NCBI GenBank assembly: GCA_026713865.1 | Contig: JAPONQ010000087.1 | Span: 1-64,000 of the forward strand | Length of the DNA stretch: 64,000 nucleotides | From: Chloroflexota bacterium | GTDB taxonomy: Bacteria; Chloroflexota; Dehalococcoidia; UBA2979 | Direction of reading: 5' to 3' | Shown here: piece after piece, positions 1 to 64,000 of the stretch | Numbering within the stretch: the first letter of the stretch is position 1 | How the letters are laid out: every line of letters begins with the position of its first letter | Notes under the pieces: model-generated | The model's input: only the letters and a program-made list of their open reading frames with translations | Told to the model about the DNA's origin: nothing | Databases searched by the model: none | Translations under genes and position numbers: made by a program

Positions 1-48
1 CAGCTCCAGCCGCGTGACCGGTGTCAGACGCGCGTTACGATGTGCCAT
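1..48 (-). CDS. IS481-type transposase, N-terminal 16 codons only (runs off the window)
   Basis: Read on the minus strand from ATG at 48, the frame gives MAHRNARLTPVTRLEL and continues past base 1. This matches the usual start of IS481-family DDE transposases, whose N-terminus (MAHxNARLTPxxRLxL, leading into a helix-turn-helix) is well conserved. Only the beginning is visible, so intactness and the element's far end cannot be judged. A long imperfect inverted repeat lies directly upstream of the start codon. The family call rests on 16 residues plus context, since another transposase remnant lies about 2 kb away. Confidence 0.6.
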   Translation of the reverse strand, partial: MAHRNARLTPVTRLEL

Positions 49-107
49 AGGGGGTTCCTCTCTACTGCTCGTGCTTTGACTTCACACGGCAGTAGACGGA
101 GCCCCCT
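49..107. repeat. Imperfect inverted repeat upstream of the IS481-type transposase start
   Basis: The arm at 49-68 (AGGGGGTTCCTCTCTACTGC) is matched by the arm at 89-107, whose reverse complement is AGGGGGCTCCGTCTACTGC. They differ by two substitutions and one inserted base, with a 20-base spacer between. The hairpin abuts the transposase ATG, so it could be part of the element's terminal region or could hide the start codon from read-in translation. The element boundary and any target duplication cannot be fixed from one end. Confidence 0.5.
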
Positions 108-279
108 ACCTGTAAACAACCTCTATGGGAGCGACAGCTAGGGAGCGCACCGCCCTGCAGCCGGAGAGGCCGGCGCGGGCCGTGCCGGCGGGGATGGACA
201 GCGTGCAGCGGGTGTGCCGGCACGGCCCGACCTGAATCGAGCCCGAGACGCGCCGACTAGAAGCGTCGCGCGGGCGCCC

Positions 280-708
280 TCAGGGAGCGGTTCCCTCCGA
301 CTCGGCGTCGCTCCAGAGGCCCATGCCAACCGTGACGAACAGCATGGGCAGCACCACGTCGATCAACACCCACACCTGCGCGTCGGGCGTCTGATCGCCC
401 GCCGACCACGAGATCTGAAAGGCGTTCCACAGGAAGAGCAGCGTGAGTCCCGCCGCCACGAAGAACTGCGTGTTCGCCACGAGGTACGCGCGAAGATCCG
501 ACCCCCGGTCCGCGCCGCGCTTCGCGATGAACGTGGCGTAGAGCGCGATCGCGAGGCCGACCCCCATCAGCCAGTCGAGCGCGATCCACGCGGCGGGCAC
601 GCCCTCTCCCGACTCCCACTCGTAGAGGAGGGGATCCAGCACGAAGTGGATCGCCACCGCGGCTCCCACGACTGCGAGGTACGCTCCCGCCAGACGCTTC
701 ACCCCCAT
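280..708 (-). CDS. Small four-helix membrane protein, unknown function
   Basis: This 142-residue protein starts at ATG 708. I see four hydrophobic segments at about residues 5-27, 38-61, 74-96 and 112-132, joined by short loops, with a hydrophilic acidic C-terminus. There is no signal peptide or recognisable catalytic motif. The plan resembles small DoxX-like or uncharacterised inner-membrane proteins, but I do not recognise a family. It stands alone: the upstream side is a 325-base stretch with no gene and the downstream side is the transposase edge. Hydrophobicity pattern and composition support it as a real gene. Confidence 0.65.
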   Translation of the reverse strand: MGVKRLAGAYLAVVGAAVAIHFVLDPLLYEWESGEGVPAAWIALDWLMGVGLAIALYATFIAKRGADRGSDLRAYLVANTQFFVAAGLTLLFLWNAFQISWSAGDQTPDAQVWVLIDVVLPMLFVTVGMGLWSDAESEGTAP

Positions 709-1033
709 CGTGATCAGCCCTCCGTTTCACTGCGACTGCGAATCGGCCGACGTGCGGCGCGCCGCTTCCCGCGGCGACCGGCCGTACGCTGCGGGCCGGA
801 TCGCGTCGGGCCGCGCCCGCGGGGCGGGGGGCGGTGCCGCGCGCCCGCGACGGCGTCGTCGATGGTACATCCGTGAGGTTCGGGCGCATGCCCGCCGCGA
901 CCGCCACAGGCGAGACCAGGGTCATCGTGTCGGCGCCCCGAGAGCGTCGCGGAGGAAACCGCATCACGCCCGTGCTATCGTCTAGCAGGCGCGTCGCCCG
1001 ATCGGGCTTCGCGGTGAGCTGATGGAGGCAGAG
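709..1033. other. Intergenic stretch with no gene
   Basis: This lies between the divergent genes at 280-708 and 1034-1342. Open frames here have arginine-rich composition typical of antisense reading in GC-rich DNA and no start signals or motifs. I see nothing functional beyond room for two divergent promoters, and no clear -35/-10 pair. Confidence 0.5.
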
Positions 1034-1342
1034 ATGGCGGAGAACGGTAACGGTTCCGAGGACATGGACCAAGGAGGCGACGGTCTCCTCGCCCCACTCG
1101 CCAGCAACGGCTATCTCGTGGCCGGGCTGGTCGCAACGGTCCTCGCTGGAGCAGTCCTCTACTGGCTCGCGTCGTGGACGATCGTCGACGTCAGACCGTC
1201 GTTCGAGGACGTGCTGGGCCGCGCACTACTCGAGACCAGCGGTGGCGTCTTCATTGGCGCAGGCCTCATCAGTGCGCTCGGGGCGCTCCGTATTCTCCGG
1301 GTGATCGAGCGCCGGCTGATAGAGCCCCGCTACCGCAAGTAG
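1034..1342 (+). CDS. Small two-helix membrane protein, unknown function
   Basis: This 102-residue protein begins at ATG 1034, chosen because GGAGG at 1024-1028 sits five bases upstream. An in-frame ATG at 1022 would add four residues with no better ribosome site. After a hydrophilic acidic N-terminus of about 25 residues come a hydrophobic helix (a VAGLVATVLAGAVLYWLASW-like stretch), a short polar loop and a second helix rich in Gly, Ala and Ile, then a basic tail ending EPRYRK. The arrangement suggests an integral membrane protein. I do not recognise the family. Confidence 0.6.
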   Translation: MAENGNGSEDMDQGGDGLLAPLASNGYLVAGLVATVLAGAVLYWLASWTIVDVRPSFEDVLGRALLETSGGVFIGAGLISALGALRILRVIERRLIEPRYRK

Positions 1343-1804
1343 TCACCGCCCCGGCCGGCACGAGTCGCCGCCACCGCCACCCCGCGGGTGAGCGCAGGCC
1401 GTACTGTGCCCGGACCGGGGGCCGAGGCGGCCACGATTCCGCCTGACCCCTGAGGGGGGCGGCTCCGGTGCGACGCCGCTGGTCGGGTGGCAAGCGACTG
1501 GCTGGCGCCGGTCGTCGCAGGCGGCCGGCACCGCCTTCGGCCCCCGCTGGACCGGGATGAGTGCGAGCAGCTGCAGGCGCGCTTCGACGAGCATGGGCGA
1601 CGCGAGGCGGGCCGCGAACTTCCTTGAAGCACACGCGCGCCGCGCCGCGCAGGGGGCGCTCGACCCGATCGATCGGAGCATCACGAGGGCAGCCCGCGAG
1701 CTGAGGGGGCTACACGCGGCTCGCCGAGCAATGGGATTGGCACTCGAGCCGCCCGCTCAGCGGACCGAACTGGCCCTGGCGCCCACCTGAAGCCCCGGGG
1801 GAGC
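1343..1804. other. Stretch of doubtful coding content before tRNA-Arg
   Basis: An open frame from ATG 1593 to 1790 could encode about 65 residues (helical, Arg/Ala/Leu-rich). The bases just before it read in another frame as an acidic helical peptide (LDRDECEQLQARFDEHGRRE) that ends in a stop near 1624. This could be the remains of one small helical protein split by a frameshift, but neither half has a convincing ribosome site or family match. I do not call a gene here. Confidence 0.25.
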
Positions 1805-1880
1805 TGGCGCCCTCGGCAGGATTCGAACCTGCGACCCGCGGATTAGAAGTCCGCTGCTCTGTCCACTGAGCTACGAGGGC
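1805..1880 (-). tRNA. tRNA-Arg (anticodon UCU), CCA encoded
   Basis: On the minus strand, 5'-GCCCTCG at 1880-1874 pairs with CGAGGGC at 1815-1809, followed by discriminator G and an encoded CCA (1807-1805). The D arm (GCTC...GAGC), anticodon arm (GCGGA-CTTCTAA-TCCGC) and T arm (GCAGG-TTCGAAT-CCTGC) are all complete. The loop puts TCT at the anticodon, which reads AGA. Length without CCA is 73. A TAGAAT box at 1902-1897, about 16 bases upstream, could be its -10 element. Confidence 0.96.
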
Positions 1881-2148
1881 GCGGCACAGCCCCGCCATTC
1901 TAGATCGCTGGGGGTCGGCCCCCCGTCGGAGGGGAGAATCCCCGAAGAAGCGGCCTCTGATGGGCCAAGACGGCTCACATGAGCCTGAGCGGCGTGGGGA
2001 AGACCGACCCGCGGGGCAGCGTACAGCATCGACAGGGAGCAAGAGCAGGGAAACCCGGGACAGCTGGCCGTCGGCATCGCCGTGAGCAATCGCTACAGCT
2101 ACCGCTCCGTCATCGGGGACAGCGGAGGTGGGTCCGCGATCGCCGTGG

Positions 2149-2366
2149 ATGAACCGGATGCCCACGAAGCTCGGGCACGAGGTGATCGTCCCCAACCCGA
2201 GGCAGGTGGCCCTCTGATAGCGCGCAGGCAGCGCACGACCGACCGCTCCGATGCCGAGCAGCTGCTACGCCTCGGCCGGTTCGACCCGAGACTCCTCTCC
2301 CCCGCCCGGAACCGGGGAGCGGAGCCGGCCGACCTGCAGACGCTCCGGCCGCGGCGTCGCTGTTGA
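2149..2366 (+). pseudogene. Broken IS110-family transposase fragment
   Basis: Frame one from 2149 reads MNRMPTKLGHEVIVPNPRQV-A-L and stops at 2215-2217. An adjoining frame continues with the peptide RTTDRSDAEQLLRLGRFDPR and then LLSPARNRG, stopping at 2366. Together these match the conserved stretch of IS110-family (DEDD) transposases that runs from GHEV-V-NPR to K/R-DR-DAE-LARL-RFDP-LL-P-RHR. The reading is split by a frameshift around 2215. Both the N-terminal catalytic Asp region and the C-terminal transposase_20 domain are missing, so it is a dead remnant. It sits between two tRNA genes, a common landing area for mobile DNA. Confidence 0.7.
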
Positions 2367-2393
2367 CGACCGGATGCTCCCTGTCGGTACGCT
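2363..2393 (+). promoter_or_regulatory. Putative promoter for tRNA-Lys
   Basis: TTGACG at 2363-2368 and TACGCT at 2388-2393 are separated by 19 bases. The first base of the tRNA follows six bases after the -10 box. The spacing is slightly long and the call rests on sequence alone. Confidence 0.45.
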
Positions 2394-2398
2394 GGAGC

Positions 2399-2473
2399 GG
2401 GCCCGTAGCTCAGCGGCAGAGCAGTGGACTTTTAATCCATCGGCCGGAGGTTCGAATCCTCCCGGGCCTACCA
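2399..2473 (+). tRNA. tRNA-Lys (anticodon UUU), CCA encoded
   Basis: The acceptor stem GGGCCCG (2399-2405) pairs with CGGGCCT (2463-2469) through an initial G-U pair, then discriminator A and encoded CCA (2471-2473). The D arm, the anticodon arm with loop CTTTTAA (anticodon TTT, lysine) and the T arm GGAGG-TTCGAAT-CCTCC are intact. Confidence 0.96.
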
Positions 2474-2581
2474 TCGTCCGAACGCAACACGGCGCGTGGG
2501 ACCGGCGTCGACCCGCTTCGCCCGGGGAGCCACGCGGGCGCCACCAGGTGCCGGACGCGCGTGCTCCGCGCGACAGCCCCC

Positions 2582-3490
2582 CTACAGGCGCCCCTCCCGC
2601 CCCAGGAACTCGCGCAGCGCCGAGACGCACATCTCCGGCTGCTCAAGCTGCAGGAAGTGCGTCGCATCGGGCAGGAAATCATAGTCGACCGCCCCGATGT
2701 CCCGAAGGTCGAGGGTCGGCAAGTAGGCGTAGGGGAGGGTGGGATCTGCTCCGTAGACCTTGGTCGGACACGGGACGTCCGAGACATCCGCGAACACCGA
2801 GAAGATGCGTCCGTACTCGACGATCATCGCCTCATACTCCGGGGGGCAGATCAGCTCGTAGCCCCCGCCGACGGCGGATTCCCGCAGGGTCGTCTCGGCC
2901 AGCAGGGGCAGAACGCCCGGTACCACCCGACGGAAGGCCGACGAGAAGCCGAGCAGCTCCACGAAGTCCTCCCTGCTCCGGAACCGGTGGCCGCGGCGGC
3001 GCGCCAGCGAGGCGGTCCTGAGGGAGGCCTCGTCGAACTCCTCGTGGCTCACCCCCGGCTTGCGCAGGGGCGGATCGACCAGGAACAGGGCCGCGAAGCC
3101 GCGGCAGTTGCTGGGCGAGAGCAGAGTCGTCAGGGCCGAGACGGAGTGGAAGACGCCCACCGTCGGCTTGTTGCCGTAGTGAGAATCGATGGCCTCGAGG
3201 ATCACGTCCTGATCACGGGCGATCGTCGGCACGTTGTGGTGCTCGGGAGCCCCGAGCGCGTTCCAGCCGTGGTTGCGCAGGTCGTACACGAACAGATCGA
3301 AGTCGTCCACCAGCAACGACCAGAACGGGTAGTAGAGATCGATGGCGAGCCCGTTGCCGTGGCTCAGGACCAGCCGCGGCCCGTCCGGGTTCCCGTGCCG
3401 CCGCAGGGCGATCTCCATGTCCCCGTCGACGCGAACACCAAGCGTCGAGATGGGTTCCGGGGGCACCCACACGGCCCCGCCCCCGGTCAC
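2582..3490 (-). CDS. Alpha/beta hydrolase, candidate product-release enzyme of the PKS operon
   Basis: This 302-residue alpha/beta-hydrolase-fold protein has an early HGNG oxyanion-type turn (LSHGNGLAIDLYY). The nucleophile elbow reads V-F-H-S-V-S-A with Ser at residue 116, not the usual G-x-S-x-G. A C-terminal DATHFLQLE segment supplies the likely catalytic His. It is the last gene of the minus-strand run and overlaps the phosphopantetheinyl transferase gene by four bases (ATGA), so the two are translationally coupled. From position I infer that it hydrolyses or edits the acyl chain made by the synthase. It could equally be an esterase acting on a diffusible product, and the sequence does not tell which. 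No signal peptide is seen, so it should be cytoplasmic. Confidence 0.8.
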   Translation of the reverse strand: MTGGGAVWVPPEPISTLGVRVDGDMEIALRRHGNPDGPRLVLSHGNGLAIDLYYPFWSLLVDDFDLFVYDLRNHGWNALGAPEHHNVPTIARDQDVILEAIDSHYGNKPTVGVFHSVSALTTLLSPSNCRGFAALFLVDPPLRKPGVSHEEFDEASLRTASLARRRGHRFRSREDFVELLGFSSAFRRVVPGVLPLLAETTLRESAVGGGYELICPPEYEAMIVEYGRIFSVFADVSDVPCPTKVYGADPTLPYAYLPTLDLRDIGAVDYDFLPDATHFLQLEQPEMCVSALREFLGREGRL

Positions 3491-4224
3491 CGCTGAGCCC
3501 CGCTCCCGGCCGGGCCGGGCGACACGTCGCGGGCGAGCGCCGCCGCGAAGCGCTCATCGCCGAGTTCCTCCAGCTGCCAGATGACGCCCGGTTCCTGCGG
3601 CAGCTCGAGGGTCCCCCGCGTTGCACCCCGCCGCACGGCAGGCGGGATCTCGAAGGCAGTCGCGTCGAGCAGGAAGCCCCTTCCGTGCGCCTTGAGGAGC
3701 GCCTCCTTCATCGTCCACAGCCTGAGGAAGAAGCGCGGCTGGTCGGGGCCTTCCCGGGAGCGCACCGCCGCCCGCTCCGCCGGTCCCAGGACGCCCTCCA
3801 TGAGCAGCTCCAGGTTGCGCCGGGGGCCGAGCTCCTCCACATCGACCCCGAGCCGGCCGCCGGGCGCGAATGCCACGAGCCCGTGCCGGCCGCTATGGCT
3901 GACGTTGAAGCTGACGGGCGCCGGCTCGCCACCCACCAGGGCCGCCGGCTTCCCGTGGGCGGAGGTCGGGAAGGAGAGCTCCTCGTTGCCGCAGCCGAGT
4001 TGCTCGCAGAGAACTGCTCGCAGGGCGGCGCGGCAGAGCGCGAACTGCCGGCGCGGCCCCGAGTACGGGTACCTCCGCCAGCGCTCCGCTTCCTCCTCGT
4101 CGAGCCACGACGACGCCCCCGCCTCGCGGGCGGCATCCGGCGTCAGATCGACGTGCAGGACGGTCGCCCCCTCGGGCGTCGCGAAGGGGTGCCACCACGG
4201 CGCCGTGGCGGGAGCCGACGTCAC
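3487..4224 (-). CDS. 4'-phosphopantetheinyl transferase, Sfp type
   Basis: This 245-residue protein is the usual length for the Sfp group. It transfers phosphopantetheine from CoA to the serine of carrier proteins. The signature pair is present: GVDVEELG, with Asp128 and Glu130 as Mg ligands, and LWTMKEALLKAHGRG, with Glu174 and Lys near 173/178. The conserved N-terminal FNVSHSG segment that binds CoA is also visible. The gene lies 42 bases after the free ACP gene and overlaps the hydrolase gene, so it very probably serves both the ACP in the synthase (Ser2489) and the free ACP. A dedicated activating enzyme inside the operon supports the idea of a self-contained pathway. Confidence 0.93.
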   Translation of the reverse strand: MTSAPATAPWWHPFATPEGATVLHVDLTPDAAREAGASSWLDEEEAERWRRYPYSGPRRQFALCRAALRAVLCEQLGCGNEELSFPTSAHGKPAALVGGEPAPVSFNVSHSGRHGLVAFAPGGRLGVDVEELGPRRNLELLMEGVLGPAERAAVRSREGPDQPRFFLRLWTMKEALLKAHGRGFLLDATAFEIPPAVRRGATRGTLELPQEPGVIWQLEELGDERFAAALARDVSPGPAGSGAQR

Positions 4225-4266
4225 CGGCCACGCCCGCCGGCTATCCCGGGCCGGAGATCCTCGACC

Positions 4267-4518
4267 CTAGGCGGCGTTGGCGTCGAGGTACGCCACCAGC
4301 GCTGCGGGGGTCAGGAGCCCGGCGAACTCCTCCGCCGGGATGTCGACGCCGAACTCCTCGTTGACGAGCTTCCAGAAGGCGACGATGTCCGTCGACGGCA
4401 CGCCCGCCTCCGCGATGTTGCGATCCGGGTCCAGCGGCTCGCCCGCCGTTCGTCCGTCGATCTCGAGATTGTCGTCGACGAGCTTCCGCAGTCGTTCCTC
4501 GGTCGCAGCCACCGGCAC
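4267..4518 (-). CDS. Free-standing acyl carrier protein
   Basis: This 83-residue acidic helical protein has the size and pattern of an ACP: helix 1 (EERLRKLVDDNLEI), a loop with DPDRNIAEAGVPST, then helix 2 beginning DIVAFWKLVNEEFGV. The phosphopantetheine site is predicted at Ser42, in the context G-V-P-S-T-D instead of the usual D-S-L. The following hydrophobic helix and the closing LTPAALVAYL helix fit the fold. It is encoded 83 bases after the synthase stop and 42 bases before the transferase. The terminal KS of the synthase has no carrier in cis, so this ACP is the obvious partner. An unrelated ACP role such as fatty acid synthesis is unlikely given the operon. A GGAG ribosome site precedes ATG 4518. 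Confidence 0.9.
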   Translation of the reverse strand: MPVAATEERLRKLVDDNLEIDGRTAGEPLDPDRNIAEAGVPSTDIVAFWKLVNEEFGVDIPAEEFAGLLTPAALVAYLDANAA

Positions 4519-4601
4519 ACCTCCTTGCGGGTCACGTCGCTTGCGGCGGCAACGATAGCACGGTGCACGCGCCGGTCAACGCTCCGCCGTTGACCGACCG
4601 C

Positions 4602-14756
<10,155 letters not shown>

Positions 14757-14841
14757 CTGCTACTCCCGGTGCCCGCACGGGGCGTCCGGCCTCCCGGAAA
14801 GCCCGACGCGAGAGCGCGCTCACCGCGGCTGTGCGCCGGCG

Positions 14842-16587
14842 CTAGCGCGAGCCCTTCACCTGCACCGTCACGACGTCCAGCCCGTAGTACTTCTGATGAT
14901 GCACCGAGGAGGCGTAGTGCCGCAGCAATCGGAGCGAGATCTCCCCCTCCGCCACGCCCTCGGACTCCTCGTCCAGGTACGCGAGGCGGTCCTCGATGTT
15001 CTCCTCGTCGAAGACCGCGAGGAACTCGAGCTCCACCGACATCGCGCCGGGGCGCGACGCGACGATGAGACGGGGGGCGTCCTCGAGGGCGACGTCGCCA
15101 TCCGGCGCCGCGAGGGAGGCGAGGGTCTCCTCGGCGGCGGCGCTCAGGCGGTCGCTCGATCGAGCGTCCCACCCGAGGCTGGCCGCGATTCCCCGGGCGA
15201 AGGCGTCGATCTCGGGCAGAGCGGCCGGGTGTAGTCTCGCCTGCAGCCGACCGCCCCTGCGCGGATTCGTCAGGTCCAGGAAGACCGTCATCGCGACGGC
15301 CGCGAGCGCACCCATCAGCATGCCGCTATCGAGCAACGCGCCCCAGGTCCCGCCCACGACGTCCTGAAAGATGGTCTGGTGCTCGATCCCGAGCCCGAGC
15401 GAGAATGCGATCCCGACCACCAGCGCCTTCTGCTGGTCGAGCCCGTCGCGGATGACCGTTCCGAGACCCGCCACGAAGAGCAGCGCGATCGCCGTCAGCA
15501 GGTAGGCACCCATGACGGGGGCGGGGATCGTGAGCAGCACGGCCGTCAGCTTCGGGAAGAGCGCCAGCACCGCGAGGAGTGCCCCGATCACGACACCCAC
15601 GCGGCGCGATGCCACACCCGTGAGGGTGGCGAGCGACACGCTCGTGGACGAGTAGACGGTCGTGGGAGGCGCCCCGGCGAGACCGGAGAGCAGGATGCCG
15701 AGCCCGTTGGTGTTCAGCGATCCCTGCACCAGCCGGAAGTCGGTCACGCGCGGCCGGCGCCGCGACGCGCCCTGGATGGCGACGCTGTCGCCGATGTTCT
15801 TCACGCCGCCGACCAGGGTGATCACGACGAAGACCGGCAGCAGCGCCCAGAACTCCGCGCCCGGCATGAGGTCGAATCCCGGGAAGCCGGCCCCGGCGGG
15901 TATTCCCGCCCACGGCGCGTCGGCGATTCGCGTCAGCTCATACGCGCCCAGCGGTACGGCGACCAGGCACCCGACCGCGATGCCGATGAGCGGCGACCAC
16001 AGCCGCCAGGCCCCCGAGGCCCGCAGGGCCAGGCCCGTCGCGACGGCCAGCGTCGCGAAGGCGACCGCCGGACCCGCCGCCTCCGGGGAGCCCTCCGGCA
16101 CGTCGCGCACGCGGTCGAGAGCCACCGGGAGGATCGTCGCCGCGATCAGCATCAGCACCGTTCCCGAGACGACCGGCGTGATGATCCGGCGCAGCTGCGG
16201 CAGCCAGATCGCGAGGGCCAGGTAGAAGAGAGAGGAGACGACGACGAGGCTCGCCAGCAGCGGCGGCCCCCCCTGTGACAGCGCCAGCGCGGAGACTGCC
16301 ACGAAGTTGGGCGTGGCACCCATGATCTGGATGTGGCCCGCCCCCAGCCGCCAGAAGCGGCTCGCCTGGAGCGCCGTCAGCAGCCCGGCGATGAGGAGCG
16401 CCGCGAAGATCGCCCACGAGAGGTACTCCTCGTCCTGGCCGCCCGCCCCGGCCGTGACCGCCACGACCACGACGAGCGGCGCCAGGCCGAGCACGACCCC
16501 CTGCAGCCCGACGGCGGCGGCGACCGGAAGCGAGCACGGCTCGGCCGCCTCGTACCGGACGGCGTTGTCGATGCCCCGTGCCTGCAT
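14842..16587 (-). CDS. NCS2-family (xanthine/uracil-type) permease with extra C-terminal cytoplasmic domain
   Basis: This 581-residue protein starts at ATG 16587. Longer readings upstream have antisense-like composition and were rejected. The first 440 residues carry about 12-14 hydrophobic helices and NCS2 hallmarks, including VGGVKNIGDSVAIQGASRR and a TTVYSSTSVSLATLTGVASR stretch like the family's substrate/cation-binding segment. These carriers import nucleobases, urate or ascorbate with H+ or Na+. The last 140 residues are soluble. They contain DAFARGIAASLGWDARSSDR, an AAAEETLASL helix and a closing LRLLRHYASSVHHQKYYGLD, which looks like a degenerate GHKL/RsbW-type ATP-binding domain. The gene sits 85 bases upstream of the synthase on the same strand. 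The substrate cannot be assigned. Confidence 0.85.
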   Translation of the reverse strand: MQARGIDNAVRYEAAEPCSLPVAAAVGLQGVVLGLAPLVVVVAVTAGAGGQDEEYLSWAIFAALLIAGLLTALQASRFWRLGAGHIQIMGATPNFVAVSALALSQGGPPLLASLVVVSSLFYLALAIWLPQLRRIITPVVSGTVLMLIAATILPVALDRVRDVPEGSPEAAGPAVAFATLAVATGLALRASGAWRLWSPLIGIAVGCLVAVPLGAYELTRIADAPWAGIPAGAGFPGFDLMPGAEFWALLPVFVVITLVGGVKNIGDSVAIQGASRRRPRVTDFRLVQGSLNTNGLGILLSGLAGAPPTTVYSSTSVSLATLTGVASRRVGVVIGALLAVLALFPKLTAVLLTIPAPVMGAYLLTAIALLFVAGLGTVIRDGLDQQKALVVGIAFSLGLGIEHQTIFQDVVGGTWGALLDSGMLMGALAAVAMTVFLDLTNPRRGGRLQARLHPAALPEIDAFARGIAASLGWDARSSDRLSAAAEETLASLAAPDGDVALEDAPRLIVASRPGAMSVELEFLAVFDEENIEDRLAYLDEESEGVAEGEISLRLLRHYASSVHHQKYYGLDVVTVQVKGSR

Positions 16588-16730
16588 CGGTGCTCCCGGC
16601 CCGTGCGTCGTCCCCGCGCCCGACGCGCTCGCCCCGCGGAGGGACCGCTCGCCCGATCCCGTGCTCGAGCGCACGATGCGCGCACAGCCCCCCGACGTGC
16701 CGCCGCGGGCCGCGCGATGGCGTTCGCCCG

Positions 16731-17999
16731 CTACGGCCCGCCGCCCGCGACAACCTGCGGAGGGTACGCGGGCGTGATGTCCTCCGGGATGCCCTCCCGG
16801 ATCGCCCGCTCCACCGACGACGCCGCCCGATCGATGTCGTCCCGGGTGTTGAATGCGTGCAGCGAGAGCCGCACGCTGTTGAACTGCGCGACCGACCGGC
16901 AGACGACCTTCGCCTCGTGCTGCAGCCAGGCGTTCACCAGCGCCGCGTCGAGGCCGTCCACGGCGAAGCAGAAGAGCCCCGTGCGCGCCGCGTCGCCGCG
17001 CGGGCTCAGGACCGTGACGCCCTCGATCCGTTCGAAGCGCCCCTGCGCGTAGCGGTTGAGCGAGCGAGCCCTCTCGAACACGGCCTCCGGCCCGGCATCG
17101 AGGAACCACTCCGCCGCCTCTATGGTGCCCGCCATGAGCGCCGTCGAGGTCGTGGTGAGCTCGTACTTCGTGATCAGCGCGCGCTCCGCCTCGAAGGAGC
17201 CCTCGAGGTCGTACGACGCGGCCGCGCGGCCCGCCACCTTGGAAGGCTCGACCCGCGGGATGAGGTCGGCGCGCACGTAGAGGGCTCCCAGGCCCTCCGG
17301 CCCGCAGAGCCACTTGTGGGACGGGATCGCGTAGAAGTCGACGTCGCTGGCGCGCACGTCGATGGGAAGATGCCCGGCGGTCTGCGCACCGTCGACCAGC
17401 ACGAGCCCGCCCCGCCGGTGCGCCTCGCGGACGATCGCGCCGAGCGGGAGCAACTGGCCGGTCGAGTACGCGATCTCGGAGAGGATCACAAGTCCCAGCC
17501 GGCCGCGCGCACGCTCCATGGCAGCGACGCATGCCTCCGCCACGCGATCGGGAGAGTCCTGCGCCTCGAGGGGCACGATCGCCAGCTCACAGCCGTTGCG
17601 ATCACGCTGGACGTAGGCGGGAACGATGCCGGAGCCGTGTTCGACGCTGGTGGTGACCACGCAATCGCCCGGCCCCAGGCCGAGGCCGTTGACGATGATG
17701 TTGATGCCCTCGGTCGTGTTGCCCGTGACGGCGATCTCCTCGGGAGACGCTCCCCCGAGCACCCTCCCCATCGTCTCGCGGTAGCGCTCGACCAGCTCGT
17801 GGCGGTCGTCGAGCGCGCGGCGGGTCGTCGCGCCGTGTGCGAGCTCCAGGTCGAGGCGCCGCCTCACCGCCCGGTGCACCGCGACGCGGGACGGACCCGA
17901 GAACCCGGAGTTCATGTACGCGTACTCGCGCAGGGCGGGCGTCTGCTCGCGCCAGGCGCTCCACGGCGTGCTCGCCTCTTCGCGACCGTGCTCCGCCAT
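16731..17999 (-). CDS. Class V aminotransferase-fold PLP enzyme (isopenicillin-N-epimerase/cysteine-desulfurase-like)
   Basis: This 422-residue PLP-dependent enzyme of fold type I has the PLP-binding lysine at Lys229 in IPSHKWLCGPEGLGALYV. Family features are also seen in YMNSGFSGPSR near the N-terminus, the TGNTTEGINI phosphate-contact region, and LVDGAQTAGHLPIDV with the Asp that holds the pyridine ring. The subgroup includes epimerases, C-S lyases and desulfurases. I see no flexible-loop catalytic Cys typical of IscS, so desulfurase activity is doubtful. It lies 49 bases after a hydrolase gene and 143 bases before the permease gene, in the long co-directional run. It may introduce or remove an amino group, or cleave a C-S bond, in the pathway's small molecule. 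This is inference from position. Confidence 0.85.
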   Translation of the reverse strand: MAEHGREEASTPWSAWREQTPALREYAYMNSGFSGPSRVAVHRAVRRRLDLELAHGATTRRALDDRHELVERYRETMGRVLGGASPEEIAVTGNTTEGINIIVNGLGLGPGDCVVTTSVEHGSGIVPAYVQRDRNGCELAIVPLEAQDSPDRVAEACVAAMERARGRLGLVILSEIAYSTGQLLPLGAIVREAHRRGGLVLVDGAQTAGHLPIDVRASDVDFYAIPSHKWLCGPEGLGALYVRADLIPRVEPSKVAGRAAASYDLEGSFEAERALITKYELTTTSTALMAGTIEAAEWFLDAGPEAVFERARSLNRYAQGRFERIEGVTVLSPRGDAARTGLFCFAVDGLDAALVNAWLQHEAKVVCRSVAQFNSVRLSLHAFNTRDDIDRAASSVERAIREGIPEDITPAYPPQVVAGGGP

Positions 18000-18048
18000 C
18001 GTCGCCCCCCCGCCACCACGCTACCGCGGACAGCGCTCCGCGACACCT

Positions 18049-18870
18049 CTAGGCGGCGTCGAACTCCTCCAGGAACCTCTCGAACTCTCCCGCCAGCACG
18101 TCCGCCCCGAGATCGAAGATCGCGCTCGTGAGCCCCGGAAGCTCGACGACCCGTGCCTGCGGCAGGATGCGGGAGGCCTCCCGCGAGGGACGTGCGAGCG
18201 CGTTGTCGGGGTTGAGCACCAGTACCGGACAGCCGACCAGGGGGAGCCGATCCTGCGGCTCGTAGTCGAAGAGTGCCTCGTGCGCCCACCAGTGACGCGG
18301 GTAGGCGCGCAGCTCGTCGACGAAGCAGGCGTAGGCGCGCTCCAGAGAGAGGCCGGGGGTGCGGTCGGTGATGAAGTAGTCCCAGCGCTCCTGGAACTGC
18401 TCGAGGACCCCGGTCAGGTCGGCGCGCGCGGCGAGCACGGCCCGCCGCTCCTCCCGCTCATCCCCCAAGTAGTAGGGGATGCCGATCAGCACCAGCGAGC
18501 GTATGAGATCGGGGCGGCGCGCGGCCGCCTCCGTCGCGATCAGCGCGCCCGTGTGGTAGCCGAAGACGTCGACCGGCGTGCAGCCGGCGCCGGCCGTGCG
18601 CTCGACCAGGTCGATGAAGGCGTCGGCATAGCGCTCGAACGGTGGCATCCCGGGCGGCGCGTCGGAGCCGCCGTAGCCCGGCGTATCGGGTGCGATCACG
18701 CGGCGCGACCGTGCGAGGCGCTCCATCAGCGGAATGAAGGGCTGCGACGAGTACGCCGTCGCGTGCAGCAGGTAGAGCGGCGGCCGGCCTCCATCCACGG
18801 CTCCGCCCTCGAGCAGGTGGACCTGCCCGTAGGGACCATCCGCGTACGAGCGCCTCAGCGTCTCGCTCAT
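18049..18870 (-). CDS. Alpha/beta hydrolase with a GYHTG nucleophile elbow
   Basis: This 273-residue alpha/beta-hydrolase-fold protein has a LLHATAYSSQPF oxyanion segment, a DTPGYGGSD loop and a lid region rich in aromatic residues. The elbow reads V-F-G-Y-H-T-G-A-L-I, so His106 stands where the serine nucleophile is expected. Thr107 is the only hydroxyl nearby. No clear C-terminal catalytic His-containing motif stands out, although an Asp-rich segment (LVLNPDNALARPS) follows strand 6. The enzyme may use a non-serine mechanism or act as a lyase. It is encoded 34 bases downstream of another hydrolase gene in the same transcriptional direction. The homology is clear but the reaction is unknown. 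Confidence 0.8.
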   Translation of the reverse strand: MSETLRRSYADGPYGQVHLLEGGAVDGGRPPLYLLHATAYSSQPFIPLMERLARSRRVIAPDTPGYGGSDAPPGMPPFERYADAFIDLVERTAGAGCTPVDVFGYHTGALIATEAAARRPDLIRSLVLIGIPYYLGDEREERRAVLAARADLTGVLEQFQERWDYFITDRTPGLSLERAYACFVDELRAYPRHWWAHEALFDYEPQDRLPLVGCPVLVLNPDNALARPSREASRILPQARVVELPGLTSAIFDLGADVLAGEFERFLEEFDAA

Positions 18871-18904
18871 TCGCAGCCCGTCCCGTCTCCCCGCAGGGGC
18901 CTCG

Positions 18905-19720
18905 CTAGCGGCCCCTGTTCAGGAACTCGGCGATCAGCTCGCTCGCGCGCTCCGGCTGCTCGATCACGAGGTAGTGGCCGCAGCGCTCGAGGACGTGCGT
19001 CTCGCAGTGCGGGAGCTGCTCGGCGATCTGCGCCATGCCCACGCCGCTCGGTGCCGGCCGGAACGGCGTCATGTTGTCCTCATCCCCCGCGAGCAGGAGA
19101 GCGGGGGCGCTCACCTGCGGGACCAGTGGGCTGAGGTCGGTCGCCTCGATCGTCTCGGTACCGGCGATGAAGGCCTCGGGCGTGGTCTTGCTGAAGGCGT
19201 CGCGCATCGACTCGAGCTGCGCCTGCGCGCGGTCGAGCTCGTAGAACCCGCGGGCGAAACCCGCCACCGAGGTGAGATCCGCGACCGCCTCCATGCCGCT
19301 CTCGCGGGCGGCGAGCTTCCAGGTGCCGCGCATCATGCGCGCCGCGCGGTCGTAGCGGGCGAGGACGCAGGAGAGCACCAGCCGGTCGATCACCTCCGGG
19401 TGCCGCGCCGCGAGCGTGAGTCCGATCATCGCGCCGAACGAGGTCCCGTGGACGTGGACGCGCTCGTACCCCGCAGCGCGAATGAACTCGAAGACCTGTT
19501 CGGCGAGGCCCTCCATCCCGCCGGGCCGGGGAACGCCGCGACTCGCTCCGTATCCCGGCAGGTCGAAGTCGACGACCGCGAAGTCCCTCGCCGCGAAGGG
19601 GGTCATCAGCTCGAAGTTGCGGTGCCCGAAGGCGGAGCCGTGGATCTGCACGAGCGGGGCGCCCGACCCGGTGACCTTGTACCAGATGGTCTCCCCACCC
19701 GGCAGCGTGACGGTGCTCAT
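18905..19720 (-). CDS. Alpha/beta hydrolase, canonical serine type
   Basis: This 271-residue protein starts at ATG 19720, which overlaps the stop of the MmgE/PrpD gene by four bases. Features include IHGSAFGHRN at the oxyanion position, DLPGYGASRG, a nucleophile elbow HGTSFGAM with Ser94, an acidic residue in LLLAGDEDNMTPF and a final His in ERCGHYLVIEQPERA, giving a full Ser-Asp-His triad. This is the layout of esterases, lactonases and meta-cleavage hydrolases. Of the hydrolases in this neighbourhood it is the only one with a complete ordinary triad. Translational coupling to the MmgE/PrpD gene suggests they act on successive intermediates. Confidence 0.88.
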   Translation of the reverse strand: MSTVTLPGGETIWYKVTGSGAPLVQIHGSAFGHRNFELMTPFAARDFAVVDFDLPGYGASRGVPRPGGMEGLAEQVFEFIRAAGYERVHVHGTSFGAMIGLTLAARHPEVIDRLVLSCVLARYDRAARMMRGTWKLAARESGMEAVADLTSVAGFARGFYELDRAQAQLESMRDAFSKTTPEAFIAGTETIEATDLSPLVPQVSAPALLLAGDEDNMTPFRPAPSGVGMAQIAEQLPHCETHVLERCGHYLVIEQPERASELIAEFLNRGR

Positions 19721-21105
19721 GGCGTGCCTCCCCCGTCGTCCCGCGCCAGGGTCGCGAGCGACATCAGGTCGTGGACGCTGGGGGCCTCCTCGAGACCCCA
19801 GGTCGCGTCGAGAATGGCGTCGGCGCGCCCCGGCGCGAGCAGCTCCCCCGCCGAGGTGCGGAAGAGCTCGGAGAGCTGGGCGTCCGACATCCGGCGTCCC
19901 GGGCTTCCCAGGAAGGCGTCGACCGAGCTCGTCTCGGTGGAGCCGTCGGTGAACTCGACCGTGAGCGAGCAGCCGTCGAAGCTCTCCCGCGCCGGATCGG
20001 GCACGAGCTCGGACCGCTCGCGCAGCGCGAGGATCGCCGGGTCGGTGTAGGCCGGCTCCTGCATCTCCGCCAGCGTGAAGCGCCCGCGCTCCCAGGCCGC
20101 CGCCGCGCAGAACAGGAGGTCGAAGCGCGCCGTGAGCTCGGTCGACGGCACGCCGAAGCGCTCCCAGCGCTCGTCGACGATCTCCTTGACGATCGGCTGC
20201 ACGGCGAAGCGCATGCGCTTCACCTCCCGGCCGCCTGCGCGTGCGCGGAGCTCGAGCGCGCACTCGATCGCCGGGTGCGTGATGGTCTCGGTCGGCACGG
20301 TCTTGTAGCTCTGGCCGTGGATGCGCCAGGTCGAGCCGAGCGAGTCCAGCACGCCTTCTATCTTGGCGGCGTCCTCGTCCGTGTGCGTGACGAACATCCC
20401 CTTGTCGCCCTCGAACGCCGTCGGCGGGGCGTCGAAGCCGCGCTCGGCGAGCGCGAAGGCGGTGAGCCCGGAGCGGGCCGTCGCGCCGGTGATGTAGGAG
20501 AGGGTCATGCTGCCGACGGAGACGTAGAGACCGAAGGCCGTGCACATCGCGATGCCGAGCGCGTTGCGCATCCGCTCCTCGTCGAGACCGGCGAGCAGCG
20601 AGCAGGCCGCTGCGGCCCCGACCCCCCCGGTCAGCCCCGCCGGCACGTAGCCGCGGTAGTAGCCGGTCGGCATCAGCATCGTCGCCACGGCGAGTTCCAC
20701 TTCCATGCCGAGTGTGAGCGCCGTCACCACCTCGGCGCCGCTCTGCCCGCCCACCTCGGCCTGCGCGAGGACCGCCGGGAGCACAGCCGAGGTCGCGTGC
20801 ATGAAGCAGGGGATGTAGGTGTCGTGGAAGTCGAGCACCTCGAAGAGGGCTCCGTTGACGACCGCGGCGCGCTCCGGATCGGTCCTGGTGCCGTACCAGA
20901 GCACATGCGCCCCGCCGCTGACGGGGTCGGACGGACGGGCCCACTCGTGGAGCAACCGGACGGCCTCGCGGTCGGTGGCGGCGACCGAGGCCTTGAGCTG
21001 GTTCAGGAGCAGGCGCTTCGCCTCGTGCGTCGCCTCCCCGGGCGCGCCGCGCGCCGACCACTCCCTGGCGAAACGGGTGAGACGCTCGGAGACGCTGGAG
21101 CTCAT
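19717..21105 (-). CDS. MmgE/PrpD family protein
   Basis: This 462-residue protein is full length for the family. The start ATG 21105 overlaps the end of the upstream gene by four bases. The all-helical N-terminal domain contains the conserved segment NGALFEVLDFHDTYIPCFMH and a Gly-rich core (LTGGVGAAAACSLLAGLDEE). The smaller C-terminal domain includes THPAIECALELR and VQPIVKEIVDERWERFG. Family members include 2-methylcitrate dehydratase, cis-aconitate decarboxylase and immune-response-gene-1-like enzymes. The residues that would separate dehydratase from decarboxylase cannot be judged confidently here. No prpB or prpC is nearby, so the ordinary methylcitrate cycle is unlikely. It probably acts on a carboxylated intermediate with its neighbours. 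Confidence 0.85.
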   Translation of the reverse strand: MSSSVSERLTRFAREWSARGAPGEATHEAKRLLLNQLKASVAATDREAVRLLHEWARPSDPVSGGAHVLWYGTRTDPERAAVVNGALFEVLDFHDTYIPCFMHATSAVLPAVLAQAEVGGQSGAEVVTALTLGMEVELAVATMLMPTGYYRGYVPAGLTGGVGAAAACSLLAGLDEERMRNALGIAMCTAFGLYVSVGSMTLSYITGATARSGLTAFALAERGFDAPPTAFEGDKGMFVTHTDEDAAKIEGVLDSLGSTWRIHGQSYKTVPTETITHPAIECALELRARAGGREVKRMRFAVQPIVKEIVDERWERFGVPSTELTARFDLLFCAAAAWERGRFTLAEMQEPAYTDPAILALRERSELVPDPARESFDGCSLTVEFTDGSTETSSVDAFLGSPGRRMSDAQLSELFRTSAGELLAPGRADAILDATWGLEEAPSVHDLMSLATLARDDGGGTP

Positions 21106-22031
21106 GCGCCCGGACCCTCCACCGGCCCGCCCGCGGCCACCGGGCCGTTCATCCACTCGAGCAACGCCGGCTCCCGCTGGTTGCCGGCGCCGAGCGCCGT
21201 GATCGCCTCGTAGGCGGCGTAACCGCGCAGCCCGACGAGCGTCGGGCGCCCGCCGTAGTTGCTCGTGTAGACGACGCGCACCGGGTAGCTGTGCAGGGTG
21301 TGCACGTGCGCCGCGACGCCGCACTCGTTAGCCGCGGCCGAGAGCGCGGCCGTCACCTCGTCGGAGGAGATCACGAGATCGATCCACGCCTGGTACTGCC
21401 GCTCCGGCGGGTGCGTCTTGATCGGGTAGCCGGCGCGGCGCTCCGCCTCCATATCCGGCGCCTCGAAGAGGTTGAGGCGCAGCCGCAGCACGCCCGGCAC
21501 GGCCGACCACCTCGCGGCGAGGTCGCGCAGGCAGGCGCGAAACGAGGCCTCGTCGGAGCGGGCGCGCAGGAAGATCCCGTAGCTCGGGTGGGGCACCGGG
21601 CCCTGCGGCGTCGCGATCCCGGTCTCGTCGACGTAGGTGTGCGCGTTGTCCCCCACCGTGCGGTAGGTCGTGCTCTCGTCGACGATCAGCTCGATGTCGC
21701 CGAAGAGGTGAGACTTCACCTCGGCGCTCGGCGCCGCATCCCACGCCGCCAGCGCCGCGTCGTCAAGGTAGCGCACGTCGGAGAGCCACATCAGCTGCTG
21801 GTGCTCGGGGCAGGAGAAGTCGACCCCCTCGAGCGGCTGGAGCAGGTCCTCGCGAACCGGATCGAACTGGCTGTGTCGGTAGTCCCAGATGCCGGGGCGC
21901 CTGGCGATCACGGGGCTGTGGACGTCGCGCCAGTAGCGGCGCACCCAGTCGAGCGGCAGCTCCGCCTTCTTCCACCCGCAGGTGATGCGGGCGATCTGGG
22001 GCCTGTTCTCGAATTCCACCAGTGTGCTCAC
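21102..22031 (-). CDS. EthD-like dimeric alpha/beta-barrel protein
   Basis: This 309-residue protein uses a GTG start at 22031, with GGAGG six bases upstream. The first half has the EthD pattern: IARITCGWKKAEL, then LDWVRRYWRDVHSPVIARRP and a hydrophobic strand. The second half shows a similar strand-helix order (YGIFLRARSDEASFRACLRD, then YQAWIDLVISSDEVTAALSA), so it may be two fused ferredoxin-like barrels. Such proteins act as small cyclases, monooxygenases without cofactor, or accessory factors in degradation of ethers and aromatics. It is the first gene of the minus-strand run, is coupled by a 4-base overlap to the MmgE/PrpD gene, and faces a divergent hydrolase gene across about 180 bases. 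Confidence 0.6.
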   Translation of the reverse strand: MSTLVEFENRPQIARITCGWKKAELPLDWVRRYWRDVHSPVIARRPGIWDYRHSQFDPVREDLLQPLEGVDFSCPEHQQLMWLSDVRYLDDAALAAWDAAPSAEVKSHLFGDIELIVDESTTYRTVGDNAHTYVDETGIATPQGPVPHPSYGIFLRARSDEASFRACLRDLAARWSAVPGVLRLRLNLFEAPDMEAERRAGYPIKTHPPERQYQAWIDLVISSDEVTAALSAAANECGVAAHVHTLHSYPVRVVYTSNYGGRPTLVGLRGYAAYEAITALGAGNQREPALLEWMNGPVAAGGPVEGPGA

Positions 22032-22209
22032 GCTGCCTCCCCCACGCGCGGCGAGCGCTCGACGCCCGCCTCCCGCGCCCGGTCCCCGGGCGAGTCTGCC
22101 CGATCTCGGGCTCGCGCGCAGGCGCGTGCCGCGGGAGCTACCGGCTGGAGCGCGGCGGCGATATCGTGTCGCTGCCCGCGCCGTCGGGCGAGGGCCCGAG
22201 GAGGCGCAG

Positions 22210-23064
22210 GTGAGCGAGCAGACGTACGACCCGGTCCGGCGCACGGCGCGACCCGCAGGGCTCGAGATCTCCTACCTCGACTGGGGGGAGCCCACCGCCG
22301 GCTCGGCGGCGCTGATTCTCCTGCACGGGACGATGGGCTGCGCGGCGGACTGGAGCCGCGTGGCTCCGACCTTCGCCCGCAGCTACCGCGTCGTGGCGCT
22401 CGACCAGCGCGGCCACGGCCTCTCCGCGCACCCACCCGCGCCGGGCGGGTACGCCACCCGGGACTACCTCGACGACCTGGAGGCGTTCGCGGACGCGCTC
22501 GGCGCCACGCAGGTCGGACTCCTCGGACACGGGATGGGCGGACACAACGCGATCGCGTTCGGCGCGCGCCGGCCGGGACGCGTGCTCTGCGCCCTCGCCA
22601 ACGACGTCGCCCCGGCTCCCCCGGCCGACTCCGCGACGTGGGAGGAGTTGCTCCCGGGCCGAGTGCACCCGACGTTCGCCAGCGTCGAGGACTACGTGAC
22701 GTGGCGCCGGCGCGCGGTGCCCTTCGCGCCGGATGCGCTGCTCGAGGAGGAGGCGGGCTGGCGGCTCCGGCGGCGACCGTCCGGATGGCGCGCCGACTCC
22801 GATACGCGCGCTGCCTTCGACTGGAAGCCCGATGACCTCTGGGAGGAGGTGGGCGGGATCCGCTGCCCGATGCTCTATATCCGCGGCGGACGCTCCCCCG
22901 ACCTGGACGCGGCCACGCAGCAGAGCCTGGTGATGCGGACGCCGAACGGGCGCTCGATCTCGCTCGAACTGGCGGGCCACGCCACCTACCTCGACCGCGA
23001 GGAGGAGTTCATCGAGCTATCGCACGCCTTCTTCGCCGCTCACATGCACCGCGCCGCGGCGTAG
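22210..23064 (+). CDS. Alpha/beta hydrolase lacking the serine nucleophile (GHGMG elbow)
   Basis: This 284-residue protein uses a GTG start at 22210, in a GCAGGTGAGC context. The fold is clear from LILLHGTMGCAADW, DQRGHGLSAHP, the elbow LLGHGMGGHNAIAFG and a late LAGHATYLDREEEF His motif. The elbow position is Gly108, so the usual serine is missing while the rest of the active site looks conserved. The protein may be a lyase, a cofactor-free dioxygenase-type enzyme or a non-catalytic binder. It is divergent from the EthD-to-PKS run across 178 bases that could hold a shared regulatory region, so it may belong to the same pathway. It ends 30 bases before a convergent gene. Confidence 0.85.
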   Translation: MSEQTYDPVRRTARPAGLEISYLDWGEPTAGSAALILLHGTMGCAADWSRVAPTFARSYRVVALDQRGHGLSAHPPAPGGYATRDYLDDLEAFADALGATQVGLLGHGMGGHNAIAFGARRPGRVLCALANDVAPAPPADSATWEELLPGRVHPTFASVEDYVTWRRRAVPFAPDALLEEEAGWRLRRRPSGWRADSDTRAAFDWKPDDLWEEVGGIRCPMLYIRGGRSPDLDAATQQSLVMRTPNGRSISLELAGHATYLDREEEFIELSHAFFAAHMHRAAA

Positions 23065-23094
23065 CGGGCGTCGGCGCCCCAAGGTCCCCCGCCG

Positions 23095-23331
23095 CTAGAC
23101 GGGTGAGAAGGCGACGAGCGACGTCGTGGACTGGATGCCCTCCATCGTCCGGATCGTGCCGGAGAGGATCGGCGGGATGTCGGTCAGGCTCTCGGTTTCC
23201 AGCTCGGCAACGACGTCGTAGGGGCCCATGACCTCGTGCACCTCGGCGATATTCGGCAGCCCGCGCAGCGCCAGCGCCACGCGTCGCGTCGCGCCCGGAC
23301 TGGTCACGATCAGGACATATGCCTTGACCAC
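23095..23331 (-). CDS. Stand-alone Lrp/AsnC ligand-binding (RAM) domain
   Basis: This 78-residue protein starts at GTG 23331, preceded by GGAGGG. The sequence KAYVLIVTSPGATRRVALAL, then IAEVHEVMGPYDVVAELET and a final strand, is the beta-alpha-beta-beta-alpha-beta layout of the Lrp/AsnC effector domain, without the DNA-binding half. Such single-domain proteins form oligomers that bind amino acids or related effectors and tune other regulators or enzymes. It is divergent from korA at a distance of 368 bases. Whether it senses a 2-oxoacid or amino acid linked to that enzyme is speculation. Confidence 0.85.
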   Translation of the reverse strand: MVKAYVLIVTSPGATRRVALALRGLPNIAEVHEVMGPYDVVAELETESLTDIPPILSGTIRTMEGIQSTTSLVAFSPV

Positions 23332-23699
23332 GGTCTGCTCCCTCCAGCGATCCTCGCAGGGCGCCGGGCGGGCTCGATGCTCGCGGGACGCCTGCGCAAA
23401 CGCACGGCGCGCGCTCGGGCTATGATAGGTGACGCGCCCGCAGCGTCGACGGTCGCGGCCATTGAGCGTAGGCCGCCCGGAGGTCGATACTGTCTGGTCC
23501 GCAGCGTCGACGAAGGCGGCGTCAGCCGCCCGGCCCGCAGGAGACATCCCGCGTCCATGGGATCCGCCGAGTGAGTCACCGGATCGACCCGCGCGCAGCG
23601 TCCGAGGCGGAGCCTCCGGACCCGCCGCTCGGGCCGTCATCGCCTGGCCGCGCCGGCCCCGACCCCCGGCCGGTCGCCGGTCGCAGGGGGCGCTAGCTC
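23332..23699. promoter_or_regulatory. Divergent intergenic region upstream of korA with a possible promoter
   Basis: This 368-base gap has no convincing gene. TTGAGC at 23462-23467 and GATACT at 23486-23491, 18 bases apart, form a plausible sigma-70-type promoter pointing to korA about 210 bases downstream. Open frames in the gap are arginine-rich and lack start signals. No riboswitch fold was recognised. Confidence 0.35.
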
Positions 23700-25427
23700 A
23701 TGGGCACGGACCTCGTGGTGCGCTTCGCGGGTGAGGGCGGACAGGGCGTCGTGACCGCTGCCGAGGGTCTGGCACAGGCCGCGGCGCGCGTCGGCTACCA
23801 CGTCCAGACCTTCTCGACCTTCCCGTCCCAGATCAAGGGCGGGCCGACGTGGGCCCAGACCCGCATCTCGACCGAGCCCGTGCTCGCCGCGGGCGACGAG
23901 CTCGACATCCTCGTGGTGCTCAACCGATACGCCTACGATCACAACCTCGAGGACTGCCGCGACGAAGGCATCGTCGTCTACAACTCCGGCGACTTCGAGA
24001 TCGAGGACAGGGGCCGCTGCGTCGGCATGGAGGTCGACCGCCTCGCGCGCGAGACGGGCAACCCGCTCGCCGCCAACATGGTGATGATCGGGGCCGTCGC
24101 CGCGCTCGCCGGGATGCCGGCCGAGTACTTCACCGATTTCATCCGCGAGCGCTTCACCCGCGGCCGCGCCAACGACGACGCGATCATCGAGGGGAACATC
24201 AAGGCGCTCGATCTCGGCATGAGCGCGGTTCAGGCGACCGGCCTCACCGTCGCGGGGCTCGATCCGCCTCCGCCGACCGCGGGGACGCGCGTGCTGATGC
24301 GGGGCTTCGAGGCGACGAGCCTCGGCGCGATCGCCGCCGGCCTCGACGTCTTCGTCGGCTACCCGATCTCACCGGCGACGACGATGCTGACGTTCATGGA
24401 GCGCTACCTGACGGGCGCCGGCAGCTACGTCGGGCAGTCGAGCTCCGAGATCGAGTCGATCACCGCTCTCGTCGGCGCCGGGTTCTCCGGCAAACGGGCG
24501 ATGACCTCGACGGCCGGCCCCGGCCTCTCGCTGATGAGCGAGGGGCTCGGACTCGCCTGGATGGCCGAGATCCCGCTCGTCGTGGTCAACGTGCAGCGTG
24601 GTGGCCCCTCGACGGGTCTCCCGACCAAGACCGAGCAGTCGGACCTCCTGACCGTGCTCAACCCGGGGCACGGCGACCTTCGCATCCCCGTCATCGCGCC
24701 GGGAAGCGTCGAGGAGTGCTTCTACGCGGGCGCCCACGCCATCAACTGGGCGGAGCGCTACCAGGGGCCGGTCATTCTCCTCTCCGAGGCGTCGATCGCC
24801 GAGAGGCAGCAGGACGTCCCGCGGCCGCAACTCTCCGCGATCCGGCCCGAGCGCCGGGTCACCGTGAACGGATCGGGACCGGCCGAGGGCGACGGGCCGC
24901 CGCTCCGCTACCGCGGTGAGCAGCTCACGCCGTTCCCGGTGCCGGGCGGTCCCGGCGCCTACGTCGCGAACGGGAGCGAGCACGACGAGCACGGCGACAC
25001 GACGCACCTCCCGAAGTGGCATCTGCAGATGACGCACCGCCGCTTCGGAAAGCTCGCGCTGCTGGAGGAGGATCTCTACGAGTCCGAGGGGACGGAGGCG
25101 AGCGTCGCCCTGCTGCCGTGGGGCGGGTCGAGGGGACCGGCTCGCGCCGCCTATCTCGCCCTCCGCGACCGCGGTGACCTCGCGTGGTACTACACGATGT
25201 TCCTCAACCCGCTCCCCCCCGCGCTGCTGGAGGAGCTGCGAGCGAAGGAACTGGTGATCGTGCCGGAGCTGAACTATCTCGGGCAGTTCGCCGGGCTCCT
25301 GCGGCAGCAGGGAGTGAGGGCCGAGGCGATCACGCAATACACCGGTCTCCCCTTCAAGGAGCGCTTCCTGACCGAGCGCATCCGCGAGCGGCTGGAGGCG
25401 CGCACAGGAGAGCTGGTCTCGGTATGA
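23700..25427 (+). CDS. korA: 2-oxoacid:ferredoxin oxidoreductase, fused gamma-alpha subunit
   Basis: This 575-residue protein joins an N-terminal gamma domain (about 1-190, with GEGGQGVVTAAEGLAQAA and TFPSQIKGGPTW) to the alpha pyrimidine-binding domain (about 200-560, with GYPISPATTML, TSTAGPGLSLMSE and VNVQRGGPSTGLPTKTEQSD). This is the two-subunit KorAB arrangement that oxidatively decarboxylates 2-oxoglutarate to succinyl-CoA using ferredoxin; related enzymes take pyruvate or branched 2-oxoacids. It overlaps korB by four bases, so the two are co-translated. KorAB stands in for oxoglutarate dehydrogenase in several actinobacteria. The oxoglutarate substrate is the likely but unproven choice. 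Confidence 0.93.
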   Translation: MGTDLVVRFAGEGGQGVVTAAEGLAQAAARVGYHVQTFSTFPSQIKGGPTWAQTRISTEPVLAAGDELDILVVLNRYAYDHNLEDCRDEGIVVYNSGDFEIEDRGRCVGMEVDRLARETGNPLAANMVMIGAVAALAGMPAEYFTDFIRERFTRGRANDDAIIEGNIKALDLGMSAVQATGLTVAGLDPPPPTAGTRVLMRGFEATSLGAIAAGLDVFVGYPISPATTMLTFMERYLTGAGSYVGQSSSEIESITALVGAGFSGKRAMTSTAGPGLSLMSEGLGLAWMAEIPLVVVNVQRGGPSTGLPTKTEQSDLLTVLNPGHGDLRIPVIAPGSVEECFYAGAHAINWAERYQGPVILLSEASIAERQQDVPRPQLSAIRPERRVTVNGSGPAEGDGPPLRYRGEQLTPFPVPGGPGAYVANGSEHDEHGDTTHLPKWHLQMTHRRFGKLALLEEDLYESEGTEASVALLPWGGSRGPARAAYLALRDRGDLAWYYTMFLNPLPPALLEELRAKELVIVPELNYLGQFAGLLRQQGVRAEAITQYTGLPFKERFLTERIRERLEARTGELVSV

Positions 25428-26299
25428 CGAAGCGCAATCCCGACTACGACTTCAAGTGGTGCCCCGGCTGCGGGGACTTCGGCGTGGTACGCGCCGTCGA
25501 GCTCGCGCTCGCCGACCGCGTGAACCGGCTGGGCGAGCCGATCGAGAACACGGTGGTCGTCGCGGGCATCGGCTGCTCGGGGAACCTGGTGCACCTGCAG
25601 GAGGGGCCGCAGCCCTTCGGCATCCATGGCATCCACGGACGCACGCTTCCGATCGCCTACGGCGTCAAGGCCGCCAGGCCGGAGCTCAACGTGCTCGTCG
25701 CCGCCGGGGACGGCGACTTCCTCTCGATCGGCGCCGAGCACATCGGTCCCGCGGCGAAGCGCAACATGGACGTGACCTGCGTGGTGATGGACAACGGCAT
25801 CTACGGGCTCACCAAGGGCCAGGCATCCCCCACCAGCGCCTTCGAGGCCGTCACCCCGACCACGCCGCTGGGCAAGCTCGACGATGCGATGAATCCCCTC
25901 GAGCTCTTCCTGGCGCTCGGGGTCCACTACGTTGCCTCGATGCTGTCGACGCGGCCCCGGGACCTCGCCGCGACGATCGGCGAGGCGATGGATTACCCCG
26001 GCTTCGCCATCGTGCACGTGCAGTCGCCCTGCACCACCTACAACGACACCTACGCGGCGCTGAAGGGGAATCCGAAGGAGGGGATCGAGCCGGGGGCGTA
26101 CCCGCTTCCCGAGGATCACGACCCGACCAGCAAGGCGCAGGCGATGGCGCACGCGGCGAGCGGACGCATCCCGGTCGGCGTGCTCTACCGCGCCCCCGAG
26201 AGCAGATCGATGCACCAGCGACTGACGGAGGCGAGGGAGCGCGCGCGCCAGACCGAGCCTCCCGACGTTGACGCGCTGCTCTCCTCGCTCGAGATCTAG
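25424..26299 (+). CDS. korB: 2-oxoacid:ferredoxin oxidoreductase, beta (TPP-binding) subunit
   Basis: This 291-residue protein has cysteines of the WCPGCGDFG motif and a third in GIGCSG that can bind a 4Fe-4S cluster. The TPP/Mg site reads GDGDFLSIGAEH with Asn in VVMDNGIYGLTKGQ. The sequence GIHGIHGRTLPIAYGVKAAR is typical of the KorB group. It makes the catalytic pair with korA, with electrons passing from thiamine through the cluster to ferredoxin. No separate ferredoxin-like delta subunit gene is present next to it, consistent with the two-subunit class. Confidence 0.94.
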   Translation: MTKRNPDYDFKWCPGCGDFGVVRAVELALADRVNRLGEPIENTVVVAGIGCSGNLVHLQEGPQPFGIHGIHGRTLPIAYGVKAARPELNVLVAAGDGDFLSIGAEHIGPAAKRNMDVTCVVMDNGIYGLTKGQASPTSAFEAVTPTTPLGKLDDAMNPLELFLALGVHYVASMLSTRPRDLAATIGEAMDYPGFAIVHVQSPCTTYNDTYAALKGNPKEGIEPGAYPLPEDHDPTSKAQAMAHAASGRIPVGVLYRAPESRSMHQRLTEARERARQTEPPDVDALLSSLEI

Positions 26300-26333
26300 G
26301 GCCCCCGGCACCGGGCGCAGCGTAAGACGCACG

Positions 26334-26843
26334 ATGTCCGACGACCCGGGCGCGGGCCTCGCCACGCACGAGGTCGAGGTGCGCGGAGTGCGCCTGCGCT
26401 TCGCGGCGGCCCACATGGCGACGATCGGCGCGGAGCTCGAGCCCCTGCACGGACACAACTACGCCGTCGGCTGCCGCGTCGAGGGCGATCTCACCGGCGA
26501 CTCGTGGGTGATCGACTTCGCCGCGCTGAAGCGGCTCTGCCGCGAGGCGTGTGAGGAGCTCGATCACCACTTCCTGCTGCAGGCGCGCTCGCCGCTGCTC
26601 GATCTCAGGGAGGAGGGGGGCTCGTGGATCGTCTCCTACGGGGAGCGGCTCTATCGCTTCCCGGCGGAGGAGGTCGCGGCGCTGCCTCTCGAGAACACCA
26701 CCGCGGAGCTGATCGCGCGCTGGCTCTGGGAACGAGTCCGGCGCGGCCTCCGCGAGGGCGGCCACGAGCAGATCCGCCGGCTCGCGGTCGAGGTGGAGGA
26801 GATGCCGGGGCAGTCCGCCTCCTACCGGCGCGATCTCGGCTGA
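26334..26843 (+). CDS. 6-pyruvoyl-tetrahydropterin synthase/QueD family protein, possible PTPS-III
   Basis: This 169-residue protein of the T-fold family has zinc ligands in AAAHMAT and LHGHNY, and ends with a barrel strand LAVEVEEMPGQSASY like the family's Glu-containing end. The cysteine normally found just before LHGH in QueD and PTPS is absent. The sequence there is AELEPLHGHNY, with Glu three residues before the His. Replacement of the Cys by Glu at this place is the mark described for PTPS-III enzymes that make 6-hydroxymethyl-dihydropterin in a FolB bypass. It could therefore serve folate and not queuosine synthesis. An insert of about 25 residues with SWIVSYGERLYRFPAEE is longer than in short QueDs. 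Confidence 0.8.
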   Translation: MSDDPGAGLATHEVEVRGVRLRFAAAHMATIGAELEPLHGHNYAVGCRVEGDLTGDSWVIDFAALKRLCREACEELDHHFLLQARSPLLDLREEGGSWIVSYGERLYRFPAEEVAALPLENTTAELIARWLWERVRRGLREGGHEQIRRLAVEVEEMPGQSASYRRDLG

Positions 26844-26910
26844 CGGCGCGGACGGGCGGCGCCCGGCCGAGCCACCTCCCGGCTCGAGGCGAACGTGCCC
26901 TCGCGGGGCG

Positions 26911-26938
26911 TTGACAGCGAGGGTTCGCTCCCTACGAT
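26911..26938 (+). promoter_or_regulatory. Sigma-70-type promoter for the CxxC protein gene
   Basis: A perfect TTGACA at 26911-26916 and TACGAT at 26933-26938 are 16 bases apart. They lie 22 bases before the ATG at 26960, which also has a GGGAGGGG ribosome site. Start of transcription is expected near 26945, giving a very short leader. Confidence 0.65.
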
Positions 26939-26959
26939 CGGTGGGGCGGGAGGGGACTC

Positions 26960-27505
26960 ATGCAGATCAACTGGGAAGAGGCCGTCAACAAGCTCTTCGA
27001 GCACCGCACGACGTGCCCCCGCTGCGAGCGCGACTACGAGCTGCTGATCGTCGGGTATTCGCGCAAGCCCTCGCTGAACCCCTTCGCGCCCCGCCACCGC
27101 GATTGCCCGCGCGCCGAGGAGTGCGACGCCCGTAAGCTCATCACGCTCTGCACCGAGTGCGCTCGCGAAGAGCGCTTCCGCGGCAGCGAGGTCGATGCCG
27201 GCCAGGTCCTCGAGAGCTACCTGCTCGATTGCCGCCGCGACCTGGAGGAGTCGCTCGACTACCTCGCCGAGTACTGGCGCGACGAGTTCGATCTCGCCGA
27301 GGACGAGCTGGACCGCACGCTGGAGCAGGTCGACCTCGAGGCCTTCCGCCAGGAGAACGAGTGGCGACGCCGGCACGAGGAGGAGTATCTCCATTACCAC
27401 CGCGAGTTCCGCGCTCGCTCCAGGCGCATACCGCACCCCGGGTGGCGGTCGGAGTACGTCGAGGAGATCCGGGCCCTCGGATACGACACGGTGCTCGGTG
27501 ACTAG
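26960..27505 (+). CDS. Unknown protein with six cysteines in zinc-ribbon-like pairs
   Basis: This 181-residue protein has C19-x2-C22, C49-x5-C55 and C64-x2-C67, which looks like one or two small metal sites in the first 70 residues. The rest is acidic and strongly helical (a DLEESLDYLAEYWRDEFDL-like stretch, then EWRRRHEEEYLHYHREFR), possibly coiled coil. It has its own strong promoter and a good ribosome site, so it is expected to be expressed. I do not recognise a family. A regulatory or RNA/protein-binding role is possible, but nothing in the neighbours settles it. Confidence 0.7.
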   Translation: MQINWEEAVNKLFEHRTTCPRCERDYELLIVGYSRKPSLNPFAPRHRDCPRAEECDARKLITLCTECAREERFRGSEVDAGQVLESYLLDCRRDLEESLDYLAEYWRDEFDLAEDELDRTLEQVDLEAFRQENEWRRRHEEEYLHYHREFRARSRRIPHPGWRSEYVEEIRALGYDTVLGD

Positions 27506-27538
27506 CGCCGATCCTGTGGCACCGGGCGCTCGAAGCCG

Positions 27539-27796
27539 GTGAGCGACCGGAGCCAGCTCGCTCTTGTCGTCTCATCGGCGCTCGCCGGCTTCGCGTGGGG
27601 CATCGTCCGCCACCGCGGCCACCGCCAGGCCCGACCGCTCGCCCTGCTGCAGGCGGTGGAGTGGTTCGTCGCCGCGGGCGGCGCGGCCTGGCTGATCGAG
27701 CACGCCCGGGGGACGCTCGAGGGCGCCGCCGGCCCCGAGGAGCGCATCACCCACCTCCGGCAGGTGGCGAGCGAGCACGACGAGATCGGGGCCTGA
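27539..27796 (+). CDS. Small membrane-associated protein, unknown
   Basis: This 85-residue protein has a GTG start at 27539, 33 bases after the preceding gene on the same strand. It has a first hydrophobic segment (LALVVSSALAGFAWGIVR), a basic loop, a second hydrophobic segment (ALLQAVEWFVAAGGAAWLI) and a polar charged tail. That suggests a two-helix membrane hairpin. No family recognised. Confidence 0.5.
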   Translation: MSDRSQLALVVSSALAGFAWGIVRHRGHRQARPLALLQAVEWFVAAGGAAWLIEHARGTLEGAAGPEERITHLRQVASEHDEIGA

Positions 27797-27889
27797 GGTG
27801 GGCCCGCGCCCGGCCGGCGGCGGCGGCGTGGGGCGTGGATCGGGGACGTGCGGCGCCGGGGCGGCGCCGGGGCGGCGGGGGTAGCTGCG

Positions 27890-28393
27890 ATGGCGGTGGT
27901 GCTCGTCCTCTACGACAGCCGCGGCGGCCTGGTCGAGGAGCTGGCGCAGGGCGTCGCCGCCGGCGTGCGCGACACCGCCGGCGCCGAGCTGATGCTGCGG
28001 CGCGTCGATGAGGCCGACCCCCGGGACCTGCTGCTCTGCGACGGGTTGATCGTCGGATCACCGAACTGGTCGGGGATCACCGGAAAGCTGAAGCTCTGGT
28101 TCGACGAGACGGGAGACCTGTGGGAGAGCGGCGACCTCGCCGGCAAACCCGCCGGCGCCTTCACGGGAGGCTGGTCGCGCTCCGGCGGGACCGAGGCGAC
28201 GCTGCTGCAACTCCTGCACCTGCTGATGGCGCACGGCATGCTCATGGTCGGTCTGCCGTGGACCGACCGCATGCGCACCACGGGCTCCTACTACGGGGCG
28301 ACCGCGCACGGCCACGTGACGCCGGGCGACATCGGCCAGGCCCGCGCGCTGGGCCAGCGCGTGGCCGGAGTAGCCGTGCGTCTCGCCGACTGA
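27890..28393 (+). CDS. Flavodoxin-fold NAD(P)H:quinone oxidoreductase-like protein (WrbA type)
   Basis: This 167-residue protein starts at ATG 27890; earlier in-frame codons would add an Arg/Gly-rich tail of no value. The first strand and FMN-phosphate loop read VVLVLYDSRGGLVEELAQGV. Then comes GLIVGSPNWSGITGKLKLWFDE, as in WrbA and flavodoxin reductases, and PAGAFTGGWSRSGGTEATLL around the isoalloxazine. Such proteins reduce quinones by two electrons. It is short of the typical 200 residues because the C-terminal insert is reduced. Genes on both sides are unrelated. Confidence 0.8.
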   Translation: MAVVLVLYDSRGGLVEELAQGVAAGVRDTAGAELMLRRVDEADPRDLLLCDGLIVGSPNWSGITGKLKLWFDETGDLWESGDLAGKPAGAFTGGWSRSGGTEATLLQLLHLLMAHGMLMVGLPWTDRMRTTGSYYGATAHGHVTPGDIGQARALGQRVAGVAVRLAD

Positions 28394-28468
28394 GCGACGA
28401 TCGCCGCGCCTGCGCCATCGCACCCGCGCCGACTCGCGGCCGCCAACGGCCGCTGCTAGGGTCCGGCA

Positions 28469-29347
28469 GTGGCCGATGAGACAACCGTAGACGGCGGCGA
28501 GCCGGGGCCGGCCGCCGGCGCGGGCTCCGACTCGCGCGCAGCCGCGGCCGAGCGCGCCCGCGGACTGCTGCGCGAGCATCCCTGGACGGCGGCCACCGAG
28601 CGCCTCACCCTCTGGCTCGTGAGCCCTCCTCGCGACGTCGCCTCCCCGGCACAGCCGCCGGTGGAGGCGTGGCTCGCCGTCGACCGGGCGACGGCGCAGA
28701 CGCTCGGCGCCGACGGCCAGACACTCTCCCTCGAGGGCGCGATCGCGCGCGACCTTCCGCCCTCCCCCGGCGATGCCGGCGGGCGCGCGTCGATCTTCAC
28801 GACGGAGGCGCTGGCCGCGCTGCTCGGCGGGGAGGGCCGGCGGGCGATCGAGGCGCGCTGGAACCTCTCGCGCGCCGAACTGCTCGCCGATCGGCTGGGG
28901 CGGCACGACCGGCTCGTCGCGGAGTCGTCGCGGAGTCCGGCCGGCTCCGCCGAGCGCGCACTCCGCGGAGCCTACCTCGCGACGGCGGTGGCGCTTCCCG
29001 CGCTCTCCCACGCCACGCTCGGGGCCGCCGGACCCGAGATCCTTCCGGCGGCGGGCGAGGCGACCTCCGCCCTCGCTCGCCTCGCCTGCCTGCTGGACGG
29101 CGACAGCCATCCCCCGCTCCCGTGGCTGCTGCCGGCGGCGCGCGAGACGCGCCTCGGCCGCAGGCTTCAGAGCTGGTTCGACGATCTCGCCGCCTCGCTC
29201 GCGGGCGATCAGGCGGCGGCGCGCCGCGCGGCGGGTACGCGCGACGCGGTGCTCGAACAGGCGCGGGCGCTCACCCGGCAGCGCCTCGGCGAGCGGCCGT
29301 GGCTGCGCGACCCCCAGGGCTTCATGCTGAGTCCCCGCCGCTCCTGA
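28469..29347 (+). CDS. Unknown 292-residue protein
   Basis: Start GTG at 28469. The N-terminal half mixes strands and helices (LTLWLVSPPRDVAS, VEAWLAVDRATAQTL). The C-terminal half is all helix, with AERALRGAYLATAVALPALS, GEATSALARLACLLDG and PWLLPAARETRLGRRLQSW. The helical part loosely resembles the substrate-binding helices of minimal nucleotidyltransferases (DUF4037-like), but no GS-x10-D-x-D catalytic motif is seen upstream, so I do not assign that. Codon use matches the neighbours, and the frame ends close to a convergent gene. Confidence 0.6.
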   Translation: MADETTVDGGEPGPAAGAGSDSRAAAAERARGLLREHPWTAATERLTLWLVSPPRDVASPAQPPVEAWLAVDRATAQTLGADGQTLSLEGAIARDLPPSPGDAGGRASIFTTEALAALLGGEGRRAIEARWNLSRAELLADRLGRHDRLVAESSRSPAGSAERALRGAYLATAVALPALSHATLGAAGPEILPAAGEATSALARLACLLDGDSHPPLPWLLPAARETRLGRRLQSWFDDLAASLAGDQAAARRAAGTRDAVLEQARALTRQRLGERPWLRDPQGFMLSPRRS

Positions 29348-29384
29348 GCGCGGCGCCGCGCCAGCGGGCGGCCGGCGCGCCGGC
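29348..29384. terminator. Two perfect 14-base palindromes between convergent genes
   Basis: GCGCGGCGCCGCGC at 29348-29361 and GCCGGCGCGCCGGC at 29371-29384 are each perfectly self-complementary. They lie in the 67 bases between the stop at 29347 and the hflX stop at 29415. There is no T-tract, but GC-rich actinobacteria often end transcription at such structures. A bidirectional terminator is the simplest reading. Confidence 0.35.
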
Positions 29385-29414
29385 GCAGCGGCATGTCGCG
29401 GGGAGTCCGGCCGG

Positions 29415-30818
29415 TCAGCGGCTCGACGCCCGCCCTCCGCCTGCCGGGGGCGTCGCGGCGTCGCCCTGCGCCGCCCCGGCGGCGATGACCCCGGCCTCCA
29501 CGCCCCCGAACAGCTCGTACGAGAGTCGCTCGCGCAGAGCGTCGATCCCCCAGCCACGGAGCGCCGAGGTCACGACAAGCCCGATCGGGGGCTTGACGGC
29601 GCCGCCGACCCCGGCGCCGAGCGCCCGCAGGCTCCCGGCGTCGCCGGCGGCGTCCCCGTCCCGGCCGTCTGCCTTGCTCAGGGCGACGAGCCGCGGCAGA
29701 TCCCCGAGTCCGAGCTCGGCGAGCGTTGCCTCTACCGTGGAGGCCTGGAGCTCGGCCGTGGGCGATGTCGCGTCGACGACGTGGAGCAGCAGGTCCGCCG
29801 ATTCCAGTTCCTCCAGCGTCGCCCGAAATGCCGAGATCAGCTGGGCGGGGAGCTTCTGCATGAAGCCGACCGTGTCGGTGAGGAGGAAGGCGAGGCCCGC
29901 AGGAATGCCCGGACCGGCGGCGGCGACGCGGCGCGTGGTGGGATCGAGGGTTGCGAAGGGCTGGTCGGCGATGAGCACGTCGGCTCCGGCCAGCGCGCGC
30001 ATCAGCGAGGACTTGCCGGCGTTCGCGTAGCCGACCAGCGCGACGACGGGGATGCCCTGCCGCGCGCGGCGCCGGCGGTGGAGGGCCCGCTGTCGCCGGA
30101 CCGCCTCGAGGCGTCGCTGCAGGCGGGCGATGCGCCCGCCGATCAGCCGCCGGTCGGTCTCGAGCTGCGTCTCGCCGGGTCCGCGGGCGCCGATCGCCCC
30201 CTCCAGACGCTCGAGGTGCTCCCACTGCCCGCGCAGCCGGGGAAGCAGGTAGCGGTGCTGGGCGAGCTCGACCTGCAGCGCCGCCTCATGGCTCCGCGCG
30301 CGCGAGGCGAAGATGTCGAGGATCAGCGCGCTGCGGTCGAGCACCTTCACGTCGAGCTCACGCTCGAGCCGGAGCTGCTGCGCGGGCGAGAGCGGATCGT
30401 CGACGAGCACGAGCGTGTAGCCCAGCCCGGGGCGCGCCGCCCGCAGCTCCTCGAGCTTCCCCGCGCCGACGTAGCTGGCGGGGTCGGGGTGATCGCGCCG
30501 CTGCAGCATCCGGCCGACGACGATCGCCCCCGCCGTCTCGGCGAGCGCGGCGAGCTCGTCGAGCGACTCGTCGCCCGGCATCTCTCCCGGGGCCGGTCGC
30601 TCCCTGCGCGACTCGACCGCGACCAGGTAGGCGCGCTCCGCCGCCGGCCGGGTCGGACGCGTGGGGGGCGGGCCCGAGGCGCCGCCTCGTCCGGGGGCCG
30701 CCGGGGGCCGAAGCGAAGGGCCGCGCTGACGCTTCCTCGGTGCGATCTCGGCTCGCCTTCGGTGTGCAGCACCCGCGGGCGGATGCCCCTCACTATACGG
30801 GGCCGCAGCGGCCCGCAC
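29415..30818 (-). CDS. hflX: GTPase HflX
   Basis: This 467-residue ribosome-associated GTPase can rescue stalled ribosomes. The N-terminal HflX domain carries SYVGAGKLEELR and VDDPLSPAQQLRLERELDVKV-like sequence, then the helical linker with GPGETQLETDRRLI. The G domain has G1 GYANAGKSS, G3 DTVGF and a G4 that reads SKADG where NKxD is usual. The start is the GTG at 30818; no other start occurs before the conserved AERAYLVAVESRRE segment, so the basic 60-residue leader may be real. The miaA-dapF-hflX neighbourhood is typical of actinobacteria. Confidence 0.93.
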   Translation of the reverse strand: MRAAAAPYSEGHPPAGAAHRRRAEIAPRKRQRGPSLRPPAAPGRGGASGPPPTRPTRPAAERAYLVAVESRRERPAPGEMPGDESLDELAALAETAGAIVVGRMLQRRDHPDPASYVGAGKLEELRAARPGLGYTLVLVDDPLSPAQQLRLERELDVKVLDRSALILDIFASRARSHEAALQVELAQHRYLLPRLRGQWEHLERLEGAIGARGPGETQLETDRRLIGGRIARLQRRLEAVRRQRALHRRRRARQGIPVVALVGYANAGKSSLMRALAGADVLIADQPFATLDPTTRRVAAAGPGIPAGLAFLLTDTVGFMQKLPAQLISAFRATLEELESADLLLHVVDATSPTAELQASTVEATLAELGLGDLPRLVALSKADGRDGDAAGDAGSLRALGAGVGGAVKPPIGLVVTSALRGWGIDALRERLSYELFGGVEAGVIAAGAAQGDAATPPAGGGRASSR

Positions 30819-30933
30819 GGCGGCCGGCGGGAGGCGTGCGGGGATGGAGCCTGCGAGCGCCCCGGCGGCGGCGTCCGGGCGCCGGGGGGACCCCGACCGG
30901 CGGGGGGCGAGGCGCGAGCGCGCGCTGCCGGCG

Positions 30934-31179
30934 CTACGCCCTGCGGCTCGGAGGGTGCGGCATCCTCATGTAGACGCCGCCCCGCTCCAGCTCGTCGAGC
31001 ATCTGCGCGAGGCGCCGCGAGCGCGTCTCCGGCCGCTTCGCGCCGGCGATCCACGCGAGGTAGTCGTTGCGCTGGTAGAACGGGCGCGCCTCGTAGTCCG
31101 CGCTGAGGCCGCGCGTCTCGAGGGCCTCGAGGACTCCGTGCGGCATCGGCAGCGGCGGGCGGCGGGCGGGCGGCGCCAT
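30934..31179 (-). CDS. YdeI/OmpD-associated-like C-terminal domain protein
   Basis: This 81-residue protein starts at ATG 31179, one base after the dapL stop. The core FYQRNDYLAWIAGAKRPETR followed by LAQMLDELERGGVYMRMP matches the short C-terminal motif of YdeI/OmdA-type proteins, with YLxWIxxAKRxETRxxRIxxxxxxL. The function in bacteria is not established. It is short and lacks the larger N-terminal domain of YdeI, so it may be a minimal member. Translation is likely coupled to dapL. Confidence 0.65.
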   Translation of the reverse strand: MAPPARRPPLPMPHGVLEALETRGLSADYEARPFYQRNDYLAWIAGAKRPETRSRRLAQMLDELERGGVYMRMPHPPSRRA

Positions 31180-31180
31180 C

Positions 31181-32350
31181 CTAGCGGCCGCCCGCGAACG
31201 CACTCAGCCGCGAGAGGCCCTCGTCGACCCTCTCGTCGGGCAGCGTCAGCGAGAGGCGGACGTAGCCCTCCCCCGCCTCGCCGTAGCCGATGCCGGGCGT
31301 GACGACGACGCCGGTCTCCTCGAGCAATCGCTCTGCGTACGCCGCCGAGGACTGCTCGCCGACCGGAAGCCGGGCCCAGACGTAGAGCGAGGCACGGGGA
31401 GGGTCGACGCGCAGCCCGAGCGCACGCAGCGCCTCGACCGCCCGATCGCGGCGGCGCTGGTAGATGCGGTTGTGGCTTTCGATCTCGTCGAGCGGCCCCT
31501 CGAGGGCGGCGATCGCCATCTCCTGGATCGCCTGCGGGATGCCGGAGTCGAGATTCGACTTCACGCGGGTCAGCGCATCCACGAGCGTCGGGTTGCCGAC
31601 GGCCATCGCGACCCGCCAGCCGGTCATGTTGAACGACTTCGAGAGCGAGTTGAACTCGATGGCGACATCGCGAGCCCCGTCCACCTCCAGGATCGAGGGG
31701 GCGACGTAGCCGTCGAAGGTCACGTCCGCGTAGGCGAGATCGTGCGCGATCCAGATGTCGCGCCGGCTCGCCCAGGCGATGGCGCGCTCGAAGAACGCCT
31801 CATCGGCGACCGCGCCGGTCGGGTTGTTGGGATAGTTCAGCCAGAGCAGCCGCGAACGCGCCGCTATCGCATCGGGCACCTCGTCGAGGCGCGGCAGCCA
31901 GCCGTCCTCCTCGCGCAGCGGGAGCCGCACCACCTCGGCGCCGGCGAACATCGCGCCCACCTCGTAGACGGGATAGCCGGGATCGGTGACCAGCACGACG
32001 TCGCCGGGGTCGGCGACGCAGAGGGGGAGGTGCCCGATCCCTTCCTTCGAGCCGATCAGCGAGACGATCTCGGCGTCGGGGTCGAGCTCGACGCCGTGGC
32101 GGCGGCGGTACCACGACGCCATCGCGGAGCGCAGGGCCGGCAACCCCTCCGTCTCGGGGTAGCGGTGGTTCGCCGGGTCGTCGGCGGCGCGCTTGAGCGC
32201 GTCGAGGATGTGTCCGGGGGTCGGGAGGTCGGGATCGCCGATGCCGAAGGAGATGACGTCCACGCCCTCCGCGCGCTTCTGCGCGATGAGCTGCGAGATG
32301 CGCGCGAAGAGGTACGGCGGGAGACGTTCCACGCGGCCGGAGAGCTTCAC
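31181..32350 (-). CDS. dapL: LL-diaminopimelate aminotransferase
   Basis: This 389-residue class I aminotransferase has a GTG start at 32350, preceded by GGAGGGG and overlapping dapF by four bases. The PLP lysine is Lys238 in SLSKSFNMTGWR. Other family marks are ISFGIGDPDLPTP, GSKEGIGHLPL, LNYPNNPTGA and AHDLAYADVTFDGY. It converts tetrahydrodipicolinate to LL-diaminopimelate in one step with glutamate as donor. With dapF next to it the pair gives meso-diaminopimelate for lysine and peptidoglycan. The alternative, a general aromatic or branched aminotransferase, is less likely given the dapF coupling. Confidence 0.85.
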   Translation of the reverse strand: MKLSGRVERLPPYLFARISQLIAQKRAEGVDVISFGIGDPDLPTPGHILDALKRAADDPANHRYPETEGLPALRSAMASWYRRRHGVELDPDAEIVSLIGSKEGIGHLPLCVADPGDVVLVTDPGYPVYEVGAMFAGAEVVRLPLREEDGWLPRLDEVPDAIAARSRLLWLNYPNNPTGAVADEAFFERAIAWASRRDIWIAHDLAYADVTFDGYVAPSILEVDGARDVAIEFNSLSKSFNMTGWRVAMAVGNPTLVDALTRVKSNLDSGIPQAIQEMAIAALEGPLDEIESHNRIYQRRRDRAVEALRALGLRVDPPRASLYVWARLPVGEQSSAAYAERLLEETGVVVTPGIGYGEAGEGYVRLSLTLPDERVDEGLSRLSAFAGGR

Positions 32351-33252
32351 CCGGCGTTCCCCTCCAGCGGCCACTCCGCGCTGAAGACGTGGGCGGCCGG
32401 GCCGTCGAGCAGGACACTGCCCTCGCCGTCCCAGGTCACGGTGATCTCGCCGCCGGGAAGCCGCACCGTCACCTCGTCGTCCACGAGGTCATGCAGCCGG
32501 GCCGCGACCACGGCGGCGCAGGCGCCGGAGCCGCAGGCCTGCGTCTCGCCGACGCCTCGCTCCCACACCCTCATCTCGAGAGCCCCCCGCCCCTCGACGC
32601 GCACGAACTCGACGTTGGTCCGCCGCGCGAAGAGCGGGTGGCGCTCGACGGCCGGCCCCACCCGCTCGACCGGGTAGGCGCGGGGCGAGCCGTCGAGGAA
32701 GCAGACGGCATGCGGATTGCCCATCGAGACCAGGGTCAGGGTGAGCCCGACCTCGTCCCCGCCCTCCGGCGTCACGGCGAGCGGCAGATCGAGGACGGGG
32801 GCCGGCCCCTCGAGGGCGGCTCCGATCGCGGCGGGGTCGAAGGCGGGGCGTCCCATCGAGACCCGCACGCCCGCCACGTCGCCCGCGCCGCTACGCCGCG
32901 TCTCCGCCGTCAGCACCCCGGGCACCGTCTCGACCTGCACGCGCCCGTCCGGCGCCTCCACCAGGCCGCGATCGAGCAGGTAGCGCACGAAGCAGCGGAT
33001 CCCGTTCCCGCACATCTCCGCCTCGGATCCGTCGGCGTTGAAGATCCGCATGCGCCGGTCGGCGACGGAGGAGGGCAGCACCAGCAGCAGCCCGTCGCCG
33101 CCGACGCCCCGGTGCCGGTCGCAGATCGCCCGCGCGAGCGCGGGCCACGCCCCCTCCTCGCTCGCAGGACCCACGCGCGGCGCCTCGGCGACGACGAAGT
33201 CGTTGCCGGTGCCGTGCATCTTCCAGAAGGGCAGGCTCGCCGCCGTCATCAT
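32347..33252 (-). CDS. dapF: Diaminopimelate epimerase
   Basis: This 301-residue protein has two catalytic cysteines: FNADGSEAEMCGNGIRC and GVGETQACGSGACA. The Asn and Arg substrate contacts in WKMHGTGNDFVV and SMGNPHAVCF are also in place. It interconverts LL- and meso-diaminopimelate without a cofactor. The start is taken as ATG 33252; ATG 33249 is an equal choice. It lies 22 bases downstream of miaA and overlaps dapL. Confidence 0.95.
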   Translation of the reverse strand: MMTAASLPFWKMHGTGNDFVVAEAPRVGPASEEGAWPALARAICDRHRGVGGDGLLLVLPSSVADRRMRIFNADGSEAEMCGNGIRCFVRYLLDRGLVEAPDGRVQVETVPGVLTAETRRSGAGDVAGVRVSMGRPAFDPAAIGAALEGPAPVLDLPLAVTPEGGDEVGLTLTLVSMGNPHAVCFLDGSPRAYPVERVGPAVERHPLFARRTNVEFVRVEGRGALEMRVWERGVGETQACGSGACAAVVAARLHDLVDDEVTVRLPGGEITVTWDGEGSVLLDGPAAHVFSAEWPLEGNAG

Positions 33253-33274
33253 CCCCGCAGGCTCCCCGGTGATG

Positions 33275-34261
33275 CTATCGCATCGCCATCGCAGACGCCG
33301 CGCCCCGCGCCGTGCCAAGCCCGGGCACGAGTCTCCCCGCCTCCTCCCGCAGCGCGTGCGTCACCGCGCCGCCGTCGCGAGCGTCCACCCAGCGGATCCG
33401 CGGATCGGAGGCCCGGAACCAGCTCTCCTGCTGCCGGATCAGCCGGTGCGTCTCCGTTCGCGTGCGCGCCAGCGCCTCCTCCACGCTCCACTCTCCGTCG
33501 ACCACGCGCGCCGCCTCCCGGTAGCCGACCGACGCCAGCGCCGGGAAGGAGCTGCCATGGCGGTGGAGAAGACGGCGCGTCTCCTCCAGCAGTCCGTCCG
33601 CGTAGAGCGACGCAGCGCGCCCGTCGGCCCGCGCGTAGAGTTCCGCGCGCGGCCGGCTCAGACCCACCGCCCGCCACGCGAAGCCGGGATCCCCGCGCTC
33701 CAGCGGCGGCACCGGCGCGCCGGTTGCCTCGACGATCTCGATCGCCCGGATCAGGCGCCGCACGTTGCGGACGCCGATCCGGGCCGCCGACGCCGGGTCG
33801 ACGCGGGCGAGCCGCGCGACGAGCGTCTCGGCACCGGCCCGCGCGGCCAGCCCCTCCAGCTCGGAGCGGAGGGCGGGATCGGGCGGAACCGCCGGCACCC
33901 GCCAGCCCTCGAGCAACGCCCAGGCGTACTGCCCGGTGCCGGCGACGAGGAGCGGCAGGCGCGCCCGCTGGTGGCAGGAGGCGACGGCGCTGCGGGCGGC
34001 CTGGAGCCAGTCGGCCAGCGTCCACGGTGCGTCGGGCTCGACCGTGCCGACGAGGTGGTGGGGGACGGCGTCGAGCTCCGCGTCGGTGGGAGCCGCCGTG
34101 CCGATGCGCATCCCGCGACGCAGCTGGCGGGAGTCGGCGGCAACGACCTCGATCGGCAGCTCGCGGGCGAGCGCGACCGCGGCTTCCGTCTTGCCCGAGG
34201 CGGTCGGCCCGAGCAGAGCGAGAAGCGGTCCCCGGCGAGCGGGCCTATCGGCGGCGGACAT
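33275..34261 (-). CDS. miaA: tRNA dimethylallyltransferase
   Basis: This 328-residue protein has P-loop GPTASGKTEAAVALA, the conserved DSRQLRRGMRIGTA, the HHLVG segment and the VAGTGQYAWAL region that places the tRNA A37. The closing ETHRLIRQQESWFR belongs to the tRNA-binding tail. It adds a dimethylallyl group to A37 of tRNAs reading UNN codons. The usual Y-R pair of the TGLY motif is replaced by GTGQYAWALLEGW, a variant seen in high-GC groups. It lies three bases downstream of tpiA. Confidence 0.93.
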   Translation of the reverse strand: MSAADRPARRGPLLALLGPTASGKTEAAVALARELPIEVVAADSRQLRRGMRIGTAAPTDAELDAVPHHLVGTVEPDAPWTLADWLQAARSAVASCHQRARLPLLVAGTGQYAWALLEGWRVPAVPPDPALRSELEGLAARAGAETLVARLARVDPASAARIGVRNVRRLIRAIEIVEATGAPVPPLERGDPGFAWRAVGLSRPRAELYARADGRAASLYADGLLEETRRLLHRHGSSFPALASVGYREAARVVDGEWSVEEALARTRTETHRLIRQQESWFRASDPRIRWVDARDGGAVTHALREEAGRLVPGLGTARGAASAMAMR

Positions 34262-34264
34262 GGA

Positions 34265-35053
34265 TCAGCCGGCTCCGGACGCCGCCAGCGCGCGGCAGAT
34301 CGCGGCGAACTCGGCGGCCCTCAGCGAGGCGCCGCCGACGAGCGCGCCGTCCACGGAGGGGAGGAGCGCCAGCTCGGCGGCGTTCGCCGCGCTCACCGAG
34401 CCACCGTAGAGCACGCGGCAGCGAGCCGCGGCCTCCGGGCCGAAGCGCTCCGCAACGACCCGACGCACGATCGAGCACCCCTCCTCCGCCTGGGACGGCG
34501 TGGCGCTCTCGCCGCTCCCGATCGCCCAGACGGGCTCGTAGGCCACCGCCACGCGACCGTCGAGCCGCTCCAGGCCCTCGACGGCCGCGAGCAGTTGCCG
34601 CCGGAGCACCGCCCCGGTCTCGCTGGCCTCGCGCTCGCCGGCGGTCTCGCCGACGGCGAGGAGCGGGCTGAGGCCGGCCTCCAGCGTCGCGGAGAGGAGA
34701 CGCGCGGTCGCCCCGTCTGACTCATGGAAGAGCCGCCGGCGCTCCGAGTGGCCGACGAGAACGTGGTCGACGACGCCGGCCAGCTGGTGTGCGCTCACCG
34801 CGCCGGTGTACGCGCCCGCGCGCTCCCAGTGGGCGTGCTGGGCTCCCAGGCGCAGCGTGCTACCCGCGAGCAGATCGTGTGCGTCGGCGAGCCACGGCGC
34901 GGGCGGGAGGATGACGATGTCGACGCCCCTGAGGCCGTCGAGCTCCGCGAGCAGCTCCCCGACGAGCGAGCGCGCCTCCGCGCGCGTGGTGTTCATCTTC
35001 CAGTTGCCGCCCACGAGCGGCCGCCGTCCGCCCGCGCCTCGCCCGGCGGCCAT
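34265..35053 (-). CDS. tpiA: Triosephosphate isomerase
   Basis: This 262-residue TIM barrel interconverts dihydroxyacetone phosphate and glyceraldehyde 3-phosphate. Catalytic features are the lysine of GGNWKMN, the His of GHSERR and the Glu of VAYEPVWAIGSGESATP. The phosphate loop is VLYGGSVSAANAAEL. An ATG at 35053 or the GTG three bases earlier could be the start; I chose ATG. It lies within six bases of apgM and is probably translated from the same message as miaA downstream. Confidence 0.95.
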   Translation of the reverse strand: MAAGRGAGGRRPLVGGNWKMNTTRAEARSLVGELLAELDGLRGVDIVILPPAPWLADAHDLLAGSTLRLGAQHAHWERAGAYTGAVSAHQLAGVVDHVLVGHSERRRLFHESDGATARLLSATLEAGLSPLLAVGETAGEREASETGAVLRRQLLAAVEGLERLDGRVAVAYEPVWAIGSGESATPSQAEEGCSIVRRVVAERFGPEAAARCRVLYGGSVSAANAAELALLPSVDGALVGGASLRAAEFAAICRALAASGAG

Positions 35054-35059
35054 CACCGT

Positions 35060-36280
35060 CTACGCCCCGTACTTGGCGAGCCGCCCGGCGTGCGCAAAGG
35101 CGAGCGGCAGCACCTCGCGCGCCGGGATCGTGCCGAGGCCGCCGCGTGCGCACTCGCCCTCGCCGAAGCCGTGGGAGTGGTCGACGCGCACGTGCCGCCC
35201 GGAGATGAGCAGCGGAACCGGGTGCCACGAATGCGCCGCCATCGTCGCCGGCGTCGAGTGATCGCCGGTGACGACCAGCACGTCCGGCTCGAGCGCGAGG
35301 ACGCGGGGGAGCGCCCGGTCGAATGCCTCGATCGCTCGCATCTTGCGGGTGAAGTCGCCGTCCTCCCCCGCCGAGTCGGTGTGCTTCCAGTGCAGAAAGA
35401 AGAAGTCGTACTGCTCCCAGTGGCGGCCGAGCGCTGCGAGCTGGGTGTCGATGGTCTCCCCCGCGTCGAGGACATCCATGCCGACGAGCCGCGCCAGGCC
35501 GCGGTACATCGGATAGGTCGCGACCGCCGCCGCGCGGAGCCGCCACAGCGCCGGGAGCTGCGGCAGCTCCGGACGGGTCGCCCAGCCGCGCAGCGTGAGT
35601 CCGTTCGCCGGCTCGCGCGGCTCGAGTAGCCGGCGGGCCCGGGCGACGAAGCCGTTCACGAGCTCGGCCGTGCGAGCGGCGTCCGGGCGAACGCCGTCCA
35701 CGGCGTCGGGGAGCGGCTCGGCGGCGAGCGGCGCCACGCCGACCTGCTGCGGATCGGTCTCCGTGATGGCGGCAGAGAGCCCCTCGCCGCGGAGCACGAG
35801 CACGAAGCGGTGCTCGCGCACGGGCCTCACCGTGAGCTCGACGCCGGGAAGCTCGACGGCCGAGAGGACACCCGCGATGTCCGCGGTCACCTCCGTGGCG
35901 ACGCGTCCGGCCCGCCGGTCCACGATGCGACCGTCACCGTCGACGGTGCACAGGTTCCCGCGCGCCGCCAGGTCGAGGGGACCGAGCTCCAGCTCGATGC
36001 CGGTCGCCTCCAGTGCGCCGCGCCCGACCTCGTGACGCAGCGGATCGAGGCCGAACAGCGCGAGGTGGCCGGGTCCCGAGCCGGGGGTGATGCCGATACC
36101 GACCGGGATGCTCTGCCCGACGGCTCCCAGCTCGGCGAGGCGGTCGAGCTGGGGGCTGTCGGCTTCCTCCAGCTCGGTGCGGCCCCGCGGCCCCGGCAGG
36201 CCGCCCAGACCGTCCATCACGCACAGCACGACCTTGGTCGCGGCCGGCGTTGCCAGACGGCGGATGAGATCGGGCTCCAT
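35060..36280 (-). CDS. apgM: 2,3-bisphosphoglycerate-independent phosphoglycerate mutase, archaeal type
   Basis: This 406-residue member of the alkaline phosphatase superfamily has metal-site sequences VVLCVMDGLGG, a predicted phosphoserine-type region in GITPGSGPGHLALFGLDP, and late ligands in FFLHWKHTDSAGEDG and LVVTGDHSTPA, with a final ISGRHVRVDHSHGF. Length and the GPGHLALFG-DP stretch identify the ApgM group and not the 510-residue GpmI or the GpmA histidine type. It converts 3- to 2-phosphoglycerate. It lies between pgk and tpiA, so lower glycolysis is clustered here with a mutase type more often seen in archaea. Confidence 0.92.
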   Translation of the reverse strand: MEPDLIRRLATPAATKVVLCVMDGLGGLPGPRGRTELEEADSPQLDRLAELGAVGQSIPVGIGITPGSGPGHLALFGLDPLRHEVGRGALEATGIELELGPLDLAARGNLCTVDGDGRIVDRRAGRVATEVTADIAGVLSAVELPGVELTVRPVREHRFVLVLRGEGLSAAITETDPQQVGVAPLAAEPLPDAVDGVRPDAARTAELVNGFVARARRLLEPREPANGLTLRGWATRPELPQLPALWRLRAAAVATYPMYRGLARLVGMDVLDAGETIDTQLAALGRHWEQYDFFFLHWKHTDSAGEDGDFTRKMRAIEAFDRALPRVLALEPDVLVVTGDHSTPATMAAHSWHPVPLLISGRHVRVDHSHGFGEGECARGGLGTIPAREVLPLAFAHAGRLAKYGA

Positions 36281-36365
36281 GCATCGATGCTATCAGGGGC
36301 GAGGGCTAGGCCGTCACCGCGGGATCCGCACGGGAGCACGGGTCTCTGCTGACCGGGGCGGCCCC

Positions 36366-37553
<1,188 letters not shown>

Positions 37554-37662
37554 GAGGCGACTCCCCTTATCGCGGAGGCGTGCCCCGCGAGCCGAACGAT
37601 CGTCGGAGAGGTCGGGCGCGCCCGCAATTCGCGGACGGCGGGCGCTCCGCGACGGGGACCGC

Positions 37663-38736
37663 TCAACTCTCGCGGCCGGTCACCGACGCGGCGAAGCTGC
37701 GGCACAGCGCCACCGCCACGGCGCCGAGGCCCGACTCCTCGATGGCGCCGAGCGCAGCGGCGCTCTCCTCGACCGCGATGCGCATCGCCGCTTCGCGCCC
37801 GCCCGCGCGCTCGACGAGTACGGCGAGGCGCCGGGCCTCTGCGCCCGCCGAGTCGGGGTCGTCGAGCGGCGGCGTGGCGTAGGCGGCGGCGAGCTCGCGC
37901 GCGGCGTCCGCATCCCGGGCGGACCCCGACTCCAGCGCCCAGACGACCGGGTAGCTCTTCTTGCGCGTGCGGAGGTCGTCGCCGGCCGGCTTCCCCGTCA
38001 CCCGCGGATCGCCCCAGGCGCCGAGCACGTCGTCGACCGCCTGGAAGGCGATGCCGAGCCGCGCTCCGAACTCGCGGAACGCGGCGACGACGCGTCCCTC
38101 CGCGCCGCCGAGCAGCGCCCCGATCGCGAAGGGACAGGCGAACATCGCCGCCGTCTTCCCCGCCGCCATCTCCAGGTAGTCACGCGTACTGACGTCGGCG
38201 CGCTGCTCGAACGAGATGTCCAGGTACTGGCCCTCGACCAGGCGCCGGGTCCCCTCGGTGAGCTCGCGCATCGCTTCCAGCACGCGGCGCTCGGCGTAGC
38301 CCCGTGCCGGGAGACGATGCATCGCCTGGTGGGCGAGCCCGAAGAGGCCGTCGCCCGTGTTGATGGCCTGACCCGGCCCCACGACCGTCCAGAGCGCCGG
38401 GCGCTCGCGGCGCAGGCGGCTCCCATCGACCACGTCGTCGTGCACCAGCGAGAAGGCATGCACCAACTCGACGGCGGCCGCCGCCGGAGCGGCCGGCTCG
38501 ACCTCGCCGCCGACCAGGTCCACCGCGAGCAGCAGCGCGACGGGGCGCAGCATCTTCCCGCCGGAGCCGCGCAGGGGCTCGCCGGCGGCATCCTCCCAGC
38601 CGAGGTGATAGCGCATCCAGCCGTAGAGCTCGGCCGGACCCGTGCCGACGATGTCGCGCATCTCCGCCTCGACCAGGGCGCGGTAACGCTCGGCGCGCTC
38701 CCCGAAGGCGAGCGGGGCCTCGTCGGTCGTGCTCAT
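37663..38736 (-). CDS. Trans-polyprenyl diphosphate synthase (GGPP synthase-like)
   Basis: This 357-residue protein has the first Asp-rich motif in LVHDDVVDGSRLRRERPAL and the second as FQAVDDVLGAWGDPRVTGKPAGDD, a spelling common in actinobacterial enzymes. The residues five and four before the first motif are small (HAFSL), which allows C20 or longer chains. It condenses isopentenyl diphosphate onto allylic diphosphates for membrane lipids, quinones or carotenoids. The product length is not certain. It overlaps the end of the penicillin-acylase gene by four bases. ispH lies about 10 kb away in this window. Confidence 0.9.
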   Translation of the reverse strand: MSTTDEAPLAFGERAERYRALVEAEMRDIVGTGPAELYGWMRYHLGWEDAAGEPLRGSGGKMLRPVALLLAVDLVGGEVEPAAPAAAAVELVHAFSLVHDDVVDGSRLRRERPALWTVVGPGQAINTGDGLFGLAHQAMHRLPARGYAERRVLEAMRELTEGTRRLVEGQYLDISFEQRADVSTRDYLEMAAGKTAAMFACPFAIGALLGGAEGRVVAAFREFGARLGIAFQAVDDVLGAWGDPRVTGKPAGDDLRTRKKSYPVVWALESGSARDADAARELAAAYATPPLDDPDSAGAEARRLAVLVERAGGREAAMRIAVEESAAALGAIEESGLGAVAVALCRSFAASVTGRES

Positions 38737-41225
38737 CGCGGCTCCTCCACCGACCGACGCCGTCCCCCCTGCGGGGAGGGAACCGGAGCCAGCTCCAGTC
38801 GCGACTCCAGCGCCGCCTCCACGGCCCGGCGCGAGAAGAGGAGGGGGCGGAAGCGGCCCGCCAGCATCTCCTCGACGCAGTCATCGTAGCGCGGGTGACC
38901 CGGGATGCCGGAGACGCCGGCGGGGAGCAGCGCCAGCGATCGATCGGGATCGTCGAGATCGATGACCTGCCGGTAGACGGGAACCTGCGCGGCCGCGCCC
39001 GGTCCGTCCGCGAGGCTGTAGCCGGCCTGGCTGACGCTGTTGACGTCGCCGCCGGCCGGGAACGGGCCCCGCGACCAGAGGCGGCCGAGCAGGGGAGCGG
39101 CGGCCAGCGCGTGCGGGAGCCTGCGGTGATGGAGCGCACCCCAGCTCCACGCGGCGGGATCGCTGCCGAGCCGCGCGCCCAGCGCGGCGATCGCGCGCCC
39201 GCTCGCCGCGCGAAGCAACCGGTCGCGGTCGGCTTCGTCGCGGACGAGCGGCGGCCGGGGGCGCTCGAGCAGGTCGAGCAGCCAGCCCTGCGCCCGGTAG
39301 TGGAAGCTGGAGTGCGGCTGGCCCCCGTCGAGGCCCCGGCCGAGGACGATCGGCGCAGCGGGTCCGGCGGCGCGCGAGGCGACGGAGCGCGCGACCTCGA
39401 TGAAGGCGCTCTCGACGACGGCGGCGGCGGCGCTCGAGGCGAGGAGCCGCCCGTCCCAGCCCTCGAGCATCGCCCGCACGACGGAGCCGGGAGGCGGGGC
39501 GCCCGCGGCGAGCAGCAGGTCGCGCAGCCGCGCCATCGGCTCCGAGTGCAGGTCGAGCTGGATCGCCGCAAGCGAGGCCACATCGTGCCTCTCGCGCTCT
39601 CCGAGGAGCTCCGCGATGCGCTCGGCTCGCCATGACTCGCACCACTCCTCGCCGAGCTCGAGCGGTCCTCCCGGCGCCTCGTTGGCGGAGATCACGACAC
39701 CCGAATCGGGATCGGCGCGCCGCGGCAGCGCCGCCGGATCGAGCGGCTGCGGCGGGCCGGAGGAGAGCCAGCCCGCGCGCGGGAGCAGCCCCTCGCCGAG
39801 CTCGCGACGCTGCACGCGGCCCACGAGGCGGTAGCCGACGAATCCCTCCCGGTGCGCGTAGACGACGTTGAAGGTCGAGCTCGGCCAGCCGTCGAGCGCC
39901 GCCTCGAAGTCCTCGATGCGCCGTGCCCGCCCCAGCGCGAGCAGCGGCCCCGCCACGTCGCCGGGAGCGAGCGGCGTGGCGTGAAGGGCGATCGCCCGCT
40001 CCTCCCCGGGAAGCGCCGGTCCCACCAGCGGTCCGTGCCTGGTCTCGAGCACCCGCTCGACGACCGGCTCGCCGCCGCGCACGCCGATCGCCTCCATGCG
40101 CCAGCGGCCGCGCCTCCACCCCTCGGGAGTCCGGTAGCGGGCGGGATCGTCGGGGTCCAGCTGCTCGACGTAGCAGTCGGCGACATCGGCCAGCCCCGCC
40201 GTGAGCCCCCACGCCAGCGCGCCGTTGTGCCCGATCGCGACGCCGGGGAGGCCCGGGATGTCGGCTCCGGCGACGCGCAGTCCTCCCCCTTCGAGGTGCA
40301 CGAGGTGGAAGAGGCCCGGGATCCGCGGCGCGAGGTGCGGATCGGCGGCGAGCAGGGGCGCCCCCGTCCGGCTGCGCCCGGGTGCGACGGCGTAGGCGTT
40401 GGAGGCACCGACTCCGGCGGGGAGGCCGCACGCGACGCCGGCCTCGCGCGCGGCGGCGTACGCGGCGAGCAGCCGCGCCCGGGCGCCGGGGGCATCCGCG
40501 CCCGTCGCCGTGCGGCGCCAGCCCGCGGGCGCGGGCCCGCCCGGCGACGGGTGCGGCGCGGGCTCGGCGGCGGCGGCCCGGTCGGGACCGAGCAGGCGCA
40601 GCAGCTCCGCGCGCAGCAGCTCGGTCTCCCAGTTCGTCGCGAACGTGAAGAGCAGGAGCCGCCCGACCAGGGTCGAGTGCCACGCCTGCCAGGGCTCCGG
40701 GCGGATGCCGAGCAGGACGAACTCCGGCGGGAGGGCGCGCAGCGTCGCGAGTCCGGCGTTCACGCCCTCCGCGTAGGCCTCGAGCGAGGCGCGATCGCCC
40801 GCAGAGGCGGCGTCGACGTCACGCTGTGCCAGCCCGGCGAGACCGAGGCGGCGGTGGAGCCGATCGGCCTGAAGGGCGCGCGCGCCGAACACCTCGGCGA
40901 GGCGCCCGGCGGCGAGCCGGCGCGCCAGCTCCATCTGGAAGAGCCGGTCCTGCGCGTGCACCAGGCCCTGCCCGAAGAGCACGTCCTGCTCCGATGCGGC
41001 GAAGACGTGGGGGACGCCGTGGCGGTCCCGCAGCACCTCGAGCGGGGCGGCGAGGCCGGCGACCGTGAGGCGTCCGGAGACGACGGGATGCGCCCGACGG
41101 CTCGCGTGACGGAGCGCCGCGGCGCCGAGGCGAACGGCGTCCCGGACGCCGGCGAGCGCCGTGCCCAGCGGCCGCACGCCTCGCGCGGGCCCCCGCCCCG
41201 CCCGCTGCCCATCCCGCTGTGCCAT
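38733..41225 (-). CDS. Penicillin acylase family (Ntn hydrolase) protein
   Basis: This 830-residue protein starts at ATG 41225 with a strong GGGGAGG site. The N-terminal alpha region has RDRHGVPHVFAASEQDVLFG-like family sequence and AQDRLFQMELARRLAAGRLAE. The self-cleavage site lies before Ser275 in AGVGASNAYAVAPGRSR, which would become the N-terminal nucleophile of the beta chain. The beta chain contains PGVAIGHNGALAWGLTAGLAD and the late HSSFHYR and GGDVNSVSQAGYSL segments. Members hydrolyse penicillins, acyl-homoserine lactones or other amides. No clear signal peptide is seen in the first 40 residues, which is unusual because many members are exported. The natural amide substrate is unknown. 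Confidence 0.9.
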   Translation of the reverse strand: MAQRDGQRAGRGPARGVRPLGTALAGVRDAVRLGAAALRHASRRAHPVVSGRLTVAGLAAPLEVLRDRHGVPHVFAASEQDVLFGQGLVHAQDRLFQMELARRLAAGRLAEVFGARALQADRLHRRLGLAGLAQRDVDAASAGDRASLEAYAEGVNAGLATLRALPPEFVLLGIRPEPWQAWHSTLVGRLLLFTFATNWETELLRAELLRLLGPDRAAAAEPAPHPSPGGPAPAGWRRTATGADAPGARARLLAAYAAAREAGVACGLPAGVGASNAYAVAPGRSRTGAPLLAADPHLAPRIPGLFHLVHLEGGGLRVAGADIPGLPGVAIGHNGALAWGLTAGLADVADCYVEQLDPDDPARYRTPEGWRRGRWRMEAIGVRGGEPVVERVLETRHGPLVGPALPGEERAIALHATPLAPGDVAGPLLALGRARRIEDFEAALDGWPSSTFNVVYAHREGFVGYRLVGRVQRRELGEGLLPRAGWLSSGPPQPLDPAALPRRADPDSGVVISANEAPGGPLELGEEWCESWRAERIAELLGERERHDVASLAAIQLDLHSEPMARLRDLLLAAGAPPPGSVVRAMLEGWDGRLLASSAAAAVVESAFIEVARSVASRAAGPAAPIVLGRGLDGGQPHSSFHYRAQGWLLDLLERPRPPLVRDEADRDRLLRAASGRAIAALGARLGSDPAAWSWGALHHRRLPHALAAAPLLGRLWSRGPFPAGGDVNSVSQAGYSLADGPGAAAQVPVYRQVIDLDDPDRSLALLPAGVSGIPGHPRYDDCVEEMLAGRFRPLLFSRRAVEAALESRLELAPVPSPQGGRRRSVEEPR

Positions 41226-41322
41226 CGACCTCCCCGCCGGCGCACCGGCTCGTGAGCCCGGAGCGTACCTGCTCGGGCGGCGGGCGGTGCGCCGGCCGCT
41301 CTCCGCTCCGGCAGCACCCGCA

Positions 41323-41862
41323 TCACGACGCCGGGGCGCTCCCGCGTCCGAGGAAGGAGGCGAGTTCGCGGAGCACGCGATGGACGTGGCGGCGGGATCC
41401 GGCGGCGCGACCCGAGGTGGAGGGCATGACCCAGAGCGAGGCGGTCTCAAGCACCGCCGGCCGCCGGCCCCAGCTCCCGGCCGGGCGAAGCCCCGGGAAG
41501 AGCACGTCGAAGGCGCGGCCGCTCGTCAGGCAGACCGCACGGGGCGCCGCGGCGGCAATCCGGGCGCGGAAGGCGGGCTCAGCCGCTCGCAGCTCCGTGT
41601 CGCTGACCCGCGTGCTGTCGGTGACGACCCGCTTCACGACGTCGGTGAAGCCGATCCCCTCCGAGGCGGGCAGCGAGCCGTCGTCCTCGGGCCCGAGCCG
41701 CCGGGCAACCAGCGGCGAGGCCGAGAGGGCGGCCCAGAAGGCGTTGCCCCGGTGCGCGTAGTAGTGGCCGAGTTCGGCCGATCGCTCGCCCGGGTTGATC
41801 CCGACGAAGACCAGGTCGAGCCCGGGCACGAGCAGGTCGGGCAGCGTCGGCGGCTCGGCCAT
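41323..41862 (-). CDS. Uracil-DNA glycosylase, Mug/TDG-like
   Basis: This 179-residue single-domain glycosylase has motif 1 GINPGERSAELGHYYAHRGN followed by FWAAL, with the catalytic Asn of GINPG. Motif 2 reads MPSTSGRAAG in place of NPSGLS or MPSxSG. It removes uracil or thymine from G:U and G:T mismatches arising by deamination, a frequent lesion in GC-rich genomes. It lies 11 bases after the tsaC-type gene, and 97 bases separate it from the acylase gene. Confidence 0.88.
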   Translation of the reverse strand: MAEPPTLPDLLVPGLDLVFVGINPGERSAELGHYYAHRGNAFWAALSASPLVARRLGPEDDGSLPASEGIGFTDVVKRVVTDSTRVSDTELRAAEPAFRARIAAAAPRAVCLTSGRAFDVLFPGLRPAGSWGRRPAVLETASLWVMPSTSGRAAGSRRHVHRVLRELASFLGRGSAPAS

Positions 41863-41873
41863 ACGCGCCCCCC

Positions 41874-42488
41874 TCAGGCGGAGGGCGGGGAGGGCCCGCG
41901 GATCCCGAGCTCCCCGGCGGTGATCGGCCCCGCGCGCAACAGCACCGGCGGATCGCGCGTGAGGTCGACGACCGTGGACGGGGAGAGGCCTCCGCGCTCG
42001 CCGCCGTCGAGGACGAGCAGCTCGCCGCCGAAGCGACGGACGACGTCTCGGGCGGTCGTCGCCGGATCCTCGCCGCTGAGGTTCGCCGAGGTCGCCGCGA
42101 TCACGCCGCCCGCCGCCTCGATCACGGCGCGTGCAAGCGCGTCGTCGGGCTGCCTCACGCCGACCGTCCCCTGCTCGGTGACCACGGCGAGCCCGGCGCC
42201 CGCGCGCGCGCGCACGACGGCCGTGAGCGGGCCCGGCCAGAGGGCGCGCACGCGTTCGAGCGCACCCGCGTCGGCGAGCAGGGGGAGCACCGCCTCCACC
42301 GGCTCGACGAGCAGCTGGAAGGGCTGGCCGGAGGGGCGGCCCTTGAGCATCGCCATTCTCCCCACGGCCTCCCGATCGTCGGCGCGAGCGGCGAGCCCGT
42401 ACACCGTCTCGGTCGGGATCGCGACGACGTCGCCGCGGGCGAGCGCCGACGCCACCTCCCCGAGGCTCTCGGGTCCAACGACCGGCAT
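41874..42488 (-). CDS. tsaC: L-threonylcarbamoyladenylate synthase (Sua5/YrdC/YwlC)
   Basis: This 204-residue protein starts at ATG 42488, with GGAGG six bases upstream. The YrdC core is visible as [17 protein letters not shown], then [24 protein letters not shown], a [15 protein letters not shown] segment and [15 protein letters not shown]. It makes threonylcarbamoyl-AMP from threonine, bicarbonate and ATP for t6A37 in tRNAs. The C-terminal linker and Sua5 domain of long members are absent. Confidence 0.93.
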
Positions 42489-42583
42489 CAACCGCCTCCC
42501 TGCCCCGCGCCGCCGGCGGCGTGCCGCCGGGGCCCATGCTACGATGCGCCGGTCGACGGCTCTCCCCGAGACACCGGAGCCCG

Positions 42584-44248
42584 ATGGTCGACCAGACCGA
42601 GGTATCCGCCGCGGCGGATCGCATCCGCATCTCCGGCGACAACGAGGTGTCGACCTACCTGGAGATCGCGGAGGCGAGGGAGCCGGGACAGCTCCTGACG
42701 CCGGCGCCCAACGCCCCCGAGGCCGTGGTCGTGATCGACTACGGCTCGCAGTACTCCATGCTGATCGCGCGGCGCATCCGCGAGGCGAACGTCTACTCGG
42801 AACTCGTGCCGTGGAACGCGGGTCCGGAGGCCCTGTCGCACCTGCGCGTCAAGGGCTTCGTGCTCTCGGGCGGTCCCGCGTCGGTCTACGCCCCGGGCGC
42901 CCCCACCCTCCCCCCCTACGTGCTCGCCTCGGGGCTTCCCGTGCTCGGCATCTGCTACGGGATGCAGCTTCTGACCCACTCGCTCGGCGGGCGCGTCGCC
43001 CCCTCCTCTTCACGGGAATACGGCCATGCCGTCATCACCGTCTCCGACCCGGAGAACCCGCTCCTCGACGGCCTTCCGGCCGCGCTCCCGGTGTGGATGT
43101 CGCACGGCGACCGCATCATCGATCTTCCGCCCGGGTTCCGCGCCATCGCGCACTCCGAGAACAGCCCTGTCGCCGTCATGGCGAACGGGACCGGTTACCT
43201 GGGCCTGCAGTTCCACCCCGAGGTCGTACACACGACCGAGGGCGATCACCTGCTGCGCAATTTCCTGACCAGGATCGCGGGCTGCGCGGCCGACTGGACG
43301 CCCGCGTCCTTCGTGGAGGAGTCGATCACCACGATCACCGAGCAGGTCGGCGGCGGCCGCGTCATCTGCGCACTCTCCGGCGGCGTCGACTCGGCCGTCG
43401 CGGCGACCCTCGTGCACCGCGCCGTCGGAGATCAACTCACCTGCATCTTCGTGGACAACGGCCTCCTGCGCGCCGAGGAGGCGGAGCGCGTCGTCTCGAC
43501 CTTCCGCGAGCACATGGCGATCAACCTCATCCACCTCGAGGCCCGCGAGCGCTTCATCGGCGAGCTCGGCGGCATCACCGATCCCGAGCGCAAGCGGCGC
43601 ACGATCGGCGAGACCTTCATCCACGTCTTCGAGGAGGAGGCGGCGCGGCTCGGGGAGGTGGACTTCATCGTCCAAGGGACGACCTATCCCGACGTCATCG
43701 AGTCGGCCTCGACCGGCTCCGCGGCGGCCAAGATCAAGACCCACCACAACGTCGGCGGGCTTCCCCCCGACATGCGACTCTCGCTCGTCGAGCCGCTGCG
43801 CAACCTCTTTAAGGACGAGGTGCGGCGCGCCGGCAAGGAGCTCGGCCTCGCCGACGAGATCGTCTACCGGCAGCCGTTCCCCGGCCCCGGCCTCGCGATC
43901 CGCGTGATCGGGGAGGTCACGGCGCAGAAGCTCAACGTGCTGCGCCGCTGCGACTGGATCGTGATGGACGAGGTCAAGCGGGCCGCCGTCTACTACGAGC
44001 TGTGGCAGGCGTTCGCCGTCCTGACCGATACGCGCACGGTCGGCGTGCAGGGTGATTTCCGCACCTACGGCTTCTGCGTCGCGCTGCGCTGCGTCACGGC
44101 GGAGGATGCGATGACGGCCGACTGGGCGCGCCTCCCGTACGACCTGCTCGCGCGCATCTCCTCGCGCATCGTCAACGAGGTGCCGGAGGTGAACCGCGTC
44201 GTGTACGACATCACGTCCAAGCCCCCCGGCACCATCGAGTGGGAGTAG
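42584..44248 (+). CDS. guaA: GMP synthase (glutamine-hydrolysing)
   Basis: This 554-residue protein converts XMP to GMP with glutamine as nitrogen source. The class I amidotransferase domain (about 47-235) has Cys124 in [10 protein letters not shown] and the His/Glu in FHPEVVHT. The ATP pyrophosphatase domain has the loop [16 protein letters not shown] and [10 protein letters not shown]. The dimerisation domain ends with [10 protein letters not shown]. There is an N-terminal extension of about 45 residues, mixed polar, before [14 protein letters not shown], not found in most GuaA. ATG 42584 starts the plus-strand purine block; a TACGAT box at 42540-42545 may be its -10. purD follows after four bases. 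Confidence 0.96.
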
Positions 44249-44252
44249 CCCC

Positions 44253-45548
44253 GTGAGGGTGCTGCTGCTCGGCTCGGGAGGTCGGGAGCACGCGATCGCC
44301 TGGGCGCTGGCGCGCTCGCCGCGGCTCTCCCGGCTGTGGACGGCGCCCGGCAACCCGGGAACCGCCGACTTCGGCGAGAACCTGCCGGGCGTTCCCATCG
44401 CCGACCCCGAGGCCGTGGCCGAGCTCGCGCGCACGCTGCGCCCCGATCTGGTCGTGATCGGCCCCGAGGATCCGCTCGGCGCGGGCGTCGCCGATCGCCT
44501 CGTGGTCGAGGGAATGCGCGTCTTCGGACCGACGCAGGCCGCCGCCGAGATCGAGTCCTCGAAGACCTTCGCCAAGGAGCTGATGTCCCGCGCCGGCATC
44601 GCCACCGCCCGGGCACGCTCCTTCGAGGAGCCGTCCGCAGCCCGCGCTCACCTGCGCGATCTCGCGCGTGGCGGAGACGGGGCAGCGGGCGTGGTCGTCA
44701 AGGCGGACGGCCTCGCCGCCGGCAAGGGCGTCACCGTCTGCGACACGCTGGCCGAGGCGGAGGCCGCCGTGGATCTGGCCTTCGCGGGGGCCTTCGGAGC
44801 GGCCGGCGACCGCGTCCTGATCGAGCAGCGTCTCCGCGGCCGCGAGACCTCGGCGCACGCCTTCACCGACGGCGTGAGCGTCGTGCACATGCCCTTCTCC
44901 TGCGATCACAAGCCCGCCTTCGACGGCAACCGGGGCCCCAACACGGGGGGCATGGGCTGCTACTCGCCCCCGGGCTGGCTCGAGCCCGGCGATGCCGGGC
45001 GCATCCAGCGCGAGGTCACCGAGCGGGCCGTCGCCCGCCTCGCCGAGGAGGGGCGGCCCTTCCGCGGCGTGCTCTTCCCCGGGATGATGGTGACCGAGGA
45101 GGGACCCCGCGTCGTCGAGTTCAACTCCCGTTTCGGCGACCCGGAGGCCGAGGTGCTGCTGCCCCGGCTGCGGACCGATCTGCTCGAGGTCTGCGAGGCG
45201 GTGACCTCGAACCGGCTCTCCGAGCTCGACGTGGAGTGGGATGAGCGGGCCACCGTCGGCGTGATGATGGCCTCGCCCGGCTACCCCGGCGACTACCCCC
45301 GCGGCGCCGAGATCACCGGCGTCGACGCGGTCGACGCCGACGTCCACGTCTTCTTCGCGGGTGCCGAGCGGGCCGGCGGCGGCCGCCTGGTCACGGCCGG
45401 CGGCCGCGTGCTCTGCGTCGTCGCGACCGGCGACACCCTCGGCGAGGCGCGAACGCGCGTCTACGACAACGTCGCCCGCATCACCTTCGACGGGGCGCAC
45501 TACCGGCGCGACATCGCGCTCGACGCGGGCCCCGGCGCGGCGACGTGA
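44253..45548 (+). CDS. purD: Phosphoribosylamine-glycine ligase
   Basis: This 431-residue ATP-grasp enzyme starts at GTG 44253. It shows [56 protein letters not shown] and the substrate loop [14 protein letters not shown]. Metal-binding residues lie in [20 protein letters not shown]. It makes glycinamide ribonucleotide from phosphoribosylamine and glycine. It is the second gene of the purine block and its stop overlaps the next gene by four bases. Confidence 0.97.
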
Positions 45549-46012
45549 GCGGCGCCGCGACGCGACCGCCCGTCGTGCGGTGCCCGATGCGCGAGTGCCG
45601 CCGCGCCATCCCGCTCGACACGCTCCCGGCGTTTCCGGAGCCGGCCGCTTCCACGCCCTGCCTTCACTTCATCGCGGCCTGGGGGCCGCGGCCCGGCCGC
45701 GCGCCACTCGCCGAGGAGGCGCTCCTCGCGCTCGAGGGGAACCGCGAGTTCGTGATCCGCAACCTGCGCGCCGGAGACGTCCGCCCGCAGTCGCTCGACG
45801 CGCGGCGCGCCGAGCTGGAGGCGGCGTGCCGTCGCTTCGCTCAGGCCGTCGACGCCGGGGCGTGCTCCCGCCCACCCGGTGACGTACCATCGGAGGGCCC
45901 CGCACCCTGGGGCGCGCTCTTCGGGGACCCCTACGAGCGCGACGCGGTCGCCCGCGAAATCGCGCGGCTGCTGTTGAGCGCTCCCCCCGACAGCAGGGGA
46001 AGCAGACCATGA
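45545..46012 (+). CDS. Unknown protein inserted in the purine block
   Basis: This 155-residue protein starts at GTG 45545, overlapping purD, and ends overlapping purB, so it is tightly coupled on both sides. The N-terminus has [20 protein letters not shown] and a further Cys/His in [12 protein letters not shown], a possible small metal site. The rest is helical with many Arg and Ala and a segment [21 protein letters not shown] do not recognise a family. Its location suggests a role linked to purine synthesis or simply co-expression. Confidence 0.65.
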
Positions 46013-47376
46013 TCCCCCGCTACTCGGTGCCCGAGATGACGGCCGTCTGGACCGACGAGCAGAAGTTCCAGCGCTGGCTCGAGGTCGAGGTCGCGGTCGT
46101 CGAGGCGTGGGCCGAGACCGGCGTCGTCCCCCGCGAGGATGCCCGCGCGATCGCCCGCAACGCCCGGGTCCACCTTCCGGACGTGCTGCGCTATATCGAC
46201 GAGACGCACCACGACGTCACCGCCTTTCTGCGCTCGGTCGCCGACTCGCTGGGACCCGAGTCGCGATGGGTGCACTACGGGCTCACGTCGCAGGACGTGT
46301 GGGACACCGCCACCAGCCTGCAGCTGCGAGCCGCGCTCGATCTGCTCCAGGCCGATCTCGCGCGGCTCTGCGATGTCGTGGCACGGCGGGCGCTCGAGCA
46401 CCGCGGCACGATCTGCGTGGGCCGCACGCACGGCGTGCACGCGGAGCCGACGACCTTCGGGCTGAAGCTCGCGGTCTGGTTCGACGAGATCCGCCGCCAG
46501 CAGGCGCGGCTCGAGAGCGCGCGCGCGACGGTCTGCGTCGGCCAGATGTCGGGCCCCGTCGGGACGCACGCCACGGTCCCCCCGGCCGTGGAGGAAGCGG
46601 CCTGCCGGAGCCTCGGGCTCGCGGTGGCACCGCTCACCACGCAGGTGCTGCAGCGCGATCGACACGCGCACCTCGTCTCCGTTATCGCCGGGATCGGCGC
46701 TTCACTGGAGCGATTCGCGACCGAGATCCGCGGGCTCCAGCGCACCGAGCTGCGCGAGGCGGAGGAGCCGTTCGAGCAGGGGCAGACGGGCTCGTCGTCG
46801 ATGCCGCACAAGCGGAACCCCGAGCTCTGCGAGCGAGTCTGCGGGCTCGCTCGCCTGCTGCGCGGGTACGCGCAGGTCGCCCTCGAGAACGTGGCCCTCT
46901 GGCACGAGCGCGACATCTCGCACTCGAGCGCCGAGCGCATTGTGCTCCCCGACGCGACCGGACTCCTCTGCTATGCGCTCCGGCTCTTCACCGGCGTGAT
47001 GGAGGGCCTTCAGGTCTACCCGGATCGGATGCGCGCCAACCTCGAGTCGACGCGGGGGCTCGTCTACTCGCAGCGCGTGCTGCTGGCCCTGATCGAGAGC
47101 GGGCTCTCGCGCGAGGAGGCCTACGGCATCGTGCAGCGGCACTCGATGGCCGTCTGGGATGCGCCGGCGCCCGACGAGCGGCAGCCGACGCTGCGCGGCC
47201 TGCTCGCCGCCGATCCCGCCGTCGGCGAGCGCCTCGACGCGGCGCGCCTCGACGGGCTCTTCGACCCGCGCGCCTACCTCGTGCACGAGGACGAGTCCTT
47301 CCGCCGCCTCGGTCTTCTGACCCGGGACGCGCCCGCGACGGCTGAGAACGGCAGCAGGGCCCGCGAGGGGTCGTGA
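46009..47376 (+). CDS. purB: Adenylosuccinate lyase
   Basis: This 455-residue fumarase-superfamily enzyme has the signature loop SSSMPHKRNPELCER containing the catalytic serine, plus VHYGLTSQDVWDTA and GRTHGVHAEPTTFG. It cleaves SAICAR and adenylosuccinate, releasing fumarate in both. Starts with ATG in the ATGA overlap at 46009 and overlaps purC at its end. Confidence 0.97.
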   Translation: MIPRYSVPEMTAVWTDEQKFQRWLEVEVAVVEAWAETGVVPREDARAIARNARVHLPDVLRYIDETHHDVTAFLRSVADSLGPESRWVHYGLTSQDVWDTATSLQLRAALDLLQADLARLCDVVARRALEHRGTICVGRTHGVHAEPTTFGLKLAVWFDEIRRQQARLESARATVCVGQMSGPVGTHATVPPAVEEAACRSLGLAVAPLTTQVLQRDRHAHLVSVIAGIGASLERFATEIRGLQRTELREAEEPFEQGQTGSSSMPHKRNPELCERVCGLARLLRGYAQVALENVALWHERDISHSSAERIVLPDATGLLCYALRLFTGVMEGLQVYPDRMRANLESTRGLVYSQRVLLALIESGLSREEAYGIVQRHSMAVWDAPAPDERQPTLRGLLAADPAVGERLDAARLDGLFDPRAYLVHEDESFRRLGLLTRDAPATAENGSRAREGS

Positions 47377-48323
47377 CGCCTCCGGAGAACCCGATCGCCG
47401 GACTGCCGCCCATGCGGGAGAGCCCGCCGGGCGGCGTCCGCGCCCCCCTGGTCGCGAGCGGCAAGGTGCGCGAGATCTACGAGCTGCCCGGCGAGAAGCT
47501 CCTGCTCGTCGCCACCGACCGCATCTCGGCCTTCGACGTCGTGCTGCCGCAGGGAATCCCGGGGAAGGGCGAGGTGCTGAGCCGGCTCTCGGCGCACTGG
47601 TTCGAGCGCACGCGGGCCGTGGTGCCGAACGCCTTCGTCGCCGTGCTCGAGGAGTCGAATGCGAGGAGGCTCGGCGTCGACGCCGATGCGGCGTTCTTCG
47701 GCCGGTCGATGGTGATGCGCCGGGCCGAGCCGCTCCCCGTGGAGTGCGTCGTGCGCGGCTACCTCGCGGGCTCGGGCTGGAGCGACTACCGGCGGTCGGG
47801 CGCCGTCTCCGGTATCGAGCTGCCGCGCGGCCTCCGGCACGCCGACCGCCTCTTCGAGCCGGTCTTCACGCCCTCCACGAAGGCCGCGAGCGGCCACGAC
47901 GAGGCGATGACGCTCGACGAGCTGCGGCGAGCCGTGGGTGACCGGCGCGCGGAGGTGCTCAGGCTGCGCTCGCTCGCGCTCTACCGCTACGGAGCGGAGC
48001 GCGCCGCGGAGCGCGGCATCCTTCTCGCCGACACCAAGTTCGAGTTCGGCCTGATCGACGGGGAGCCGGTCGTGATCGATGAGGTGCTGACGCCCGACTC
48101 CTCCCGGTTCTGGCCCGCCGATCGCTACCGACCCGGTGGCGAGCAGGAGTCGTTCGACAAGCAGCCGGTCCGCGACTGGCTCGCGGCGAGCGGATGGGAC
48201 CGCTCGCCGCCCGCGCCCGATCTGCCGCCCGACGTCGTGCGCGCGACCGCCGATCGCTACCGCCGCGCCTACGACATCCTCACGGGCCCGCCTCCGGACC
48301 GCGCGGCAGGGACGCCCCGATGA
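47373..48323 (+). CDS. purC: SAICAR synthase
   Basis: This 316-residue protein has a GTG start at 47373. Typical sequences are SGKVREIYELPGEKLLLVATDRIS (split here at the usual place), VECVVRGYLAGSGW, and ILLADTKFEFGLID with VLTPDSSRFWPADRY and FDKQPVRDWL. It joins CAIR and aspartate using ATP. The first 25 residues ahead of LVASGKVRE form a longer leader than in short homologues. It overlaps purS by four bases. Confidence 0.96.
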   Translation: MTPPENPIAGLPPMRESPPGGVRAPLVASGKVREIYELPGEKLLLVATDRISAFDVVLPQGIPGKGEVLSRLSAHWFERTRAVVPNAFVAVLEESNARRLGVDADAAFFGRSMVMRRAEPLPVECVVRGYLAGSGWSDYRRSGAVSGIELPRGLRHADRLFEPVFTPSTKAASGHDEAMTLDELRRAVGDRRAEVLRLRSLALYRYGAERAAERGILLADTKFEFGLIDGEPVVIDEVLTPDSSRFWPADRYRPGGEQESFDKQPVRDWLAASGWDRSPPAPDLPPDVVRATADRYRRAYDILTGPPPDRAAGTPR

Positions 48324-48586
48324 GCCGCTTCGTCGCACACGTCACGGTGATGCTCAAGCCGCTCGTCAACGACCCCGCGGGCCTCGCGGTGCGCGACGGC
48401 CTGCAGGCGCTCGGATTCGAGGGCGTCGAGTCGGTCCGGGTGGGGAAGCGCCTGCAGGTGACCCTCAGCGCGCCCGGCCCCGATGAGGCGGCCAGCCGGG
48501 TGCGCGCGATGTGCGATCAGCTGCTCGCCAACCCCGTGATCGAGGACTTCCTCGTCGAGATCGCCGACGGCGCGTCGGACTCGTGA
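48320..48586 (+). CDS. purS: Formylglycinamide ribonucleotide synthase subunit PurS
   Basis: This 88-residue protein has the beta-alpha-beta pattern FVAHVTVMLKPLVNDPAG, then ALGFEGVESVRVGKRLQV and LANPVIEDFLVEI, which are PurS hallmarks. It bridges PurQ and PurL in the three-part FGAM synthase. purQ and purL usually follow directly, but here the next gene is ispH after 109 bases. Confidence 0.93.
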   Translation: MSRFVAHVTVMLKPLVNDPAGLAVRDGLQALGFEGVESVRVGKRLQVTLSAPGPDEAASRVRAMCDQLLANPVIEDFLVEIADGASDS

Positions 48587-48695
48587 CGGCCGGGGCGCTC
48601 GGAGCCGACTCGTGGCCGGAGGAGCGCGCCGGTCTGGACGTGTGTTTCCGGTGCGTGCGACACTCGCCGCCACCCGCGCCGACTCCGAGGAGATC

Positions 48696-49610
48696 ATGAA
48701 AGTCTATCTCGCAGCACCGCGCGGCTTCTGCGCGGGCGTCGACAGGGCGATCGAAATCGTCGAGATCGCGCTCAGGCACTTCGGGGCTCCCGTCTACGTG
48801 AAGCACGCGATCGTGCACAACCCGCACGTGGTCCGCGCCCTCGAGGCGAAGGGGGCGGTCACGGTCGAGGACGTGGAGGACATCCCCGAGGGATCGAACG
48901 TCGTGTTCTCGGCTCACGGCTCCCCGCCCGAGGACTTCGCCGCCGCCCGCGAGCGGGGACTGAACGTCATCGACGCGACCTGCCCGCTCGTGGTCAAGGT
49001 GCACAGCGAGGCGAAGAAGTACGACCGCGAGGGTCGCCGCATCATCCTGGTGGGGCACCGGGGCCATCAGGAGGTCCAGGGGACGGTGGGGCAGGCGCCG
49101 ATGTTCTTCCTGGACGACAGCGACGGCGACGGCGACGCCGGCCTGCCCTCGTGGGACGTCGATACCGAGATCGCCGTGCTCACGCAGACGACGCTCTCCG
49201 TCGACGACACCCGCCGCTCGGTCGAGACGATCCGGGGACGCTTCGCCAACGCGGTCGTGCGCGACGACATCTGCTACGCGACGACGAACCGCCAGGACGC
49301 CGTGAAAGCCCTCTGCGGTCGCGCTGACCTCATCCTCGTCCTCGGCTCGCAGAGCAGCTCGAACTGCAACCGGCTACGCGAGGTGGCCGAGGCTCGCGGC
49401 ACGGAGGCACACCTGATCGGCAGCGTGCAGGAACTCGACCGCGCGTGGCTCCGCGACGTCGAGGCGGTCGGCATCACGTCGGGCGCCTCGACCCCCGATC
49501 ATCTCGTCCACGAGATGATCGACGAACTCGCGCCCGACGAGGTCGAGATCATAAAGACCGCCGACGAGAACGTGAGCTTCACCCTCCCGCGGAGCCTTGT
49601 CGGGTCCTGA
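48696..49610 (+). CDS. ispH: 4-hydroxy-3-methylbut-2-enyl diphosphate reductase
   Basis: This 304-residue iron-sulfur enzyme makes IPP and DMAPP in the last step of the MEP pathway. The three cluster cysteines are Cys12 (PRGFCAGVDRAIEI), one in IDATCPLVVKVH and one in QSSSNCNRLREVA. Conserved histidines are in KHAIVHNPHVV and SAHGSP, with catalytic Glu in GHRGHQEVQGTVGQ. ATG 48696 has GGAG five bases upstream. The acidic insert DDSDGDGDAGLPSW is a lineage feature. Confidence 0.96.
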   Translation: MKVYLAAPRGFCAGVDRAIEIVEIALRHFGAPVYVKHAIVHNPHVVRALEAKGAVTVEDVEDIPEGSNVVFSAHGSPPEDFAAARERGLNVIDATCPLVVKVHSEAKKYDREGRRIILVGHRGHQEVQGTVGQAPMFFLDDSDGDGDAGLPSWDVDTEIAVLTQTTLSVDDTRRSVETIRGRFANAVVRDDICYATTNRQDAVKALCGRADLILVLGSQSSSNCNRLREVAEARGTEAHLIGSVQELDRAWLRDVEAVGITSGASTPDHLVHEMIDELAPDEVEIIKTADENVSFTLPRSLVGS

Positions 49611-49658
49611 GCGGAGGACCGCGGCGCCACGGCGACGGACCGGGGCGGCGGGACGCCG

Positions 49659-51110
49659 CTAGCTCGTGTTCGCCATCGGCAGGCTCAGCTCGTCGCGCGA
49701 CCAGGGGCTTCCCGCGACCGACAGCATCTCGCGCAGCTCGGCGTCGTAGAAGAACTCGGAGGCGCCGAACGCAGGCTCGAGCCCGTCGAGCCAGGTCGCC
49801 GTGTCGCTGTAGCGCGCGAAGAACGGTCGCCCCACCCAGTCGGGGTTGCGGCCCTGCAGCATCCGCAGCGCGATCACGCGCTCGCCGGCCACCTCCGTGA
49901 CGCCGAGTACCTGCACCTTGCCCGGCGTCGCCGACATGCTCGGCCCGCGCACGGTCCTCGAGTTCCCGCCCACCGCCGCGTAGGCATCGCGGAAGATCTC
50001 CCAGCACTTGACGAGCGGCAGCTCGAAGTAGCGGCGCGCACCCGTGTCCCGCTCCACGAACAGGTAGTACGGGATGCAGCCGAGCTGCGTCTGGAGCCGC
50101 CACATCCGGGCGAGGGTGGGTGCGTCGGCATTGATGTGCCGCAGCACCGGCGTCTGCGTCCGGATCTGCGCCCCGGTCTCCCGGACCAGCCGGATCGCCT
50201 CGCGCACGATCGGCGTCTCCAGCTCGGCCGGGTGGCTGAAGTGCGCCATGAACGAGAGCTGCCGTCCGGAGTCCACGACCTCCCGGAAGAGGGCGAGCAG
50301 ATCCTCGGCGTCGTCGTCGGAGACGAAGCGGTGCGGCCAGTAGGCGAGGGCCTTCGAGCCGATGCGAATCGTCGCGATGTTGGGAGCCGCGCCGGGCTCG
50401 AGCAGCGGAGCGACGTAGCGGCGGAGCACGCGCGTCTTCATGATCAGCGGATCGCCGCCCGTGAAGAGGATGTCGGAGACGTCGGGATGGGCGTGGACGT
50501 ACTCCCGGAGGAGGGTGGCCTCGCGCATGGCGAACTTCATCCCCTCGAGGCCGACGAACTGCGGCCAGCGGAAGCAGAACGTGCAGTAGGCGTGGCAGGT
50601 CTGGCCCTGGCTCGGGAAGAAGAGCACGGTCTCGCGGTACTTGTGCTGCATCCCGGGGAGGCGCTTCCCGTCGAGCAACGGCGCGTTGTGATCGAGCTGG
50701 CCGGCGGGGTGCGGGTTGAGCGTGAGCCGGATCTCGTTCGCCGCCGCCTCGACCTCGTCGTTGGGAGCGTCGCGGTGGACGAGCTCCTCGATGCGGGCGT
50801 AGGCCTCCGGGGTGAGCATCTCGCGCTTCGGGAAGGTGAGCCGGTACATGGGATCGTCGGGGACGTTGTCCCAGTCGATCAGGTGGTCGACGACGTAGCG
50901 GTTGGACTTGAACGGGAGGACGTGGCCGACGACCTTGATCTCGTCACGCAGCTCCTTCGGCAGGCGCGCGAGCTGCGGCACCTGCTCGAAGTTGTGGAGG
51001 TTGAGCGTCTCGTACGGCTCCTCCGCGTGCTGCTGGAGCGAGAGGCCGCCGTCTCCGCGGTGGGCCGTGTGATCGGAGTGTCGGGACGGGCTGGAGTGGT
51101 GGATGGTCAT
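49659..51110 (-). CDS. kamA: Lysine 2,3-aminomutase (KamA/AblA) family radical SAM enzyme
   Basis: This 483-residue protein has the radical SAM cluster cysteines Cys172-x3-Cys176-x2-Cys179 in HAYCTFCFRWPQFVG and a SAM-binding FTGGDPLIMKTRVL. Family signature NADAPTLARMWR is present, as is the C-terminal VAGERVIALRMLQGRN part. KamA enzymes isomerise L-lysine to beta-lysine with PLP; AblA members use it to make the osmolyte N-epsilon-acetyl-beta-lysine, and EpmB relatives act on EF-P. The acetyltransferase AblB is not in the window. A ydaO-type riboswitch lies in its leader, which favours a role in osmotic balance. Mutase activity on another amino acid such as glutamate is possible. Confidence 0.88.
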   Translation of the reverse strand: MTIHHSSPSRHSDHTAHRGDGGLSLQQHAEEPYETLNLHNFEQVPQLARLPKELRDEIKVVGHVLPFKSNRYVVDHLIDWDNVPDDPMYRLTFPKREMLTPEAYARIEELVHRDAPNDEVEAAANEIRLTLNPHPAGQLDHNAPLLDGKRLPGMQHKYRETVLFFPSQGQTCHAYCTFCFRWPQFVGLEGMKFAMREATLLREYVHAHPDVSDILFTGGDPLIMKTRVLRRYVAPLLEPGAAPNIATIRIGSKALAYWPHRFVSDDDAEDLLALFREVVDSGRQLSFMAHFSHPAELETPIVREAIRLVRETGAQIRTQTPVLRHINADAPTLARMWRLQTQLGCIPYYLFVERDTGARRYFELPLVKCWEIFRDAYAAVGGNSRTVRGPSMSATPGKVQVLGVTEVAGERVIALRMLQGRNPDWVGRPFFARYSDTATWLDGLEPAFGASEFFYDAELREMLSVAGSPWSRDELSLPMANTS

Positions 51111-51164
51111 CGGCCGGGAACCCCCTTGATGCAATCGTCGCACGTCCGACTCTGCACCCAGGCA

Positions 51165-51305
51165 GGCAGGAGCGGTCCCAAGTCCGCCTACGGGGTTAGC
51201 TGACGGGTTCGGCGCTTAGGTCGCCTACCGGGCCGCGACCGGCGCCGGATTCACCCCCACCTCCTGGGTCCCCCGCCTTCGCCCCCGGCGGGGCGAAGCT
51301 CGGCA
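51165..51305 (-). ncRNA. ydaO/yuaA-type c-di-AMP riboswitch in the kamA leader
   Basis: Read on the minus strand, the core elements appear in the right order. First comes GGGGGACCCAGGAGG (51274-51260), running into GGTGGGGGTGAATCC (51261-51247). Then CCGGTAGGCG precedes the hallmark CCGAACCCGTCAGCTAACCC (51212-51193), continuing CGTAGGCGG. The pieces GGGGA-CC, GGGGUGAAUCC and CGAACCCGnCAGCUAACCCCGUAgGCG are the strongly conserved blocks of Rfam-type ydaO aptamers. A closing stem may form between GAGC at 51301-51298 and GCTC at 51173-51170. kamA begins 55 bases downstream. Its AAGGGGG ribosome site can pair with the AACCCC of the aptamer core, which suggests translational control; the direction (on or off) is not clear. 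Confidence 0.88.
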
Positions 51306-51329
51306 TGTCGCGCCTCTCGACGCATTCTC

Positions 51330-51359
51330 ATTGGAGCAGTCCCCGGCCTCCGCCGTCAA
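51330..51359 (-). promoter_or_regulatory. Putative promoter for the riboswitch-kamA transcript
   Basis: On the minus strand TTGACG (51359-51354) and TCCAAT (51335-51330) are 18 bases apart and lie just ahead of the aptamer. This would give kamA its own start of transcription, separate from the upstream ABC transporter genes. The -10 box is weak. Confidence 0.4.
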
Positions 51360-51410
51360 GGCGGCATCCGGGCCCGGCAGGGCGCGACGGAGCACATCGG
51401 CGCCCCTCCG

Positions 51411-52196
51411 TCACCGCTCCGCGTCGGCGCGGCCGAGGAAGACCTCGCGCAGGACGTCGCTCTCCCGCAGGGACCGGGGCGTGCCCTCGTGGGCGAGGCG
51501 CCCCCGGTTGAGCACGTAGGCGCGGTCGACGATCTCGAGGACGCCCTTGATGTTGTGCTCGACGATCAGGATCGTGGTCGCCAGCCGTTCGCTGATCTCG
51601 GCGACCTTGCGGAACACCTCGGCGACCACGATCGGCGCGAGCCCGAGCGTGGGCTCGTCGAGCAGCAGCACCTGCGGCCCGGCCATCAGCCCCCGGCCCA
51701 GCGCCAGCATCTGCTGCTGCCCACCGGACATGCCGCTGGCCGCATCGCGTCGCCGTTCCCCGAGGATGGGGAAGAGCGCCATGACCGATTCCATCCGGCG
51801 CTCCTTCTCCGCCGCATCGCGCAGGTGCAGGCATCCCATCTCGAGGTTCTCCTCGATCGAGAGGTGCGCGAAGATGCGACGGCCCTGCGGGACGTAGGCG
51901 ATCCCCTGCCGCACGATCTCGTGGGTGGGAGCGGCGAGACGTTCGCCCCGCCAGTAGATCGCCCCAGAGACGACCGGCGCGAGCCCCATGATCGCCCGCA
52001 GGACGGTGGACTTCCCGGCGCCGTTGGGCCCCATCACCGCCACGATCTCGCCGCTGCGAAGGCCCAGCGAGACATCGTCGAGCGCCACGACCGAACGGTA
52101 GCGCACCGAGGTACCGGCCAGCTCCAGCAGCATCGAGTCCGGGGCGGACCCCGCCGCCCCAGCGTCGACTCCGCGCCTGCCGGCATCCATCGCCAT
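51411..52196 (-). CDS. livF: Branched-chain amino acid ABC transporter ATP-binding protein
   Basis: This 261-residue ABC ATPase is of the LivF class. It has Walker A MGPNGAGKSTVLRAI, Q-loop AYVPQGRRIFAHLSIEENLE, signature MSGGQQQMLALGRGLM, Walker B VLLLDEPTLGLAPI and His switch LIVEHNIKGVL. GGGAG eight bases upstream supports ATG 52196; a GTG at 52214 is also possible. It works with livG, livM, livH and livK in the same minus-strand run to import branched-chain or similar amino acids. Confidence 0.93.
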   Translation of the reverse strand: MAMDAGRRGVDAGAAGSAPDSMLLELAGTSVRYRSVVALDDVSLGLRSGEIVAVMGPNGAGKSTVLRAIMGLAPVVSGAIYWRGERLAAPTHEIVRQGIAYVPQGRRIFAHLSIEENLEMGCLHLRDAAEKERRMESVMALFPILGERRRDAASGMSGGQQQMLALGRGLMAGPQVLLLDEPTLGLAPIVVAEVFRKVAEISERLATTILIVEHNIKGVLEIVDRAYVLNRGRLAHEGTPRSLRESDVLREVFLGRADAER

Positions 52197-52216
52197 CGAC
52201 CCGGCTCCCGCCACTG

Positions 52217-52969
52217 CTAGAACCCCAGATAGGCCCCGATCACCTCGGGACGGCCCAGCACGTCGTCCGCGTCCCCGTGCGCGAGGAGCTCGCCGCTATC
52301 GAGCACGATCAGGTGGTCGGTCAGCTCGCGGACGATATCCATGTTGTGGGAGACGAAGACGACCGTGCGGCCCTCGTCCCGCATCCGCGCGAGAATCGCC
52401 TTCACCTGCTCCACCATCGCGGGGAAGAGACCGGCAAACGGCTCGTCGAGGAGATAGGTGTCGACGTCCATGGCAAGGGCGCGCCCGATCTCCAGGAGCT
52501 TCCTCTGCCCGTACGAGAGATCCATCGCCAGCGCCCGTCGCTTCTCCCACAGCCCGACCCGCTCGAGAATCTCGCGTGCCCGCTCCCCGCGGGCTCCCCG
52601 GCCGCGCTCGACGAGCGCCCTCGCGACGCGCCGCTCCGTCAGGACGACCAGGATGTTGTCCAGCGCGCTCATCTGGTCGAAGAGCCGGATCTCCTGGAAC
52701 GTGCGTGTGATGCTGCGGGAGGGATTGTCGTGCGCCTTGACGACCGTGAGACCGCGGCCGCCGATGACGACGATCCCGCCGTCCAGGCTCAGCGTGCCGC
52801 TCAGGAGGTTGATGAGCGTCGACTTCCCGGAGCCGTTGGGCCCGACGATGCTGGTCACGCCTCCCCTCGGGATGGAGAGGCTGAGGTCGCGGACGGCCGT
52901 CACCCCGCCGAAGGACTTCGAGATCGCGATCGTCTCCACGGCGCTGCCCGGGCGCGCGGCGGCGCTCAC
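52217..52969 (-). CDS. livG: Branched-chain amino acid ABC transporter ATP-binding protein
   Basis: This 250-residue ABC ATPase is of the LivG class. It has Walker A VGPNGSGKSTLINLLSG, TRTFQEIRLFDQMSALDN in the Q-loop region and Walker B TYLLDEPFAGLFPA. The usual LSGGQ signature is changed to MDLSYGQRKLLEIGRALAM, as LivG proteins normally show. A His switch follows in VFVSHNMDIVREL. Starts at ATG 52969, overlapping livM by four bases. Confidence 0.94.
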   Translation of the reverse strand: MSAAARPGSAVETIAISKSFGGVTAVRDLSLSIPRGGVTSIVGPNGSGKSTLINLLSGTLSLDGGIVVIGGRGLTVVKAHDNPSRSITRTFQEIRLFDQMSALDNILVVLTERRVARALVERGRGARGERAREILERVGLWEKRRALAMDLSYGQRKLLEIGRALAMDVDTYLLDEPFAGLFPAMVEQVKAILARMRDEGRTVVFVSHNMDIVRELTDHLIVLDSGELLAHGDADDVLGRPEVIGAYLGF

Positions 52970-54015
52970 AGCCGGTACCTCCCCACCAGCCCCTGCGGCC
53001 GGAACAGCATCAGCAGCACCAGCAGCACGCCCAGGACGGCCTGCCGGGCCTGGCCGATGGACTCGTTCGGCAGGAACGGGACGAAGCGCATCCCCTCCTC
53101 AAGCAAGACGAAGGTCATGACCCCGAGCAGGGAGCCCCAGATCGTCGCCAGGCCCCCGATGATCACGATGGAGACGAGGAGGATTGACTCCAGCAGGGCG
53201 AACGAGTAGGGATCGACGAAGCGAGCCCAGCTGCTGAACAGCCCGCCCGCGAGCCCGGCCATCATCGCCGAGATCACCCACACCACGAGCTTGTAGCGCG
53301 CCACCCGGTAGCCGAAGACCTCCGCCGCCTGCTCATCCTCGCGAATGGCCAGGAGCACGCGGCCGAACGAGGAACTCACGACCAGCCACGACACGAGCGA
53401 CACGAGCGCGAGGCAGAGCACGGCGAAGGCGAGGAACTCGGCATCGGAGTCGAGCACAAGATCCCCCACAGCCGGCCTCGCGATGTCGTGGATGCCGAAG
53501 GCGCCGCGGGTCAGCTCGGCCCAGTTCAGGAAGACGCTGTAGCTGATGATGGCGAAGCCGAAGGTGACGAGCACAAAGATGTCGTCCCGGAACCGGTTGA
53601 GCACCACTCCCACGGCGATCGCGACCAGACCGGCCGCGACCGCGCTCACGGGGAGCGCGGCGAAGAACGGCCAGCCGAAGGTCGGGATCGCATCCGTCCG
53701 CAGTTCCTCGTACGAGGTGCCGGAGGTCAGGATCGCCATCGCGTACGCGCCGATGCCGAAAAACCCGATGTGCGCGATCGAGAGCAGTCCGGTGAATCCG
53801 ACGACGAGATTCAGGCTCACCGCCAGAATCGCCCAGATCGCGAAGACCGTGCCGACGGTCAGCGCGAAGCCCGGGCCCTGCCACAGCAGGAACACCCCCG
53901 CCCAGGTCAGGATCACGAGGTTCGCCCACAGCTCGACGTTTCCCCGCCGCGATGCCACGAGCACGACCGGGGCGCGGGCGGCCGCGGCCGCCAGGCGGGA
54001 GAAGCCCGTCGTCAC
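52966..54015 (-). CDS. livM: Branched-chain amino acid ABC transporter permease LivM
   Basis: This 349-residue integral membrane protein has about 8-10 helices and a 25-residue hydrophilic basic N-terminus. The LivM signature GFTGLLSIAHIGFFGIGAYA is visible, followed by VAIAVGVVLNRFRDDIFVL, and the EAA-like loop LAIREDEQAAEVFGYRVARYKL that contacts the ATPases. The final part GGLATIWGSLLGVMTFVLLEE is typical. It forms the channel with livH. Confidence 0.93.
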   Translation of the reverse strand: MTTGFSRLAAAAARAPVVLVASRRGNVELWANLVILTWAGVFLLWQGPGFALTVGTVFAIWAILAVSLNLVVGFTGLLSIAHIGFFGIGAYAMAILTSGTSYEELRTDAIPTFGWPFFAALPVSAVAAGLVAIAVGVVLNRFRDDIFVLVTFGFAIISYSVFLNWAELTRGAFGIHDIARPAVGDLVLDSDAEFLAFAVLCLALVSLVSWLVVSSSFGRVLLAIREDEQAAEVFGYRVARYKLVVWVISAMMAGLAGGLFSSWARFVDPYSFALLESILLVSIVIIGGLATIWGSLLGVMTFVLLEEGMRFVPFLPNESIGQARQAVLGVLLVLLMLFRPQGLVGRYRL

Positions 54016-54024
54016 CAGCGCCCC

Positions 54025-55389
54025 CTATCGCCTCGGCACCAGGCCCGTGGGCCAGAACGAGAGGAAGACGATCAGCACGACGAAGGAGACGAGGTCGCGC
54101 CACTCCCCGGCGAGATCCCAGATGCCGAACTGTTCCACCAGGCCGAGGGCGAATCCCCCGACCACCGCGCCGTACAGACTCCCCATGCCGCCGACGACGG
54201 AGGCGATCCACCCCTTCACGAGCAGCAGGAGCCCCATGCGCGGCTGCACGGCGGTGTCGTGGCCGCTCAGCAGGCCGGCCAGCGCGGCGAAGACCGCGCC
54301 GATGAAGAAGATCGCCGCGATCACCACCGTCGTGTTGATGCCGACGACCTTCGCGACCTCTTCGTCGTCGCTCACCGCGCGCGCCGCCTTCCCGAACGCC
54401 GTCGCTCCGAGCAGGAGGCGCAGGAAGACGAACCCGGCGGCCGCCACGCCGACGGCGAAGACGTTGAAGCCCTTGATGTTCGCCCCGCCGATCGACCACG
54501 GCTCGCTGCCGAAGGCCTCCGGGAGCGGTCGCGGCGCGCTCTCAAAGACGAGGGTGATGGCGGCCGTCGCGGCCAGGAGCACGCCTAGGGAGGCGACCAG
54601 CATGACGAGATGCGAGTGGGCCCGCTCCCGCATGTAGATGTAGAGGCCCCGGTAGAGGGCGAGCCCGACCGCTCCGGCCATCAGGCAGGAGACAACCCAG
54701 CTCAGGTAGAGGCGAGAGCCCTCGGCGCCGGCGAGGAGGAGAGCGCAGAGGAGCCCCGCGACCCCGCACACGGGCGCCGCCGCAGCGACGAACGGCGCGA
54801 GTCGCGCGCGCGGGCGCAGGGCCCGCTGGAGCCGGCGGAGAGCCCACGCCGCGAGCAGCGCCGTGACCGCGCACACCACCGGGCTGAGCAGGACGTGAAT
54901 CTCTCCCGGAAACGCGAGCACGAGAACCGTGTAGAGGCCCGCGCCGGCGGCGAGCACTCCCCCGGCGAGGAGCAGTGTCGGCCGGCCGAACCGGCCCCGG
55001 AGCCGCCCGTAGAGCCACGCGTGGAGCGACCACGCCACCACGCCCGCCACCACCGCGCCGAGCACGACGTTCACGACCGGGTTGTTGACCTCGTACTGAC
55101 CCCCGACCGCCTCCTGCGATCGCAGATAGAAGACCCCGTAGGCCCCCATCGCCGCGGCCACGCCGTAGGAGAGATCGAAGAACCACACCGTGCTGTACAC
55201 GACGGTGAAGCCCATCGCGAGCAGGGCATAGACGGCACCGACGGAGAGGCCGTTATAGGTGAACTGCAGCGCCTGGTCCGGGGACTGGAGCACCTTCCAG
55301 AAGACGTAGGCGGCGAGCAGCGCCGCGAGCATGATGCCCATGGTCCGCTGGCGGTCGCCGCGGCTCGTGAACTGATCGGGCAGCGGCAT
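54025..55389 (-). CDS. livH: Branched-chain amino acid ABC transporter permease LivH, enlarged
   Basis: This 454-residue permease keeps the LivH core: NGLSVGAVYALLAMGFTVVY near the N-terminus, the EAA-like loop AARAVSDDEEVAKVVGINTT and KGWIASVVGGMGSLYGAVVGG near the end. Typical LivH proteins have about 290-310 residues. The excess is an insertion of about 140 residues (roughly 125-265) with four or five extra hydrophobic helices and Arg-rich loops such as RRLQRALRPRARLAP. ATG 55389 was chosen over GTG 55395. It follows livK by 117 bases and precedes livM by nine. Confidence 0.9.
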   Translation of the reverse strand: MPLPDQFTSRGDRQRTMGIMLAALLAAYVFWKVLQSPDQALQFTYNGLSVGAVYALLAMGFTVVYSTVWFFDLSYGVAAAMGAYGVFYLRSQEAVGGQYEVNNPVVNVVLGAVVAGVVAWSLHAWLYGRLRGRFGRPTLLLAGGVLAAGAGLYTVLVLAFPGEIHVLLSPVVCAVTALLAAWALRRLQRALRPRARLAPFVAAAAPVCGVAGLLCALLLAGAEGSRLYLSWVVSCLMAGAVGLALYRGLYIYMRERAHSHLVMLVASLGVLLAATAAITLVFESAPRPLPEAFGSEPWSIGGANIKGFNVFAVGVAAAGFVFLRLLLGATAFGKAARAVSDDEEVAKVVGINTTVVIAAIFFIGAVFAALAGLLSGHDTAVQPRMGLLLLVKGWIASVVGGMGSLYGAVVGGFALGLVEQFGIWDLAGEWRDLVSFVVLIVFLSFWPTGLVPRR

Positions 55390-55506
55390 CCTCACCTGCC
55401 CCGCAGCGGGCGGCTCCGGCCGCCCCCGCCGGCCCCGACTCCTGGCGCGACGCGGCGACCGCGCCTGACGCCGGCGGTCGCACGACGCGACACGCCCCCG
55501 GCCCTC

Positions 55507-56694
55507 TCAGTTCGTCGGGGCCGGACCCAGGACCCGATAACCGAAGTTCTCCGCCGTCCGCTCGCCCGTGGGAAGCACCTCCGCGACGATGTTCGTGAGC
55601 CCGACCACTTCGCCGTTCCCATCGAAGCTGTAGCCCTCGCCGATCGCACCGCTCCACGTGATCTCGTAGAGGCAGTCCCGGAACCCGGCCGCGTCCTGAT
55701 CGTCGTCGATCCTCCGCAGGCACTCGGCCGCGATGTAGACGTCGTCGTAGGCCGAGCCGACGTACCACGGGAGCGTGATGTAGCCGTAGCGCTCCAGGAA
55801 CCTGGAGAGCACCTCGGCGCCCCGTGCGTTCTGCGGATCGATATCCGCCGTGACGACCTTCATCCCGGTCGCCGCGTCGCCGGCGATCTCGAGCGCCGTC
55901 GTTCCGGCGGCGACGACCTCGCCGTAGATCGGTCCCCCGTAGCCGACCTCCCGCACCTGCTTGACGATCGTCCCGCCGGCGAACTCCGACTGCGCTGCGA
56001 CGTGGAGAGCATCAGGACCCGCCTCCACCAGCTTCGTCAGCTGCGTCCGGAAGTCGGTGGTGTCGGAGGCGTAGCGCTCGGCACCCACCACCTCCCCGCC
56101 CAGCAGCTCGAACTGGGCGACGCTCGTCCGCCTCACCCCCTCGGCGTAGTCGGTGGTCTCGGTGATCGTCGCCAGGCGGCGGATCCCGTCTGACCACATC
56201 ACGTTGCCGGTGTCGACCCCCACCTGTGTGTCGCTGATCGCGGTCCGGAAGATGAAGTCCCCGGCGTTGGCGATATCGGGGTTCGTCGCCAGGCCCGAGA
56301 AGAGGACGACGCCATCCTCCTCGGCGAGCGGCGCGGCGCCGAGCATCGCGCCGCTGCACGACGTCCCCAGGATGATCCTGACTCCGTCCACGTCGGTGAG
56401 CTTGTGGTAGGCGGTGATGGCATCCTGCGCGTTGCACTTCTCGTCCTCGACGACGAGTTCCAGCGGGCGCCCGTTGATCCCGCCCGAGGCGTTGATCTCG
56501 TCGACGGCCATCTGCTTCGCCTGCACGGCCACCGTGCCGTAGGTCTCACCCGGACCGGTGACGGACTCCATCACGCCGATCCGGAACGGCCCCGCCTCGT
56601 CCCCCTGGTCGCCGCCGCCGCAGGCGACAGCCCCGCCGGCGAGGAGCGGGACGCACAGCAGCCAGAGCAGCGGGCGGCCCAGCCACGATCGCAT
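55507..56694 (-). CDS. livK: Branched-chain amino acid ABC transporter substrate-binding lipoprotein
   Basis: This 395-residue protein starts at ATG 56694, with GGAGG eight bases upstream. The signal peptide WLGRPLLWLLCVPLLAGGAVAC ends at a lipobox cysteine (residue 25), so the mature protein is a membrane-anchored lipoprotein. The type 1 periplasmic-binding fold shows FRIGVMESVTGPGETYG, AVDEINASGGINGRPLEL and a VRIILGTSCSGAMLGAAPLA segment at the ligand site. The binding-site features fit leucine, other branched-chain amino acids or related acids. It is the first gene of the liv run. Confidence 0.92.
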   Translation of the reverse strand: MRSWLGRPLLWLLCVPLLAGGAVACGGGDQGDEAGPFRIGVMESVTGPGETYGTVAVQAKQMAVDEINASGGINGRPLELVVEDEKCNAQDAITAYHKLTDVDGVRIILGTSCSGAMLGAAPLAEEDGVVLFSGLATNPDIANAGDFIFRTAISDTQVGVDTGNVMWSDGIRRLATITETTDYAEGVRRTSVAQFELLGGEVVGAERYASDTTDFRTQLTKLVEAGPDALHVAAQSEFAGGTIVKQVREVGYGGPIYGEVVAAGTTALEIAGDAATGMKVVTADIDPQNARGAEVLSRFLERYGYITLPWYVGSAYDDVYIAAECLRRIDDDQDAAGFRDCLYEITWSGAIGEGYSFDGNGEVVGLTNIVAEVLPTGERTAENFGYRVLGPAPTN

Positions 56695-56900
56695 CAGACA
56701 CCTCCCACAGTCGGCCCCGCACGATACTAGCCAATGCATATCACGCCCGCCCACGCCGCGGAGCCCCCCGGGCGGGCGCCGCGTTCGGCCGTCGCCCCCC
56801 CTCGCCGCTCGCCGGCCGACCGAGAATCGTAAGGATCGCGGCCTAGGCTTAGATCAGCCCGGGGCAGCAGCGGCCGACGGGAGCAGCGACGGGGGCTGTG
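56695..56900. other. Divergent intergenic region between livK and the molybdopterin enzyme gene
   Basis: This 206-base gap holds short AT-richer patches. On the minus strand TAGTAT (56731-56726) could be a -10 box for livK. On the plus strand TAGGCTTAGAT near 56844 could serve the molybdopterin enzyme gene. No clear -35 partner is seen for either. Confidence 0.3.
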
Positions 56901-58736
56901 ATGCTATCCCTGCTTCGCACACGGTGGCCCGGAGCGGTGGCGGGCGTGGTCGCCGCGGCAGCGGCGCTCGCCGCCGGCGACCTCGTGGCTCGTCTCCTCG
57001 ACGGCGCGTCGCTCGTCGTCGCGATCGGCGACGTCATCATCGACCGCTCGCCGAGCGAGGCCACGAACGCGGCGATCGAGATCTTCGGCACGAACGACAA
57101 GCCCGCGCTCATCGCCGGCATCGTGGCGACCTCGCTGCTGCTCGGAGCCGTGCTCGGCGCGCTCTCGATGCGCTCGCGCGCCGTCGGCGCCCTCGCCCTG
57201 ACGGCCTTCGCCTTCACCGGCGGCCTCGCCGCCGCCCACGATCCGTTGACCTCGAGCCAGCAGGCCGCACTCACGGCCGTCGCGGCCGGCGGTGCCGGCG
57301 CCGCGGCGCTGCTCGGGCTGCTCGCGCTGCTGGGGGCATCGGCCGCGCCGGCCCCGGCCGGCGGGTCCTTCCCCGACCCGGCTGTGAAGCTACTGGAACG
57401 CCGGCGGTTTCTCGCCGTCGCCGGCGGCGGGCTCGCGGCGGCCGCGGTCTCAGTACCCCTGGGACGGCGCCTGATCGAGCCGGCCGTCGACGTGGAGGCG
57501 CAGCGGTCGGCGATCGTCCTCCCGACGCCCAGCACCTCCTCACGGTCGGCGCCCGTCTCCCCGGCAGCGGCCGCCCCGACATCCTCGGCAACGCCCGCGG
57601 CGACGGCGACGCCCACACCTGCGCCGACCCCGCTGGCGACCCCCGGGAGCCCGGAACCAACGGCGACGCCGCAGGCGACAGCCGCGACTTCTGCGCCCGA
57701 GGCGACGCCCGAGGCGACGCCCGAGGCGACGCCCGAAGCGACGCCCGAGCCCGCTCCCGAGCCCGCTCCCGCGCCCGCAGCGGCGCCGGTCGTGCTCGGC
57801 GGCCCCGAGACGGTGCCCGGGATCTCGCCGCTCGTCACACCGAACAGCGAGTTCTACCGGATCGACACCGCGCTCTCCGTACCGCGCATCGACAGCGCCC
57901 AGTGGCGGCTCCGGATCACCGGCATGGTCGACCGACCGGCGGAGTTCACCTTCGATGATCTCCTCGCCATGAACCTCCACGAAGAGTCGGTCACGCTCGC
58001 CTGCGTCTCCAACGACGTGGGCGGCAGACTCGTCGGCAACGCCTACTGGCGCGGCGTTCCGCTCCCCGCACTGCTGCGTGCGGCCGGGGTCCAGGCCGGG
58101 GCGACGCAGGTCGTCGGACGTTCCCTCGACGGCTTCACGGTCGGATTCCCGACCGACGTCGCGCTGGACGGGCGTGAGTCGATGGTCGTCGTCGGCATGA
58201 ACGGCGAGCCCCTCCCGGCGGAGCACGGCTTCCCGGCTCGCCTGATCGTGCCGGGGCTGTACGGCTACGTCTCGGCGACGAAGTGGCTCGGCGAGATCGA
58301 GCTCTCGACGCTCGAAGGCTTCGACGCCTACTGGGTGGTGCCGCGCCGGGGATGGGCGAAGCAGGGTCCGATCAAGCTCCAGTCGCGGATCGACGTCCCG
58401 AAGACGGGGCGGGCGCTTCGCGCGGGCGACGTCCGCGTCGCCGGCGTGGCCTGGGGCGGCCTCCGGGGAGTCAGCGGCGTGCAGCTGCGGGCGATCGCTC
58501 CGGGAGGCAGCGCGCCGTCGCCCGATGAGGGATGGATGGACGCGGTCCTGAGCGAGGAGCTCTCCGACAGCAGCTGGCGCCAGTGGGTCGTCGACTGGCC
58601 GGCCACGGCCGGAAGCTACGCGCTCGAGGTGCGCGCGATCGATCGCAGCGGGCTCGTGCAGACGGCCGACGTCCGCTCCAAGTTCCCCGACGGGGCCACC
58701 GGGCACCACACGATCCGCGTCACCGTCAGCGCGTAA
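56901..58736 (+). CDS. Membrane-anchored molybdopterin oxidoreductase of the sulfite oxidase fold
   Basis: This 611-residue protein starts at ATG 56901, behind GGGGG. The first 150 residues hold about four hydrophobic helices, and a fifth segment follows an RRRFLAVAGGGLAAAAVSVP stretch that resembles a Tat-type twin-arginine signal. A low-complexity linker (about 195-295) is rich in Ala, Pro and Thr, with tandem TPEA units. The catalytic domain begins near 310 and has the molybdenum ligand Cys368 in SVTLACVSNDVGG, then YVSATKWLGEIELS and PKQG-like RRGWAKQGPIK. The last 100 residues form the Mo-co dimerisation-type domain. The active site should face outside the cell. The substrate may be sulfite or another oxoanion or sulfoxide. 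Confidence 0.88.
   Translation: MLSLLRTRWPGAVAGVVAAAAALAAGDLVARLLDGASLVVAIGDVIIDRSPSEATNAAIEIFGTNDKPALIAGIVATSLLLGAVLGALSMRSRAVGALALTAFAFTGGLAAAHDPLTSSQQAALTAVAAGGAGAAALLGLLALLGASAAPAPAGGSFPDPAVKLLERRRFLAVAGGGLAAAAVSVPLGRRLIEPAVDVEAQRSAIVLPTPSTSSRSAPVSPAAAAPTSSATPAATATPTPAPTPLATPGSPEPTATPQATAATSAPEATPEATPEATPEATPEPAPEPAPAPAAAPVVLGGPETVPGISPLVTPNSEFYRIDTALSVPRIDSAQWRLRITGMVDRPAEFTFDDLLAMNLHEESVTLACVSNDVGGRLVGNAYWRGVPLPALLRAAGVQAGATQVVGRSLDGFTVGFPTDVALDGRESMVVVGMNGEPLPAEHGFPARLIVPGLYGYVSATKWLGEIELSTLEGFDAYWVVPRRGWAKQGPIKLQSRIDVPKTGRALRAGDVRVAGVAWGGLRGVSGVQLRAIAPGGSAPSPDEGWMDAVLSEELSDSSWRQWVVDWPATAGSYALEVRAIDRSGLVQTADVRSKFPDGATGHHTIRVTVSA
57699..57770 (+). repeat. Tandem 12-base coding repeats (TPEA/PEPA linker)
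   Basis: Four copies of GAGGCGACGCCC (the last with GAA) run from 57699 to 57746, then two copies of GAGCCCGCTCCC to 57770. They encode EATP and EPAP units of the disordered linker between the membrane part and the catalytic domain. Copy number is likely to vary between strains. Confidence 0.9.
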
Positions 58737-58892
58737 GAGGCGCGCCTCGGGCGGGCCGTGCGCGCTCGCGTCTCGGCCCGCGCTCGCGGGCCGATGCCCG
58801 TAAGGCGGGACGGCGCGACGATTCCGGGGGCATGCCGCGAGCGCGAGGAACCGGCGCCGTCGGCGCGCATGCGCAGGCGCGGGGGAGCGGTG

Positions 58893-59828
58893 ATGGGCCC
58901 GTCGGGACGCGAGCCACTGGTGCGGGGCTTGCTCGCTCTCGCGGTCGCCGTGCTCCCGGCCGTGCTCGCCGTTCAGGTCGGCTGGTTCGGAGGAGCCGAC
59001 GATGCGGCGGCCGCGCGCGAGGGCGGGGAGGGGACACCCGCCGCGCCGGTCGCCGACGCTCCCGGAGCGCCCCCGCCGGAGATGCTCGACGAGGCGATAC
59101 TCGCCCTGCTCGCCACGATGGGCTCCGGCGGCTCCGACCTCTCCTACGCGCCCGACCGGCTGCCACCGGCGCTTCGTGCCTTCCTGCTGCAGATGGGGGC
59201 CGACCTGCTGCTGGGCGTCGGCGTCGCGGAGGCGGCCGCTTCGGTCACGGTCGAGGCCGTCTTTCCCGGATCGCCCGCCGAGCGCAGCGGGCTCGCCCGG
59301 GGCGACGTGATCACGGCGCTCGATGGCGAGCCGGTCGCGGGCGCCGCCGGGCTGCGGGCCGCCGTCGAGGCGGTGGCGCCCGGGGCGACATACGTGCTCA
59401 CGCTTCGCCGCGCGGGCGCGGTGCAGACGGTCGAGGTCGCGAGGGAGCCACGATCGGTCGCCGACGCCTGGCGCGCCGAGCTGCTGAGGACGCTCGCCTT
59501 CGGGCTGCTGTTCGCCGACCGGCCGGGCGGGTCCGACTTCCCTCCCTCGCTGCTCGGCGAGCTGGTGGAGGAGACGCCGGACGGCCTGCGCGTCGTCGCC
59601 GTCGTGCCCGGATCGCCGGCGGAGCGCTCGGGGCTCCGACCGGGCGACTTGCTGGTCGCGATCGACGGCCGCCCGCTGTCGACGCTGGACGACATCCGAA
59701 GCGCGGCCTGGACTCTCGCGGCCGCCTCCGGGGAGATCGAGGTCAGCCTCGAGCGCAGCGGCGAGCCAGTGACGCTCGTCGTGCCCCTCCCCCTCGGCGC
59801 CACCTTCGGGCAGCCGAGCGAGCGGTAG
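58893..59828 (+). CDS. Membrane-anchored protein with two PDZ domains
   Basis: This 311-residue protein starts at ATG 58893, five bases after GGGGGAG; an earlier ATG at 58869 is weaker. An N-terminal hydrophobic helix (LVRGLLALAVAVLPAVLAVQ) is a likely signal anchor. The first PDZ, about 110-190, reads VEAVFPGSPAERSGLARGDV and ITALDGEPVAGAAGL. The second, about 220-305, reads VVAVVPGSPAERSGLRPGDL and LVAIDGRPLSTLDDIR. No protease Ser-His-Asp domain precedes them, unlike HtrA. It may scaffold or regulate an exported protease or bind C-termini outside the membrane. It lies 156 bases after the molybdopterin enzyme gene. Confidence 0.85.
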   Translation: MGPSGREPLVRGLLALAVAVLPAVLAVQVGWFGGADDAAAAREGGEGTPAAPVADAPGAPPPEMLDEAILALLATMGSGGSDLSYAPDRLPPALRAFLLQMGADLLLGVGVAEAAASVTVEAVFPGSPAERSGLARGDVITALDGEPVAGAAGLRAAVEAVAPGATYVLTLRRAGAVQTVEVAREPRSVADAWRAELLRTLAFGLLFADRPGGSDFPPSLLGELVEETPDGLRVVAVVPGSPAERSGLRPGDLLVAIDGRPLSTLDDIRSAAWTLAAASGEIEVSLERSGEPVTLVVPLPLGATFGQPSER

Positions 59829-59844
59829 GGCGCGCACGCCCGGG

Positions 59845-59861
59845 GCCCCGAGCGTCGGGGC
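59845..59861. terminator. Hairpin between convergent genes
   Basis: GCCCCGA (59845-59851) and TCGGGGC (59855-59861) make a perfect 7-base-pair stem with a GCG loop, 16 bases after the PDZ gene's stop and within the 141-base gap to the convergent MFS gene. No T-tract follows, so efficiency is uncertain. Confidence 0.4.
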
Positions 59862-59969
59862 TCCGCCGTCCGGAGTCGCGGCCGGTCTGCGGCGAGAGCG
59901 GCCGACGCGGAGGCAACCGATGGGCTCTCACTCCCCCCGGGGCGAGGGGGCGGCCAGCCCGGGACGTGC

Positions 59970-61238
59970 CTACGCGGCCATCGCCACCTGGCGCCGGAAG
60001 TTCCCGCGGAGGAGCACCTCCCGGAGGTCGCCGAGCCACAGCGCAGCCACGACGAAGATCGCGATCCAGAGCAGCGCCGGAATCAGCATCAGCGGGCGCA
60101 CGCCCACGCTGTCGGCGAGCGCCCCGAAGCCGAGGTTCACCATCGCCATGTGGCCGGCGGCCATCATCGCGTAGATCGCCAGCACCCGCCCGCGCAGCGA
60201 GTCCGGCACGACTTCCTGCACGAGCACCTGCGAGATCGCCATGAAGGTCGCCTGCGTGCCGCCGGCCAGGACGGCGCCCAGCACCGCGACGGCGGGGGTG
60301 GTCGCCATCCCCATCACCAGCATCGCAACGCCGCTCCCGGCGCCGGTGACGGCCAGGGCGAAGCCGCGCGGCGCCTCGCCGTGCACCAGCGAGATCGCGA
60401 ACGTCCCGACGATCGCTCCCGCCCCCACGCCCATGACCATCGCACTGAAGGTCACGCTGCCGCCATCGAGATCGGTCGCCAGCCGGGGCAGCAGCGAGTT
60501 GAAGGCCATGGTGAACGAGCAGTGGAAGATGACGAGCCCGATCACGAGCCGCAGCCGCCGGTCATCCCAGACGTGGACGAAACCCCGCCCGACATCGGTG
60601 ACCACGCCCCTGGTGCCGACGGCCACGTCTTCCAGGCGGGAGCGGTAGGCGATGCGGGCCATCGAGACGATGGCGACGCACAGCACTCCCGCCGAGAGCA
60701 GGAAGACCGATGCCGCCCCGAGCGTCGCGAGCAGCCCCCCGCCGAACAGCGGGCCCGCGAGACGGGAGCCGTGCACGGTGATGCCCCCGAGCGCGACGGC
60801 GTTCATCAGGTGCTCCCGCGGCACCAGGTTGGCGAGAAGGGCTCGCTGCGCCGGCATCGCCGCCGCCTGACCCCAGCCCTGGACCACGGCGAGCAGCACG
60901 ACGTGCCAGACCTCCACGAGGCCCGTGAACGTCAGAAGCGCGAGCGCGAGCGAGCTCGCGAGCGAGACCAGGAGCGCCCCCAGCGCGAGCGCCCGGCGGT
61001 CGATGCGGTCGGCGACCGCGCCGGCGAAGGGGCCGACCACGACGAACTGGGCCGCCCCCGCGAAGAAGGTGAGGCCGACCGCGAAGGAGGAGCCCGAGAG
61101 CTCGAAAACGAGCCAGCTCTGCGCGAGCACGAGCGCCCAGCGCGAGGCGGAGGCGAAGAAGAAGCTCATGAAGAGGCGGCGGAAGTCCGCCGACCGGAAG
61201 GCCGGCAGGCGTTCCAGGAGAGCCGACCGGCTGTTCAT
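59970..61238 (-). CDS. MFS transporter (EntS/MFS_3-like)
   Basis: This 422-residue protein has 12 predicted helices in two halves. Helix 2-3 loop sequence AGAVADRIDRRALALGALLV is the family's GxLaDRxdRrrll motif. Similar marks are QRALLANLVPREHLMNAVAL and VVPDSLRGRVLAIYAMM in the second half, the pattern of drug or siderophore exporters such as EntS. It faces a solute-binding-like gene divergently at 61370. The substrate is unknown. Confidence 0.88.
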   Translation of the reverse strand: MNSRSALLERLPAFRSADFRRLFMSFFFASASRWALVLAQSWLVFELSGSSFAVGLTFFAGAAQFVVVGPFAGAVADRIDRRALALGALLVSLASSLALALLTFTGLVEVWHVVLLAVVQGWGQAAAMPAQRALLANLVPREHLMNAVALGGITVHGSRLAGPLFGGGLLATLGAASVFLLSAGVLCVAIVSMARIAYRSRLEDVAVGTRGVVTDVGRGFVHVWDDRRLRLVIGLVIFHCSFTMAFNSLLPRLATDLDGGSVTFSAMVMGVGAGAIVGTFAISLVHGEAPRGFALAVTGAGSGVAMLVMGMATTPAVAVLGAVLAGGTQATFMAISQVLVQEVVPDSLRGRVLAIYAMMAAGHMAMVNLGFGALADSVGVRPLMLIPALLWIAIFVVAALWLGDLREVLLRGNFRRQVAMAA

Positions 61239-61369
61239 CGCGCTAGCCTACCGCATCCCCCGCGCACCGAGCCCGGCGTCGCCCGGCGGCCGCGCCGCAC
61301 CCCGCGCCGGACGCCGGTCCCGGCCTGGCCCCGTCGACCCGCCGACAGAGCGCTGCCGGGGGCGGCGCT

Positions 61370-62971
61370 ATGATGGCCGCGCAGCCGCGGGGGTCGTCCA
61401 TGCCGAGCAGCCCGTCTCCGAGGAACCTCGTCTGGCCGGTGGACCGCGGCGGCGGCATACAGGCCACCTGGGATCCCGACCAGCCGCACATGGAGGGCTC
61501 GGCACAGCCGGCGCCCTACCACACGATCCACCTCCCCTACGAGCCCCTGACGACTCCCCGCATCGCCGCCGACGCCGACGGCGTCCTCTACCCGGTCGCC
61601 GCCTCGCTGCAGTCAAGGCTCGCCGCAGGCTGGGAATCGGCGGGCGGCGACCGCACGTGGACCTTCCGGCTACGGCCGGGCCTGCCGAGCCACGCCGGCA
61701 ACGAGCTCACGGCAGACGACGTGGTGTGGATGGTCGAGCGCGTCTTCGCGCTGCGCGGCGTCGGGCTCTGGCGCCTGAGGCGCCTCGCCGGGATCAATGC
61801 CCCCTCCGACGTGGAGGCCCTCGACCGGCACACCGTGCGCGTCCGCCTGCGCGGCCCCAACCCGCAGTTCGCGGCCTACTTCGTCTTCGCGACCGGGAAC
61901 GTGGTGGACTCGGTGGAGGCCCGGCGGCATGCCACCGAGGAGGATCCCTGGGCGAGCGCGTGGCTCTCCGCGAACGCCTGCGGCTTCGGCCAGTTCAGCG
62001 TGGTGCGGCACGACGACGACGAGATCGAGTACGCGGCCCGGGCCGAGCACTGGATGGGGCGTCCCGGGGTCGATTCGATCGTGCAGGTCGGCGTCGACAG
62101 CCGCTCCGAGGCGCTCAACATGCTGACCTCGGGTGAGGCCAACATGGCGCTCGGCCTCTACCCGGAGGAGCTCCTTCGCTTCGAGGGCCGCCCCGAGTTC
62201 ACGACGCGCCGCGTGCGGGCCAACCACTCCACGCTGGAGTTCAACTGGTCCGAGCCGCCGTTCGACGACCGGAAGGTGCGCCAGGCCGTCTGCTACGCCC
62301 TCCCCTACGACCTCATCATCGACCGCGTCTACGCGGGCCGCGCCCGGCGCAGCCACAGCCCGATCTGCTCCACCTCGGAGCTCCATACCGCCGAGTTCGA
62401 TCCCTACCGCTACGACCTGGAGCGCGCCCGCACGCTGATGCGGGAGAGCGGCCACCCCGACGGCTTCGACACGGAGCTCTGGGTGAAGGCCTCGTACGAA
62501 TGCCTGCGCCTCGCGCACATCGTCCGCGACGCCCTGGCGCCGATCGGGATCGGGGTCGACGTGCGCCTGGACACGCGTCTCCCCTTCGGGACCAAGGTGC
62601 CGATGTGGGTCAAGGAGGAGTGCAGCCACGCCCTCTACGAGCCGATGTACGACGTCGCTCACGACTACGACCCGCCGCTCGGGATGTGGGGCGGGAAGAT
62701 CAACGTCGACCGCGAGTGGAGCAGCCGGATCCGCGCCATCCACTCCGCGGACTCCCGGGAGCAGCCCCGGATCTACCGGGAGATCCAGCGCGACCTCATG
62801 GAGTTCGCGGCCTGCGCCCACATCGCCGAGATCGAGACCGGCTGGGTCTTCCGCGCCGATGTCGACCCCTGGGCGCTCGACCCCGCCTTCCTCGGCGCCG
62901 CGACGACCGTGTGGTCGGCGCACCGCCCCATACTCGGGCTGCGCGAGCTCGAGGACGAGTACGAGTGGTAG
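61370..62971 (+). CDS. Family 5 extracellular solute-binding-like protein without signal peptide
   Basis: This 533-residue protein matches peptide/nickel-binding (SBP_bac_5) proteins. It has PYHTIHLPYEPLTTPRIAAD early, DRTWTFRLRPGLPSHAGNEL and LTADDVVWMVERVFAL, then FDDRKVRQAVCYALPYDLII and YDLERARTLMRESGHPDGFD. The N-terminus (MMAAQPRGSSMPSSPSPRNL) has no hydrophobic signal sequence or lipobox, and no ABC permease or ATPase genes are adjacent. It could be secreted by another route or be a cytoplasmic sensor, as in SgrR-type regulators, though no HTH is seen. The start may instead be ATG 61400. Divergent from the MFS gene. Confidence 0.8.
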   Translation: MMAAQPRGSSMPSSPSPRNLVWPVDRGGGIQATWDPDQPHMEGSAQPAPYHTIHLPYEPLTTPRIAADADGVLYPVAASLQSRLAAGWESAGGDRTWTFRLRPGLPSHAGNELTADDVVWMVERVFALRGVGLWRLRRLAGINAPSDVEALDRHTVRVRLRGPNPQFAAYFVFATGNVVDSVEARRHATEEDPWASAWLSANACGFGQFSVVRHDDDEIEYAARAEHWMGRPGVDSIVQVGVDSRSEALNMLTSGEANMALGLYPEELLRFEGRPEFTTRRVRANHSTLEFNWSEPPFDDRKVRQAVCYALPYDLIIDRVYAGRARRSHSPICSTSELHTAEFDPYRYDLERARTLMRESGHPDGFDTELWVKASYECLRLAHIVRDALAPIGIGVDVRLDTRLPFGTKVPMWVKEECSHALYEPMYDVAHDYDPPLGMWGGKINVDREWSSRIRAIHSADSREQPRIYREIQRDLMEFAACAHIAEIETGWVFRADVDPWALDPAFLGAATTVWSAHRPILGLRELEDEYEW

Positions 62972-62974
62972 CGG

Positions 62975-62996
62975 CCCCCGCCGCTCCGGGCGGGGG
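62975..62996. terminator. GC hairpin between convergent genes
   Basis: CCCCCGCC (62975-62982) pairs with GGCGGGGG (62989-62996) around a six-base loop. It fills the 30-base space between the solute-binding gene (stop at 62971) and the redoxin gene (stop at 63002), so it probably ends both transcripts. Confidence 0.5.
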
Positions 62997-63001
62997 ATCG
63001 G

Positions 63002-63988
63002 TCACTCGCGAATCGGCCGATGGAGCCGGAAGCCGCGCCGGGCGATCGCCTGGGCGATGGGACCGTACTCCGGGCCCATCGGATCCATGCTTCTCATCCG
63101 CATGGTCCCGCGCTGGATCATGATGTCGCCCGGGGCGAGCTCGGTTGCGCTCTCGAAGTGCCGCGCCGCCGCCTCACCGCGCCCCTGCTCCCACAGCCAC
63201 TGTCCGAGCGCGAACTCGGCGCGCGCCCGCTGCTCCCCGGCCGCCGGCAGCCGCTCCCTGACGAGCTCGCGCGCCCGCTCCTCCGAGGAGAGCGCCGGCG
63301 CCTGGCCGCGGGCCCAGGCGCGCACGCGCTCGAGGTAGGCCTCCGGATCGACCCCGACGAGCTTCGCCGCGCGCGGGTTCATCACGGCGACGTCGTTCGG
63401 ACGGGCGATCCGACCCTGCTCGTCGATCCAGACGATCGTTGGGACGTTGAACATGTTGTAGAGCTCGGGCACACGGTGGTGCGCGTCGACGACCAACGGG
63501 TAGCTCGCCCCGGCCGCCTCGATCCAGGGCAGCGCGTCGGCCAGGTTCCGGTCGACCATCACGCCGAAGACCGTGAACGGGAGCGCCTCCTGCTCGGCCA
63601 GCTGGTGGTGGAGCTCCTGCCACACGGGCAGGTCCTCGCGGCAGCCTCACCAGGAGGAGTGCACGGTCAGGACCACCTTGGCGCCCCGGTGGTCGGAGAT
63701 CCGGTGCAGCCTCCCGGCCGCGTCGGGGAGCTCGACGTCGGGCGCCTCGAGGCGTGCCAGCGGCGCGGTCCGCTCGGCGGCGGAGGCGCCGAGGGCCGCC
63801 GCCCGCTCGGCGAGGTCGAGAGCGAGCGGGCGCCCGAGCGCCTGCGCCAGCGCCGCCAGGTCGAGGCCGTCGCCGGAGGCGAGCGCCGCGGCGTCGGGAA
63901 CCGGGACGCAGAGGGCGCCGCGGCAGAGCCCCTCGGTTTCGAGCCGCCAGCCGAGATCGCGCGCGACGTCGTCGGCCGAGAGGTGCAC
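63002..63988 (-). CDS. Redoxin/TlpA-like thioredoxin-fold selenoprotein with in-frame UGA
   Basis: Reading from GTG 63988 (the true start may lie beyond 64000), the frame gives a 328-residue protein in which codon 114, TGA at 63649-63647, interrupts APDVELPDAAGRLH...VVLTVHSSW-UGA-GCREDLPVWQELHH. This is the exact place of the catalytic Cys in the redoxin W-C-x-x-C-R-x-x-x-P motif, giving Sec-Gly-Cys. The same frame continues without a further stop through a normal redoxin fold (PFTVFGVMVDRNLADALPWI, SYPLVVDAHHRVPELYNMFN, VPTIVWIDEQGR with cis-Pro) and a helical C-terminal tail. A hairpin suited to be a bacterial SECIS lies 14 bases after the UGA. It probably reduces a thiol or peroxide substrate. 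A nonsense mutation is the alternative, but conserved sequence on both sides argues against it. Confidence 0.8.
63610..63635 (-). promoter_or_regulatory. Candidate bacterial SECIS element
   Basis: In the redoxin mRNA, CCTGCC (63632-63627) and GGCAGG (63621-63616) form a perfect six-pair stem closing a five-base loop CGTGT. Outer GGA (63635-63633) can pair with TCC (63612-63610) across a three-base bulge. The loop starts 20 bases after the UGA and has G as its second base. Distance (about 16-37) and a G in the first two loop positions are the accepted features of bacterial SECIS hairpins bound by SelB. Confidence 0.7.
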
Positions 63989-64000
63989 CGACTCCCCGTC

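Follow-up and report, generated by a model that had tools for sequence, protein, structure and literature searches.

ResA, TlpA and DsbE oxidoreductases carry a CxxC active site and are exported or membrane-tethered. Selenoproteins with a U-G-C motif have been listed since 2008, when a survey of ocean-metagenome selenoproteins included a UGC-containing Prx-like one (Sec in 46 sequences, Cys in 855; PMC2398784). A UGC-motif Prx-like/TlpA-like selenoprotein was also catalogued in PMC9312934, and a "UGC-containing TlpA disulfide reductase family protein" is named in PMC13188914. The NCBIfam family NF041054 (WAxxUGC_long) is labelled "ResA-like WAxxUGC motif-containing protein", and a literature search under WAxxUGC and under ResA-like with selenoprotein found no paper.

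Here, we analysed a gene at the end of a 64,000-nucleotide stretch of a Chloroflexota genome (the window, meaning the whole stretch). On the minus strand, standard ORF calling produced two ORFs of 146 and 207 amino acids on either side of a TGA codon at 63649..63647, in the context TVHSSW-UGA-GCREDLPVWQELH. Read through this codon, the full gene spans 361 codons, of which 214 sense codons lie open between the in-frame TGA and the terminal TGA at 63004..63002, and the window's last 999 bases carry most of it. Residue 147 falls within the motif W-U-G-C-R-E-D-L-P (longer context SSW-U-GCREDLPVWQ), and a search of the genome for the active-site motif returned one match only, at this gene. Judging from comparative evidence, UGA at codon 147 very probably encodes selenocysteine in a TlpA/ResA-like redox protein. 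The preliminary description had started the gene at 63988, but the GTG there is internal, and the start is likely the ATG at contig position 64087 (C87:64087), 87 bases beyond the window. The features of the gene are as follows.

63002..64000 (window part), minus strand: coding sequence of the predicted selenoprotein, 361 codons in full, with its start outside the window and its stop at 63004..63002; based on homologues
63749..64000 (window part), minus strand: N-terminal domain, residues 1-113, without a supported Pfam or PDB relative
63923..63925, minus strand: Cys55, first Cys of G-x-C-x4-C-V-P, invariant in alignments A1, A2 and A3
63908..63910, minus strand: Cys60, which completes the N-terminal C-x4-C, invariant in A1, A2 and A3
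63401..63748, minus strand: AhpC-TSA/TlpA-type thioredoxin-fold domain, residues 114-229 (Pfam PF00578, E 1.6e-13)
63647..63649, minus strand: in-frame TGA, putative Sec147 at the catalytic position (101 homologous loci: 71 TGA, 30 Cys)
63641..63643, minus strand: codon of Cys149, second redox residue of U-G-C, aligned with the resolving Cys of the ResA-type CxxC
63616..63632, minus strand: predicted bSECIS hairpin with a 6-bp stem CCUGCC/GGCAGG (63632-63627 with 63621-63616); comparative evidence
63134..63280, minus strand: C-terminal helical tail, residues 270-318, with one TPR-like repeat (PF13424 match under the cut-off, E 3e-4)

AlphaFold2 modelled the 332 in-window residues as one continuous fold (pLDDT 96, pTM 0.92). 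Foldseek gave DsbE/ResA matches at E about 1e-10, and the best solved relatives were DsbE, ResA and TlpA. When profiles were aligned with ResA-type proteins of solved structure, Sec took the place of the first Cys of CxxC and Cys149 that of the last, with one intervening residue missing. Hence the CxxC of the TlpA/ResA fold is replaced by a U-G-C site one residue shorter, matching the U-x-C site originally proposed. Cys149 is invariant in alignments A1 and A2, and profile alignment to 3kcm supports its placement. The N-terminal region, initially called unfamiliar, remained so: its 113 residues had no supported Pfam match (a single member of 54 gave a sub-threshold DUF7092 hit), and neither the PDB sequence search nor Foldseek under E 0.001 returned a match. 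The helical tail was also borne out, with helices in the model, TPR matches in the PDB profile search and the weak TPR at residues 270-318. A comparison with phage families returned no match.

We then considered the column of residue 147 across homologues. Among the 101 loci, which come from many phyla, TGA was found 71 times, Cys 30 times and any other codon never, in line with the expectation of Sec/Cys pairs at this position. A TGA that persists from phylum to phylum, replaced only by Cys, is not explained by chance. The protein tree placed eight Sec/Cys switches, six of them forced by supported branches. In the closest pair of copies (82% identity), the 213 codons downstream of TGA differed by 15, 14 and 49 changes at codon positions 1, 2 and 3, respectively, which indicates that substitutions after TGA are still codon-like. 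Eight genomes of the same bacterial class (G028, G234, G264, G291, G299, G307, G315 and G378) carry two TGA copies of the family, adjoining each other in all except G028.

A bacterial SECIS is described as having a loop of 3-9 nt, an upper stem of 4-16 bp, a G in the first two loop positions, a distance of 16-37 nt from UGA and an MFE of at most -7.5 (PMC13188914). The predicted hairpin falls within these constraints, having a 6-bp stem, a 5-nt loop (C-G-U-G-U, 63626-63622) with G at the second position and a distance of 20 nt from UGA; its 17 nt have an energy of -9.3 kcal/mol. The spacing from TGA to the hairpin is exactly 14 nt. The apical pair, C63626:G63623, corresponds to N:N' of the published pattern, although N:N' spans 3 nt as printed in PMC13188914 and the covarying N:N' here spans 2 nt (G-U). 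The resulting N-GU-N'-U layout is the same as in the E. coli fdhF loop G22-G23-U24-C25-U26 (read from NC_000913), in which G23 is a SelB contact (PMC8659212). When the 51-nt RNA was folded alone, another structure was preferred over the SECIS hairpin. The hairpin is a comparative consensus that differs from the best single-sequence fold, and, because single-sequence folding does not rank it best, we relied on comparative tests.

RNAalifold found the stem in TGA forms and not in Cys forms. The hairpin lies within the D-L-P-V/G-W-Q codons, where protein conservation alone could mimic a conserved stem, so we tested synonymous positions. N:N' joins the third position of the Pro154 codon to that of codon 155 (Val/Gly). 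These two bases are complementary in 66 of the 68 distinct TGA sequences (C-G 36, G-C 21, A-U 9), where within-residue shuffles give 30.7 and the codon usage of the individual genes gives 26.1. Of these 68 sequences, 66 likewise form the complete stem together with N:N', where own codon usage predicts 11.2 (sd 3.0); among the Cys sequences the count is 3 of 29, with 2.7 predicted. For Leu, TGA forms use CTG or TTG without exception, and Cys forms use CTC, CTA and TTA as well. On the tree, each partner of the apical pair has changed ~18 times, so the pairing does not reflect one inherited event. Phylogenetically independent pairs linked the hairpin to Sec state in the same direction in every informative pair, and were too few for significance. 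Its maintenance by synonymous covariation argues that the hairpin is not a chance fold. The preliminary description of a SECIS-like hairpin 14 nt downstream, with a 6-bp stem and a G in its loop, was thereby upheld, as was the idea that the stem would be kept across related sequences.

Decoding UGA as selenocysteine calls for dedicated machinery, and selA, selB, selD and tRNA-Sec were all found in the genome, as the preliminary description had anticipated for a selenoprotein. The tRNA-Sec scored 71.8 bits and has a UCA anticodon, selA scored 535 bits, selB encodes 614 amino acids with SelB winged-helix domains, and selD, cut by a contig end, scored 328 bits. The selD gene (L050, C67 of the same genome, positions 2-862, minus strand) is itself a selenoprotein candidate, with an in-frame TGA at CAG-U-AGK (SLASCAGUAGKMG). 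Within the window, ARAGORN called a tRNA of undetermined anticodon at 48181-48267 on the minus strand, which may be spurious.

Across genomes, selA was above cut-off in 26 of 30 with a TGA copy versus 8 of 29 with a Cys copy (21 of 29 without), with a Fisher p of 5e-6; because the homologues are related by descent, p values from permutation and from the Fisher test assume more independence than there is. selA went undetected in the TGA genomes G001, G065, G096 and G128, three with a completeness of 73-81% and one a MAG of unknown completeness; selB is present in G065 and G096, and in pieces in G001 and G128. In G001, the closest relative, selB lies in separate pieces (G001:C190:2693-4512), possibly due to a frameshift or assembly error, and the TGA gene copy is intact. 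In G128, a Rubrivivax MAG with a TGA copy (L130), selA could not be detected and selB is represented by a C-terminal fragment alone, possibly reflecting MAG incompleteness or contamination. The sole Cys copy found in the query's taxonomic family (L025) belongs to a 96% complete genome (G003) that has neither selA nor selB. This copy (L025 / L109, G003:C32:52931-53992) has a C-S-C site plus an extra Cys (WCSCRLCLP) and a decayed hairpin, with Lys in place of Gln there. Many lineages without Sec machinery retain the gene with Cys replacing Sec. The family therefore offers a clean natural experiment of repeated Sec/Cys swaps, in which the hairpin is supported by covariation in Sec forms and lost in Cys forms, mostly where Sec machinery is missing.

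These observations bear on other readings of the in-frame TGA. The two ORFs of 146 and 207 amino acids are what a true stop would produce, whether in a broken gene or as two separate polypeptides. It is very improbable, however, that a true stop would be kept across phyla with Cys as its sole alternative, be followed by continued codon-like substitution and lie inside a single continuous, high-confidence model fold, and a split here would part W from G-C within the active site. Sequencing or assembly error in place of TGC or TGG might be suspected in an assembly fragmented into 119 contigs, but the same TGA in a separately assembled closest relative (82% identity) and in about 70 other loci makes the chance of error negligible. 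Reassignment of TGA to another amino acid, such as Trp, would also account for an in-frame TGA being read through in the homology-based frame. We regard it as just as remote, given that the gene itself stops at a TGA where its closest relatives end, homologues carry Cys at codon 147 and the genome holds complete Sec machinery. Selenocysteine, as first proposed for this UGA, is instead favoured by the machinery, the Sec/Cys pairs in homologues and the recurrence of TGA in independent assemblies.

A separate question is what the selenoprotein does. A peroxiredoxin-type peroxidase is suggested by the Pfam AhpC-TSA/Redoxin matches and by the literature label "Prx-like (UGC-containing)" (PMC2398784). 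Against this, the alignment shows no Prx PxxxT/SxxC signature (a residue other than Pro occupies position -7), the nearest folds and profiles are those of ResA, DsbE and TlpA, and the resolving Cys lies two residues past Sec, making a peroxidase unlikely. We consider the protein probably a thiol-disulfide oxidoreductase, because a TlpA/ResA fold in which a Sec nucleophile is followed two residues later by a resolving Cys suggests thiol-disulfide exchange. It is likely cytosolic: by eye, the N-terminus shows neither a signal peptide nor a hydrophobic stretch, and in the model of a close homologue (L052) a strand begins already at residue 2 and covers residues 2-10.

On the comparative evidence, SelB and Sec-tRNA would decode UGA 147 as Sec, guided by the hairpin 14 nt downstream. 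Sec147 would then act as the nucleophile attacking an oxidised substrate such as a disulfide; Cys149, from its position and invariance, would resolve the intermediate via a U-G-C selenenylsulfide. Cys55 and Cys60 suggest a second redox pair, which, more speculatively, might recycle the site or accept electrons from thioredoxin. Such an N-terminal relay through Cys55/Cys60 is a proposal of low probability. Similarly doubtful is whether the query's clade, which scores under the cut-off of the sole curated model (NF041054), is a distinct two-centre selenoenzyme, in which the C-x4-C domain and U-G-C site would form an internal redox relay. SBP_bac_5 binding proteins flank the gene on both sides and an MFS transporter is nearby. 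Across the family, we found no shared gene neighbours or operon, with lipid-type genes recurring in some clades only; as no neighbours are common to the family, we claim no functional link. Standard ORF calling truncates or splits the protein, so this widespread redox enzyme is easily misannotated, a risk that extends to Chloroflexota, Rokubacteria, Actinomycetota, Myxococcota and others.

The preliminary suggestion of a possible new family gave way on comparison with described proteins. NF041054 matched at E 8e-61, aligning residues 34-238, which cover the N-terminal and redoxin regions, with profile positions 6-205. The score of 206.2 bits is below the curated cut-off of 300, which two relatives pass (L095 at 366 and L126 at 322) and a third does not (L053 at 249). 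All 20 tested homologues matched the profile (best E 7e-163), and on the tree the tested members passing the cut-off lie in one half and the query in the other. The query resembles NF041054 proteins in length, domain order, N-terminal C-x4-C region and U-G-C site, and differs as a sister clade with another C-terminal tail and with H-S-S-W rather than W-A-x-W before U. A short sister group (L134-L140 and L143; ~235 amino acids; WASWUxCREQLPVWQ) shares the site, SECIS loop and bacterial class of the query but lacks the N-terminal C-x4-C domain, and its member L134 scores 159 bits with NF041054. Sites in this group are U-G-C, U-A-C or U-K-C, and the loop covariation holds in seven of eight loci, including a U-A pair (CCT-GTA) in L136. 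The UGC-containing Prx-like/TlpA group of the literature has the same PF00578 or TlpA-like class and UGC motif, a likeness by description only. With ResA, TlpA and DsbE the query shares the fold and catalytic position, and it departs from them in its shorter U-x-C, the absence of a visible signal peptide and its extra N- and C-terminal domains. It is thus well supported that this gene encodes a genuine selenoprotein, not of a new family, but an added member of the catalogued UGC-motif group in an under-annotated clade.
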